Shown: positions 1-46,694 of the stretch, in pieces
Numbering within the stretch: position 1 is the first letter of the stretch
Layout: each line of letters starts with the position of its first letter
Origin: Candidatus Omnitrophota bacterium
GTDB taxonomy: Bacteria; Omnitrophota; Gorgyraeia; Tantalellales; Tantalellaceae
Assembly: GCA_016783605.1 (NCBI GenBank)
Contig: JADHWG010000007.1
Location: forward strand, 1-46,694
Direction: 5' to 3'
DNA: 46,694 bases
Notes under the pieces: generated by a model
What the model was told of the DNA's origin: nothing
What the model saw: the letters and a program-made list of their open reading frames with translations, nothing else
The model's database searches: none
Program-made: the position numbers and the translations under genes

Positions 1-206
1 GCCCCTACGATTTGTTGTGTCATGTTCTTTATTATTCGTACGATTTGTTGTGGCATGTTTTATATTATTCGTAGGGACAAGGCCTGCCTTGTCCGATTAA
101 TTGACGAGGGGACAAAATGGTCGGGTGGTCCCGGTCACTCCCAATTTGTTACCTGAATTGTGACAATATGCACCCTACGATTTTTTAATTGTAATTTTGT
201 TATCAA
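1..206. repeat. Repeat-filled left edge
   Basis: No gene is seen here. Positions 6-38 and 39-71 are a 33-bp unit in direct tandem, starting TACGATTTGTTGTG and differing at a few bases. At 71-95 there is a GTAGGG-type palindrome with interior ACAAGGCCTGCCTTGT. Positions 137-166 are a 30-nt sequence that recurs, perfectly inverted, at 20578-20607. The window begins in the right half (CCCCTACG) of a GTAGGGG-family repeat, so its left border falls inside a repeat. Confidence 0.75.
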
Positions 207-242
207 CCTCGTAGGTTGCTTGAAACCTACGAGGTTGTTTTT
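207..242. terminator. AACCTCGTAGGTT hairpin at the 3' end of the GH1 gene
   Basis: An inverted repeat, AACCTCGTAGGTT then a short loop then AACCTACGAGGTT. For the - strand glycosidase it lies exactly at the gene end, and the repeat itself supplies the in-frame TAG stop (227-229). Related hairpins occur at 1559-1594, 14111-14162, 19139-19192 and 39982-40031. It may act as a terminator, but no clean U-tract follows on the - strand. Confidence 0.5.
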
Positions 243-1513
243 CGGGTGAGGTTTTGTATAATCGAAGCGTAATAGCGCGCGGATGGTTTAACCGTGCGTT
301 TTTGAGTTTTGTGATCTACGTGAACAAGACCGAAGCGTTTTGTGTATCCTTCGGCCCATTCAAAATTATCCAGAAGAGACCAATGCAGATATCCTATTAC
401 GGGAGAACCCTCTTCCATAGCGCGGGAAAGTTGATCAAGATGTTGTTTGATGAAAGTTTGGCGAAGTGAGTCGTCTTCGGTCGCTATACCGTTCTCCGTT
501 ATCATTAAAGGCAGTTTATATCTTGAAAAACTTCTGATTAGTTCATATAACCCTTTCGGATAAATTTCCCAGCCCATATCGGTTATTTTTCCGGCATCCG
601 GATGATGGTCGAGAGAGCAGACTTCTCCGAGAAAATGTTTCGAGAAAAGTTTGTCGCGGCGGATAAACTGGCGGAAATAATAGTTTAGTCCGATGAAATC
701 AAGTGTTTTTTTCGCGTAAAGCTTTTCCGGTTTGATCCCGGGAATCAGTATTCGGCCGTTGATCAAGGAAGAAACGGCTCCGTGATTGTGCAGCCATTTT
801 CTGCAAAGGACGCTTGTCTGATCGGATACGGAAAACGCGCGGCACGGATGGAACGCGGTGACGGCTTTCGCCATTCCGATCTTGGGACAAATAATATCGC
901 TATTTTTTCGGGCGTATTCATGCATCAAGTGATAGCTTTTAGCGTGGCTTTTGATCATGTGTTTCATTACAGTCAAAGCTTCACCGAAATTTTTATGGTA
1001 TGGAGGCCATTCTCCGTAATAATACGCGAGAAATGCCAATATGTTCGGCTCATTAAGTGTGATCCAATATTGTACTTTGCTTCCCAATTCCTTTATGGTT
1101 TTTTGCGCGAATCGCACGAAAATATTGACGCATTCTTCATTCAGCCATGAACCTTTTTTCGCCAGCCATAACGGAACCGTGAAATGATTTAATGTTACGA
1201 TCGGTGTGATACGCAATTTGCTCAGTTCGTCCAAAACTGTTTTATAATGATCCCATTCGGATTCGTCCCAAACATTCTCTTCCTTTTCAAGCCGGCTCCA
1301 TTCCAAGCTTAATCTGTGGGCGTTATGTTTCAATTCTTTCGCGAGAAGGAAATCTTCTCGGAATCTATGATAATGGTCACACGCCGCGCCGGAACTTTGC
1401 GTTTTTCCTTCCTGTTCCCATTTCCACCAATCGTTGAAAAAATTATTTCCTTCCACCTGATGAGAGGAAGTCGCCGCGCCCCATAAAAATTTTTCAGGAA
1501 ACCATTTCCGCAT
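227..1513 (-). CDS. GH1 family beta-glycosidase
   Basis: Glycoside hydrolase family 1 enzyme, 428 residues, expected to cleave terminal beta-linked glucosyl, galactosyl or related residues from oligosaccharides or glycosides by a retaining mechanism. It opens with FPEKFLWGAATSSHQVEG. TLNEP carries the acid/base Glu155, ITENG carries the nucleophile Glu340, and HWSLLDNFEWAEGY near 378-390 is the usual late aglycone-site block. No signal peptide from this start, so probably cytoplasmic. A longer frame to 1606 exists, but its extra 31 residues come from a repeat hairpin, so Met at 1513 is chosen. It is the only - strand gene in the window and lies between two copies of the same palindrome. The C-terminus (KTTS-stop) is written by the left hairpin. 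Substrate cannot be told from sequence. Confidence 0.93.
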   Translation of the reverse strand: MRKWFPEKFLWGAATSSHQVEGNNFFNDWWKWEQEGKTQSSGAACDHYHRFREDFLLAKELKHNAHRLSLEWSRLEKEENVWDESEWDHYKTVLDELSKLRITPIVTLNHFTVPLWLAKKGSWLNEECVNIFVRFAQKTIKELGSKVQYWITLNEPNILAFLAYYYGEWPPYHKNFGEALTVMKHMIKSHAKSYHLMHEYARKNSDIICPKIGMAKAVTAFHPCRAFSVSDQTSVLCRKWLHNHGAVSSLINGRILIPGIKPEKLYAKKTLDFIGLNYYFRQFIRRDKLFSKHFLGEVCSLDHHPDAGKITDMGWEIYPKGLYELIRSFSRYKLPLMITENGIATEDDSLRQTFIKQHLDQLSRAMEEGSPVIGYLHWSLLDNFEWAEGYTKRFGLVHVDHKTQKRTVKPSARYYASIIQNLTRKTTS

Positions 1514-1520
1514 AACAACA

Positions 1521-1549
1521 AGTATAATCAAAAAAGACAAATAACAAAA
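1521..1549 (-). promoter_or_regulatory. Promoter of the GH1 gene, probably leaderless
   Basis: On the - strand a TATACT -10 box (1526-1521) lies 7 nt before the ATG at 1513, with TTTTGT 17 nt or TTGTTA 15 nt upstream as -35. No Shine-Dalgarno sequence fits, so the transcript would start at or next to the start codon. Confidence 0.5.
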
Positions 1550-1558
1550 TCCCACCCA

Positions 1559-1620
1559 AACAACCTCGTAGGTTGCACCTACGAGGTTGTTTGGGTGTAG
1601 GGGCACATTGCATGTGCCCG
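1559..1620. repeat. Hairpin plus GTAGGGG palindrome
   Basis: Positions 1559-1594 carry AACAACCTCGTAGGTTG, a short loop, and its reverse complement, the same family as the hairpin at 207-242 on the other side of the GH1 gene. Positions 1597-1620 carry GTAGGGGCACATTGCATGTG, a second palindrome type. No gene is seen. Confidence 0.7.
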
Positions 1621-1641
1621 TTCATGAATATCAAAAAATAT

Positions 1642-1669
1642 TTGACAAAAAATCAAAAGAGGATACAAT
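1642..1669 (+). promoter_or_regulatory. Sigma70-type promoter, + strand
   Basis: TTGACA (1642-1647), 16-nt spacer, TACAAT (1664-1669). Predicted start is near G1676, the first base of a stable hairpin. It could drive a short + strand RNA or the 5' leader of the propeller gene at 1876. Confidence 0.6.
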
Positions 1670-1748
1670 AAAAAAGGCGGGTGAGGGTAGGGAAAATTCA
1701 CCCGCCTTAAGGTGCAAGGCCGGAATCGGTCTTACGCCTTTTGTTGAT
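1670..1748 (-). ncRNA. Candidate small RNA, about 79 nt
   Basis: The - strand promoter here is perfect: TTGACA (1782-1777), 16-nt spacer, TATAAT (1760-1755). It predicts a start near 1748. The transcript folds into one imperfect hairpin and then an 11-bp perfect stem, AAGGCGGGTGA with TCACCCGCCTT and a 13-nt loop, followed by six U (1675-1670), a textbook intrinsic terminator. There is no usable ORF and no - strand gene nearby that it could lead, so an independent RNA gene is the simplest reading. I do not recognise the family. An overlapping + strand transcript is also predicted. Confidence 0.6.
1676..1747 (+). ncRNA. Possible antisense partner RNA or attenuated leader
   Basis: From the 1642-1669 promoter a transcript would begin with the AAGGCGGGTGA stem-loop and continue into a second hairpin (about 1711-1738, GGTGCAAGGCCG pairing with CGGTCTTACGCC, one mismatch) followed by TTTTGTT. 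This could be a terminator giving a RNA of about 70 nt almost fully complementary to the - strand RNA. Alternatively it is an attenuator in the leader of the propeller gene. Weaker than the - strand case. Confidence 0.35.
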
Positions 1749-1754
1749 ACTTTC

Positions 1755-1782
1755 ATTATACTGGATTCAGGACGTGTGTCAA
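1755..1782 (-). promoter_or_regulatory. Consensus sigma70 promoter, - strand
   Basis: TTGACA (1782-1777) and TATAAT (1760-1755), both perfect, spaced by 16 nt. It faces the + strand promoter at 1642-1669 across about 85 bp. Confidence 0.7.
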
Positions 1783-1875
1783 GCGGAAACGGTCTGTTAT
1801 TAGTGGTTTGCGGATTAAAACCGGAACGTTGTTTTCACGCGCGGAAAAATGGGTTTAAGAGGAGTTGACGTAGAA

Positions 1876-3507
1876 ATGGCAAGGAATGGGTTTACAAAAA
1901 GGTTAAAACCAGTGCGAAAACCTTTATTTCACCTTGTAGGTGGAATTTTTGCGGTTTTTATGTTGCCGGTTAGTTACGCGTATGCCGGTCTTCCCGCGGC
2001 GGTTGAGTGGAACGAGTGGTGTGAGGTGTCGCCGGCAATAAACGCGGAGATAACGTGCGTTGAAAACATTCAAGGGATGACAGAGCTTTACGTAGGTACC
2101 GAAGAGGGGCTTTATCGGACGGAAAACGCCGGACGGGATTGGCAGAGGCAAATGCTTCCCCACGGGAATTTTGAAATACGAGACATTGTTCTTACGGATG
2201 GATCTCTCTTCATAGCCACAAAGAGAGGAGTATACGCAAGGGAAGAGACGTCTCTTTGGCGGTGTTTGTTCAATCTCAAAAATATCGCGGGAATAACCGT
2301 CGGAGATGCGGATGGCGAGCGAAACGTGTTTGCGTGGTGCGGGAAAGATCTTTTTCTCATTAAACGCGCGGGATGGAAGCGTATAGGACCTAAATTTCTC
2401 AAGTATGATATTAGTGATGTTTTGTGTCGCGGAGGGGTCGTATTCGTCTCAAGCGGAAGGGATATTTTTGTTCTTTCCGAAAAGGGTGAAATTTGGAAAA
2501 AATACGGTCTTCCGGGGGTGAGCGATCTTTCGGAAAGTGAAGAGATCTCGGATGATGATGTGTATATAGAAGAAGGGTCCGAGATACCGGAAATCAGACA
2601 TCTCGGTTTTTTTGAGAAGGACAAGATATTTGCCGCGGTGCGTGACGGAATCTATGTGTTTGACGGAAGAGGAAAATTTTTGAAACAGTACGCGCGGGAA
2701 ACTTTTTCGTTTGGGGATATTCAGCGCGTGTTGTATTCCGGAAAACATTTTTTCGCGGCGGATGATAATGCTGTTTACCGATACGCGGAGAAAACAAAAT
2801 TGTGGGATGTATTTTTCAGAAAAACTTTTCCCGGCGAAATTTCCGCTTTGATGGAAGGGCTTGACGAGAAAGGGCGTCCTTTGCTTTGGGTCGCGAGCGG
2901 CAGGAATCTTTACAAAAAAAGTCTCGATCTATTTTTTGAAATAGAGGAAACTCTCGCTCCGAAAAGATTTCATATTTTTCCGAAAGAAATAACGCCTTCG
3001 ATAAATTGTGTCCATGAAATGGCAATAGATTACGCGGAAGTGAGTCCTGAAAAAATAAAAGCTTGGCGCCGCCGGGCGAAATGGAAAGCCATTCTTCCAA
3101 AATGTTCGGTGGGATTTTCCGAATCCATCGATGAAAATATCGAAATATACAAAAGCGCGTCTACCGCGTATGTTGTTACCGGTCCGGAAGAAAAAGGAGT
3201 GGACTGGGATATCGGGTTAAACTGGGATTTTTCGGAACTGATATGGACGAGTTCCGAAACGACGATCGATATCAGAAGCAAACTTATGGTGCAGCTTAGG
3301 GAAGACATCCTCGAAGATGTGACGCGTTTGTATTTTGAAAGAAAAAGACTTGTTTCGGAAATCGTAAATATCCGCGAAAATTCTTTTGAAAAAGAAGCTA
3401 TGACGGATAGAATCTCTGAAAAAATGTTGAGAGTGGAAGAACTCACCGCGTATATCGACGCCCTGACGGGAGGCAAGTTTTCCGAAGAGATTAAGTTGGA
3501 TAGATAG
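1876..3507 (+). CDS. Secreted seven-blade propeller protein with conserved C-terminal domain
   Basis: 543 residues, function unknown. Start chosen at 1876 because AAGAGGAG (1857-1864) lies 11 nt upstream and the next segment is a good signal peptide: Arg/Lys-rich, hydrophobic 17-33, cleavage after AYA37. Residues about 70-360 hold seven repeats of the BNR/YVTN kind, each with a phrase such as YVGTEEGLYRTENAGRDW, FIATKRGVYA, FAWCGKDLFLI, FVSSGRDIFVL, FAAVRDGIYVF, FAADDNAVYRY and WVASGRNLYKK, suggesting one seven-bladed propeller. The C-terminal part (about 371-543) has YAEVSPEKIKAWRRRAKW, WDIGLNWDFSELIW and a helical tail with LYFERKRL and LTAYIDALTGGKFSEE. I recall this domain from Omnitrophota-type genomes, possibly outer-membrane related, but that is memory, not a search. 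Stands alone; a repeat gap follows. Confidence 0.75.
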   Translation: MARNGFTKRLKPVRKPLFHLVGGIFAVFMLPVSYAYAGLPAAVEWNEWCEVSPAINAEITCVENIQGMTELYVGTEEGLYRTENAGRDWQRQMLPHGNFEIRDIVLTDGSLFIATKRGVYAREETSLWRCLFNLKNIAGITVGDADGERNVFAWCGKDLFLIKRAGWKRIGPKFLKYDISDVLCRGGVVFVSSGRDIFVLSEKGEIWKKYGLPGVSDLSESEEISDDDVYIEEGSEIPEIRHLGFFEKDKIFAAVRDGIYVFDGRGKFLKQYARETFSFGDIQRVLYSGKHFFAADDNAVYRYAEKTKLWDVFFRKTFPGEISALMEGLDEKGRPLLWVASGRNLYKKSLDLFFEIEETLAPKRFHIFPKEITPSINCVHEMAIDYAEVSPEKIKAWRRRAKWKAILPKCSVGFSESIDENIEIYKSASTAYVVTGPEEKGVDWDIGLNWDFSELIWTSSETTIDIRSKLMVQLREDILEDVTRLYFERKRLVSEIVNIRENSFEKEAMTDRISEKMLRVEELTAYIDALTGGKFSEEIKLDR

Positions 3508-3632
3508 GTTGCACGTAACATGTAGAATGCTACACGCCACATGTTACACGTTTCACGTTTTCCCGCCGGAGGCGGGTCCGCCTTCGGCGGAAAAGCGTGT
3601 GACGTGTTTACGTGTACCGTGTAGCCTGTTAA
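3508..3632. repeat. GC-core palindrome with CACGTAACATGT arms
   Basis: About 125 bp. The left arm is built of CACGTAACATGT-like words. The core is CCGCCGGAGGCGG, two bases, CCGCCTTCGGCGG. The right arm is the degenerate reverse complement of the left. The same core with related arms is at 30016-30126 and 37791-37881. The same core with quite different arms is at 22416, 26477, 27270, 29479 and 32184. Confidence 0.75.
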
Positions 3633-3636
3633 CATA

Positions 3637-3709
3637 ACCAGCAAACCGACCAACTATCCAACCGGCAAACCGGTCAACCAACCGACCAATCGGACAACCA
3701 ACAAACCGT
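3637..3709. repeat. CCAAC-type short tandem repeats
   Basis: About nine degenerate 7-8 bp units of the type AACCGACC or AACCAACC in a row, ending just before the fabG promoter. The words resemble the arms of the palindrome at 43956-44066. No mirror-image arm is present, so this looks like half of such an element. Confidence 0.6.
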
Positions 3710-3721
3710 TTTTTATATTCC

Positions 3722-3749
3722 TTGACAAAAGCTGTATTATTGCTAAAAT
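3722..3749 (+). promoter_or_regulatory. Promoter for the fabG cluster
   Basis: TTGACA (3722-3727), 16-nt spacer, TAAAAT (3744-3749). The transcript would start near 3756, about 26 nt before the fabG ATG, with AGGAGG at 3771-3776 as ribosome binding site. Confidence 0.65.
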
Positions 3750-3781
3750 TATCTCGTAAAACCGGAAAATAGGAGGTATTT

Positions 3782-4525
3782 ATGAAACTTGACGGTAAAG
3801 TTTCTATGATTACCGGCGCGGCTCGGGGGATCGGTAAGGAAATAGCTTTACTCTTTGCTTTGGCGGGGTCGGATATCGCGATTTGTGATGTAAATGAGGA
3901 AGCTTTAGCCCAGACAAAAAGCGAGATCGAGGACCAGTCGGGGCGGAAAGTGATAACTCAAAAAGTTGATGTAACGTCTCCGGAAGAAATCAATAATTTC
4001 GTTAAGAAAATTCTTGACAATTTTGGCAAGTTAGATATACTTGTCAACAATGCCGGTATCACCAGAGACAATCTCATGCTTAGAATGTCAGAAAAAGATT
4101 GGGATGCTGTTCTTAGCGTGAATCTTAAGGGAGCCTTTAATTGCATAAAGGCGGTAAGTCGTTCGATGATGAAACAACGAAGCGGCAAGATCGTTAATAT
4201 GGCTTCGGTGATCGGTCTTATGGGGAATGCCGGACAAGCGAATTATTCGGCATCAAAAGGCGGGCTTATAGCTCTTACAAAAACCGCTGCCAAAGAATTC
4301 GGGTCTCGCAAGATAAATGTTAACGCGATCGCGCCCGGTTTTATTCAGACGGATATGACAGATAAGCTCACCGAAGAATCAAGGGAAAAGCTTTTGGAGT
4401 ATATTCCGCTTGGAAGGATGGGGCAGGCGGAAGACGTCGCGAAACTGGCTCTTTTTCTGGCAGGTGAAGATTCGGGATACATTACGGGTCAGGTTGTCCA
4501 GGTGGATGGCGGTATGGTGATGTGA
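3782..4525 (+). CDS. fabG: 3-oxoacyl-ACP reductase
   Basis: NADPH-dependent reduction of 3-oxoacyl-ACP to 3-hydroxyacyl-ACP in type II fatty-acid synthesis, cytoplasmic. 247 residues, the normal length. It is a classical short-chain dehydrogenase: TGAARGIG nucleotide loop at 11-18, NNAG at 89-92, catalytic Ser142, Tyr155 and Lys159 (YSASK), and the [10 protein letters not shown] segment typical of FabG. Start fixed by AGGAGG 5 nt upstream. First gene of the fatty-acid cluster, followed by acpP and fabF. Other SDR dehydrogenases share the fold, but the neighbours make FabG very likely. Confidence 0.96.
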
Positions 4526-4595
4526 ACAAAAAACATTTATAGTCCGCGGTTCGTGTAAGACTCTTTATGCGCGCCGCGCGAAAAAAGGAGGAAAA

Positions 4596-4838
4596 ATGTC
4601 TGAGATAGCGGATAAGGTTAAATCGATTGTGGCTGAACAACTTGGTGTTAAGATCGAAGAAGTAAAAGAAGAAGCTAAATTTATTGATGATCTTGGAGCG
4701 GACTCTTTGGATACCGTTGAACTTGTTATGGCGCTTGAAGAGGAATTCGGAGCCGAAATACCGGACGAAGAAGCGGAAAAGTTGACGACGGTTGGAGAAG
4801 CGGTTGAATATATTACGGGAAAAAGCGCCGGGAAATGA
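4596..4838 (+). CDS. acpP: Acyl carrier protein
   Basis: Small acidic carrier (80 residues) that holds growing acyl chains on a 4'-phosphopantetheine arm. The attachment site is Ser37 in [16 protein letters not shown], the standard ACP context. Strong AAAGGAGG ribosome binding site upstream. Lies 70 bp after fabG and 113 bp before fabF, the usual order. High expression is expected for an ACP, consistent with the strong binding site. Confidence 0.97.
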
Positions 4839-4951
4839 ACTTTAGAACGATAACAATCATTACGGAATAAACCGGTAAAATTCGCATGGCAGGGGAAACA
4901 AACGGCCAATAATGGGTTTCCGGTTGGGTTCCGGGGAATTGGGTTTATACA

Positions 4952-6214
4952 ATGGATAAAGGACGAAGAGTTGTTCTTACGGGAGTAGGGGCGGTTACTC
5001 CCGTTGGGAACAATGTTAAGGATTTTTGGAAGGCCGTTACAAGTGGGGAAACCGGCGTGGGGCGTCTTACCGCTTTTGACCCGACACCTTTCAATTCGTG
5101 GGTTGCCGCGGAAATAAAAAATTTTGATCCATTACCCTATCTCAGTCCAAAACAAGAAAAACGGTTGGATCCGTTCGTGAAATACGCTATTGCCGCGGCA
5201 AAGATGGCGATTCAGGATTCCGGACTTGACATCGAAAAAATTAATCTTGAAAAAGCCGGAGTATATATCGGATCCGGTATCGGCGGACTTCATACCGTTG
5301 AAGTTGAACATGAAAGATACATAAAATCTCTTGATGAAAAAAAAGCCGCTTCTCGAATTTCTCCGTTTTTAATTCCCATGTTAATTGTAAATATGGCTTC
5401 GGGGCTGGTTTCCGTTGAACTCGGATTTAAAGGTCCGAATTCAGCCGCGGTAACCGCTTGCGCTACGGCAAGTCATTCGATCGGAGACGCTTTTAAGATC
5501 ATTCAGAGAGAGGGTGCCGACATAATGGTTGCCGGTGGTTCGGAAGCCGCGATCACGAAAATGGGTTTCGGCGGATTTTGCGCGTTGAAAGCGCTTTCCA
5601 AACGCAACGATGATCCTAAAGGAGCGTCAAGACCTTTTGATCGGGAGCGTGACGGGTTTGTGATGGGCGAAGGCGCCGCGGTCATTGTAATGGAAGAAGT
5701 GGAACATGCTAAAAAACGAGGCGCGCACATATATTGTGAACTGGCCGGATATGGTATGAGCGGAGACGCGTATCATATGACGGCTCCGGATCCGAAAGGT
5801 TCGGGAGCTGTCAGATGTATGCAAATAGCGCTGGAAGATGCCGGAGTTAATCCGGAAGATGTCAACTATATAAACGCTCATGGAACGTCAACACCTTTAA
5901 ACGACAAAATGGAATCGGGTGCTATTAAAACGGTTTTTGGAGAATATGCTTATAAACTTCCGGTTAGTTCCACTAAAGGTGTCACAGGGCATTTGCTTGG
6001 AGCTACCGGTGCCGCGGAACTTATTGCTTGTGTCAAAGCCATTGAAAATAACATTATTCCTCCGACCATAAACTATGAATACCCCGATCCGGACTGTGAT
6101 TTGGATTATGTTCCAAATAAAGCGAGAGTTGCGAATGTGAATGTGGCGATAAGCAACTCCCTCGGATTCGGTGGGCACAATGTTACACTGGTAGTGAAAG
6201 AGTTCGAAGATTAG
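4952..6214 (+). CDS. fabF: 3-oxoacyl-ACP synthase II
   Basis: Condensing enzyme that elongates acyl-ACP with malonyl-ACP. 420 residues, a little over the usual 410. The Cys-His-His catalytic set is complete: Cys170 in [13 protein letters not shown], His310 in [11 protein letters not shown], His347 in [15 protein letters not shown]. It begins [15 protein letters not shown] as FabF proteins do. The upstream ribosome binding site is weak. No fabD, fabH or fabZ is in the window, so the rest of the pathway must be elsewhere. The gene ends in TAG and an 89-bp AT-rich gap leads to the dehydrogenase gene. Confidence 0.96.
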
Positions 6215-6303
6215 TTCTTTTATTTCCCGCCAATGAAAATTCATGCCAGATTTTTTTTAATCCGAATTGAGTACTTAAAGTGTAAAAACAAGGAGCAGGA
6301 AAC

Positions 6304-7461
6304 ATGGATTATCTATTGACTGAAGAACAGCAGATGATAAAAGATCTGTGCCGACAAATATCGAAAGAAAAAATAGTACCGGTAGCCGCGGAATATGATG
6401 AAAAGGCTGAATTCCCGTGGGATATGGTGAAGGTGTTCGCGGAGTCGGACATATGCGGAGTGTATATAGCTGAAGAATTCGGAGGAATGGGCGGGGGAGT
6501 GCTTGAGATGGCGATAGCCGCGGAAGAACTTTCCTGGGGATGCGGCGGTATTTCTTTGGCGTTCGCGGCGACAGGGTTAGGAACATTTCCGATCCTTCTT
6601 TACGGGAACCAGGAGCAGAAGGCGAAATATCTTCCTCAAATTGCGTCCGGAAAAAAATTAGCCGCGTTTTGTATCACCGAAGCCGAAGCCGGTTCGGACG
6701 CAGGAGGGATAAGGACCACCGCCGAGAAAGATGGAGACCACTATATACTTAACGGCACCAAACAATGGATAACCAACGGAGGCGAAGCCGAAATTTATAC
6801 GGTGATCGCGATGACGAATAGATCAAAAGGTCCGCGCGGCGCGAGCGCTTTCATTGTTGATAAAGATACGCCCGGAGTAAGCTTCGGGAAAAAAGAAAAT
6901 AAATTGGGAATCAGAGCTTCTGCCACAAGAGAAGTTATTTTTACCGATTGCCGTGTACCCAAAGAAAATCTTCTCGGAAGAGAAGGCTTGGGATTTATCG
7001 TCGCGATGAAAACGTTTGACCATTCTCGTCCGGGTGTGGCCGCGCAGGCTTTAGGTATCGCTCAAAGAGCGTTGGATGAAGCTGTTAAATATTCTCACGA
7101 GAGAAAACAGTTTGGTGCCTCAATATCTTCTTTCCAGGGTATTCAGTTTATGCTGGCGGATATGGCTATCGCGGTTGAAGCGTCACGCGCGATGATATAT
7201 TCCGCCGCGCGTATGATAGATTCGGGAGCGAAGAATGTCGCGAAAATATCCGCTATGTGTAAAACTTTCGCGTCGGATACCGCGATGAAAGTTACGACGG
7301 ATGCTGTTCAGATCTTTGGAGGATACGGATATATGAAAGAGTATCCGGTTGAAAAACTGATGAGAGACGCGAAAATAACGCAGATCTATGAAGGAACGAA
7401 CCAAATACAGCGGGGAGTTATAGCGTCCGCTCTTATTAAAGAAGGTCTTGCGAAAAAATAA
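6304..7461 (+). CDS. Acyl-CoA dehydrogenase family flavoprotein
   Basis: FAD enzyme interconverting acyl-CoA and 2-enoyl-CoA with electrons passed to or from Etf. 385 residues, full length. Signatures: FCITEAEAGSDAGGI at 122-136, QWITNGG, RKQFGASISSFQ near 268-278, QIFGGYGYMKEYPVEKLMRDAK, and the catalytic-base Glu363 in IYEGTNQIQRG, the position used by short-chain (butyryl-CoA type) enzymes. AAGGAG ribosome binding site. Directly followed by etfB and etfA, the bcd-etfBA-like arrangement of anaerobes. It follows fabG-acpP-fabF, so a reductive role (enoyl reduction) is plausible. That direction is inference. Chain-length specificity cannot be read here. Confidence 0.92.
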   Translation: MDYLLTEEQQMIKDLCRQISKEKIVPVAAEYDEKAEFPWDMVKVFAESDICGVYIAEEFGGMGGGVLEMAIAAEELSWGCGGISLAFAATGLGTFPILLYGNQEQKAKYLPQIASGKKLAAFCITEAEAGSDAGGIRTTAEKDGDHYILNGTKQWITNGGEAEIYTVIAMTNRSKGPRGASAFIVDKDTPGVSFGKKENKLGIRASATREVIFTDCRVPKENLLGREGLGFIVAMKTFDHSRPGVAAQALGIAQRALDEAVKYSHERKQFGASISSFQGIQFMLADMAIAVEASRAMIYSAARMIDSGAKNVAKISAMCKTFASDTAMKVTTDAVQIFGGYGYMKEYPVEKLMRDAKITQIYEGTNQIQRGVIASALIKEGLAKK

Positions 7462-7477
7462 AAATACGGAAAATATC

Positions 7478-8266
7478 ATGAAAATTATCGTACTCATAAA
7501 ACAAGTTCCGGATACGATCGACGTAAAGATCGATCCGGTAACGAACACTCTTAAAAGAGAAGGTGTGGAGTCCGTCATTAATCCCTTCGATATGTATGCC
7601 ATAGAGGAGGCGCTTCGAGTTAAAGAAAAACTTGTCGACGCGGAAGTGGTAGTTCTCAGTATGGGACCGCCTCAGGCGGAAGACGCTTTGCGGACAGCGA
7701 TATCTATGGGATGTGACAAAGGAATTTTGGTGAGCGACAGAAAATTTGCCGGCAGTGATACCTGGGCGACAAGTTACACTCTTTCTCAAGCTATCAAAAA
7801 GATAGGTGATTTTGGGCTTGTTTTTTGCGGGAAACAAGCGTCGGACGGAGATACCGCGCAGGTGGGTCCGGGCGTTTCCGTTCATCTTGATGTTCCGCAG
7901 GTCACTTATGTGAAAAAAATAGAAAGTATTGATGCCGCCGGCGCTCGTGTGGAACGCATGACAGAAGAGGGATACGATATTGTTGAAACCCCGCTTCCGG
8001 TGCTTTTGACGGTGGTTAAAGAAATTAATGAGCCGAGATTACCTTCCTTAAAAGGTAAAATGAGAGCGAAAAAGGCGGAAATTCCTGTTTGGACAGCGGA
8101 AGATCTTAACTGCCTGGAAGACAAGATCGGACTTGACGGATCGCCAACGAGAGTTGTTAAAATATTTACCCCGCCGGCAAGAAAAGGCGGCGAGATCCTT
8201 GAAGGAGAAGCACCGGAGACAGCAAAGAAGCTGGCAGGGTTCATTAAAAAGGCCATTATAGGGTAG
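7478..8266 (+). CDS. etfB: Electron transfer flavoprotein beta subunit
   Basis: Beta subunit of the heterodimeric Etf that exchanges electrons with the acyl-CoA dehydrogenase just upstream. 262 residues from ATG 7478, where the family's opening MKIIVLIKQVPDT begins. A TTG-initiated extension to 7448 overlaps the preceding gene and adds nothing family-like. Typical blocks: INPFDMYAIEEALRVKE, VVLSMGPPQAEDALRTAISMGCD, GKQASDGDTAQVGPGV. The gene starts 16 bp after the dehydrogenase stop. Its TAG stop is the first TAG of a GTAGGGG-type repeat, and a transposon-like palindrome separates it from etfA. Confidence 0.94.
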   Translation: MKIIVLIKQVPDTIDVKIDPVTNTLKREGVESVINPFDMYAIEEALRVKEKLVDAEVVVLSMGPPQAEDALRTAISMGCDKGILVSDRKFAGSDTWATSYTLSQAIKKIGDFGLVFCGKQASDGDTAQVGPGVSVHLDVPQVTYVKKIESIDAAGARVERMTEEGYDIVETPLPVLLTVVKEINEPRLPSLKGKMRAKKAEIPVWTAEDLNCLEDKIGLDGSPTRVVKIFTPPARKGGEILEGEAPETAKKLAGFIKKAIIG

Positions 8267-8310
8267 GGGGCCTGCCTGCCCTCTATATTTAATTTTGACG
8301 ATATACGATG
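8263..8310. repeat. GTAGGGG repeat and CGATATACGAT fragment
   Basis: GTAGGGGGCCTGCCTGCCC supplies the etfB stop codon. It is followed by a short CGATATACGAT word like the arms of the larger palindromes at 22416 and 26477. The transposon-like element at 8311 begins right after it. Confidence 0.6.
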
Positions 8311-8438
8311 TGGCTGTCGCAAAAAAAAACAAAATGTCATCCTCGCGAACGCGGGGATCTATAAGCCTAAGAAACACAATATGTTACAGATCCCCGCGTT
8401 CGCGAGGATGACAGGAAAAGGTGTTTTGCGACAGGCCA
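8311..8438. mobile_element. MITE-like element, copy 1
   Basis: 128 bp with imperfect terminal inverted repeats (TGGCTGTCGCAAAA and TTTTGCGACAGGCCA) and a perfect inner inverted repeat of 25 bp around TCATCCTCGCGAACGCGGGG. It has no coding capacity. It lies between etfB and etfA, whose products form one heterodimer, so it is presumably transcribed. A second copy, near-identical over its interior, is at 32281-32412, and half a copy is at 20676-20716. Flanks share ACGAT, a possible but unclear target duplication. Confidence 0.75.
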
Positions 8439-8469
8439 ACGATATACAATCACGGTTTTAGGAGAAATT

Positions 8470-9678
8470 ATGTCAGAAAGTGACGCTATAAAAATATTAA
8501 ACGAAAAATGTGTGGGATGCAATCTCTGTGTAAAGGCTTGTCCTTTCGGCGCCATTACCATCAAAGACAAGAAAGCGGTTATAGAACTTTCAAAGTGTAA
8601 TCTATGCGGAGCATGCGTGCCGGTTTGTAAATTTGAAGCCATAATTATCAAAAAGAAAGAAACAACGAAACAAACGGATTTTTCTTTATATAAAGATGTA
8701 TGGGTGTTCGCCGAACAAAAAAAAGGTGAAGTGCAATCCATCTCTTTTGAACTTTTGGGTAAAGGACGTGAACTTGCCGATAAGCTTGGAGTGAATCTGT
8801 GCGCGGTTCTTCTCGGGGATAATATCGAAGATAAATGCGGTCAGCTTGCCTCTAGAGGCGCGGACAAAGTTTATCTTGTGGATTCTCCCAAACTAAGATC
8901 TTATCAGGACGATCCCTATACGGAAGTTTTGACTCAACTGGTATCGAAATATAAACCGGAGATCGTTCTTTGCGGAGCGACAACTATCGGCAGGAGTCTT
9001 ATTTCAAGAGTTGCTGTTCGGCTTAGAGCCGGTCTTACTGCCGATTGTACGGCGCTTGACATAGATCCTAAAGAAAAACTTCTTCTTCAGACGAGACCCG
9101 CTTTCGGTGGAAATATAATGGCGACCATTATTACGCCGAATACACGTCCTCAAATGGCGACAGTCAGACACAAAGTTATGGAAGAGGCGAAGGCGACCGG
9201 ACAGAAGAGGCCTGAGATAATAAAAGAAGAATTTCCGGATGAGACTTATGTTTCACGAACGCGTCTTGTTGATATTGTCGAAGAGATAGAAGAAACCGTT
9301 AATCTTACTGAGGCGGATATCATTGTTTCCGGCGGCAGGGGACTCGGGGCAAAAGAAAATTTTGATATTGTCAAAGAACTTGCTTTGGTTTTGGGAGCGG
9401 CCGTCGGCGCGTCACGTTCGGCGGTTGACGCGGATTGGATACCTTATTCGCATCAGGTCGGCCAAACCGGAAAAACGGTTTGTCCGAAAGTGTATATCGC
9501 TTGCGGTATAAGCGGTCAAATTCAGCATCTTATCGGCATGAAATCCTCAGACGTGATAGTCGCGATAAATAAAGATCCCGAAGCTCCGATCTTCAGCGTT
9601 GCCACATATGGAATTATAGACGACCTTTTTAAGGTTGTTCCTCTGCTCACGAACGAATTCAAAAAAATTCTTAAATGA
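8470..9678 (+). CDS. etfA: Electron transfer flavoprotein alpha subunit with ferredoxin domain
   Basis: 402 residues. The N-terminus (about 8-58) is a 2[4Fe-4S] ferredoxin-like domain with CVGCNLCVKACP (Cys14, 17, 20, 24) and CNLCGACVPVC (Cys43, 46, 49, 53). The remainder is EtfA: a Rossmann-like domain, then the FAD-binding domain with SRSAVDADW, QVGQTGKTVCPKVYIACGISGQIQHL and INKDPEAPIF. Ferredoxin-bearing EtfA subunits are known from strict anaerobes, such as caffeyl-CoA reductase and lactate dehydrogenase complexes, where Etf takes part in flavin-based electron bifurcation. Whether this Etf bifurcates needs the binding-site residues of EtfB. AGGAGA ribosome binding site. It pairs with etfB upstream despite the inserted element. 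Confidence 0.94.
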   Translation: MSESDAIKILNEKCVGCNLCVKACPFGAITIKDKKAVIELSKCNLCGACVPVCKFEAIIIKKKETTKQTDFSLYKDVWVFAEQKKGEVQSISFELLGKGRELADKLGVNLCAVLLGDNIEDKCGQLASRGADKVYLVDSPKLRSYQDDPYTEVLTQLVSKYKPEIVLCGATTIGRSLISRVAVRLRAGLTADCTALDIDPKEKLLLQTRPAFGGNIMATIITPNTRPQMATVRHKVMEEAKATGQKRPEIIKEEFPDETYVSRTRLVDIVEEIEETVNLTEADIIVSGGRGLGAKENFDIVKELALVLGAAVGASRSAVDADWIPYSHQVGQTGKTVCPKVYIACGISGQIQHLIGMKSSDVIVAINKDPEAPIFSVATYGIIDDLFKVVPLLTNEFKKILK

Positions 9679-9683
9679 TATAA

Positions 9684-9909
9684 GGGCACGGCATGCCGTG
9701 CCCCTACGAGTTTCAATCCACAATTATCGATTTCATGATGGATCGTTTCGTAAAGGCACGGCGTGTCGTGCCCCTACGAGTTTCAATCCAATTATCGATT
9801 CCATGATGGAACGTTTCGTAACGGCATGGCGTGTTGTGCGACCACGCCTTCCCAATCAGCCGCCGATTTTAACGGCACGTTTCGTAGGGGCACGGCATGC
9901 CGTGCCCTA
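9684..9909. repeat. 70-bp tandem repeats built on GTAGGGG palindromes
   Basis: Unit 1 (9684-9754) starts GGGCACGGCATGCCGTGCCC and continues through a segment containing GTTTCAATCCA and ATGATGGATCGTTTCG. Unit 2 (9755-9821) repeats all of it with a few changes and a 2-3 bp deletion. A decayed third start (about 9822-9842) and a final palindrome (9884-9909) follow. The gap between etfA and the merR-type gene (9679-10035) contains nothing else but the promoter at 9914. Confidence 0.75.
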
Positions 9910-9913
9910 TTAC

Positions 9914-9942
9914 TTGACAAGGTGTAGATACTCGTATATACT
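9914..9942 (+). promoter_or_regulatory. Promoter of the MerR-type gene
   Basis: TTGACA (9914-9919), 17-nt spacer, TATACT (9937-9942). Downstream, GTATAAG occurs twice in direct repeat 10 bp apart (about 9963-9979), which could be an operator for the regulator itself. Confidence 0.65.
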
Positions 9943-10035
9943 TTACAAAGTGGGACAAAGGTGTATAAGCTTGTATAAGAACTTTCGATGAAAATAGGCG
10001 GTTTTGGAGGGTTTACGGTTTGCCGAAGGAATGAT

Positions 10036-10257
10036 ATGATACATAGAGAATTGAAAAGAAAATATACGGTTCAGCAGGTTGCCGACATTTTGGGTGTTTA
10101 TAGAGGGACCGTAATAAACTATGAAAAGCGAAGTATATTCCCAACTCCGCGCAGAAACCCCATAAACGGATATCGGGTGTATGCCGAAGAAGATGTTGCT
10201 GTTTTAAAAAAGATACTTAGTGGCGGAGTAGGGGCGCGCGTTTCCACGCCTGAATAA
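10036..10257 (+). CDS. Small MerR-type helix-turn-helix protein
   Basis: 73 residues. Residues about 7-55 form a MerR/excisionase-like winged helix: YTVQQVADILGVYRGTVINYEKR, then a wing with NGYRVYAEEDVAVLKKIL. There is no effector-binding or dimerisation domain, so it is either a minimal DNA-binding regulator or an excisionase-like factor. ATG 10036 is preferred because AAGGA lies about 6 nt upstream. The longer frame from 9988 lacks a comparable site. The last eleven residues (GGVGARVSTPE) are translated from a GTAGGGG-family repeat (10228-10257), whose TAA ends the gene. Targets unknown. Lies 101 bp before smc. Confidence 0.75.
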   Translation: MIHRELKRKYTVQQVADILGVYRGTVINYEKRSIFPTPRRNPINGYRVYAEEDVAVLKKILSGGVGARVSTPE

Positions 10258-10292
10258 CGTCCAAGCAGAGATAAAAGGTACGGGATGATAAA

Positions 10293-10317
10293 GGGCACGG
10301 CATGCCGTGCCCCTACG
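10293..10317. repeat. GTAGGGG-family palindrome before smc
   Basis: GGGCACGGCATGCCGTGCCC followed by CTACG, a perfect palindrome of the family, between the MerR-type gene and smc. Confidence 0.7.
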
Positions 10318-10358
10318 ATAATTGGGTGGATAATTAATAAGCGAGAGGAGAGATTAGA

Positions 10359-13300
10359 ATGTATTTTAAGGGAATAGAAGTAATCGGGTTTAAATCTTTT
10401 CTGAATAAAACGAAATTTAAATTTGAGCCGGGTGTTACCGCGGTAGTCGGTCCGAACGGGTGTGGAAAAAGTAATGTTGTCGATGCTATCAAATGGGTTT
10501 TAGGAGAACAATCCGTAAAATCCATGCGCGCGGGAGCGATGCAGGACGTTATTTTTAACGGTACGGAAAATCACCAACCGGTAAATGTCGCGGAAGTTTC
10601 TCTTATGTTGTCGAACACCGATAGAGCGCTTTCGGTTGATTATGATGAAGTTACCATTACTAGAAGACTTTATAGATCAGGGGAGAGCGAGTATCTTCTT
10701 AACAAAACTCCGGTAAGACTTACTGACATCAGGAATTTAATAATGGGCACCGGAATAGGAACAAGTTCCTATTCGATAGTGGAACAGGGACGAATGGATA
10801 TGATCTTAAGTTCCAAACCGGAAGAACGCCGATACATTTTTGAAGAAGCCAGCGGAATAACGCGATATAAGTCAAAAAAACGGGAAGCACTTCTTAAGCT
10901 TGAACGAACGCAGGAAAATTTAGTGAGGATAAACGATATCACCCGTGAAGTTGAAAGACAAATAAACTCAATAGAAAGAAAAGCTCGTAAAGCCGAAAGA
11001 TATAAAACGCGTTACGAAGAACTTAAAGAATTGGACCTAAAACTGGCCGCCCGTACGTTTAAAGAACAAAGCGCAAGCGACGCTTATTTGGCCAAAGAGA
11101 ATGAAGAACTGGTTAAACAGATCGGTGAAATACGCGGTCAATTGGAAAAAGCTTCATTTTTACTCGCCGGATGCAAGGAAAACCATATCGCGGCCGGTGA
11201 TGAACTGCAGTCGCTTCAGAACGAACAGGCGCAATTTGAGTGGGCGATCGATAAGAATACGCGCGTTATAGAAATTAACGCTGAAAGAACAAAAGAATTG
11301 GAAAAGAATGCCGAGCGATTAAATTGGGAAATAGGCGACCTTGCCGCCAGAAGAGAAAAATTGGAAAAAAGGCTTACGGACTCCGAATCAAAATTTTCAT
11401 CCATCAGCACTCTAAGTCGGGAGAAAAACGCGGAATTTAAAGCCATTTCAGAAGAAGCGAAAGAAGTTACCACCGGTCTTGAAAAATACAGACACCAACT
11501 TAAGTTTGATCGAGAAAAAACGGTTGATATGTTCTCGAAAGAAACGAACGCGAAAAACAGTTTGATAAAAGTGAACGCCGATATTCAAAATACTGAGCTC
11601 AGAAGCCGTCGTTTGAGAGCGGAAAAAGCGAAAGTCGTTTCGGAAAAAGAAAAAGTCTACTGTACGTTAAAAGAGACTCGACAGGACAAAGAATTGCTGG
11701 AGAAGAATTTGGAAGACAAAAAACAGCAATTTGACACGTTTAGCAGAGAATATATTGAGCGCAGAGAAAAATTGGATATGTTAAATGAAAAAAAATCCGA
11801 CAAAGAAAAACGGTTAAATGAGATAAGCATCAAACGCCGATTTCTTGAAAAATTGCTCACCGACAGGGAAGGCATAAGTGACAGCGTAAAAGATATTATG
11901 AAACAGGTTGAAGGCGAGAACCCGCGTTTTATAGGTGTTCGCGGCATTCTTTCAGAGCTCGTGAACTTGAATGAAGAATACGAAGAGTCGGTGAAATTTA
12001 TTCTCCGGGAAGCGTCTCAAGCTTTGGTTGTCGATTCCCATGCGACGGCTCGCGAAATTATCGAATATCTGGAGAAAAATGAAGCCGAAAGCGTAAATTT
12101 TATTATCTTGGACGAACTTAAGTCCGCTTACGGAGATAGAGAAAGAGGCGGAAAACTGAAAGATATAACGTGTGTTTTGGATGCCGAAGAGCCGTATTCC
12201 ACGGCGTTAAAAGTTTTTCTTAATGATGTTTCAGTATTCTTTCATGAGGGGACCAGTTCTCTTGAAATAGAAACTGAAGGTACGGTTATTGGCAAAAACG
12301 GTGAAGTCAGGAAAAAAGGTTTAAAACGAAGCCGGAATTTTTCCGGAAAAGAAAATATTCCACTTTTCGGAAGAAGCGGGAAGATAGACAAAATAAAAGA
12401 GGAAGAAAAAATAAAACAGTCCGAAATTGAAAAAGTGGAAACGGTTATTACGGAAATAAAAGAATGGTTTAAGACTTCAGACAATAAAAAAGAAAAATTG
12501 GAGTCGGAACTGAACCGGAAGCAGATGGACTTTATGGACATCTCTTCAAAACGGAGCGCTCTTAAAGAAAAATTGAACTCTTTTGACGGAGAGGTTCTTC
12601 TCTTGGATTCTGAAATTGAAGAAGAAAATAAAACGATAGAGAAATTAACGTCCGAAAAAGAAGAACTTACTCGCATTCTTTCGGAACTGAAAACCATGAA
12701 TGTTGAGCTTGAAAAAAATATCAATGAAACACAAAATTTCATTCAAGAAAACAGCCGGAAACGAGAGGAACTATTTTTCAAAATAGCCGATGTGAAATCG
12801 GAATTATCCGTTTTTATTAAAGAAGAAGAAAACTTAAAAGAAAATCTGGAGATGGATAGATCCGCGTTAGAGCGGATGAGCGAAGAACTGAAAAATAAAA
12901 ACATCCAAAAGACGGAATCGATCGAAAAAATAAAAACTTTAAGTGAAGAATCGGAAACTTTGAAATCGGATATCGCCAGACATAAAGCATTGATAGAATC
13001 GAAATCAGAAGAAGTTTCCCAAAAAGAAGAATTAAAGGTTGCTCTCGCGGAAAAGATACGTTCGGAAGAGGAGAAGCTTAAGACGAAAGAAGTAGAGCAG
13101 GAAGTGTTGAAGGACAAAGCCAGAGATGGCGATATCCGTAAAAAAGAACTCGAATATAAACGTAACGGTTTGGTCGAAAAGATAAATGAAACGTATAAAA
13201 CGGATCTTACAACGTTCGATATAGCCATTGAAGAAAACACGGATTGGGAAGACATTAAATCACGTGTCAAAGGGCTGAAAGAACAGTTGGAAAAAATGGG

Positions 13301-13934
13301 TGAGGTAAGTTTGGACGCGGTAGAAGAACACCGTCAGCTTGAGGAGAGATTCAGGTTCCTTACAAAACAAAGAGAAGATTTGGTCTCCGGCAGAGAATCA
13401 CTGTTACAGGCGATATCAAAAATAAATAGAACCACCAAGAAACTCTTTTTGGAAACGTTTGAAAGCATTAAAAAAGAGTTCAACACTTATTTTAAAATGC
13501 TTTTTGCCGGAGGTAGAGCCGAACTTGTTTTAGAAGACGAGTCAGATATCCTCGAGTGTGGGATCAACATTGTCGTAAGACCTCCCGGAAAAAAGTTGCA
13601 TAATATCATGCAGCTTTCCGGCGGCGAAAAAGCGATGACGGCAATCGCTCTTATCTTTGCCATATTCAAAGTTAATCCGAGTCCGTTCTGTATTTTAGAC
13701 GAAATCGACGCGCCGCTCGATGAATCGAACATAGTTCGTTTTTGCAACGTGCTTCAGGAGTTTATCAAACTGTCCCAATTTGTGATCGTAACGCATAACA
13801 GGATGACCATACAATTGGCGGATGTCCTTTACGGAATAACGATGGAAGAAAAAGGTGTTTCCAAAGTGGTTTCCGTAAAGTTTGCCGAAGAGCAAAAATC
13901 GGCCGACACCGAAACCGTCCCGGTCGGAGTGTAG
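10359..13934 (+). CDS. smc: Chromosome segregation ATPase SMC
   Basis: 1191 residues, full length for bacterial SMC, the DNA-entrapping ATPase of the condensin-like SMC-ScpAB complex. Walker A GPNGCGKS at 31-38, long coiled coil to about 510, a hinge at about 520-645 (IGVRGILSELVNL, SQALVVDSHATAREIIEYL), return coiled coil, then the C-terminal head with LSGGEKAMTAIALIFAIF near 1086 and Walker B CILDEIDAPLDESN near 1110. The hinge distinguishes it from Rad50/SbcC. GAGGAG ribosome binding site fixes the start. scpA and scpB are not in the window. Its TAG stop is the first TAG of a GTAGGGG repeat. Confidence 0.97.
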   Translation: MYFKGIEVIGFKSFLNKTKFKFEPGVTAVVGPNGCGKSNVVDAIKWVLGEQSVKSMRAGAMQDVIFNGTENHQPVNVAEVSLMLSNTDRALSVDYDEVTITRRLYRSGESEYLLNKTPVRLTDIRNLIMGTGIGTSSYSIVEQGRMDMILSSKPEERRYIFEEASGITRYKSKKREALLKLERTQENLVRINDITREVERQINSIERKARKAERYKTRYEELKELDLKLAARTFKEQSASDAYLAKENEELVKQIGEIRGQLEKASFLLAGCKENHIAAGDELQSLQNEQAQFEWAIDKNTRVIEINAERTKELEKNAERLNWEIGDLAARREKLEKRLTDSESKFSSISTLSREKNAEFKAISEEAKEVTTGLEKYRHQLKFDREKTVDMFSKETNAKNSLIKVNADIQNTELRSRRLRAEKAKVVSEKEKVYCTLKETRQDKELLEKNLEDKKQQFDTFSREYIERREKLDMLNEKKSDKEKRLNEISIKRRFLEKLLTDREGISDSVKDIMKQVEGENPRFIGVRGILSELVNLNEEYEESVKFILREASQALVVDSHATAREIIEYLEKNEAESVNFIILDELKSAYGDRERGGKLKDITCVLDAEEPYSTALKVFLNDVSVFFHEGTSSLEIETEGTVIGKNGEVRKKGLKRSRNFSGKENIPLFGRSGKIDKIKEEEKIKQSEIEKVETVITEIKEWFKTSDNKKEKLESELNRKQMDFMDISSKRSALKEKLNSFDGEVLLLDSEIEEENKTIEKLTSEKEELTRILSELKTMNVELEKNINETQNFIQENSRKREELFFKIADVKSELSVFIKEEENLKENLEMDRSALERMSEELKNKNIQKTESIEKIKTLSEESETLKSDIARHKALIESKSEEVSQKEELKVALAEKIRSEEEKLKTKEVEQEVLKDKARDGDIRKKELEYKRNGLVEKINETYKTDLTTFDIAIEENTDWEDIKSRVKGLKEQLEKMGEVSLDAVEEHRQLEERFRFLTKQREDLVSGRESLLQAISKINRTTKKLFLETFESIKKEFNTYFKMLFAGGRAELVLEDESDILECGINIVVRPPGKKLHNIMQLSGGEKAMTAIALIFAIFKVNPSPFCILDEIDAPLDESNIVRFCNVLQEFIKLSQFVIVTHNRMTIQLADVLYGITMEEKGVSKVVSVKFAEEQKSADTETVPVGV

Positions 13935-14060
13935 GGGCACATTGCATATGCCCGAATGAACCGAAAATAAAATCCCCATACGGGCACATGCGATGTGCCC
14001 CAACGGTTTCGATGTAATAAGGAACGCGTCAATGCGTAGGGGCACATTGCATGTGCCCCC
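13931..14060. repeat. Three GTAGGGG-family palindromes
   Basis: Copies at 13931-13953, 13981-14001 and 14036-14060, all with the CACATTGCATGTG-type interior. The first supplies the smc stop codon. No gene is seen between 13935 and 14228. Confidence 0.7.
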
Positions 14061-14110
14061 ATATTCCCATAAGAACACATTATCTTCCGGCATTAATCAA
14101 ATTGAATGAC

Positions 14111-14162
14111 GCAAAACACCAACCTCGTAGGTTACTACCAACCTACGAGGTTGGTGTTTTGC
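14111..14162. terminator. 23-bp perfect hairpin, likely bidirectional terminator
   Basis: Arms 14111-14133 and 14140-14162 pair perfectly (GCAAAACACCAACCTCGTAG on the left), with a 6-nt loop. The outer stem gives U-runs on both strands (TTTTGC), so it could end transcription from smc. Same family as the hairpins flanking the GH1 gene. Confidence 0.6.
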
Positions 14163-14190
14163 GGTTGGCGTTAGGGTGTAAAAAAGTAAC

Positions 14191-14219
14191 TTGTGTGTGG
14201 GAGGGGAACTGACTATAAT
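14191..14219 (+). promoter_or_regulatory. Promoter of the giant secreted protein, near-leaderless
   Basis: TTGTGT (14191-14196), 17-nt spacer, perfect TATAAT (14214-14219). The ATG follows 9 nt after the -10 box, leaving at most a 2-4 nt leader and no room for a ribosome binding site. Confidence 0.55.
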
Positions 14220-14228
14220 GTAGGGTCT

Positions 14229-17200
14229 ATGAATAACATTAGACGAAAGATCATTATAAAAGTAATTTCGTTAATCCTAACCATAGGTATATTTTGGCAG
14301 ACGTCCGGATGGGCAGATAGCGGGGGTTTTGCCGAAAAGACCTTGCAGGGGAGGACTTTATTTACGGATCCCGATAGTGCGGGTTCGTTTGCTCCTCCCG
14401 TAAATAGATATGTAAATGATTGTCTTCTCGGTATAGAAAATGAGCCCAAAAATCAGAATACTGAACTGCTGAAACTTATCATAAAGCAAAAACTGCGCAA
14501 ATTGAAAGATAAATTGGCAAATGACCCGGAAATTTCCGAAAATATGAAAAAAATGATCTTGGAATTAATCCCGAATAGCGAGAAAATACGTTCAAATTTT
14601 GGGGTGGTGGAACTTGATCTGGGAGAATGCACAATAAGGTATTCTAATCATAATCTGCCGGATTTTGGAATTGAAATCGTCGAGGAGAAGACAGTATTGC
14701 AAAAGAAAAAAGGACGGTATCTTACCAAACAAGTATTCATTCGTGATAACGATTATTTCTCAGGCAAGAGCAAAGACGATGCTCAAAAATATGTTATTAC
14801 GGATAAATATTTAACCGAAGAGAATCTCGAATCAAGAACAATTAATCTAAAAAAAGAAGGATTCGAAAGTTTTCAGAAAACAATACCAGTTGCTATTTGT
14901 TATAACAACGCGTACAAATTTTTTAATGAAGGGAGCGGCAAAAAAGCTTTGAAAGTGCTTAAGCAGGCTTCAAAACATCTTGATGGTATTGAAGAGGATG
15001 ATGAAAATGTGCGAATGTGGAGGAAAAGGATCGAAGATACACGAGAGACCATAGGAATTATTATGTCACCGAATTCTCGTAAGAATTCTTATCGCCGGAA
15101 GCTTCGAATGTTGAATAGCACGAGAAAACATAGAAAACATAAAATGGAGAAAGCTGATCGCTACCCTGGTCCACGATTTGGTCCCGCGCTTTTTGTTGAT
15201 CCTGATACGGGGGAGCTTAGGGAGTTAAATGATGAGCCTGATGAATCCGGCAGAATATCGGAACATGAAGCGGTCAATGAAGCTTTGAATGAGTTAGTGT
15301 TCGACTCGGAACAGACGCCGTTTAAATCAGGGAATACTTTGTATGATTTTGTTCAGGAAGGGTTCGACGGAAAAATCAGTATGTATAGATTTGATCGTGA
15401 AGAATTGAAAGAAAAACTTTCTCAAAAGGGATATCCGCGACTCGCCGAAGGATTGATAACACACGCGGGAACTTATCGCGGTCCGCGTACCGGGGAGGAA
15501 AGAGCATATAACATATTCATTCCGGACTCTGTTTATGATCTGCTCACTGAATTTTTGGAACGGAAAAATGAGATGAAAATAGCGGATAATTTGCTTGAAT
15601 TCTGGGCGGCTCATGAGTTGTTGCATTTAAGTGACAGGGAATATTTACGTACTTTTGATAATTTTGAATACAAAAAAGAAGTGAGCCTTATGGCCGATAT
15701 GATCTTGTATCTCAGCTTGGAGATACAAGCGTTAAAGAAAAAAGAATTTAAACAGGCGCTTAAATACGCGGATAATACTATTGAAAAGGTTAATAGCTTT
15801 GCTTTTCCGTTTGAATTAAAAGGTAGAGTATATGAAGCCATGAAAAATCAGAGGGAAACGATTGTTAATTATATTATCGCCCTTTCAAAGATAAATAAAG
15901 AGAACTCAAAAACCATGAAGGAACATTCATTAGAAGATAAGATTCTCAGCGCGCTTGCCTCCGGAAAGAAGAAGACACATTTTTTTAAAAAAATTAAAAA
16001 ACTTCGTCTCTTTATGTCTCCGGAGCGTAACATTTTCAGTGCTCTATATGTTTTTTTTGAAATGAAAAGAAAAGGAAATATAGTAAACGAAGAATCGTGC
16101 GCGTCGGAACAAGGCGCGGCAAACGCAGTTTTATCTTTTGGTGTAATTCCCATCATGTGCGGGTATTTAGACAAAGCATTAAAAGAAAAATCGGGAATTA
16201 CTTCGTTTGAAATTGAAGTTGTCGAAAAATTGCTCGATGTAGTGTCGAAAAATGAAGTTTTAGGTTCTCGAAAGGCAAATTGTCTCAAGATAAGCGATTT
16301 TACTTTAGCCAGGATATATCGCCTTGCTGAAAGAGTGTATGACAGAAAAGGGGATTATGATAAAGCCATAAAATATAATGAATTTTTTTTGAATTTAAGT
16401 AAAAACATGCCGACAGCGTATTTAGAAAAAGCGTCTCTTATGATGAATAGAGAACCCGGCATGGTAGGGATTGATAAGGCCGAGGAGATTTTAAAAGAAG
16501 CTAAAGAAAAATTCGGGCCAATGGATATTTTTGACGAAATGGAAAAAAATATTGAAAAAGAAAAATTGGAGATATATGCCGCGGAAGAACGGAAAAGAGA
16601 ATTTAAAGAAACTTATTTTTGGGCAAAACTATCGTTTGAAAACGGAAAATATAAAGAATGCATGGATCTATTATCTGAAATTGAAGAAGAAACGGGCGGT
16701 TCGGATATAAATGAAAACCCGACAAAATTAAAGAAAAAAGCGCATTCAATCACTAAGCTGTGGAAAAGAGCAAAAGACGCTTTCGATGAAAAAGCTTATG
16801 AAAAGGCGATGAAAATTACTGCCGAAATATTGGAGAAAAACCCATATGATCTTAAAGCCATACGGTTTGAAGTTAAACTTCTCGACATTTTGGAAAATGA
16901 AAAACTGGAAAAAGACAAACTTGAAATAGCACGAAAATGTTTAAATGACGCTAAAGAAGCGTGCGTGACTGCTAATAATCAAGTGGCATCCGGGCGCATA
17001 GAAAGAGCCAGACACAATTACACAAAAGCTAAAGAAATGCTTTTGAATGTATCAAGTACAGATGAAATTCAAAATTTAATCGCGGAAATAAACGCAAAAT
17101 TGGAAAAAATAAAAAACCTGCCGAATATTGTCAAAAAACGTCCGCTTTCGCCCCAAAAAACGGCAAAAAAGAAAAAAAATAGAATTAAAAATATGAATGC

Positions 17201-18971
17201 AGAAAATTCGGATAAAAAAAATTCACCCGAAAACGGGAAAAATGAAAATTTAAAATGTCGTAAACTCAATAAAATTTGCCTTTCAGAGCAAGCGGTTTGT
17301 ATGTTGATGAAAATAGAGAGAGCATATCGAAACGCGATTTTGAAAGATATACATCAAGTTGCTGATGGTAAAAAGAAGAACGTAAAAAAAATAGAGCCTT
17401 CCAAAAATTGTAAACGCATCAGAACGGGTGATCATCGTGTAGTGTACGCGATTTATAACAGTGAAACAATGTTGATTTGTGATGTGGAGTCAAAGTCGAC
17501 GATAAAATATAACAAAGTAGTTAAACAATACGATGACCTAAGTATACAGGTACGTATTTTAGGAAAGTCAATTACGATAGAGGAGTTTGAAAAGAAATTG
17601 TCTTCTAACGGGAAGAAAAAATGGACGTTGGAAAATAAAACGCCATTTGTGAATGATATAAAAGCGATTTATGGTAAATTCGGAGAGTCAGACAGTGTTC
17701 CAAACGGCGGCAGATTTAATGAAAGCATAAGTTTGTTAGCGTTGCCTCGCGCGGATAATTTGAGAAAAAAGGTTCATAGTGTTATTTCGAAGGAAATTCC
17801 TTCCGACGCAGAGGTGTTAGCGGTTGGTGTCGGTACCGGTGCTTTTGAAAGATTATTCGGCAATGTTACGGGGATTGATATTACTCCGGAACCTTTGCGG
17901 ATGGCCGGAAAAAGGGGGATTAACACGATCAATATCGATGGGAATAAACCGGATTTTTGGGATGACGTTCAAAATAAGTTAAAGTTTGACGCTGTTTTTG
18001 TGAGTGAAAGTATAGGTTATTTTGAACTTGACAAAATATTCAAGAGAATAAAAAAAGTTTTAAAACCGGGTGGACGGATATATATTTTGACAAGTCCGGG
18101 ATCCGAAAAAAAACAGAACGGGTATAGAGAATTCAACCGTGATGATGTTATGCATGAACTTGGTTTGTCCGGTTTTATAGAGATACGCGAAAGGAATTTT
18201 TCTTATTGGGCCGGAGCGGTTCGAATGATCTCGGCAAAACTTCCGGTTGAAAACGATAATAGCGGTACAAGAAAAAGATCTTTAAGGTCTTTCTTTGACG
18301 AAGAGAAAATTGAAGAAAATACGCGCGAGACGGCTCCTTGTCTTGTGCAGGGGTTGATAGACTCGGCTGTTAGCGCTTCAGTGAAAAATGAAAAAGTTAT
18401 GCTGTATCTTGATGAAGTGCTTACGGACTCGGATGAGGGGAAGATCTCGGAGGCGAGAGAAAGGTTGTTTCGCGCTTTGGTATACATTGAAGACAATAAC
18501 GAAGAACTCGCGTTGTTTTTAAAGAATAAATTGGAAATAAGAAGCGGTACAAAAGAAGAGTTTGCGGCGAAAATGGGCAAGATAAACCCGGAAAACATTA
18601 TTGTTGTGACAAATAAAGCTAATCTTGAAGCGGGTTCTTTTTCGCACGTTGATGGTAAAGGCGTGATAGCCGCGATCGATGATACGGCGTTTTCGAAAAA
18701 AGCGTATAAACCATTATTGGGACCTGTTCTTCTCGCTGTCGGGAAATATTTGAAATGGGACGAAAAAATGCCGAAGAAATTTCAAGAGTTTTATGAAAAA
18801 ATTCCGAACGCAATTTCAATACACGATCTTAACCATGACGAATACGCAAATTTGTTTGGAAAAGATTCAAAAACCATAATCATAAATCTAATTCCCGACG
18901 CGACAGAATTTGACACACAGGAACATGTTGAGGTAATTGAATGTGTCAGGGATATTCTTAGTAAGGCGTAA
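14229..18971 (+). CDS. Giant secreted multidomain protein: TPR, HELLH, RelE-like and methyltransferase domains
   Basis: 1580 residues, overall function unknown. Signal peptide 1-29 (RRK, hydrophobic 8-23, cleavage after GWA). Residues about 290-480 contain AAHELLHLSDREY with HELLH at 462-466, a zinc-metallopeptidase-type HExxH motif. TPR-like helical repeats run over about 185-260, 485-540 and 690-960. A Lys-rich linker leads to a RelE/ParE-like fold at about 1009-1095 (CKRIRTGDHRVVYAIYNSE). A class I methyltransferase fold follows at about 1167-1340, with VLAVGVGTGAFERLFGNVTG, GIDITPEP and VLKPGGRIYILTSP. The tail (about 1400-1580) is an unrecognised globular domain. The frame is intact throughout. 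GTG 14193 is an alternative start, but ATG 14229 follows the promoter and begins the signal peptide. A cytoplasmic-type toxin fold and a SAM-binding fold in an exported protein is odd. Confidence 0.75.
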   Translation: MNNIRRKIIIKVISLILTIGIFWQTSGWADSGGFAEKTLQGRTLFTDPDSAGSFAPPVNRYVNDCLLGIENEPKNQNTELLKLIIKQKLRKLKDKLANDPEISENMKKMILELIPNSEKIRSNFGVVELDLGECTIRYSNHNLPDFGIEIVEEKTVLQKKKGRYLTKQVFIRDNDYFSGKSKDDAQKYVITDKYLTEENLESRTINLKKEGFESFQKTIPVAICYNNAYKFFNEGSGKKALKVLKQASKHLDGIEEDDENVRMWRKRIEDTRETIGIIMSPNSRKNSYRRKLRMLNSTRKHRKHKMEKADRYPGPRFGPALFVDPDTGELRELNDEPDESGRISEHEAVNEALNELVFDSEQTPFKSGNTLYDFVQEGFDGKISMYRFDREELKEKLSQKGYPRLAEGLITHAGTYRGPRTGEERAYNIFIPDSVYDLLTEFLERKNEMKIADNLLEFWAAHELLHLSDREYLRTFDNFEYKKEVSLMADMILYLSLEIQALKKKEFKQALKYADNTIEKVNSFAFPFELKGRVYEAMKNQRETIVNYIIALSKINKENSKTMKEHSLEDKILSALASGKKKTHFFKKIKKLRLFMSPERNIFSALYVFFEMKRKGNIVNEESCASEQGAANAVLSFGVIPIMCGYLDKALKEKSGITSFEIEVVEKLLDVVSKNEVLGSRKANCLKISDFTLARIYRLAERVYDRKGDYDKAIKYNEFFLNLSKNMPTAYLEKASLMMNREPGMVGIDKAEEILKEAKEKFGPMDIFDEMEKNIEKEKLEIYAAEERKREFKETYFWAKLSFENGKYKECMDLLSEIEEETGGSDINENPTKLKKKAHSITKLWKRAKDAFDEKAYEKAMKITAEILEKNPYDLKAIRFEVKLLDILENEKLEKDKLEIARKCLNDAKEACVTANNQVASGRIERARHNYTKAKEMLLNVSSTDEIQNLIAEINAKLEKIKNLPNIVKKRPLSPQKTAKKKKNRIKNMNAENSDKKNSPENGKNENLKCRKLNKICLSEQAVCMLMKIERAYRNAILKDIHQVADGKKKNVKKIEPSKNCKRIRTGDHRVVYAIYNSETMLICDVESKSTIKYNKVVKQYDDLSIQVRILGKSITIEEFEKKLSSNGKKKWTLENKTPFVNDIKAIYGKFGESDSVPNGGRFNESISLLALPRADNLRKKVHSVISKEIPSDAEVLAVGVGTGAFERLFGNVTGIDITPEPLRMAGKRGINTINIDGNKPDFWDDVQNKLKFDAVFVSESIGYFELDKIFKRIKKVLKPGGRIYILTSPGSEKKQNGYREFNRDDVMHELGLSGFIEIRERNFSYWAGAVRMISAKLPVENDNSGTRKRSLRSFFDEEKIEENTRETAPCLVQGLIDSAVSASVKNEKVMLYLDEVLTDSDEGKISEARERLFRALVYIEDNNEELALFLKNKLEIRSGTKEEFAAKMGKINPENIIVVTNKANLEAGSFSHVDGKGVIAAIDDTAFSKKAYKPLLGPVLLAVGKYLKWDEKMPKKFQEFYEKIPNAISIHDLNHDEYANLFGKDSKTIIINLIPDATEFDTQEHVEVIECVRDILSKA

Positions 18972-19332
18972 ATGGTAATACCAATTACGTTAATAAATTG
19001 TACATTTTATTCGGGCACATGCAATGTGCCCCTACAATTCGTTTTGTGCCGCCAACGATATTGATGGTTTCACACAAACAACCTTCGTAGGGGCGTCCCA
19101 TGTGTCCGCCCACGTATATGAACGGTGTTTGCTGAGTTCAACCTCGTAGGATGGCAGTAAAGAACACTGCCAACCTACGAGGATGAACTCCATCCTACCT
19201 ACGGGGTTGAGATGGCGGGGGTGATGCTATCTGGAAATGATAAATCGTAGGGGCCGGGCCTGCCCGGTCCTTTTATCTATGAACTCAAAAAAAAGAAAAC
19301 CGATTAATATTTTCGAATCTCTCTTTCTGCGA
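18972..19332. repeat. Repeat-filled gap
   Basis: No gene is seen. Contents: GTAGGGG-family palindromes at 19013-19034 (CACATGCAATGTG interior), 19087-19114 (divergent interior) and 19247-19270 (CCGGGCCTGCCCGG interior). A long hairpin at 19139-19192 pairs AACCTCGTAGGATGGCAGT with its reverse complement with one mismatch. Confidence 0.7.
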
Positions 19333-19345
19333 TATAATACTTCCC
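19333..19345 (+). promoter_or_regulatory. -10 box 7 nt before the start codon
   Basis: A perfect TATAAT (19333-19338) lies 7 nt before the amidase ATG, with no Shine-Dalgarno sequence. The -35 is poor (TTTCGA at 19311, 16-nt spacing). A leaderless transcript is suggested. Confidence 0.45.
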
Positions 19346-19855
19346 ATGATACCAAAGAAAAAACTTCCCTTTAAAAAAGAATCTTTAGAAAATAAAGCGT
19401 GGCGTCTGCTGAAAAAGAAAAAAAATACGCTGGCGCTCGCGGAGTCGTGTACGGGAGGGTTGATCTCTCATCGAATTACTAATATCCCCGGCAGTTCCGC
19501 TTATTTTTTAGGCAGTGTTGTCTGTTATTCAAATGACGCGAAAGTGTCTCTTCTCGGTGTTTCGAAAGAAAGTATAAAAAAATACGGCGCGGTAAGCCGC
19601 CAAACCGCTTTGGCTATGGCAAAAGGTGTGAGGGGGCTTTTGGGAGCGGAGATTTCCGCGGCAATTACCGGAATTGCCGGACCGAGCGGCGGGACGAAAG
19701 AGAAACCCGTTGGGCTTGCTTTTATCGCGGTTATTTCCGAAAAAAGCTCTAAAACGCGCAAGATAATTTGTAAAGGAAGCCGCGAATCCATCAAAACACA
19801 GTTTGCCGACGCGGTACTAAACATGATCTTGGACATAGCCAAAACAACTTCGTAG
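19346..19855 (+). CDS. pncC: CinA C-terminal family nicotinamide-nucleotide amidase
   Basis: 169 residues forming only the CinA C-terminal (PncC) domain, which deamidates nicotinamide mononucleotide to nicotinate mononucleotide in pyridine nucleotide salvage. Family signatures: LALAESCTGGLISHRITNIPGSSAYFLG is split here as LALAESCTGGLI and ITNIPGSSAYF, then VVCYSNDAKVSLLGV, GAVSRQTALAMAKGVR and ITGIAGPSGGTKEKPVG. The N-terminal MoCF/COG1058 domain of full CinA is absent. Located upstream of thpR and recA, the cinA-(thpR)-recA order known from many bacteria. The last residues (KTTS) and the TAG stop overlap a GTAGGGG repeat, as in the GH1 gene. Confidence 0.93.
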   Translation: MIPKKKLPFKKESLENKAWRLLKKKKNTLALAESCTGGLISHRITNIPGSSAYFLGSVVCYSNDAKVSLLGVSKESIKKYGAVSRQTALAMAKGVRGLLGAEISAAITGIAGPSGGTKEKPVGLAFIAVISEKSSKTRKIICKGSRESIKTQFADAVLNMILDIAKTTS

Positions 19856-19930
19856 GGGCACGGCATGCCGTGCCCTCATGGGATCGGTGATTTGTGTGAC
19901 ATAAAGGGCACGGCGTGCCGTGCCCCTACG
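19851..19930. repeat. Two GTAGGGG-family palindromes
   Basis: Copies at 19852-19875 (GTAGGGGCACGGCATGCCGT) and 19905-19930 (opposite end intact, CCCCTACG) on either side of a short spacer. The first supplies the upstream stop codon. Confidence 0.7.
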
Positions 19931-19959
19931 AGGTTTTTTTTGATCGGGGGAAGTTGGTG

Positions 19960-20547
19960 ATGGAAGATGTTGGAGGCGTTAAAGTTCGTTCTTTTATCGC
20001 GTTGGAACTTTCCGGCGAGGCTTTGGCTGAATTCGGGAGGATAACGGATATTCTAAAAAATTCATGTTTAAGTGTCAAATGGGTGAAGGCGTCGTCTCAA
20101 CATCTTACATTAAAGTTTTTGGGAAATGTGAAGACGGAAAAAATCGAGGCGATAGCTGATAAACTCAAAAAGATTGCGCTTGAAACACTTTCCTTTGAAA
20201 TACAGCTTGGGAATATAGGCGTTTTCCCGGGATGGGGTGATCCTCGAGTCATATGGGTGGGGATGAAAAAAGGTCTGCCGAAAGCAAAACTTCTTAAAGA
20301 CGCAGTTGATGAGGCGATCCTGGAAGAAGGTTTTGAAAAAGACGCGCGTGAATTCAGGCCGCATTTCACTATCGGAAGAGTGAAAAAGGAAATAGTGAAA
20401 AGTGAGTTAAAATTGGAAATTCAAAAGATCAAGGTTAAACCGATATCGATCCGTATCTCAAAAATAATACTTTTCAAATCAACCCTTCATTCGACTGGCT
20501 CTCGTTATGAGCCGTTGGTTATCGAGTCTCTTGCCGGAATGAGGTAA
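19960..20547 (+). CDS. thpR: RNA 2',3'-cyclic phosphodiesterase
   Basis: 2H phosphoesterase superfamily enzyme (formerly 2'-5' RNA ligase), 195 residues, acting on 2',3'-cyclic phosphate ends of RNA. Both HxTx motifs are present, HLTLKFLG near residue 48 and HFTIGRVK near 136, with RSFIALEL at the start of the fold. ATG 19960 is chosen because GGGGGAAG lies just upstream, and the upstream extension would be translated repeat sequence. Between the CinA-type amidase and recA, the usual neighbourhood for this gene. Confidence 0.93.
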   Translation: MEDVGGVKVRSFIALELSGEALAEFGRITDILKNSCLSVKWVKASSQHLTLKFLGNVKTEKIEAIADKLKKIALETLSFEIQLGNIGVFPGWGDPRVIWVGMKKGLPKAKLLKDAVDEAILEEGFEKDAREFRPHFTIGRVKKEIVKSELKLEIQKIKVKPISIRISKIILFKSTLHSTGSRYEPLVIESLAGMR

Positions 20548-20675
20548 AGGGCGGGGAAACGTGCGCCCCCTTGTATGTTGTCACAATTCAGGTAACAAAT
20601 TGGGAGTTAATTTGAAATACGTAGGGGCACGGCATGCCGTGCCCTTATGAAGCCAATAGTTGATTTTAAATACAA
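20548..20675. repeat. Dispersed repeats upstream of recA
   Basis: Contains the 30-nt sequence (20578-20607) that is the exact reverse complement of 137-166, and a GTAGGGG palindrome at 20621-20645. No gene is seen in 20548-20893. Confidence 0.7.
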
Positions 20676-20716
20676 TGGGATGCTGTCGCAAAACACCTTT
20701 TTCTGTCATCCTCGCG
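20676..20716. mobile_element. Half copy of the MITE-like element
   Basis: TGGGATGCTGTCGCAAAACA through CATCCTCGCG matches, as reverse complement, the right end of the elements at 8311 and 32281. Homology ends abruptly inside the inner palindrome. The rest is unrelated sequence that includes the recA promoter. Confidence 0.6.
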
Positions 20717-20772
20717 CTTGTCCGGCAAAACCGGACATTCTTATTTTGGCTTGACATTTATGGCGAATTTCT

Positions 20773-20801
20773 TTGCAAAAAGGGGGTTCTATAAGTATAA
20801 T
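20773..20801 (+). promoter_or_regulatory. Candidate recA promoter
   Basis: TTGCAA (20773-20778), 17-nt spacer, perfect TATAAT (20796-20801), giving an untranslated leader of about 85 nt before recA. No recognisable LexA box (neither the CTGT-N8-ACAG nor the GAAC-N4-GTTC type) was found around it. Confidence 0.5.
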
Positions 20802-20893
20802 AGGCAAGTACTAATGTATAATTTTATTTATAGTAGAAGGTCGTTTATTTCTGTAATTTTTACTTTGTTCATCGCATCTAACAGGAGGTTATC

Positions 20894-21952
20894 ATGGCGG
20901 ACAGATCAAAGGTTAAACTTTCGGCAAAAAGTGTTATGGCAAAAGATGATACGCCTATTTCCGAGAAGAAAAAAGCACTTGAGCTCGCGTTAAACAAGAT
21001 CGAAAAAGATTTCGGGCAGGGCGCGATAATGAAAATGGGAAAGGATTATAAAGTTAAAGTTGAATCCATTTCCACGGGATCTCTCGGGCTTGACTTGGCT
21101 TTGGGCGTAAACGGAGTTCCCAGAGGAAGAGTTGTGGAAATTTTCGGACCGGAATCAAGCGGAAAGACCACGCTCACGTTAAGTATTCTTGCCAACGCGC
21201 AGAAAACCGGAGGTGAGGCGGCTTTTATTGACGCTGAACACGCGTTTGACCCGCTTTACGCGAAAAAGATCGGCGTAAATCTTGATAACCTTTTGATCTC
21301 ACAGCCGGATAATGGTGAACAGGCTTTGGAAATAGCTGAGACGCTTGTTCGAAGTAACGCCGTAGACGTTGTTGTTGTTGATTCAGTGGCGGCATTGACT
21401 CCGAAAAAAGAAATAGACGGAGATATGGGAAGTTCCCACATGGGGCTTCAGGCACGGCTTATGAGCCAGGCGCTCAGAAAACTGACGGGTGTCATAAGTA
21501 AATCAAAAACCTGTGTTATTTTTATCAACCAGATACGGATGAAGATCGGCGTTATGTTCGGTAATCCTGAAACGACCACCGGCGGGAACGCGCTTAAGTT
21601 TTATTCTTCCGTTAGAATAGATCTAAGGCGTATCGCGTCGCTTAAGAAGAGCGATAAGATCATCGGAAATCGTGTTAGAGCCAAGATAGTTAAGAATAAA
21701 ATGGCTCCGCCCTTTAAACAATCTGAGTTTGATATACTTTTTGATGAGGGTATTTCTCGTTCTTCAAGCATAATAGATATTGCCGAATCCGCGGGCGTGA
21801 TCAAAAAAAGCGGGACGTGGCTTTCTTACGGGGATGAAAAGATCGGGCAGGGGAAAGAAAACGCGCGGCTTTTTCTTAAAGAAAACACGAAAATAATGGA
21901 AAAGATCGAAGGGGAAGTCCGAAAGATCATCGCCTCCGGCGCCGAATTTTAA
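20894..21952 (+). CDS. recA: Recombinase RecA
   Basis: 352 residues. ATP-dependent strand-exchange protein for homologous recombination and repair. Walker A GPESSGKT at 85-92, [21 protein letters not shown] block, the L2-loop region [17 protein letters not shown] and the [15 protein letters not shown] segment. AGGAGG (20883-20888) fixes the start. The N-terminus is some 20 residues longer than in many RecA proteins, and the C-terminus lacks a strongly acidic tail. recX begins 1 nt after the stop, so the two are co-translated. Confidence 0.98.
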
Positions 21953-21953
21953 A

Positions 21954-22412
21954 ATGGACAAGAGTACGATAAAAGGAAAAAAATATTCTCTGCGCCTTCT
22001 TGCCGCCAGAGGCAGAAGTGTTTACGAGCTGAGGAGCCGGCTTTTAAAAGCAGGGTATGATAGCACAATTTCAGAAAATGTGATAAGTGAGCTCAAAAAA
22101 GAAAATATTTTGAATGATACGCGTTTTGCTTCAGAATGGGTTGATTCCAGGCTTGAATTTAGTCCCCGAGCGGCGGAAGTTATTCGCTCTGAGCTTGAAG
22201 ATAAAGGTGTCGGGGATGATATAATCGGTCGTGTGTTTGAGGAAAAAGCGGAAAAGCTGGACAATCGGGCGATCGCTCGAAATTTGATAAAGGACAAATT
22301 GTCTCTTGAAAGAGAGCTTTCCGGGGAAAAGCTTAGGGCGAAAGTTTTCAGGTTTCTTGTAGGGCGGGGATTTGACGCGGAATTTTCAGAAGAGTTGGTA
22401 GAGGAAATTTAG
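21954..22412 (+). CDS. recX: RecA regulator RecX
   Basis: 152 residues, three-helix-repeat protein that modulates RecA filaments. Features: YSLRLLAARGRSVYELRSRL at the N-terminus, a second repeat around IISELKKENILNDTRFASEW-like sequence (starting near 43), and a third near the C-terminus (FRFLVGRGFDAEFSEELVEE). It starts one base after recA, and position supports the call as much as sequence. Ends TAG, right before a long palindrome. Confidence 0.9.
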   Translation: MDKSTIKGKKYSLRLLAARGRSVYELRSRLLKAGYDSTISENVISELKKENILNDTRFASEWVDSRLEFSPRAAEVIRSELEDKGVGDDIIGRVFEEKAEKLDNRAIARNLIKDKLSLERELSGEKLRAKVFRFLVGRGFDAEFSEELVEEI

Positions 22413-22415
22413 AAC

Positions 22416-22524
22416 CGTATATCGTATGTCGTATATAGCATATCGTAAGAGATTCCCCGCCGGATGCGGGACCGCCTCCGGCGGAATTATTTTGCGATAT
22501 ACGACATACGATATACGACATACG
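22416..22524. repeat. GC-core palindrome with CGTATATCG arms, recX/alaS
   Basis: The left arm repeats CGTATATCGTATGTCG-like words. The core is CCGCCGGATGCGGG, then ACCGCCTCCGGCGG. The right arm is the reverse complement. It fills the gap: recX ends 3 nt before it and alaS starts 8 nt after it. Confidence 0.8.
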
Positions 22525-22532
22525 AGTATATT

Positions 22533-25247
22533 ATGAAATCAAGCGAAATACGAAAAAGGTTTTTGGAGTTTTTTAGGGAAAAGGGACATACTGTGGTTGA
22601 AAGTGATCTCTTGGTGCCGGAGAAAGATCCGACTTTGCTTTTTACCGGCGCGGGAATGAACCAATTCAAACAGGAGTTTTTGGGCCGAGGGATCACTTTT
22701 ACGCGCGCCGTTTCGGCTCAGAAGTGTCTTAGAACGGGAGACTTGGAAAACGTTGGAAAGACGCCGAGGCATCATACTTTTTTTGAAATGCTTGGGAATT
22801 TTTCTTTCGGAGATTATTTTAAGAAAGACGCTATTTCTTGGGCGTGGGAGTTTATGACGCGGGAGATGCGTTTACCGGTTGAGAAGTTGTGGGTATCGGT
22901 TTACGCGGATGATGATGTTTCCTATTCGCTTTGGCGCGATGAAATAAAAGTCGCTTCAGCAAAAATAGTGAAGCTTGGAGTGAAAGACAATTTTTGGCCG
23001 GCTGACGCGATCGAGCTTGGACCGAACGGACCCTGCGGGCCGTGTTCGGAAATCTTTTATGATTGGGGAAAAGAGGTCGGATGCGGGAGGAAGACTTGTT
23101 CGCCGGCTTGTGAATGCGGTAGATTTGTTGAAATTTGGAATTTGGTGTTTACCGAGTTTGAAAGAAAGTCGGATGGATCTCTTTGTCCTTTGCCGAATAA
23201 AAATATTGATACCGGTATGGGGTTGGAACGGATGGCGTCCGTTATGCAGGGCGTAAAGACAAATTTCGAGACGGATCTTTTTGTGCCGCTTACGAACGCG
23301 ATAAATGACGAGTTTAAAAAGGACGGTGTTGACTTGCCGGAAACCTCTGACTTGAATCTTATTGCCGATCATGTTCGCGCGGCGGTTTTCGCGATAGCGG
23401 ACGGGGTGTCGCCTTCGAATGAAAAAAGGGGATATGTCGTAAGAAAACTTATAAGGCGCGCGTATCTCCGCGGGTCGGGAAAAGGTCCTTTTTTATACAA
23501 AGTTGCGGCTAAAGCGGCGAGCTTAATGGAAGATGTTTATCCGGTTCTTCATCAAAAGAAAGAGCATATTTCAGCGATCATTCTGGAGGAAGAAAAAAGG
23601 TTCGCCGATACATTACGCGGGGCTTTGCCCATATTGGAAAGCATGATTTCCGCCGGACTTGGAAAACTGACGGGAGAACAAATTTTCAATCTGGTGGATA
23701 CTTACGGATTGCCGCTTGATGTGATATTGGAAGAAACTGAAGAGAAAAAAATAGAACTTGATCTTTGCGCCTTTCGACAGCTTATGCTTGAAAGAAAAGA
23801 AAAGTCTCGAAAGGGAAGCGGGATGGGAGCGGAGTGTATTTTTAAGCCGGATCAGTTCTTAAAGGCGCCCAATCCGGAATTTTCCGAAGTTTTGCCGCTT
23901 GAGGCTAAAATAGTTTTTATTCTCAAAAACGAAGCTGTTTCAACTGATATTTGTGAAGGGGAATGCGCTGAAATTATAGTGGATCCGCAAAGTGTCCATT
24001 TCTACGCCGAAGCCGGAGGTCAGGTCGGGGATACGGGTTCGATAAGTAAACCCGGCGCTTTAATGAATATTGTGAACACTTTTTCTGCCGGCGGACGGAA
24101 AATTTTCGCAAGCGTAGCCACATGCGGCACTTTTAAAAAAGGCGATAAAGTCGTCATAGAACTTGGCGAAGACAAGAAAAAGGCCACAGCAAAAAACCAT
24201 ACCGCGACGCATCTTCTGCAAAGCGCGCTTAGGTTTGTTTTGGGGCGACATGTGAAACAATCCGGCTCTTTTGTCGATAGCGAACGGTTTCGTTTTGATT
24301 TTTCTCATATGAAGAAGCTTTCTCCAAGCGAACTTCTCAAAGTGGAAGATTTGGTAAACGGATGGGTAGAGGAGGCGATCCTATTAAAAAAGGAGACGAA
24401 ATCCATAAATGAGGCGAAAAAGGAAGGGGCGCTTTCCTTTTTTGGTGAGAAATACGCCGAAGAGGTAAGGGTTGTTTCTATCGGTGAGGTGTCAAAAGAG
24501 TTTTGCGGCGGGACGCATGTGGATAATACCGGGGATATCGGTGTTATTAAGATCGTCTCGGAAAGTTCCGTTGCCGGCGGCATTAGGCGGATTGAAGCCC
24601 TTACCGGCAGTCGAGCGAAAGAGTGGATGAAGAAGACTCTTGTTGAGTATACGGAAAAAGATGGCTTTAAGGATATCTGTAACGACGATAGCTCGAAAAA
24701 AGAGATCTATGAATACGCGCTAAATATAATCGATGAAAGCCTCGAGATAAACAAAAACGTTGTTCGGGATTTTCGCGAAAAGATCTTGCCGGCGTTTAGA
24801 AGTGTCCAAGAAAGCGCGGCAAAAAATAAGAAAAAAATTCAAAAAGAAAAAGCGGTCAACAGTCTGAATAACGCGATAGAAGAAGCGGATAAAGTGGCCG
24901 GTGAATTTATTGAGATTGCGGGGACAAAGATCGTCTCGGGCGAATTTAAGGATCTGGATAAAACGCTTTTGAGAAAAGTGACAGCATATCTTGAAAAAAA
25001 GGCGGATATTGTTGTTTTGGGAAGCAGTGTGGAGCGAAACGCGTATTTAACCACCGCGTCTTCCCATGCTGTTGTAGACGCTGGGAAAATTATAAAAGCC
25101 GCGGCGAAAGATATTGACGGTGCCGGCGGAGGCAGAGCGGCTTTTGCCCAAGCCGGAGGAAAAAATCCGTCGGGGATCGGCAAAGCGCTCGAACACGCGC
25201 GAAAAATGATCAAAAAGCTTTTAAAAGAAGCCGAAGGAAAGGGTTAG
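22533..25247 (+). CDS. alaS: Alanyl-tRNA synthetase
   Basis: 904 residues, attaches alanine to tRNA(Ala). Class II catalytic domain begins SSEIRKRFLEFFREKGH and contains GAGMNQFKQEFLG and FFEMLGNFSFGDYF. Editing domain zinc ligands are HTATH at 556-560 and CGGTH at 658-662. The C-Ala domain ends in GGGRAAFAQAGGKNPSG. ATG 22533 matches the family start. Upstream codons would be translated palindrome arm, giving the artefact peptide AIYDIRYTTYEY. No strong ribosome binding site and no T-box leader. hisD starts 1 nt after the stop, an uncommon alaS-his linkage. Confidence 0.97.
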   Translation: MKSSEIRKRFLEFFREKGHTVVESDLLVPEKDPTLLFTGAGMNQFKQEFLGRGITFTRAVSAQKCLRTGDLENVGKTPRHHTFFEMLGNFSFGDYFKKDAISWAWEFMTREMRLPVEKLWVSVYADDDVSYSLWRDEIKVASAKIVKLGVKDNFWPADAIELGPNGPCGPCSEIFYDWGKEVGCGRKTCSPACECGRFVEIWNLVFTEFERKSDGSLCPLPNKNIDTGMGLERMASVMQGVKTNFETDLFVPLTNAINDEFKKDGVDLPETSDLNLIADHVRAAVFAIADGVSPSNEKRGYVVRKLIRRAYLRGSGKGPFLYKVAAKAASLMEDVYPVLHQKKEHISAIILEEEKRFADTLRGALPILESMISAGLGKLTGEQIFNLVDTYGLPLDVILEETEEKKIELDLCAFRQLMLERKEKSRKGSGMGAECIFKPDQFLKAPNPEFSEVLPLEAKIVFILKNEAVSTDICEGECAEIIVDPQSVHFYAEAGGQVGDTGSISKPGALMNIVNTFSAGGRKIFASVATCGTFKKGDKVVIELGEDKKKATAKNHTATHLLQSALRFVLGRHVKQSGSFVDSERFRFDFSHMKKLSPSELLKVEDLVNGWVEEAILLKKETKSINEAKKEGALSFFGEKYAEEVRVVSIGEVSKEFCGGTHVDNTGDIGVIKIVSESSVAGGIRRIEALTGSRAKEWMKKTLVEYTEKDGFKDICNDDSSKKEIYEYALNIIDESLEINKNVVRDFREKILPAFRSVQESAAKNKKKIQKEKAVNSLNNAIEEADKVAGEFIEIAGTKIVSGEFKDLDKTLLRKVTAYLEKKADIVVLGSSVERNAYLTTASSHAVVDAGKIIKAAAKDIDGAGGGRAAFAQAGGKNPSGIGKALEHARKMIKKLLKEAEGKG

Positions 25248-25248
25248 T

Positions 25249-26472
25249 ATGCGCAGTATAAAAGTTGGAAGCAAAGCGTTTAATAATCTGGTTGAGAGAG
25301 ATAATCTCGGCAGAGTTCGTCTTCAGAATAAGGTCTCGAAAATAATAGGAAAAGTGCGTCTCGACGGGGATAAGGCGATTCTTCGGTATACGAAGAAATT
25401 CGATAAGGTGAATATGTTTCGAAAAGATCTTCGTGTTACCGAAGCGGAGATCTCCGGCGCGTATCAGGACATAAAACCGGAGATGGTGAACACTCTTAAA
25501 GAGATCATACAGAACATAAACAAGTTCTATAAAAATCAAGTTCCCAAGTCGTGGTCAATAAGGCAGGATTCCGGGATCGAACTTGGAGAGAAATTCGTGC
25601 CGATCGAGAAAGTCGGGGTATATGTGCCGAGCGGAACGGTGCCTTTGGTTTCAAGTGTGTATATGACGGTTCTTCCGGCTAAAATAGCGGGAGTGAAAAA
25701 AATAATAATGGTTTCACCGCCGAATAAGTATAAGAGTATCGATCCGCACATACTTGTGGTCGCGAATCTTCTCAAAGTTGATGAGATTTATAAGATTGGC
25801 GGAGCTCAAGGAATAGCGGCTTTGGCTTTCGGAACAAAAACTGTGCCGAAGGTAGATAAAATTGTCGGACCGGGAAATGAATATGTTACCGAGGCGAAAC
25901 GACAGGTGTTTGGTTATTGCGATATAGATATGCTTGCCGGACCGAGTGAGGTTTTAATAATTGCCAACAGTCACGCGAATACGGAATATCTGAAAAAAGA
26001 TCTTATGGCTCAGGCGGAACACCATAAAGGCCTGGCGGTGCTTGTTACGCCGTCAAAAAGAATTTTTAACGCGTTGCATAAGGACAAGGACACAAAGGGA
26101 TACATTATCAAAGTGAAGAATTTGGAAGAAGCGGCGGAAGTGTCGAACATGATCGCTCCCGAACATCTTCAGCTAATGATAAAGTCTCCCAAAAGAGTAC
26201 TTCGAAATATTACTAACGCCGGGGCTGTCTTTTTGGGGCAGTATTCGCCGGTCGCGATCGGCGACTATATTGCCGGACCGAGCCATGTTTTGCCGACGGG
26301 AGGAACGGCGCGGTATTCTTCGGGACTGAACTTAAGAAGTTTTATGAAAAGTTCTCATATTATTTCATATTCGCGCAAGGCGCTCGCGAATTCCGCCGCG
26401 TGGGTGCGGGAACTTACGGAACTGGAAAAGCTTGAGAAACATTGGGAGTCGGTCGGGAAAAGATGTGAGTAA
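25249..26472 (+). CDS. hisD: Histidinol dehydrogenase
   Basis: Last two steps of histidine synthesis, L-histidinol to L-histidine with two NAD. 407 residues, slightly shorter than the usual 420-430. Blocks: VPIEKVGVYVPSGTVPLVSS, KIGGAQGIAALAFGT, IVGPGNEYVTEAKRQVFG, DMLAGPSEVLI, zinc-site AQAEHH, catalytic Glu-His in APEHLQLM, and ADYIAGPSHVLPTGG-like GDYIAGPSHVLPTGGTAR. First his gene of the cluster, directly after alaS. A long repeat separates it from hisB. Confidence 0.96.
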   Translation: MRSIKVGSKAFNNLVERDNLGRVRLQNKVSKIIGKVRLDGDKAILRYTKKFDKVNMFRKDLRVTEAEISGAYQDIKPEMVNTLKEIIQNINKFYKNQVPKSWSIRQDSGIELGEKFVPIEKVGVYVPSGTVPLVSSVYMTVLPAKIAGVKKIIMVSPPNKYKSIDPHILVVANLLKVDEIYKIGGAQGIAALAFGTKTVPKVDKIVGPGNEYVTEAKRQVFGYCDIDMLAGPSEVLIIANSHANTEYLKKDLMAQAEHHKGLAVLVTPSKRIFNALHKDKDTKGYIIKVKNLEEAAEVSNMIAPEHLQLMIKSPKRVLRNITNAGAVFLGQYSPVAIGDYIAGPSHVLPTGGTARYSSGLNLRSFMKSSHIISYSRKALANSAAWVRELTELEKLEKHWESVGKRCE

Positions 26473-26476
26473 GAGC

Positions 26477-26620
26477 CGTATGTAGTATGTCGCATATCGT
26501 ATATCGAAGGACCGTATATCGTATGTAGTATATCGTATATCGTAGAAGTTCCGCCGGAGGCGGCCCCGCCTTTAGCGGGGATCTCTTACGATATACGATA
26601 TGCGATATACGACATACGAT
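26477..26620. repeat. GC-core palindrome with doubled CGTATATCG arm, hisD/hisB
   Basis: Same architecture as 22416-22524, but the left arm is present twice (26477-26509 and 26512-26546). The core is CCGCCGGAGGCGG then CCCCGCCTTTAGCGGGG. The right arm ends 15 nt before hisB. Confidence 0.8.
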
Positions 26621-26635
26621 AAAAAAAGGGGAGTA

Positions 26636-27265
26636 ATGATGGGAATTTTTTGTAGCGGGGGGAAAGAAAAAGCGAGACGCGTAAAATATGAAAGAAAATC
26701 TAAGGAAACTCAGATAGAGATACCGGTTTTGAATATAGATGGTTCGGGGAAAAGTAAAATATCGACATCGATAGGGTTTTTGGACCATATGCTTACGTTG
26801 TTCGCGTATCATGGTTTTTTTGACATTGAAATTGCGGCCAAGGGAGATACGCACGTTGACAAGCATCACCTTAATGAAGACATCGGGATCGCGCTTGGCG
26901 AAGCGTTTAAAAAAGCTTTGGGGGATTGCCGCGGCATAACAAGAACCGCTTCGGCAGAAGTGCCGATGGATATGGCGAGTGCCAAGGTTTTAGTAGATTT
27001 GTCCAATAGGGCGGCGTTTAAGTTTGGCGGAGCAACGGATGGGCTTAAAGACGATGAAGGTTACTCCATACATTACGCGAAAGATTTTTTGGAAAGTTTC
27101 GCTAAGAAGCTTTGCATGAATCTCCATGTTGAAGTAAAAGGTGAAGGCGATATGCATCACCATCTTGAAGTGATTTTTAAAGCGCTCGGCATCGCGCTTG
27201 ATAAAGCAACAGCCCGCGACGCGCGAAGAACGGGCGAGGTGCCGTCGAGTAAAGGGATTCTTTAA
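26636..27265 (+). CDS. hisB: Imidazoleglycerol-phosphate dehydratase
   Basis: Monofunctional dehydratase (step 6 of histidine synthesis), 209 residues. Manganese-site and family blocks: GFLDHMLTLFAYHG, DTHVDKHHLNEDIGIALGEA, DLSNRAAF and GDMHHHLEVIFKALG. There is no histidinol-phosphatase domain. Two Met codons in a row (26636, 26639) follow GGGGAG; the first is used here. About 12 residues before the usual family start look unconserved. Flanked on both sides by core palindromes. Confidence 0.95.
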   Translation: MMGIFCSGGKEKARRVKYERKSKETQIEIPVLNIDGSGKSKISTSIGFLDHMLTLFAYHGFFDIEIAAKGDTHVDKHHLNEDIGIALGEAFKKALGDCRGITRTASAEVPMDMASAKVLVDLSNRAAFKFGGATDGLKDDEGYSIHYAKDFLESFAKKLCMNLHVEVKGEGDMHHHLEVIFKALGIALDKATARDARRTGEVPSSKGIL

Positions 27266-27269
27266 GAAC

Positions 27270-27390
27270 CGTATGTCGTATGTAGTATATCGTATGTCGA
27301 AAGAAATTCCCGCCACAGGCGGGACCGCCTCCGGCGGAATTTTTGCGATATACGATATACCATATACGATATACGGTACATGGTATACGG
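27270..27390. repeat. GC-core palindrome with CGTATGTCG arms, hisB/hisH
   Basis: Left arm CGTATGTCGTATGTAGTATA and further words, core CCCGCCACAGGCGGG then ACCGCCTCCGGCGG, right arm reverse complementary. The hisH ATG lies 6 nt after the right arm, with no clear ribosome binding site. Confidence 0.8.
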
Positions 27391-27396
27391 ATTATT

Positions 27397-28005
27397 ATGA
27401 TCAGCATAATTGACTATGGATCTGGCAATATAAGAAGTGTTTACAACGCTTTTCGGCACGTTGGATGTGACGTTAAGGTTTGTGATTCCGCGAAGGATCT
27501 GTTAAACGCGCGTAAGATCGTCCTGCCCGGTGTCGGAGCGTCCAGTGAGGCGATGAAGAGGCTCCGTGACGGTGGATTTATTGAGCCGCTTTTAGAGAAT
27601 ATAGCCAAAGGTGTTCCTTTTTTGGGTATATGTTTGGGACTACAGCTTCTTTTAAGCCGTAGTTTTGAATTCGGGAAAAACGCGTGTTTGGATCTGGTTC
27701 CCGGAGAAGTTAAACGGTTTCCCGTCTCCGGAGGATTAAAAGTTCCCCAGATCGGGTGGAATACGGTGAAATTTACCGGAGAGGTTTGTCCGATTTTTAA
27801 AGATGTCAGTGACGAAAGTTATTTTTATTTTGTTCATTCATATTATTGCGATGTAAAGGACTCGGTTTTTAAGGCGGGCGAGACGAAATATGGAATTTGT
27901 TATACTTCGGCGGTGTGGAAGGATAATATTTACGCGGTACAGTTTCATCCGGAACGGTCGCAGAAAAAGGGCCTGAAAATTTTAAAGAATTTTGGAGAAT
28001 TATGA
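27397..28005 (+). CDS. hisH: Imidazole glycerol phosphate synthase, glutaminase subunit
   Basis: 202 residues. Class I glutamine amidotransferase that supplies ammonia to HisF. Catalytic Cys79 in FLGICLGLQLLL, His184 and Glu186 in VQFHPERS. Starts MISIIDYGSGNIRSV as HisH proteins do; upstream codons are palindrome arm. Overlaps hisA by 4 nt (ATGA), so translationally coupled to it. Its partner hisF lies one gene downstream. Confidence 0.96.
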   Translation: MISIIDYGSGNIRSVYNAFRHVGCDVKVCDSAKDLLNARKIVLPGVGASSEAMKRLRDGGFIEPLLENIAKGVPFLGICLGLQLLLSRSFEFGKNACLDLVPGEVKRFPVSGGLKVPQIGWNTVKFTGEVCPIFKDVSDESYFYFVHSYYCDVKDSVFKAGETKYGICYTSAVWKDNIYAVQFHPERSQKKGLKILKNFGEL

Positions 28006-28742
28006 AGATCATACCGGCTATTGATCTGATCGGCGGAAAAACCGTGAGGCTGGAACAGGGAGAATATGACAGGAAACTTAACTATGAAATTTCTCCGTGT
28101 GAGGCGGCTCTTAAGTGGGAATCCATGGGGGCGGAACTGATCCATGTTGTGGATCTTGACGGCGCGAAAAAAGGGGAACCCGTGAATCTTTCCGTTATCC
28201 GGCAAATAGTGGACGCCGTTAAAATACCGGTTGAGGTCGGCGGAGGATTTAGGACGACGGAATTTATAAAAAAGGCGCTTGACGCGGGAGTCAGCAGGGT
28301 TGTTGTGGGCTCGCGCGCTTTTGAAGATATGAATTTCGCGCGTTGTGTAGCGCGGGAATTTAAAGAACGCGTGATCTTCAGTATGGATGTTAAAGGACTA
28401 AGGCCGAGTGTTCGAGGCTGGAAAGAAACGGTGGATCTGGACGTTTCCGTTATGCTGAAGTTTTTTGCTTCTTTGGGAGTGAAAGAGATGATCTATACGG
28501 ATATCGAAACGGATGGAATGCTTTCGGGTCCCAATATTGATAATCTGAAACGCGTTTTAAGTGAAACGGATATAAAAATTATTTCCGCCGGCGGAGTCAA
28601 GACCGTTGAAGATATTCGCGCTCTTAAAAAAGCGTCAGCGGACGGTATCTCGGGAGTTATCATAGGACGCGCGCTTTATGAAGGAACGATCGATCTTAAG
28701 GAGGCGATAAATGTTGGCAAAACGGATAATTCCGTGTCTTGA
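28002..28742 (+). CDS. hisA: Phosphoribosyl-formimino-AICAR ribotide isomerase
   Basis: TIM-barrel isomerase, 246 residues, acting before HisHF. Catalytic Asp8 in [19 protein letters not shown] and a second Asp in [15 protein letters not shown]. The phosphate sites are [11 protein letters not shown] and [11 protein letters not shown]. Starts within the hisH stop. Its last 32 nt overlap hisF, whose AAGGAGG binding site lies inside hisA. Confidence 0.95.
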
Positions 28743-29472
28743 TGTAAAAGGCGGCCGGGTTGTGAAAGGGGTCAATTTTGTGAACTTGCGCGACGCGGGG
28801 TGTCCGGTCGAGAATGCCAAGGTTTATAATGATGAAGGCGCGGACGAACTGGTTTTTTTGGATATTACAGCGAGTGTTGAAAAAAGAAAAACGATAATTG
28901 ATGTTGTGCGTCGTGTGGCGGAGGAAGTCTTTATGCCGTTCACCGTCGGTGGAGGCATTAATGAAAATAGTGACATAAGAGAGCTTTTGAACGCGGGATG
29001 CGATAAAGTTTCTATCAATACCGCCGCGGTAAAACGTCCCGCGTTTATTTCCGAGTCAAGTGTTCGGTTCGGGACGCAGTGTATAGTTGTTGCAATTGAC
29101 GCGAAACAAAAAGAACCGGGCGTGTGGGAAGTTTATGTGAAAGGCGGTCGAGTTAATACCGGGATTTCTGCCGTCGAATGGGCAATAGACGCGGAGAAAT
29201 TGGGAGCGGGTGAGATCTTGCTTACAAGCATGGATCGTGACGGAACGAAGAACGGGTATGACGTAAATTTGACTCGGGCTATTTCTGAGGCGGTAAACAT
29301 TCCCGTGATCGCCTCAGGAGGATGCGGTTCTCCTGAACATTTTTTGGAAAGTTTTACGAAGGGCAAAGCCGACGCGGCGCTCGCGGCATCGATCTTTCAC
29401 TTTAAAGAGTTTACGATACGAGAGGTGAAGGATTATTTGAGAGAAAATGGAGTCGCGGTACGTGTTGATTAA
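28711..29472 (+). CDS. hisF: Imidazole glycerol phosphate synthase, cyclase subunit
   Basis: 253 residues, TIM barrel partner of HisH. Catalytic Asp11 in [18 protein letters not shown] and the second Asp in [24 protein letters not shown] and [11 protein letters not shown] are the phosphate-binding loops. Start supported by AAGGAGG just upstream, inside hisA, with a 32-nt reading overlap in another frame. Confidence 0.97.
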
Positions 29473-29478
29473 CTATTT

Positions 29479-29586
29479 CGTATATCGTATGTAGTATGTC
29501 GTATATCGTGAAAAAAACCGCCGGAGGCGGTCCCGCCTCCGGCGGGAATTTCTTGCGATATACTATATACGACATACGATATACGA
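29479..29586. repeat. GC-core palindrome with CGTATATCG arms, hisF/hisI
   Basis: Left arm CGTATATCGTATGTAGTATG and on, core CCGCCGGAGGCGG, TC, CCGCCTCCGGCGG, right arm its reverse complement. Begins 7 nt after the hisF stop and ends 20 nt before hisI. Confidence 0.8.
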
Positions 29587-29605
29587 GACGAACAGTGAGG
29601 ACAAA

Positions 29606-29986
29606 ATGAATTTTATTGATAAACTGAATTTTGATGAAAAGGGACTTTTGCCGGCGATCATACAGGATGAATTGTCCGGGCGAGTTTTAACGCTTTGCTA
29701 CATGAATATCGAAGCGCTTGAAAAAACCATGAAAGAGAAAAAAATATATGTGTTTCGGCGTTCGAAGGGCAGGATAATGCTTAAAGGTGAGAGCTCCGGA
29801 TGTCGGCAGACGGTAAAGAAAGTGTTTGTGGATTGCGCGGAGAATTCTATTCTTTTTCTGGTTGAGCAAACACGCGCCGCGTGCCACGAAGGGTATTTTA
29901 GCTGTTATTTTAGAGAAATAGACGAGAAATTTGAAGTTGTCATAAAAGAAAAACGAGTATTTGATCCGAAGGATGTGTATCGCTAA
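29606..29986 (+). CDS. hisI: Phosphoribosyl-AMP cyclohydrolase
   Basis: 126 residues, step 3 of histidine synthesis. Metal-site cysteines Cys77 (DCAEN), Cys93 (AACHEG) and Cys100 (FSCYFR), and the LPAIIQDELSGRVLTLCYMN opening is typical. The usual SSGHxQ block reads SSGCRQ here, a His-to-Cys change. Monofunctional: no HisE domain is fused and no hisE is in the window. Its TAA stop falls inside a hairpin (29984-30019). End of the his cluster. Confidence 0.94.
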   Translation: MNFIDKLNFDEKGLLPAIIQDELSGRVLTLCYMNIEALEKTMKEKKIYVFRRSKGRIMLKGESSGCRQTVKKVFVDCAENSILFLVEQTRAACHEGYFSCYFREIDEKFEVVIKEKRVFDPKDVYR

Positions 29987-30019
29987 CACCGATTTCACCT
30001 TAGGGTGAAATCGGTGTTA
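29984..30019 (+). terminator. Hairpin at the end of the his cluster
   Basis: TAACACCGATTTCACC, 3-4 nt loop, GGTGAAATCGGTGTTA, about 16 bp perfect. It includes the hisI stop codon. There is no U-tract, so intrinsic termination would be weak. It may instead protect the mRNA 3' end. Confidence 0.5.
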
Positions 30020-30126
30020 ACCGTCGCATGTTACATGTGGCACGGTTCACGTTTTTCCGCCAAAGGCGGACCCGCCTTCGGCGGGAAACCTGTAGCGTGA
30101 AGCGTGTAACATGTAACTGGTAAACT
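30016..30126. repeat. GC-core palindrome with ACATGTAAC arms, hisI/trpE
   Basis: Arms of CATGTTACATG/CACGTTT-like words, core CCGCCAAAGGCGG, ACC, CGCCTTCGGCGGG. Related to 3508-3632 and 37791-37881. No Trp-rich leader peptide and no T-box were found between the his and trp genes. Confidence 0.75.
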
Positions 30127-30132
30127 AATATC

Positions 30133-31608
30133 ATGTATTACCCGAGTGAAAAAGAATTTACTGAACTTGCGAAGAAGGGGAATGTTATTCCTGTCTACAA
30201 GGATTTTCCCGATGATTTCGTTACTCCTTTAGCGGTATTTTCCGCGATCGATGAGGGGGAGTTTTCGTATTTGCTCGAATCCGCCGCGGGCGGAGAAGAC
30301 ATGGGCAGATTTTCTTTTTTGGGGAGTAATCCTTCTTTTGTTCTTGAATGTAAGGGTAAAAAGATAACTCTCCGGCGCGGGAAAAAAGTTAACACATACG
30401 TTTCCCGGATCGGTCCGCTAAACGAGATAAAACGAATTATGTCGCGGTTTCGGTTTGTTTCCACCGCGCGCCTTCCGCGGTTTTGCGGAGGGTTGGTCGG
30501 GTATATGGGGTATGATATGGTTCGTTTTATCGAGGATATCCCTGAGAACAATCCGTCTGATTTTAATATGCCGGATATGCAGTTTGTGTTTACGGATACG
30601 ATCCTTATTTTTGATCATGTGGATCATAAGATAAAAGTGGTTTCAAACGCTACGGTAAACGGGAGTCCGCGGGCGGCTTACAAGACGGCTGTAAGAAAGA
30701 TCGACAAAGTGATTGAAAAGCTTAAAAAAATCACGCCTCGGGTAAACAAAAAAAAGTTATCGAATGAAGATCTGCCGGTGGAGTCGAATTTTTCAAAAAA
30801 AGAATTTTGTGACATCGTAAAAAAAGCCAAAGAGTATATTCGTTCCGGAGAAGTGATCCAGATCGTTCTCTCGCAAAGGTTGGAAAGACGGACAAAAAGT
30901 GACGCTTTTTCGATATATAGGGCTCTTAGATCCATAAATCCTTCTCCGTATATGTATTACCTTAAGTTTGGAAAATATAGGATGATCGGGTCGAGTCCGG
31001 AAATTCTGGTAAGATGCACCCGCGGGAATGTTCAAGTTCGGCCAATAGCCGGTACCCGACCTCGCGGAAAAAATAGATCGGAAGACGAGAAACTTGAAAA
31101 AGAACTTTTGAATGACCCGAAGGAACGAGCCGAACACATAATGCTTGTTGATCTTGGCCGTAACGATATCGGACGGGTGTGTGATTACGCGAGCGTTAAG
31201 GTGAGCCGACGAATGCGTGTTGAAAAATATTCGCATGTAATGCATATCGTCAGTGATGTTACGGGGACCCTTAGAGAGGAATGCGACATATATGATCTGA
31301 TCCGGGCGGTGTTTCCGGCCGGAACCGTGACCGGCGCGCCGAAAGTGCGGGCGATGGAACTTATTGATGAGCTTGAGAATATTAAGAGAGGTCCTTATGC
31401 CGGAGCCGTCGGGTATATAAGTTTTTCAGGTAATATTGATCTGTGCATAACAATACGGACGATAATAATGAAAGCGCGCGCCGCGTATATTCAGGCCGGG
31501 GCGGGGATAGTGCTTGATTCCGATCCGAAGAAAGAATACGAGGAAACTTTGAACAAAGCGATGGCGCTTATTAAGGCGATCGAATATGCCGAGAGGGAAC
31601 CGGAATGA
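30133..31608 (+). CDS. trpE: Anthranilate synthase component I
   Basis: 491 residues. Uses chorismate and ammonia from TrpG to make anthranilate. N-terminal tryptophan-feedback element LLESA within SYLLESAAGGEDMGRFSF. The C-terminal chorismate-binding half has FPAGTVTGAPKVRAMELIDE, GPYAGAVGYISF, IRTIIMKARAAYIQAGAG and DPKKEYEET. Overlaps trpG by 4 nt (ATGA). No strong ribosome binding site. Feedback inhibition by tryptophan is expected from the conserved element. Confidence 0.96.
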   Translation: MYYPSEKEFTELAKKGNVIPVYKDFPDDFVTPLAVFSAIDEGEFSYLLESAAGGEDMGRFSFLGSNPSFVLECKGKKITLRRGKKVNTYVSRIGPLNEIKRIMSRFRFVSTARLPRFCGGLVGYMGYDMVRFIEDIPENNPSDFNMPDMQFVFTDTILIFDHVDHKIKVVSNATVNGSPRAAYKTAVRKIDKVIEKLKKITPRVNKKKLSNEDLPVESNFSKKEFCDIVKKAKEYIRSGEVIQIVLSQRLERRTKSDAFSIYRALRSINPSPYMYYLKFGKYRMIGSSPEILVRCTRGNVQVRPIAGTRPRGKNRSEDEKLEKELLNDPKERAEHIMLVDLGRNDIGRVCDYASVKVSRRMRVEKYSHVMHIVSDVTGTLREECDIYDLIRAVFPAGTVTGAPKVRAMELIDELENIKRGPYAGAVGYISFSGNIDLCITIRTIIMKARAAYIQAGAGIVLDSDPKKEYEETLNKAMALIKAIEYAEREPE

Positions 31609-32168
31609 TCTTTGTGGTTGATAATTACGATTCGTTTACATATAACCTCGTTCAGTATTTGGGAGAGCTTGGGAGTGAGGTTATTGTGTATCGTAACGAC
31701 AAAATAAAAGTTTCGGAGATAGAAAAAATGTCGCCGGAGAAAATAATTATTTCGCCCGGTCCCGGAAGACCGGATGAGGCCGGTATTTCGAAAGAAGTGG
31801 TCAGGAAATTTGCCGCTCGTGTGCCCATTCTCGGAGTGTGTTTGGGGCATCAATGTATAGCGGAAGTATTCGGCGCGCGGATCGTAAGGGCGAAGCGCAT
31901 AATGCATGGTAAAGTGAGTGATGTTTATCATGACGGAAAAGGCATTTTTCAGAATGTGCTTAATCCCTTTGAAGCCACACGATATCATTCGCTGGTTGTC
32001 GCGCCGGGAAGTTTAAAGATGCCTCTAACTCTTCGGGCGTGGACGGATAAAAAAGAAATTATGGGGATAAAACATAAGAATAAACCGATATGGGGAGTTC
32101 AGTTCCATCCCGAATCAATTTTAACGACCGAAGGAATGAAAATTCTTAAAAATTTCATAAAATTGTAG
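31605..32168 (+). CDS. trpG: Anthranilate synthase component II (glutaminase)
   Basis: 187 residues, class I amidotransferase partner of TrpE. DNYDSFTYNLVQYLGELG start, ISPGPGRP oxyanion region, catalytic Cys79 (GVCLGHQ), His168 and Glu170 (QFHPES). The same protein may also serve p-aminobenzoate synthesis (PabA), but position after trpE argues for TrpG. Not fused to TrpD. The stop codon TAG is the start of a GTAGGG-type repeat. Confidence 0.95.
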   Translation: MIFVVDNYDSFTYNLVQYLGELGSEVIVYRNDKIKVSEIEKMSPEKIIISPGPGRPDEAGISKEVVRKFAARVPILGVCLGHQCIAEVFGARIVRAKRIMHGKVSDVYHDGKGIFQNVLNPFEATRYHSLVVAPGSLKMPLTLRAWTDKKEIMGIKHKNKPIWGVQFHPESILTTEGMKILKNFIKL

Positions 32169-32183
32169 GGACGGACCCGCGCT

Positions 32184-32431
32184 CGATTGTATGTCGCATT
32201 ATAGTATGTGGTATGTCGTGAAAAAAAACCGCCAGAGGCGGGTCTTATTCCGCCTCCGGCGGAAATCTCTTGCGACATACTGGGGCTGTCGAAAAATACC
32301 ACCAAAATGTCATCCTCGCGAACGCGGGGATCTATAAGTCAAAGAAACACAATATGTTACAGATCCCCGCGTTCGCGAGGATGACAGAAAAAGGTGTTTT
32401 GCGACAGTCCCATACTATATACGATATACGG
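32184..32431. repeat. GC-core palindrome interrupted by a MITE-like insertion
   Basis: Left arm GTATGTCGCATTATAGTATG, core CCGCCAGAGGCGGG, TCTTATT, CCGCCTCCGGCGG, right arm split as GCGACATAC (to 32280) and TACTATATACGATATACGG (from 32413). The element at 32281-32412 sits between, with TAC on both sides. Fills most of the 325-bp trpG/trpD gap. Confidence 0.75.
32281..32412. mobile_element. MITE-like element, copy 2
   Basis: 132 bp with terminal repeats TGGGGCTGTCG and CGACAGTCCCA and the same 25-bp inner inverted repeat as the copy at 8311-8438. The inner sequences of the two copies are nearly identical, so spread was recent. Inserted in the right arm of another repeat, flanked by a possible TAC 3-bp duplication. 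It encodes nothing and would need a transposase in trans. Confidence 0.8.
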
Positions 32432-32493
32432 TTCTTCTGTGAGGTATAGGGTTTAGCAACTATATGCTACCCGTTAACACATTGAGGAAGCTT

Positions 32494-33516
32494 ATGAATA
32501 TTAAAACCGCGATAAAGAAGGTTGTGGAATTGAGAGACCTTTCGGAAAGGGAGATGTATTCGGTTTTGACCAGTATTATGACCGGATGTGCCGAGTCTTC
32601 TCAAATAGGCGCGTTTATTACGGCGCTTCGAATGAAAGGTGAAACGGTTGATGAGATAACCGGCGCGGCTAAAGCGATGAGACAAAAATCGCTTAAAATA
32701 AAGTTTCCCGCGAAGGACATGATCCTTGATACCTGTGGTACGGGAGGATCGGGTCTCGGAGTGTTCAACGTTTCAACCGCTTGCGGATTTGTTCTTGCCG
32801 CTTGCGGAGTGCGCGTGGCAAAACACGGAAATAGCGCGGTTTCAAGCGCCTCGGGAAGCGCGGATGTGCTTAAGGCACTTGGAGTGAAGATGGACGCAAA
32901 TTCCCGGCTCGTAAAGAAATGTATTCAAAAGATCGATATCGGTTTTTTGTACGCGCCGCTTTTTCATAAGGCGATGAAATATGCCGCCGGGGCGCGAAAG
33001 GAAATAGGAATAAGAACAATATTCAATGTGCTGGGACCTCTTACAAATCCGGCAGGAGCTAGGCGGCAGGTTTTAGGAGTATACAAAAAAGAACTGACGG
33101 AAATTCTTGCGAATGTTCTTAAGAAACTAGGCGTCAAACGCGCTTATGTTGTGCATGGAATGGATTCGCTTGATGAGGTTACGATTACCGCCAGGACGCG
33201 TGTTACGGAACTTCGTGGCGGAAAGATAAGGTCTTTTTTTGTCAGTCCGGCGGATTTCGGTTTTAAAAAAGCCGAGATGAAAGATATTAAAGGCGGTTCG
33301 GCGAAACAGAACGCGAAAATAATAAAAGACGTTCTAAATGGGAAAAAGGGACCTAAAAGAGATATGGTGCTGATGAATTCAAGCGTTGCGCTTATGGCGG
33401 CGGATAAGGCGAAGAATTTTAAAAGCGGCGTAAAAATTGCCGCGCAGGCTATTGATACGGGTCGAGCGGCGGAAAAATTAGAAGCGTTAATTGAAATTAC
33501 GAATGGTAAATCGTAG
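32494..33516 (+). CDS. trpD: Anthranilate phosphoribosyltransferase
   Basis: Joins anthranilate to PRPP. 340 residues, the standard length. Glycine loop DTCGTGGSG, FNVSTACGFVLAACGVRVAK, KHGNSAVSSASGSADVL and IRTIFNVLGPLTNPA. ATG 32494 is preferred: GAGGAAG lies just upstream and the length fits. ATG 32464 would add ten residues. Stop TAG is the first TAG of a GTAGGGG repeat (33513-33541). Confidence 0.95.
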   Translation: MNIKTAIKKVVELRDLSEREMYSVLTSIMTGCAESSQIGAFITALRMKGETVDEITGAAKAMRQKSLKIKFPAKDMILDTCGTGGSGLGVFNVSTACGFVLAACGVRVAKHGNSAVSSASGSADVLKALGVKMDANSRLVKKCIQKIDIGFLYAPLFHKAMKYAAGARKEIGIRTIFNVLGPLTNPAGARRQVLGVYKKELTEILANVLKKLGVKRAYVVHGMDSLDEVTITARTRVTELRGGKIRSFFVSPADFGFKKAEMKDIKGGSAKQNAKIIKDVLNGKKGPKRDMVLMNSSVALMAADKAKNFKSGVKIAAQAIDTGRAAEKLEALIEITNGKS

Positions 33517-33575
33517 GGGCGCACGTTCCACCGCTTGAATAATTACAAAGGGCACGGCATGCCGTGCCCCTACGA
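33513..33575. repeat. Two GTAGGGG-family repeats, trpD/trpC
   Basis: GTAGGGGCGCACGTTCCACC at 33513-33541 (same subtype as the one translated at the end of the MerR-type gene) and GGGCACGGCATGCCGTGCCC at 33550-33575. Confidence 0.7.
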
Positions 33576-33613
33576 TAAAAGGGTAAAACGTTGTATCTTA
33601 CACAGAGGGTGTC

Positions 33614-34390
33614 ATGATGCTGTCAAAAATAATAGAAGAAAAAAGACGAGAGATCGATAAAGCCGAGAAAAAGGTTTCGCTGAATGATATTAAAAAAGAA
33701 GCCGAATCTTTGTATATCCGGAGTATGTTCAAAAAGAACATATCCCGCAAGGGACACATTAATCTTATCGCGGAGATCAAGAAAAGTTCTCCGTCAAAAG
33801 GAATAATACGGGCGAATTTTGATCCGGTAAAGATCGCGCTTACATATCAGGCCGCCGGCGCCAGTGCCGTTAGCGTCCTGACGGATGAGCGTTTTTTTGA
33901 CGGGAAACTGGAATATCTTAAAAAAATAAAAGAAAGAATAACCATTCCGATCTTAAGAAAAGATTTTATAATCGACGAATATCAGATATATGAATCCGCC
34001 GCGCGCGGCGCGGACGCGATCCTTCTTATCTCGCACATACTTACGCGGGAGGAGCTTAGAAGATATCTCGACGTAACCAAAAGTTTGGGGATGGATGCCT
34101 TGGTTGAAGTGCATAACGAAGAAGAAGTCGAAAAGGCTTTAAATGTTAACGCTCCGATAATCGGGATAAATAATAGGGATCTGACGACTTTTAATGTTGA
34201 TGTTTCGATCACACAGAGATTGATGCGGCTTTTGCCGGATACAAAAATTATAGTTTCCGAAAGCGGTATTACCAGCTATGAGGAAGTGATGTTTCTTAAA
34301 AGTCTTGGAGTTAACGCGGTGCTGATAGGTGAGACCTTTATGCGTACGGAAAATATCGGCCGAAAAGTGCGGGAACTGATGCGGGAATAA
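33614..34390 (+). CDS. trpC: Indole-3-glycerol phosphate synthase
   Basis: 258 residues, monofunctional TIM barrel. Signatures: IAEIKKSSPSKGIIR, VLTDERFFDG, ILRKDFIIDEYQIYESAARGAD, IGINNRDLTTFNVD, IVSESGITSYEEV and AVLIGETFM. Not fused to TrpF, which is a separate downstream gene. AGAGGGTG precedes two Met codons (33614 and 33617). Confidence 0.96.
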   Translation: MMLSKIIEEKRREIDKAEKKVSLNDIKKEAESLYIRSMFKKNISRKGHINLIAEIKKSSPSKGIIRANFDPVKIALTYQAAGASAVSVLTDERFFDGKLEYLKKIKERITIPILRKDFIIDEYQIYESAARGADAILLISHILTREELRRYLDVTKSLGMDALVEVHNEEEVEKALNVNAPIIGINNRDLTTFNVDVSITQRLMRLLPDTKIIVSESGITSYEEVMFLKSLGVNAVLIGETFMRTENIGRKVRELMRE

Positions 34391-34423
34391 CGGATAAATT
34401 TCATAAAAGCAATAAATGACAAA

Positions 34424-34554
34424 GGGCCGGGCGGGCCCGGCCCCTACGATTGGATGAAAGATATTCTATATTTTTCACCGGACAAGGTTCGTTTTGTCCG
34501 GTGAATTTTGTTGATGTTTTGTATTTTTCGTAGGGACAAGGCCTGCCTTGTCCG
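34424..34554. repeat. Three hairpins in a row, trpC/trpF
   Basis: A GTAGGGG-type copy at 34424-34448 with GGGCCGGGCGGGCCCGGCCC, a hairpin at 34474-34505 (TTCACCGGACAA with TTGTCCGGTGAA), and a GTAGGG copy at 34530-34554 with ACAAGGCCTGCCTTGT. They fill the 200-bp gap. Confidence 0.7.
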
Positions 34555-34590
34555 ATGAATTTCGTAAGTAGATGGAGGCGTGAGAAAAAA

Positions 34591-35271
34591 ATGGGTGGAG
34601 TGAAAGTTAAAATATGCGGAATAACTAATGACGAAGACGCCGTGGGGGCGTGTGAAAGCGGGGCGGATCTTATCGGGTTTATATTTGTTGGCGGCACTGC
34701 GCGTTGTACGAACAAAGAAACTGTAAAAAAGATCGTATCCGAAAGACTGAGTAAATATAAAAATCAAGTGGTTACGGTTGGACTTTTTAAAGATGAAGAC
34801 TTAGAGCGCGTTCGCGAAATAGTTCATTATTCGGGTTTAGGTGCCGTTCAGTTTCATGGCGCGGAAAGTCCTGAATATTGCGAACAGTTTAAAAAAAATA
34901 TGACAGAAAAATATGGCGCGCGGGAGATAAAAATAATAAAAGCTTTTAAAGTTTCCGATAGCATCTTACCTTGCGGCGCGTGTTATCCAGATGATTATAA
35001 AACGGTGGATTATTTTGTTTTCGATACGTTTCATCCGTTATTGGATGGCGGAACCGGCATGGAATTTGATCATAATGTTTTGAAAACAAGTGTCAAAAAC
35101 TTAAGTAAACCTTTTTTTGTTGCCGGTGGACTGAATCCGGAGAATGTGGCGGAGATCGTAAGAGGAGTTTGTCCGTTCGGAGTGGACACCTCCAGCGGAG
35201 TAGAAAAAAATGTCGGAGTGAAAGATAAAAAACTTTTAAAGGAGTTTATCTCAAATGCGAAAAATGCGTAA
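34591..35271 (+). CDS. trpF: Phosphoribosylanthranilate isomerase
   Basis: 226 residues, TIM barrel isomerase. [14 protein letters not shown] (catalytic Cys), [39 protein letters not shown] (general-acid Asp), [11 protein letters not shown] and GVDTSSGVE. It is longer than the common 205 because of an insertion near 100-125 ([18 protein letters not shown] region). Start at 34591 is chosen over the repeat-derived upstream Met; GGAGG is about 13 nt upstream. Overlaps trpB by 17 nt. Confidence 0.94.
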
Positions 35272-36442
35272 AGTACCGAATAAAAAAGGTTATTTCGGCG
35301 AATTCGGGGGCCGTTTCGTTCCGGAAACTCTTATGCCGGCAGTTCAGGAATTAACCGCCGCGTATGAAAAAGCGTCAAAGTCGAGTTCGTTCAAAAAAGA
35401 GGTGAAATATTATCTGAAGGAATACGCCGGCAGGCCGACTTTGCTCTATTTTGCCCGCGGGTTGACGAATAAGTTCCGGAAGGCGAAGATATATTTAAAA
35501 CGGGAAGATCTTTTGCATACCGGTGCTCACAAGATCAATAACACCATCGCTCAGGCGTCTCTCGCGAGGATGATGGGGAAGAAGCGCTTGATCGCGGAGA
35601 CCGGAGCCGGACAGCACGGAGTTGCCACGGCCACTGTCGCGGCGCTTTTTGGGCTCAAGTCGGAAGTGTATATGGGAACGGAAGATGTCGAGCGGCAGAG
35701 CCTTAATGTTGCCCGGATGAAGCTTTTGGGGACAAAAGTGATCCCTGTCGCGAGCGGGTCATGCACTCTTAAAGACGCGATGAATGAAGCGATACGGGAT
35801 TGGGTTACGAATGTGCGTGATACGTTTTATGTGATCGGGTCGGTATGCGGTCCGCACCCTTATCCGATGATGGTTAGGGATTTTCAGACTGTTATCGGCT
35901 GTGAAGTTAAAAGAGAGCTTTTGAAAAAAGAAGGCAAACTTCCGGATTATCTCGTCGCGTGTGTCGGAGGCGGAAGCAATTCAATGGGTCTTTTTTATCC
36001 TTTTCGTAACGATAAAAAAGTGTCGTTTATCGGAGTTGAAGCGGCCGGTTTCGGCATGAATACCGGCCGTCACGCGGCGGCTTTAATGAAGGGACGAGTT
36101 GGTGTTTTGCATGGTACAAAAAGCTATGTGCTTGAAGACGAGGCGGGTCAAATAAAACTGGCTCATTCTATTTCGGCCGGATTAGATTATCCCGGTGTGG
36201 GGCCGGAACATGCGTATTATAAGGAAACCGGACGCGCCCGGTATGTTTCGGTGACCGATTCTGAAGCTCTTCAAGGTGTGAAGCTTCTTTCTGAGACAGA
36301 GGGCATTATTCCGGCACTTGAGACGGCGCACGCCGTGGCGTATCTTCCCAAACTTCTGAAGAACACGAAGAAAACAGATATTGTCGTGGTTTCACTGTCA
36401 GGCCGCGGAGATAAGGATATGGGGATCATTAGTTCAATGTAG
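35255..36442 (+). CDS. trpB: Tryptophan synthase beta chain
   Basis: 395 residues, PLP enzyme joining indole and serine. Schiff-base Lys93 in [30 protein letters not shown], phosphate loop GGGSNSMG, and [11 protein letters not shown] at the end. It is the standard TrpB1 type, forming an alpha2beta2 complex with TrpA. AAGGAG binding site lies inside trpF. Its TAG stop is the start of a GTAGGGG repeat. Confidence 0.97.
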
Positions 36443-36517
36443 GGGCGGTCCCCTGTGTTCGCTCGTGAATGATAAATGTGAGTTTCACCTACGAGGTGGA
36501 ATTAAAGAGGTGAAAAA
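36439..36517 (+). promoter_or_regulatory. trpB/trpA spacer with possible alternative pairing over the trpA ribosome site
   Basis: After a degenerate GTAGGGG repeat (36439-36468), TTTCACCT (36483-36490) can pair perfectly with AGGTGAAA (36508-36515), which covers the trpA ribosome binding site. CACCT can alternatively pair with AGGTG at 36494-36498. The two are mutually exclusive. No experiment or conservation data are available. Confidence 0.3.
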
Positions 36518-37324
36518 GTGAATAAAATCGATAAAACGTTTAAGAAATTAAAAACGGCGAAGAAAAAGGCGTTTATCCCTTACGTAGTGGCGGGAGATCC
36601 TGATATCAAAACTACGGAAAAAATAGTTTTGGCTTTGGCTGAATCCGGAGCTGATATCATTGAGTTGGGGATACCGTTTTCAGACCCGTTGGCGGATGGA
36701 GCGACGATACAGCGCGCTGTTATGCGGGCGCTTTCGCACTCAGTGTCTGTGGAAAAAGTTTTTGATATGGTCAGGCGGCTCAGGAAAAGTACAGATGTTC
36801 CGTTTGTGTTCATGACATATTACAACATTATTCTCAACTATGGAGTGGCTCGTTTTGTTAAAAACGCGAAATCTGTCGGCGCGGATGGTGTTATCGTAGC
36901 GGATTTGCCTATGGAAGAGACAAAAAAGCTTAAATTATGCGCGGATAGATCCGGATTTGATGTTATAATGCTTGCCGCGCCGACTACGCCGATCGAGCGG
37001 TTTAAAATGATCTCAAATTGTTCGAGGGGGTTTGTTTATTACGTTTCTTTGACGGGGGTGACAGGCGCGAGGGAAAGCTTGCCCGCGAAATTGAAAAATG
37101 AGATTAAAAAATTGAAAAAACATACGAAAAAACCGATATGTGTCGGATTTGGTATTTCCAGCGCGCATCAGGCAAAGAATATCGCGCGCGTCGCGGATGG
37201 AGTGATAGTGGGAAGCGCGATAATAAAAAGAATAGAAAAAAATTTAAAGAATAAAACTAAAATGGTGCGTGAAGTTGAATCGTTCGCGAGGAGTATCGCC
37301 GGGGCAATACATAGTGTAGGGTAG
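36518..37324 (+). CDS. trpA: Tryptophan synthase alpha chain
   Basis: 268 residues, cleaves indole-3-glycerol phosphate to indole. Catalytic Glu49 and Asp60 in ELGIPFSDPLADGATIQRA, VIVADLPMEE, and YYVSLTGVTGARE in the active-site loop. It starts with GTG (36518) after AGAGGTG, unlike most genes here. Last gene of the complete trp set. Its TAG stop is part of a GTAGGGG repeat (37321-37345). Confidence 0.96.
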   Translation: MNKIDKTFKKLKTAKKKAFIPYVVAGDPDIKTTEKIVLALAESGADIIELGIPFSDPLADGATIQRAVMRALSHSVSVEKVFDMVRRLRKSTDVPFVFMTYYNIILNYGVARFVKNAKSVGADGVIVADLPMEETKKLKLCADRSGFDVIMLAAPTTPIERFKMISNCSRGFVYYVSLTGVTGARESLPAKLKNEIKKLKKHTKKPICVGFGISSAHQAKNIARVADGVIVGSAIIKRIEKNLKNKTKMVREVESFARSIAGAIHSVG

Positions 37325-37345
37325 GGGCACATTGCATGTGCCCGC
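37321..37345. repeat. GTAGGGG-family palindrome
   Basis: GTAGGGGCACATTGCATGTG followed by CCCGCCCG, between trpA and ruvX, overlapping the trpA stop. Confidence 0.7.
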
Positions 37346-37370
37346 CCGTAAAATAGATCTAAATTTAATC

Positions 37371-37778
37371 ATGCGAATAATGGGATTGGACATAGGCTCG
37401 AAGAAGATCGGTGTTGCTTTGAGCGACCAGACAGGTCAAATCGCGAGTGCCTCGGAGGTTATTTCAAGAAAGAGCGACAGCGTCGCGATCTGTCGGATCA
37501 AACAGATCGCGGAAGAATTTAACGTAAAAAAAATAGTTGTGGGGCTTCCGGTTAATATGGATGGTTCTTACGGACCGAGCGCGAAGATGAGTGAAAAGTT
37601 TGCCGAAAAGATCAAAAAAGAAATAGAGATCGATATTTGTTTTTGGGACGAACGGTTAAGCACTAAAGAGGCGGAAAACATTATGATCTCCGCCTCCGTT
37701 TCAAGAAAGAAAAGAAAAGGTGTGATCGATAAACTTGCCGCGCAGATCATTCTGCAGGGATATCTAGACAGGGCATAG
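37371..37778 (+). CDS. ruvX: Holliday junction resolvase-like YqgF family protein
   Basis: 135 residues, RNase H-fold family (YqgF/RuvX) with proposed roles in pre-16S rRNA 5' processing and junction resolution. Conserved acidic sites: Asp in MGLDIGSKKIGVALSD, KKIVVGLPVNMDGSYG, and Asp-Glu in FWDERLSTKEAE. ATG 37371 (MRIMGLDIG) fits the family start; upstream codons derive from a repeat. No ribosome binding site is evident. The TAG stop lies in a small palindrome, GACAGGGC-A-TAG-CCCTGTC. Confidence 0.92.
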   Translation: MRIMGLDIGSKKIGVALSDQTGQIASASEVISRKSDSVAICRIKQIAEEFNVKKIVVGLPVNMDGSYGPSAKMSEKFAEKIKKEIEIDICFWDERLSTKEAENIMISASVSRKKRKGVIDKLAAQIILQGYLDRA

Positions 37779-37790
37779 CCCTGTCCAATA

Positions 37791-37881
37791 CAGGTTGCAC
37801 GCTACAGGTTACAAGTTACAGGTTATCCGCCGAAGGCGGGTCCGCCTTTGGCGGACAAACCTGAAACCTGAAACCTGAAAC
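37791..37881. repeat. GC-core palindrome with ACCTGAA arms, ruvX/M16 peptidase
   Basis: The left arm is CAGGTTGCACGCTACAGGTT and further GTTACAG words. The core is CCGCCGAAGGCGGG, TCCGCCTTTGGCGG. The right arm is ACCTGAA repeated three times. Same core as the CGTATATCG elements, different arms. Confidence 0.75.
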
Positions 37882-37905
37882 AAATAAGCTTTTAAAGGAA
37901 AAACC

Positions 37906-39177
37906 ATGTACAAAAAAATGCGGACAAAAAACGGACTTAGTATTTTAGCCTCGCCGATGGATCATATGACGTCGGTATCTTTAAGCGTTTGGGTGGGTGT
38001 CGGAGGGAGGCATGAATCAAAAAAAGAAAGCGGGATAAGTCATCTTCTCGAACATATGTTGTTTAAAGGAACTTTTTCCAGAACTGCGAAAGAACTTAAA
38101 GAAGCGGTTGAAGGTGTAGGCGGCGCGTTTAACGGTTTTACTTCGGATGAAGTGACCTGTTACATGGTGAAGGTTCCCAGCGACTATATGGAGCTGGGAT
38201 TGGACGTGTTGGCGGATATGGTTCAAAACGCCAGAATTTCAGAAGAAGACTTGGAAAAAGAAAAATTTGTTGTTTTGGAAGAAATAAAAATGTATCGCGA
38301 TCTGCCCGGCGATTATGTTCTAGATCTATTAAGTGAAATAATGTGGCCGGATAACGCGTTAGGCAGACCCCTTACAGGCACGGTTGCTAGCGTTAATTCT
38401 CTAACGCGTGATGAATTGGTCGATTTTAGGAACACCAACTATAATCCAACAAACATCGCCGTAGTGGCGGCGGGACGGATCGACAGCAAAAAGTTTTTCG
38501 CCTCCGCGGAAAAAAAATTCCAGGCGGCGAAAAAAGGAAAAGCCGCCTCTTTTGAAAACGCGAAAGTTACTCAAAGGACTCCCCGCGTAAGAATTTGCCG
38601 CGAAAAAACAAAACAGACACATCTCGCGTTCGGTTTTCACGCGGAAGACAAAAACATAAAGGAAAGATTCGCGATGAAACTGGCGAACGTAGTTTTCGGC
38701 GGAAATATGTCGTCGCGGCTTTTTGAAGAATTACGCGAGAAATACGGACTTTGTTATGACATATCCTCTTCGTATAAACGCCATAGCGATAAAGGTGAGA
38801 TCCATATTCATGCCGGAGTGGATACGGGAAAAGCGCTTCAGTCAGCTGTGGCGATATTGGATGAGACAAAAAAACTCAAGAGTTTGGGAGTTACCGTTGA
38901 TGAATTAGCGAGAGCCAAAAAATATATAAAAGGGCAGTTCCTGCTCGCGATGGAAAGCACCTCTTCCAGAATGATGTGGCTCGGGGATAGACTCTTGATC
39001 CATAAGCGTATTCCGGAAGTAAAAGAAGTGTTGGAAAATATTGACGCGGTTACGGCCGAGGATATAAAAAAAGTTGTGGAGAAAGTGTTCAAACCAAATT
39101 TGTGCAATTTGGCGATAGTGGGCAAATTTACCGAAAAAGAAAGAAACAAAATAAAAAAAGAAATAAGTCTTTTGTGA
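37906..39177 (+). CDS. M16 family zinc peptidase
   Basis: 423 residues, related to processing peptidase beta subunits and pitrilysin-like enzymes. Inverted zinc motif HLLEH at 46-50 and the distal Glu126 (EEIKMY) give the HxxEH...E set. The C-terminal M16 half has GLCYDISSSYKRHSDKGE and GQFLLAMESTSSRM. Single two-domain length, probably working as a homodimer in the cytoplasm, as no signal peptide is seen. AAAGGA binding site. In vivo substrate unknown. Confidence 0.92.
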   Translation: MYKKMRTKNGLSILASPMDHMTSVSLSVWVGVGGRHESKKESGISHLLEHMLFKGTFSRTAKELKEAVEGVGGAFNGFTSDEVTCYMVKVPSDYMELGLDVLADMVQNARISEEDLEKEKFVVLEEIKMYRDLPGDYVLDLLSEIMWPDNALGRPLTGTVASVNSLTRDELVDFRNTNYNPTNIAVVAAGRIDSKKFFASAEKKFQAAKKGKAASFENAKVTQRTPRVRICREKTKQTHLAFGFHAEDKNIKERFAMKLANVVFGGNMSSRLFEELREKYGLCYDISSSYKRHSDKGEIHIHAGVDTGKALQSAVAILDETKKLKSLGVTVDELARAKKYIKGQFLLAMESTSSRMMWLGDRLLIHKRIPEVKEVLENIDAVTAEDIKKVVEKVFKPNLCNLAIVGKFTEKERNKIKKEISLL

Positions 39178-39345
39178 GAAGAGCATTTTGGTTAACTCAA
39201 GTTTTTGAAATAATCCAAATTCCACCTACGAGGTGGAATGGTATGTTAACGAAAAATATATCAAAAAGTTTTGGCATTTAAGTTTTGTTATTCAATTGTC
39301 ATTTGAATTTTGTCATTTGACATTAAATCCGAAAGGACATATGGA
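39178..39345. repeat. Short hairpin and GTCATTTGA repeats before rpe
   Basis: TTCCACCTACGAGGTGGAA at 39220-39239 is a small palindrome resembling the one before trpA. At about 39295-39325, TGTCATTTGA occurs twice in tandem. No gene is seen. Confidence 0.55.
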
Positions 39346-39981
39346 ATGGAAAATAAGGTATTGATCGCGCCAAGTATTTTGTCGGCGGATTTTAGCCGGT
39401 TGGGAGAGGAAATAAAACTGGTGGAAAAAGCCGGAGCGGATTGGATACATGTCGACGTTATGGACGGTGTTTTTGTGCCGAATATTACGATAGGACCTCT
39501 TGTGGTCAAGGCTGTGAGACCGTTGACGAGTTTATTGTTCGACGTGCATTTGATGATCGATGATCCGGTAAGGTATGTTGATCAATTTGCCGCCAGCGGC
39601 GCGGATCTCGTCACGTTTCATGTGGAAGCTTGCAAAAACTCAAAAGAAGTTATTGAGAAGATCAGGACCAATGGAAAAAAAGTGGGGATTTCCATTAGTC
39701 CCGGTACACCCGTAACCGCTATTCAAGACGTGTTGGATAAAGTTGATCTGGTTTTGGTCATGACCGTAAAACCGGGTTTCAGCGGACAGTCTTTTATGGC
39801 GGAATGTTTGGAAAAGATCGGGGAAATAAGAAAAAAATATTCCGGTTATGTGCAGGTGGATGGCGGTATAAACGAAGAGACGGCTCGTGGAGCCATAAGT
39901 GCCGGAAGTGATATTCTTGTGGCCGGAACCGCGGTTTTCGGAGAAAAAGATTACGCCGAGGCAATAAAGAAACTGAGATAA
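39346..39981 (+). CDS. rpe: Ribulose-phosphate 3-epimerase
   Basis: 211 residues, TIM barrel metalloenzyme interconverting ribulose 5-phosphate and xylulose 5-phosphate in the pentose phosphate pathway. APSILSADFSRLGEE, WIHVDVMDGVFVPNIT, FDVHLMIDDP, MTVKPGFSGQSF and VDGGINEETA hold the metal and phosphate sites. ATG 39346 is in frame and has AAAGGA about 9 nt upstream; ATG 39341 is in another frame. Followed by a strong hairpin. Confidence 0.96.
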   Translation: MENKVLIAPSILSADFSRLGEEIKLVEKAGADWIHVDVMDGVFVPNITIGPLVVKAVRPLTSLLFDVHLMIDDPVRYVDQFAASGADLVTFHVEACKNSKEVIEKIRTNGKKVGISISPGTPVTAIQDVLDKVDLVLVMTVKPGFSGQSFMAECLEKIGEIRKKYSGYVQVDGGINEETARGAISAGSDILVAGTAVFGEKDYAEAIKKLR

Positions 39982-40031
39982 AAAACAACCTCGTAGGTTG
40001 AACCTCGTAGGTTCAACCTACGTGGTTGTTT
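39982..40031 (+). terminator. Hairpin terminator-like repeat after rpe
   Basis: AAAACAACCTCGTAGGTTGA on the left pairs with its complement on the right with one mismatch, loop TCGTA, ending in TTTT. Same AACCTCGTAGGTT family as at 14111 and around the GH1 gene. Confidence 0.55.
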
Positions 40032-40088
40032 TAGGTTTTTCCCGCCTTTCAGAAAAGGGGAAGGCGTTGGTGTGGGTAGAGGTTTTTT

Positions 40089-40120
40089 ACGATATACGAT
40101 ATGCGATATACGACATACGA
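40089..40120. repeat. Lone CGATATACG arm, half palindrome
   Basis: ACGATATACGATATGCGATA and on matches the right arm of the CGTATATCG elements, but there is no core or left arm. Looks like a remnant, 21 bp before the phosphohexomutase gene. Confidence 0.6.
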
Positions 40121-40141
40121 AACCAGACAGGAGGCGCGGGA

Positions 40142-41569
40142 ATGGGGAAAATAAAATTCGGGACAGACGGTTGGCGCGCGATAATAAGCGAAGATTTCAC
40201 TTTTGAGAACGTGAAAGTTGTGGCGCAGGCGATAGCTGATTTTATTAAGGCGAAAAAAGAACCGATCTACAAAAAGAGAAAGATAGTCGTCGGGTATGAT
40301 ACCCGGTTTCTTTCCGCGAAATATGCGGAACTAATGGCGTCCGTTTTGGCCGCCAACGGAATAAAAGTTGTTCTCTCCGACGGGCCGAGCCCGACGCCGG
40401 CGGTATGTGTGTACATCAAGGACAAAAAACTGACCGGCGGCGTTATGGTAACCGCCAGCCACAACCCCGCGCAGTATAACGGAATAAAATATAAAGGTTT
40501 TTTCGCCGGGTCCGCGGGATCGGATATTATAGACGATATCGAGAAAAGACTACATAAGTCAACTGTCAAGTTTATGTCGTTTGATGAAGGCATCGAGAAG
40601 AAAAGAATCGCGCTTGTTGATATTGTAAAAGCGCAGTTGGATCGCGTTAAAGAATATGCCGATATGGGAAAACTAAAAAAAGCGAAATTAAAAGTGCTTG
40701 TCGATTCAATGAACGGAACGGGAGATAAGTATCTTGGCGAGATATTGAAAGGTACGAATATTAAGCTTGATTTTATGTATTCAGAAATCAATCCGACTTT
40801 TCATGGAAGAGCGCCGGAGCCGAACGAGAGTCATTTGAAAGAACTTATGAGCCGCGTAAAAAAAGGTAACTATGATCTGGGGATCGCGACCGACGGTGAT
40901 TCCGATCGAGTTGCCATTGTGGATGAAAAAGGAAATATTTTGTCGGGTCATAAAGTTATGGCGCTTTTGATCCTGCATTTGGTTGAAAACAGGAATATGA
41001 CCGGCGGGATCGTTCAGACCATTTGCGGGACCGGTCTTATTGACAAGATCGCGGATAACTACGGACTTAAAACTTATGAAACGCCTGTCGGGTTTAAATA
41101 CATCTGCCGTATGATGACAGAGAAAGATGTCTTGGTAGGAGGAGAAGAAACAGGCGGTATCGGGTTTAAGAATTATATTCCGGAACGTGACGGATTTCTT
41201 TCCGCGCTTTTAATTATGGAGCTTCTCGCCGCGGAAAAGAAACCGCTCAGTGTGATAGTTAAGAATGTGAATAAGAAATATGACAGTTATGTTTATGAAA
41301 GAGAAGACTTGCTTTTTGACGAAAGGAAAAGGAAAAAGCTGATGCAAGGTATAAATGGAAATCTTCTTACGAAAGTGTTGGACAAAAAGGTTTCCGAAGT
41401 GAAAGATTCTGACGGTACGAAATTTATTTGCGCTGACGGAAGCTGGCTTCTTCTCCGGCTTTCCGGAACCGAGCCGAAATTAAGAATATATAGCGAGACG
41501 CCGTCTAAAAAGAAATCTTTGGAATATATTAAATTTGGAAAAAAATATGCTTTTTCGTTCTTAAAATGA
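40142..41569 (+). CDS. Phosphoglucomutase/phosphomannomutase family protein
   Basis: 475 residues, alpha-D-phosphohexomutase. All four active-site loops are present: phosphoserine Ser106 in TASHNPAQYNGIK, metal loop DGDSDR near 249, sugar loop GGEETGGIG, and phosphate loop RLSGTEPKLRIYSE. ATG 40142 with AGGAGG 7 nt upstream is the real start. Substrate (glucose, mannose or glucosamine phosphate) is not decidable here. Overlaps lepA by 4 nt, opening the lepA-lepB block. Confidence 0.94.
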   Translation: MGKIKFGTDGWRAIISEDFTFENVKVVAQAIADFIKAKKEPIYKKRKIVVGYDTRFLSAKYAELMASVLAANGIKVVLSDGPSPTPAVCVYIKDKKLTGGVMVTASHNPAQYNGIKYKGFFAGSAGSDIIDDIEKRLHKSTVKFMSFDEGIEKKRIALVDIVKAQLDRVKEYADMGKLKKAKLKVLVDSMNGTGDKYLGEILKGTNIKLDFMYSEINPTFHGRAPEPNESHLKELMSRVKKGNYDLGIATDGDSDRVAIVDEKGNILSGHKVMALLILHLVENRNMTGGIVQTICGTGLIDKIADNYGLKTYETPVGFKYICRMMTEKDVLVGGEETGGIGFKNYIPERDGFLSALLIMELLAAEKKPLSVIVKNVNKKYDSYVYEREDLLFDERKRKKLMQGINGNLLTKVLDKKVSEVKDSDGTKFICADGSWLLLRLSGTEPKLRIYSETPSKKKSLEYIKFGKKYAFSFLK

Positions 41570-43365
41570 ATAAACTTGAAACAATAAGAAATTTTTGCAT
41601 TATCGCTCATATCGATCATGGGAAATCGACTTTGGCCGACAGGATCATACAAATGACCAACACTGTTGGAACAAGGGAGTTTCGGGATCAGTTTCTCGAT
41701 GACATGGATCTCGAACGGGAACGTGGAATCACCATAAAATCCAGCGCGGTGAAAATATGCTATAAGGCCAAAGACAAGAAAGAATATCTTTTGAATCTTA
41801 TAGATACGCCGGGGCACGTCGATTTTTCATATGAGGTTTCCAAAACCATTGCCGCTTGCGAAGGAGCGCTTCTATTGGTGGATGCTGTCCAGGGCGTAGA
41901 AGCGCAGACTATCGCGAATCTGTATCTTGCGATGGAACATGAACTCGAGATAATTCCGATCATTAATAAAATAGATCTAAAAAGCGCCCGGGTTGAAGAA
42001 ATAAAGCTGGAGATGCAGGAGGTTTTGGGGGTAGAGACGGATGAAGTTTTGCTTATAAGCGCGAAAGACGGAGCTGGTATTGAAGATGTATTGGAAGAAA
42101 TAATCAAAAAAGTTCCACCGCCGTCAGGAAACAGCAAGGAGCGTCTACAAGCTTTGATCTTTGATTCGTCATATGACATCTATCGAGGTGTTATTATATA
42201 CGTTAGAATTATGAACGGATGTTTAAAACCGGGCACTGAGATCGAGATGATGAATAAAGGCGGCCGTTACGAAGTAAAAGAAGTCGGTGTTTTCTCGCCT
42301 CGGGAACAAGCGGTTAATATGCTGGATTCCGGTGAAGTTGGCTATATGGTTTGCAATATAAAAGACGCCAAAGACGTTGTCGTTGGGGATACCGTGACGA
42401 CCGCGTCCGAACCCGCGTCAAGTCCTTTGCTTGGATATAAACCTGTAAAATCCATGGTATTCAGCGGGATATATCCTATCAGCAACGAGGATTATGAAAA
42501 TCTTAAAAGCGCCATGGAAAAATTAAAGTTATCCGATTCTTCTTTTATCTATGAGAGTGAGACTTCCGCGGCATTGGGATTCGGGTTCAGGTGCGGGTTT
42601 CTCGGACTTTTGCACATGGAAATAATCCAGGAACGTTTAGAACGGGAGTTTAATCTGGATCTGATAGCGTCTTCACCGAGTGTTATTTACAAAGTTAAAC
42701 CTATTCACGCAGAGTTAATGGAGATCGATAATCCGACAAAATATCCGGAAAAAGAACGAATTGAATATGTTGAAGAACCGTTCGTAAAATGTCATATCAT
42801 CGCTCCGGCGAGTTCCGTCGGCGGAATAATGAAAATTTCAGAAAATAAAAGAGGCGAGTTCGTAAGCACGAAATATCTTGATCCGACTAAAGTTCAGTTG
42901 ACTTATGATATTCCGCTTTCAGAGATCATTGTTGATTTTTATGATAAAATTAAATCTTCAACACAAGGATATGGTTCTCTTGATTATGAACTCATAGGAT
43001 ACCGTAAAGCTGATATCGTAAAACTTGATATTTTAATAAACGGGGTCGCTTGCGACGCACTTTCCTGCATAGTTCATCGCGAAAAAGCGAAGAGAAAAGG
43101 ACGTGAGCTGGTGCAGAAATTACGTGAAAGCATTCCGAAACATTTGTTTAAAATAGCTCTGCAAGCTTCCGTCGGAGGAAATATTATAGCAAGAGAAAAC
43201 ATTTCCGCGCTTAAAAAGCATGTAACCGGCAAGTGTTATGGCGGAGATATTACGCGAAAACGGAAATTATGGGATAAGCAGAAAGAAGGGAAAAAGAAAA
43301 TGAGGAGAATCGGAAGAGTGGATGTTCCAAAAGACGCTTTTTTGAAGGCGATGAGGGTGGCATGA
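41566..43365 (+). CDS. lepA: Elongation factor 4 (LepA)
   Basis: 599 residues, ribosome-associated GTPase. G1 AHIDHGKST, G3 DTPGHVDF, G4 NKIDL, EF-G-like domains II, III and V, and the LepA-specific C-terminal domain with YGGDITRKRKLWDKQKEGKKKMR. Starts within the upstream stop (ATGA) and its own stop overlaps lepB the same way, so three genes are coupled. Confidence 0.97.
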   Translation: MNKLETIRNFCIIAHIDHGKSTLADRIIQMTNTVGTREFRDQFLDDMDLERERGITIKSSAVKICYKAKDKKEYLLNLIDTPGHVDFSYEVSKTIAACEGALLLVDAVQGVEAQTIANLYLAMEHELEIIPIINKIDLKSARVEEIKLEMQEVLGVETDEVLLISAKDGAGIEDVLEEIIKKVPPPSGNSKERLQALIFDSSYDIYRGVIIYVRIMNGCLKPGTEIEMMNKGGRYEVKEVGVFSPREQAVNMLDSGEVGYMVCNIKDAKDVVVGDTVTTASEPASSPLLGYKPVKSMVFSGIYPISNEDYENLKSAMEKLKLSDSSFIYESETSAALGFGFRCGFLGLLHMEIIQERLEREFNLDLIASSPSVIYKVKPIHAELMEIDNPTKYPEKERIEYVEEPFVKCHIIAPASSVGGIMKISENKRGEFVSTKYLDPTKVQLTYDIPLSEIIVDFYDKIKSSTQGYGSLDYELIGYRKADIVKLDILINGVACDALSCIVHREKAKRKGRELVQKLRESIPKHLFKIALQASVGGNIIARENISALKKHVTGKCYGGDITRKRKLWDKQKEGKKKMRRIGRVDVPKDAFLKAMRVA

Positions 43366-43955
43366 AGTTTCCCAAAAAAAAGATACGTTATTTTTGGAAT
43401 GAATGGATAAAACCGATATTGGTTGCCGCTGTTTTAGCTTTTTTTATCAGAACGTTCATCGCGCAGCCCTTTAAGATCCCGTCAAGTTCAATGCGCCCGA
43501 CGCTGATACCGGGGGACAGAATATTCGTGAACAAGTTTATTTACGGAGGTACTGTGCCGCTTTTAGACATAAAACTTCCGAAAGTGCGTGAGCCGGAATT
43601 GGGCGACATAGTTGTTTTTTTGTCTCCAATTGAGAAGAAAAAATATCTTGTGAAGAGGTATATCGCCGGAGGTGGTGAAACGGTGGAGATTTCCGGGGGA
43701 GAACTGTTTATTAACGGAAAAGAAATTAAAGAGAACCCGTTCGGTAAGTTTTTCTATTACGGAAACGGAGAATATGGAGAAGAAGATAAAAAGTTCAAGG
43801 TGCCGAAGGGATGTTTTTATGCGTTAGGCGACAATAGCGCCAACTCTTTGGATTCCAGGTTTTGGGGATTTATACCGAACAAAAACCTTGTTGGAAAAGC
43901 TTTTCTCATTCATTGGCCGATAAAAAGAATACATCTTATTTCGAAAGGAGAATGA
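43362..43955 (+). CDS. lepB: Signal peptidase I
   Basis: 197 residues, membrane serine protease that removes signal peptides. One N-terminal membrane segment (about 17-35), catalytic Ser43 in IPSSSMRPTL, catalytic Lys98 in YLVKRYIAGGG, and the GDNSANSLDSRFWG box E. Would process the two secreted proteins in this window. Overlaps lepA by 4 nt; the next gene is separated by a long palindrome. Confidence 0.96.
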   Translation: MKFPKKKIRYFWNEWIKPILVAAVLAFFIRTFIAQPFKIPSSSMRPTLIPGDRIFVNKFIYGGTVPLLDIKLPKVREPELGDIVVFLSPIEKKKYLVKRYIAGGGETVEISGGELFINGKEIKENPFGKFFYYGNGEYGEEDKKFKVPKGCFYALGDNSANSLDSRFWGFIPNKNLVGKAFLIHWPIKRIHLISKGE

Positions 43956-44066
43956 TTGTTCGTTGGCTCGTTGATCGTTGGCTATTCGTTGGTTCGTTGT
44001 TAGTTACGTTATCGATTCCAACGATCAACGAGCCAACGATCAACGAGCCAACGAACAATCAACGAC
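43956..44066. repeat. Palindrome with CGTTGG/CGTTGATC arms, lepB/pgsA
   Basis: The left arm is TTGTTCGTTGGCTCGTTGAT and further CGTTGG words. A central segment around AGTTACGTTATCGATT follows. The right arm is CCAACGATCAACGAGCC repeated, ending AACAATCAACGAC. It has no GC core, unlike the other long palindromes. It interrupts an otherwise tightly overlapping operon and starts directly at the lepB stop. Confidence 0.75.
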
Positions 44067-44071
44067 TAATC

Positions 44072-44605
44072 ATGAATTGGGCAAATCGACTTACCATACT
44101 TCGTATAATATTAGTTCCGGTTTTTATCGGCGCTGTGTTATACAACAAATTAACTATCGCGCTTTTGATATTTATTGTAGCGACGATGACAGATGCTTTG
44201 GATGGATATATCGCGCGAGCGCGCAATGAAAAAACAAAGTTCGGCGCCGTAATGGATCCCATTGCCGACAAAATGCTTTTGGGAAGCGCGTTTATTTGTT
44301 TCAGCGTTGTAAAAATATTGCCGTCATATCTTCAAATGCCGATATATGTGCCGATCGTGATAATCTCAAGAGATGTGATAATTTTGCTTGGAGTTGTAGC
44401 CATACATCTTTTGACAGGAAAGCTTGATATCAGGCCGACCGTTGTCGGAAAAATAACCACCTTTTTTCAGATGATAACGATCATATCGGTGCTTCTAAGT
44501 TTTATTCACTCAAACTGGATCTGGAATATTACGGTAGTCGTAACGGTTATTTCGGGTTTGGATTATATCAGGATTGGGTCACGTCAGATCAATGGAAAAA
44601 AATAA
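44072..44605 (+). CDS. pgsA: CDP-diacylglycerol-glycerol-3-phosphate 3-phosphatidyltransferase
   Basis: 177 residues, membrane enzyme of phosphatidylglycerol synthesis. The CDP-alcohol phosphatidyltransferase motif is intact: Asp41, Asp44, Gly45, Ala48, Arg49, Gly58, Asp62, Asp66. Four or five hydrophobic segments. MNWANRLTILRIILVPVF is the family-like start; upstream codons are translated palindrome. No ribosome binding site. Related CDP-alcohol transferases (cardiolipin type) are the alternative. Overlaps der by 14 nt. Confidence 0.92.
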   Translation: MNWANRLTILRIILVPVFIGAVLYNKLTIALLIFIVATMTDALDGYIARARNEKTKFGAVMDPIADKMLLGSAFICFSVVKILPSYLQMPIYVPIVIISRDVIILLGVVAIHLLTGKLDIRPTVVGKITTFFQMITIISVLLSFIHSNWIWNITVVVTVISGLDYIRIGSRQINGKK

Positions 44606-45944
44606 ATTTATACCTACAGTATGTATCGTCGGTCGACCGAATGTCGGTAAGTCGTCTCTTTTTAACGCGCTTCTTAAAGAAAGAAGGGCGGTGGTTTATG
44701 AAGAATCCGGGACCACTCGTGACATTGCCGAAGGGATCATGTCCATCGGTGGAGTTAGTATCAAACTTGTGGATACCGGAGGCTATGTTGTGGGGGATCG
44801 TGACGAACTTTCTCGCCAGGTAAAGCTTCACGTGAGGAGGGCGATGGAGGAAGGCTCTCTCATGCTTTTTGTAACTGATTCCATTAGCGGAATTATGCCG
44901 TCCGATAAAGAAGTTGCCGCTACTTTAAGAAAATTCAACAAGCCCATTATCGTAGTCGCGAATAAAACCGATAACGAAAAACTTGAGCAGGAGGCGATGG
45001 AATTCTATCAGTTGGGTTTCGCCGAAGCGGAAAGTATTTCTTGTCTGCACCGAAGAGGGATCCGTCGTTTAAGAACCCGCATTTTCGAAGCGCTTTCAGA
45101 AATGAATGAATTCGCCGATCTCGCGGAAAAAGAGCCGCCTCCGCTTAAAATAGCGGTTGTCGGCCGGCCTAATGTCGGCAAATCGTCTTTTATAAACAAT
45201 TTATTGAAACGGGATCGTGTAATAGTGAGTGATGTGCCGGGAACGACCAGAGACTCTATCGATACGCGTTTTATTTCTCAAGGGGATGAGTATATTTTGA
45301 TCGATACCGCCGGCATTCGACATAAACGTAAAATAAAATGCGCGGTGGACGTTTACAGCACAATGCGATCCACCGAATCCATTGAACGGGCGGATTCGGT
45401 GATACTTTTGCTTGATGCCGCCTGCGGAATAACCAAAGATGATATCGGAATAATAGATCTTATCGAACAGAGTGGAAAAGCGTGTTTGGTCGCGATCAAT
45501 AAATGGGACTTGGCGGGTGACGTAAAAGGCGTTTCAAAAGAGGAATACAGCGACCGTTTGATCTATGTGGCCAGTGTCCTCAAAAAATTTCCGATCACAT
45601 TTATTTCATCAAAAACTGGAAAAAATGTGATCCAGAGTTTATCCATGGTAAAGATCTTGGATACGAATCTTGATCTGAAAGTTTCCACTCCTTTTTTGAA
45701 CAGCATCTTCAAAAAAAATGATCCCTCAAAAATACCGATTTCAAGGAATCGAAAACGTCCGAATTTTCTTTATATCGTACAAAGCGGGCGAAGACCTGTT
45801 GAATTTAAATTTTTTGTCAATGATCCGGGGAGTGTGCTCCCATCGCATTTAAGCTATATCGAAAATAAATTGCGGGAACGGTTACCGCTTTCAGGGATCC
45901 CCATAAAAATTCTGATCCGAAAATCACGAAAGGAACGAAAATGA
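44592..45944 (+). CDS. der: Ribosome biogenesis GTPase Der (EngA)
   Basis: 450 residues, two tandem GTPase domains and a KH-like tail, for 50S subunit assembly. G1 GRPNVGKS at 14-21 and again near 190, with ESGTTRD and VPGTTRD switch regions, NKTDN and NKWDL G4 motifs. Starts within the end of pgsA (14-nt overlap) and ends overlapping plsY by 4 nt. Confidence 0.96.
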   Translation: MEKNKFIPTVCIVGRPNVGKSSLFNALLKERRAVVYEESGTTRDIAEGIMSIGGVSIKLVDTGGYVVGDRDELSRQVKLHVRRAMEEGSLMLFVTDSISGIMPSDKEVAATLRKFNKPIIVVANKTDNEKLEQEAMEFYQLGFAEAESISCLHRRGIRRLRTRIFEALSEMNEFADLAEKEPPPLKIAVVGRPNVGKSSFINNLLKRDRVIVSDVPGTTRDSIDTRFISQGDEYILIDTAGIRHKRKIKCAVDVYSTMRSTESIERADSVILLLDAACGITKDDIGIIDLIEQSGKACLVAINKWDLAGDVKGVSKEEYSDRLIYVASVLKKFPITFISSKTGKNVIQSLSMVKILDTNLDLKVSTPFLNSIFKKNDPSKIPISRNRKRPNFLYIVQSGRRPVEFKFFVNDPGSVLPSHLSYIENKLRERLPLSGIPIKILIRKSRKERK

Positions 45945-46558
45945 CATGTTTTTTAGCAGGGGTGGTTTTGGCCTATCTCATAGGAGCGTTTCCGACGGGA
46001 TATATTTTCGGAACAATTATTAAGGGGATCGACATTCGCGAGCATGGCAGTGGGAATGTCGGGGCTACTAATGTGTATCGAACTGTCGGTAAAATGGCCG
46101 GAATAACGGTTTTTGTTATCGATTTTTTAAAAGGACTTGTAGCGGTTACTTTGATCCCTTTTTGCATTGTTAAATTTTGTTCCGAAACTGGCGGATCTTT
46201 ACACGGATTTCAATACATTTTATTGGGAATTTCGGCAATATTCGGGCATGTATGGACCATTTTTTTGAAGTTTAAGGGTGGTAAAGGTGTGGCGACCACG
46301 GCGGGAGTGATCACGGGTTTGGCGCCGGTAATTTTCGCGATCTGTTTTAGTGTGTGGATAATCGTGTTTTTGATATGGAGATATGTTTCGTTGGCATCAA
46401 TAATCGCGGCAATGTTGTTGCCTATAGTTGCCGTTTTAACGGGAAAAAGTCTCGGATTTGTTATATTTTGCTCATGTATGGCAATCCTCGCGGTGTATTT
46501 TCACAGAACAAACATTAAAAGATTACTACAAGGAAATGAAAAAAAGTTAGTTAAATGA
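45941..46558 (+). CDS. plsY: Acyl-phosphate glycerol-3-phosphate acyltransferase
   Basis: 205 residues, multi-pass membrane enzyme that acylates glycerol 3-phosphate using acyl phosphate, the first step of phospholipid synthesis. GSGNVGATNVYRTVGK and FKGGKGVATTAG are the two conserved glycine-rich loops. Five or so hydrophobic segments. plsX, which makes acyl phosphate, is not in the window. Starts inside the der stop (ATGA). A terminal palindrome follows at the window edge. Confidence 0.95.
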   Translation: MTCFLAGVVLAYLIGAFPTGYIFGTIIKGIDIREHGSGNVGATNVYRTVGKMAGITVFVIDFLKGLVAVTLIPFCIVKFCSETGGSLHGFQYILLGISAIFGHVWTIFLKFKGGKGVATTAGVITGLAPVIFAICFSVWIIVFLIWRYVSLASIIAAMLLPIVAVLTGKSLGFVIFCSCMAILAVYFHRTNIKRLLQGNEKKLVK

Positions 46559-46694
46559 GGGGTCGGGGAGTTTTTCTCCGAACCCTCATCCTGAGCAAAG
46601 CGAAGGATCTCTGGTTAATTTTTCAAAAGGGTCTAATAGAGATCCTTCAGCCCTTTGGGCTTCAGGATGAGGAGTCGGGAAACTCCCCGACCCC
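46559..46694. repeat. Terminal 136-bp inverted repeat
   Basis: GGGGTCGGGGAGTTT at the left and AAACTCCCCGACCCC at the right end. Inside, CATCCTGAGCAAAGCGAAGG and GAGATCCTTCAGCCCTTTGG form a second stem. Similar plan to the MITE-like element at 8311 (outer repeat plus TCATCCT...GGATCT inner repeat). It begins at the plsY stop and ends exactly at the window end. Confidence 0.75.

Follow-up and report, generated by a model that had tools for sequence, protein, structure and literature searches.

The window analysed here, the whole 46.7-kb stretch of DNA, comes from a draft genome of 1.65 Mb, in which it forms contig C61. Between a glycosidase gene and a gene for a secreted beta-propeller protein it contains two promoters that point at each other across 85 bp enclosing two hairpins. 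The sequence scan gave 12 of 12 consensus bases for the promoter on the - strand (TTGACA-16-TATAAT, 1782-1755) and 11 of 12 for the one on the + strand (TTGACA-16-TACAAT, 1642-1669), so the facing consensus promoters are present as an earlier note on this DNA had claimed. The features of the locus are as follows:

227 to 1513, - strand: GH1 glycosidase gene (Pfam PF00232, E = 2.7e-93), the left neighbour, outside the RNA unit
1642 to 1656, + strand: operator-like palindrome TTGAC-AAAAA-ATCAA over the -35 box, the only exact TTGAYAAAWMATCAA match in the genome
1642 to 1669, + strand: promoter of the propeller gene, -35 TTGACA at 1642-1647, -10 TACAAT at 1664-1669
1667 to 1748, - strand: predicted small RNA of about 80 nt, single copy in the genome (covariance-model match at 1669-1749)
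1667 to 1673, - strand: U-run TTTTATT after hairpin 2, with a T-run of at least four in 12 of 12 homologues
1674 to 1708, - strand: hairpin 2, terminator stem AAGGCGGGTGA/TCACCCGCCTT with loop ATTTTCCCTACCC at 1697-1685; the stem is rewritten among homologues with pairing kept
1709 to 1740, - strand: hairpin 1 (from folding), with lower stem, 3'-side bulge, upper stem and a loop containing UUC
1755 to 1782, - strand: promoter of the small RNA, -35 TTGACA at 1782-1777, 16-bp spacer, -10 TATAAT at 1760-1755
1676 to 1875, + strand: predicted 5' leader of the propeller mRNA, from the promoter position and the start codon at 1876
1876 to 3507, + strand: gene for the secreted beta-propeller protein with a helical C-terminal domain (AlphaFold/Foldseek, YCF48-like), the presumed target

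This promoter pair is the only facing one with at least 11 of 12 consensus bases at a distance of 40-200 bp in the whole window, and none of 60 first-order Markov shuffles of the window contained such a pair. Folding confirmed the two hairpins proposed for each strand (z = -6.0 for the + strand and -6.3 for the - strand, with none of 200 shuffles as good). In the window the - hairpin is followed by TTTTTTATT, a strong U-run, whereas after the + hairpin there is just TTTTGTTGAT (TTTTGTTG), a weak one.

Homologous loci, for which the earlier note had proposed a search with covariance models, were found in three Candidatus Omnitrophota families with 12 carrier genera, all in the same position directly upstream of the propeller gene; the carriers include Ca. 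Tantalella remota and Ca. Aadella gelida. The families bear anonymous labels: f1, to which the window belongs and which is the only family of its order among the genomes examined, f8 and f40. Similar loci in other f1 genera were found by DNA search, and the first covariance model, built from eight of them, detected one copy each in 9 of the 19 genomes of the order. A clear further match was obtained in f8 (G025, E = 2e-8) and a weak one in f40 (G171, E = 0.005), which was accepted on position plus score since its place is between two facing promoters, immediately upstream of the propeller gene. The second f40 locus (L084, genome G159) was spotted by its facing promoters and afterwards scored 27.8 bits with the model. 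With a model built from all 12 loci, nothing else convincing was found in 384 genomes of the class or 384 genomes of the phylum, and all verifiable matches sit upstream of the propeller gene. Weak matches at L039, L040, L042-L046 and L180 (21-31 bits) were not accepted because of their low scores; when L039, L040 and L042-L046 were read, they did not have the layout of two promoters and two hairpins.

Conservation among close relatives, the loss of which had been named as an argument against the locus, is mixed. Within f1 the RNA is kept in 9 of the 14 assessable genera (five further f1 genera are outside this set) and lost or decayed in five: the region is assembled and the RNA absent in G002, G003, G006 and G010, and G004 has a terminator-like remnant only. 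The small RNA is thus dispensable. In the propeller tree its carriers fall into the f1 clade and one joint f8/f40 clade, and because these two are adjacent when the tree is unrooted, a single gain followed by several losses is possible, not proven. The tree requires at least seven label changes, with rows that are not assessable scored as lacking the RNA. Both promoters were found in all 12 RNA-bearing loci, the one on the + strand with at least 11 of 12 consensus bases and the one on the - strand, at the right distance, with 9-12. The left neighbour is the GH1 gene in most f1 genomes but is replaced in f8 and f40, and the upstream genes of these two families share the orientation of the propeller gene. 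There no gene follows the small RNA on the - strand, showing that it stands alone and ruling out a leader or attenuator of the GH1 gene.

The 12-sequence alignment revealed two-sided, compensatory changes at 15 of 22 base pairs; all five pairs in the lower stem of hairpin 1 show two-sided changes. Paired cells amounted to 92.5%, compared to 82% in shuffles and 28-52% with slid partners, values that lean towards structure because the alignment was fitted to the model. For the terminator stem, five different sequences were found (GGCGGGTGA, GGCGGACGA, GGCGGATGA, GGCGTGCATA and GACGCGTGAA), each of them fully paired, while the loop retains a UACC(C) core across the three families (in L041 AUACCCC replaces CUACCC). 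To judge from these sequences, a rewritten stem with a kept loop is the pattern of a selected RNA structure, unlike that of a DNA palindrome bound by a protein. An intrinsic terminator, judged by sequence only, is present on the - unit in 12 of 12 loci. The start of the small RNA would lie near 1748 according to the spacing from the -10 box, and in the f1 loci the predicted 5' end reads RUCAAY, which is kept at the predicted +1. With its promoters, structure, covariation, conservation and position observed, the locus is well supported as an RNA gene. In many f1 loci a sequence TTGAY-N11/12-ATCAA spans the start of the - promoter (window 1744-1749); it resembles the half-sites of the operator on the + strand with wider spacing.

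The RNA has no match at gathering score in Rfam 15 in the window, and relaxed thresholds gave only sub-gathering matches in the window and six homologous loci. Viral contigs contained no match to the locus. In the literature searched, which takes in a minority of subscription papers, nothing relevant was found about Omnitrophota and their small or noncoding RNAs.

The promoter on the + strand is, to judge from its distribution, the older one and the propeller gene's own, since it is found across the class, also in members that lack the hairpins. Propeller homologues are present in 261 of 384 class genomes. The AlphaFold model (mean pLDDT 70, 7-sequence alignment) places the propeller at about residues 65-358, followed by a mostly helical C-terminal part; Foldseek matches were WD40 and YCF48-type propellers, and Pfam gave nothing above cut-off for this protein. 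Many of the homologues carry TTGACAAATAATCAA (TTGAC-N5-ATCAA) over the -35 box, again with or without the RNA, and relatives often have a tandem second operator-like copy 22 bp upstream; in the window a decayed second copy is found at 1621-1634. In at least two genomes (G322 and G049) a gene for an XRE-type HTH regulator lies divergently beside the propeller promoter; the G322 regulator consists of HTH plus cupin according to Pfam, and inspection of G199 by eye showed the beginning of a similar HTH gene. Regulator genes of the XRE-HTH plus cupin type are located at G000:C43:18829-19371 (L199), L073 293-838 and L064 414-965, in other families divergently beside the propeller promoter, and an orthologue in the genome of the window sits elsewhere. 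The XRE-HTH-cupin protein is a candidate for binding the operator-like TTGAYAAATAATCAA.

The - unit was apparently added over this older promoter in part of the class. Among 95 stretches upstream of propeller genes, the sole facing pair at the propeller promoter belongs to the RNA-bearing L084; one other facing pair, in L094, lies elsewhere and is due to chance, and in stretches without the hairpins the propeller promoter never had a counterpart facing it. We consider it reasonably probable that 1667-1748 on the - strand is a cis-encoded antisense small-RNA gene opposing transcription of the propeller gene, in other words that the locus is probably a genuine and previously unlisted antisense regulator. 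The earlier note had suggested a sense/antisense pair of RNAs; the antisense part of this idea fits best, but the two are not equals, and a stand-alone antisense small-RNA gene over an older promoter is the better description of the locus.

Such a gene, lying in the promoter-leader region of the propeller gene and equipped with a strong promoter and an intrinsic terminator of its own, could act in two ways. The predicted start sites are convergent and about 72 bp apart, so that a polymerase starting at 1748 would meet head-on one starting at about 1676, and transcription on the - strand would end on top of the -10 and start region of the + promoter. If both promoters fire, polymerase collision and promoter occlusion would result. 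In addition, the released RNA of about 80 nt could pair with the first 73 or so nucleotides of the propeller mRNA leader; because these are complementary and the loops are too, pairing is expected if both RNAs coexist, with the C-rich loop of the small RNA opposite the G-rich loop of the leader as a natural first contact. We infer transcription, start sites and repression from the sequences, as well as whether collision or pairing dominates. Since the overlap (1676-1748) excludes the start codon at 1876, and also the ribosome-binding site more than 100 nt downstream, direct blocking of ribosomes is unlikely; the RNA more probably affects transcription, or the stability or processing of the leader. 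Expression of the propeller gene would be expected to fall or to switch more sharply, an antisense control layered over an operator-bound repressor that is probably the XRE-cupin protein.

The loop core is conserved beyond what pairing in cis needs, for which any sequence would serve, and a second partner of the RNA is thus possible. It may tentatively be proposed that this is an Omnitrophota-specific RNA family with a dual function, a cis antisense whose loop core UACC(C) is also read by another RNA or a protein. Going further, the RNA could act mainly in trans, contacting other mRNAs or a protein with its loop core and, in f1, its RUCAAY 5' end, and its place in the propeller promoter would merely tie its expression to that gene. 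The kept loop core among rewritten stems in three families and the kept 5' end would both fit, and C-rich motifs work in this way in known RNAs such as the staphylococcal RsaE, which exposes UCCC (PMC9266662). RsaE acts in trans on target mRNAs, whereas the Omnitrophota RNA overlaps in cis, always adjoins the propeller gene and has no enrichment of Shine-Dalgarno targets for its loop at start sites: in a crude test GGGTAGG-N2-10-ATG was not enriched compared to a reversed-pattern control, nor in genomes with the RNA compared to those lacking it. Hfq was found in none of the 19 genomes of the order although positive controls were detected, which led us to reject an Hfq-dependent trans small RNA, and CsrA was not found above cut-off in the same 19 genomes. 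Taken together, action mainly in trans is unlikely.

Somewhat less likely again is interference between the promoters alone, in which only the act of transcription on the - strand would count and the hairpins would just terminate and protect the RNA. The strong convergent promoters and a terminator that ends over the + promoter are what such a mechanism would use, and polymerase collision is reported to be frequent in bacteria (PMC10349824). Hairpin 1 and the loop core are however conserved past the needs of a terminator.

The strand on which the RNA is read decides on a further alternative, namely that the functional RNA is the + leader, whose 5' hairpins would attenuate or stabilise the propeller mRNA with the - transcript as a by-product. 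A T-run of at least four after the hairpin is found in 12 of 12 loci on the - strand and in 4 of 12 on the + strand; the proposal that each transcript ends in a hairpin plus U-run thus holds for both strands in the window itself, but is conserved for the - strand only. The - strand gives the more stable hairpin 1 in 8 of 12 loci; L037 and L038 have largely lost this hairpin on the + strand and retain it on the - strand via G-U pairs. Read on the - strand, G-U changes outnumber A-C changes (16 versus 7, p = 0.09), which is only suggestive. Together with the - promoter in all 12 loci and its absence elsewhere, these observations favour the - strand. In the window and in L084 it is the + strand that forms the more stable hairpin 1, and the + promoter is the stronger conserved one, as a functional leader would have it, yet this leaves unexplained why a strong - promoter accompanies the hairpins in every locus and is absent wherever they are absent. 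We regard a functional + leader as improbable, and the attenuated leader for the propeller gene put forward in the earlier note is weakly supported, a terminator on the + strand not being conserved. In L041 (f40) a + hairpin at about 1546-1582 is followed by TTTTTT, and therefore the propeller leader there could also be attenuated.

That the inverted repeats are protein-binding sites in the DNA is very improbable even with an operator-like palindrome adjacent (1642-1656), because the arms change completely yet stay complementary, which a DNA-binding protein would not tolerate, and the - promoter and U-run are retained.

Sense and antisense hairpins with complementary loops are known from the plasmid systems RNAI/RNAII of ColE1 and CopA/CopT of R1, and the loop sequence of such kissing-loop antisense RNAs is free to drift. 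These RNAs control replication and their loops drift, whereas the Omnitrophota loop core is conserved. The locus also resembles RNA-OUT/RNA-IN (pOUT/pIN) of IS10/Tn10, where a short antisense RNA of 69 nt is transcribed against its target mRNA from within the 5' region of the latter and the RNA-IN mRNA starts within the antisense gene (PMC5006887). A separate promoter opposite the target within its 5' region, as in RNA-OUT, is present in 12 of 12 loci. However, RNA-OUT covers the translation start of the transposase and acts via its 5' end, while the overlap here ends more than 100 nt before the start codon and covers neither it nor the ribosome-binding site; since the start region is uncovered, we do not file the locus as a member of this class. 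In contrast to IS10, the locus is chromosomal, single copy and without transposase, and its RNA has two hairpins and a conserved C-rich loop; an IS10 element was rejected, the downstream gene encoding the propeller protein. Dual control by a repressor and a small antisense RNA is found in plasmid pMV158, where CopG and RNAII control repB (PMC4485353). There it serves copy-number control, and the XRE-cupin repressor here is only a candidate.

The locus adds to the Omnitrophota a structured, strongly covarying RNA gene that has no Rfam match. A chromosomal, non-mobile gene would apparently be controlled by an overlapping antisense promoter of a kind best known from transposons and plasmids, and the way in which the RNA was gained, lost and given new stems in the various genera amounts to a natural experiment on the features that it has to retain.

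A dispersed repeat (CAACCTCGTAGGTTG... / GTAGGGGCACA...TGTGCCC), of which the genome has some 60 partial copies, was observed at 1553-1630 and 204-237. It contains a 20-bp hairpin that separates the small RNA from the GH1 gene. A mobile or repeat element as the source of the RNA was rejected, the RNA being single copy per genome and the repeat at about 1553-1630 separate from it. A tandem repeat of three 20-bp copies containing GGGTAGGGAATG is located at G000:C5:9621-9672.
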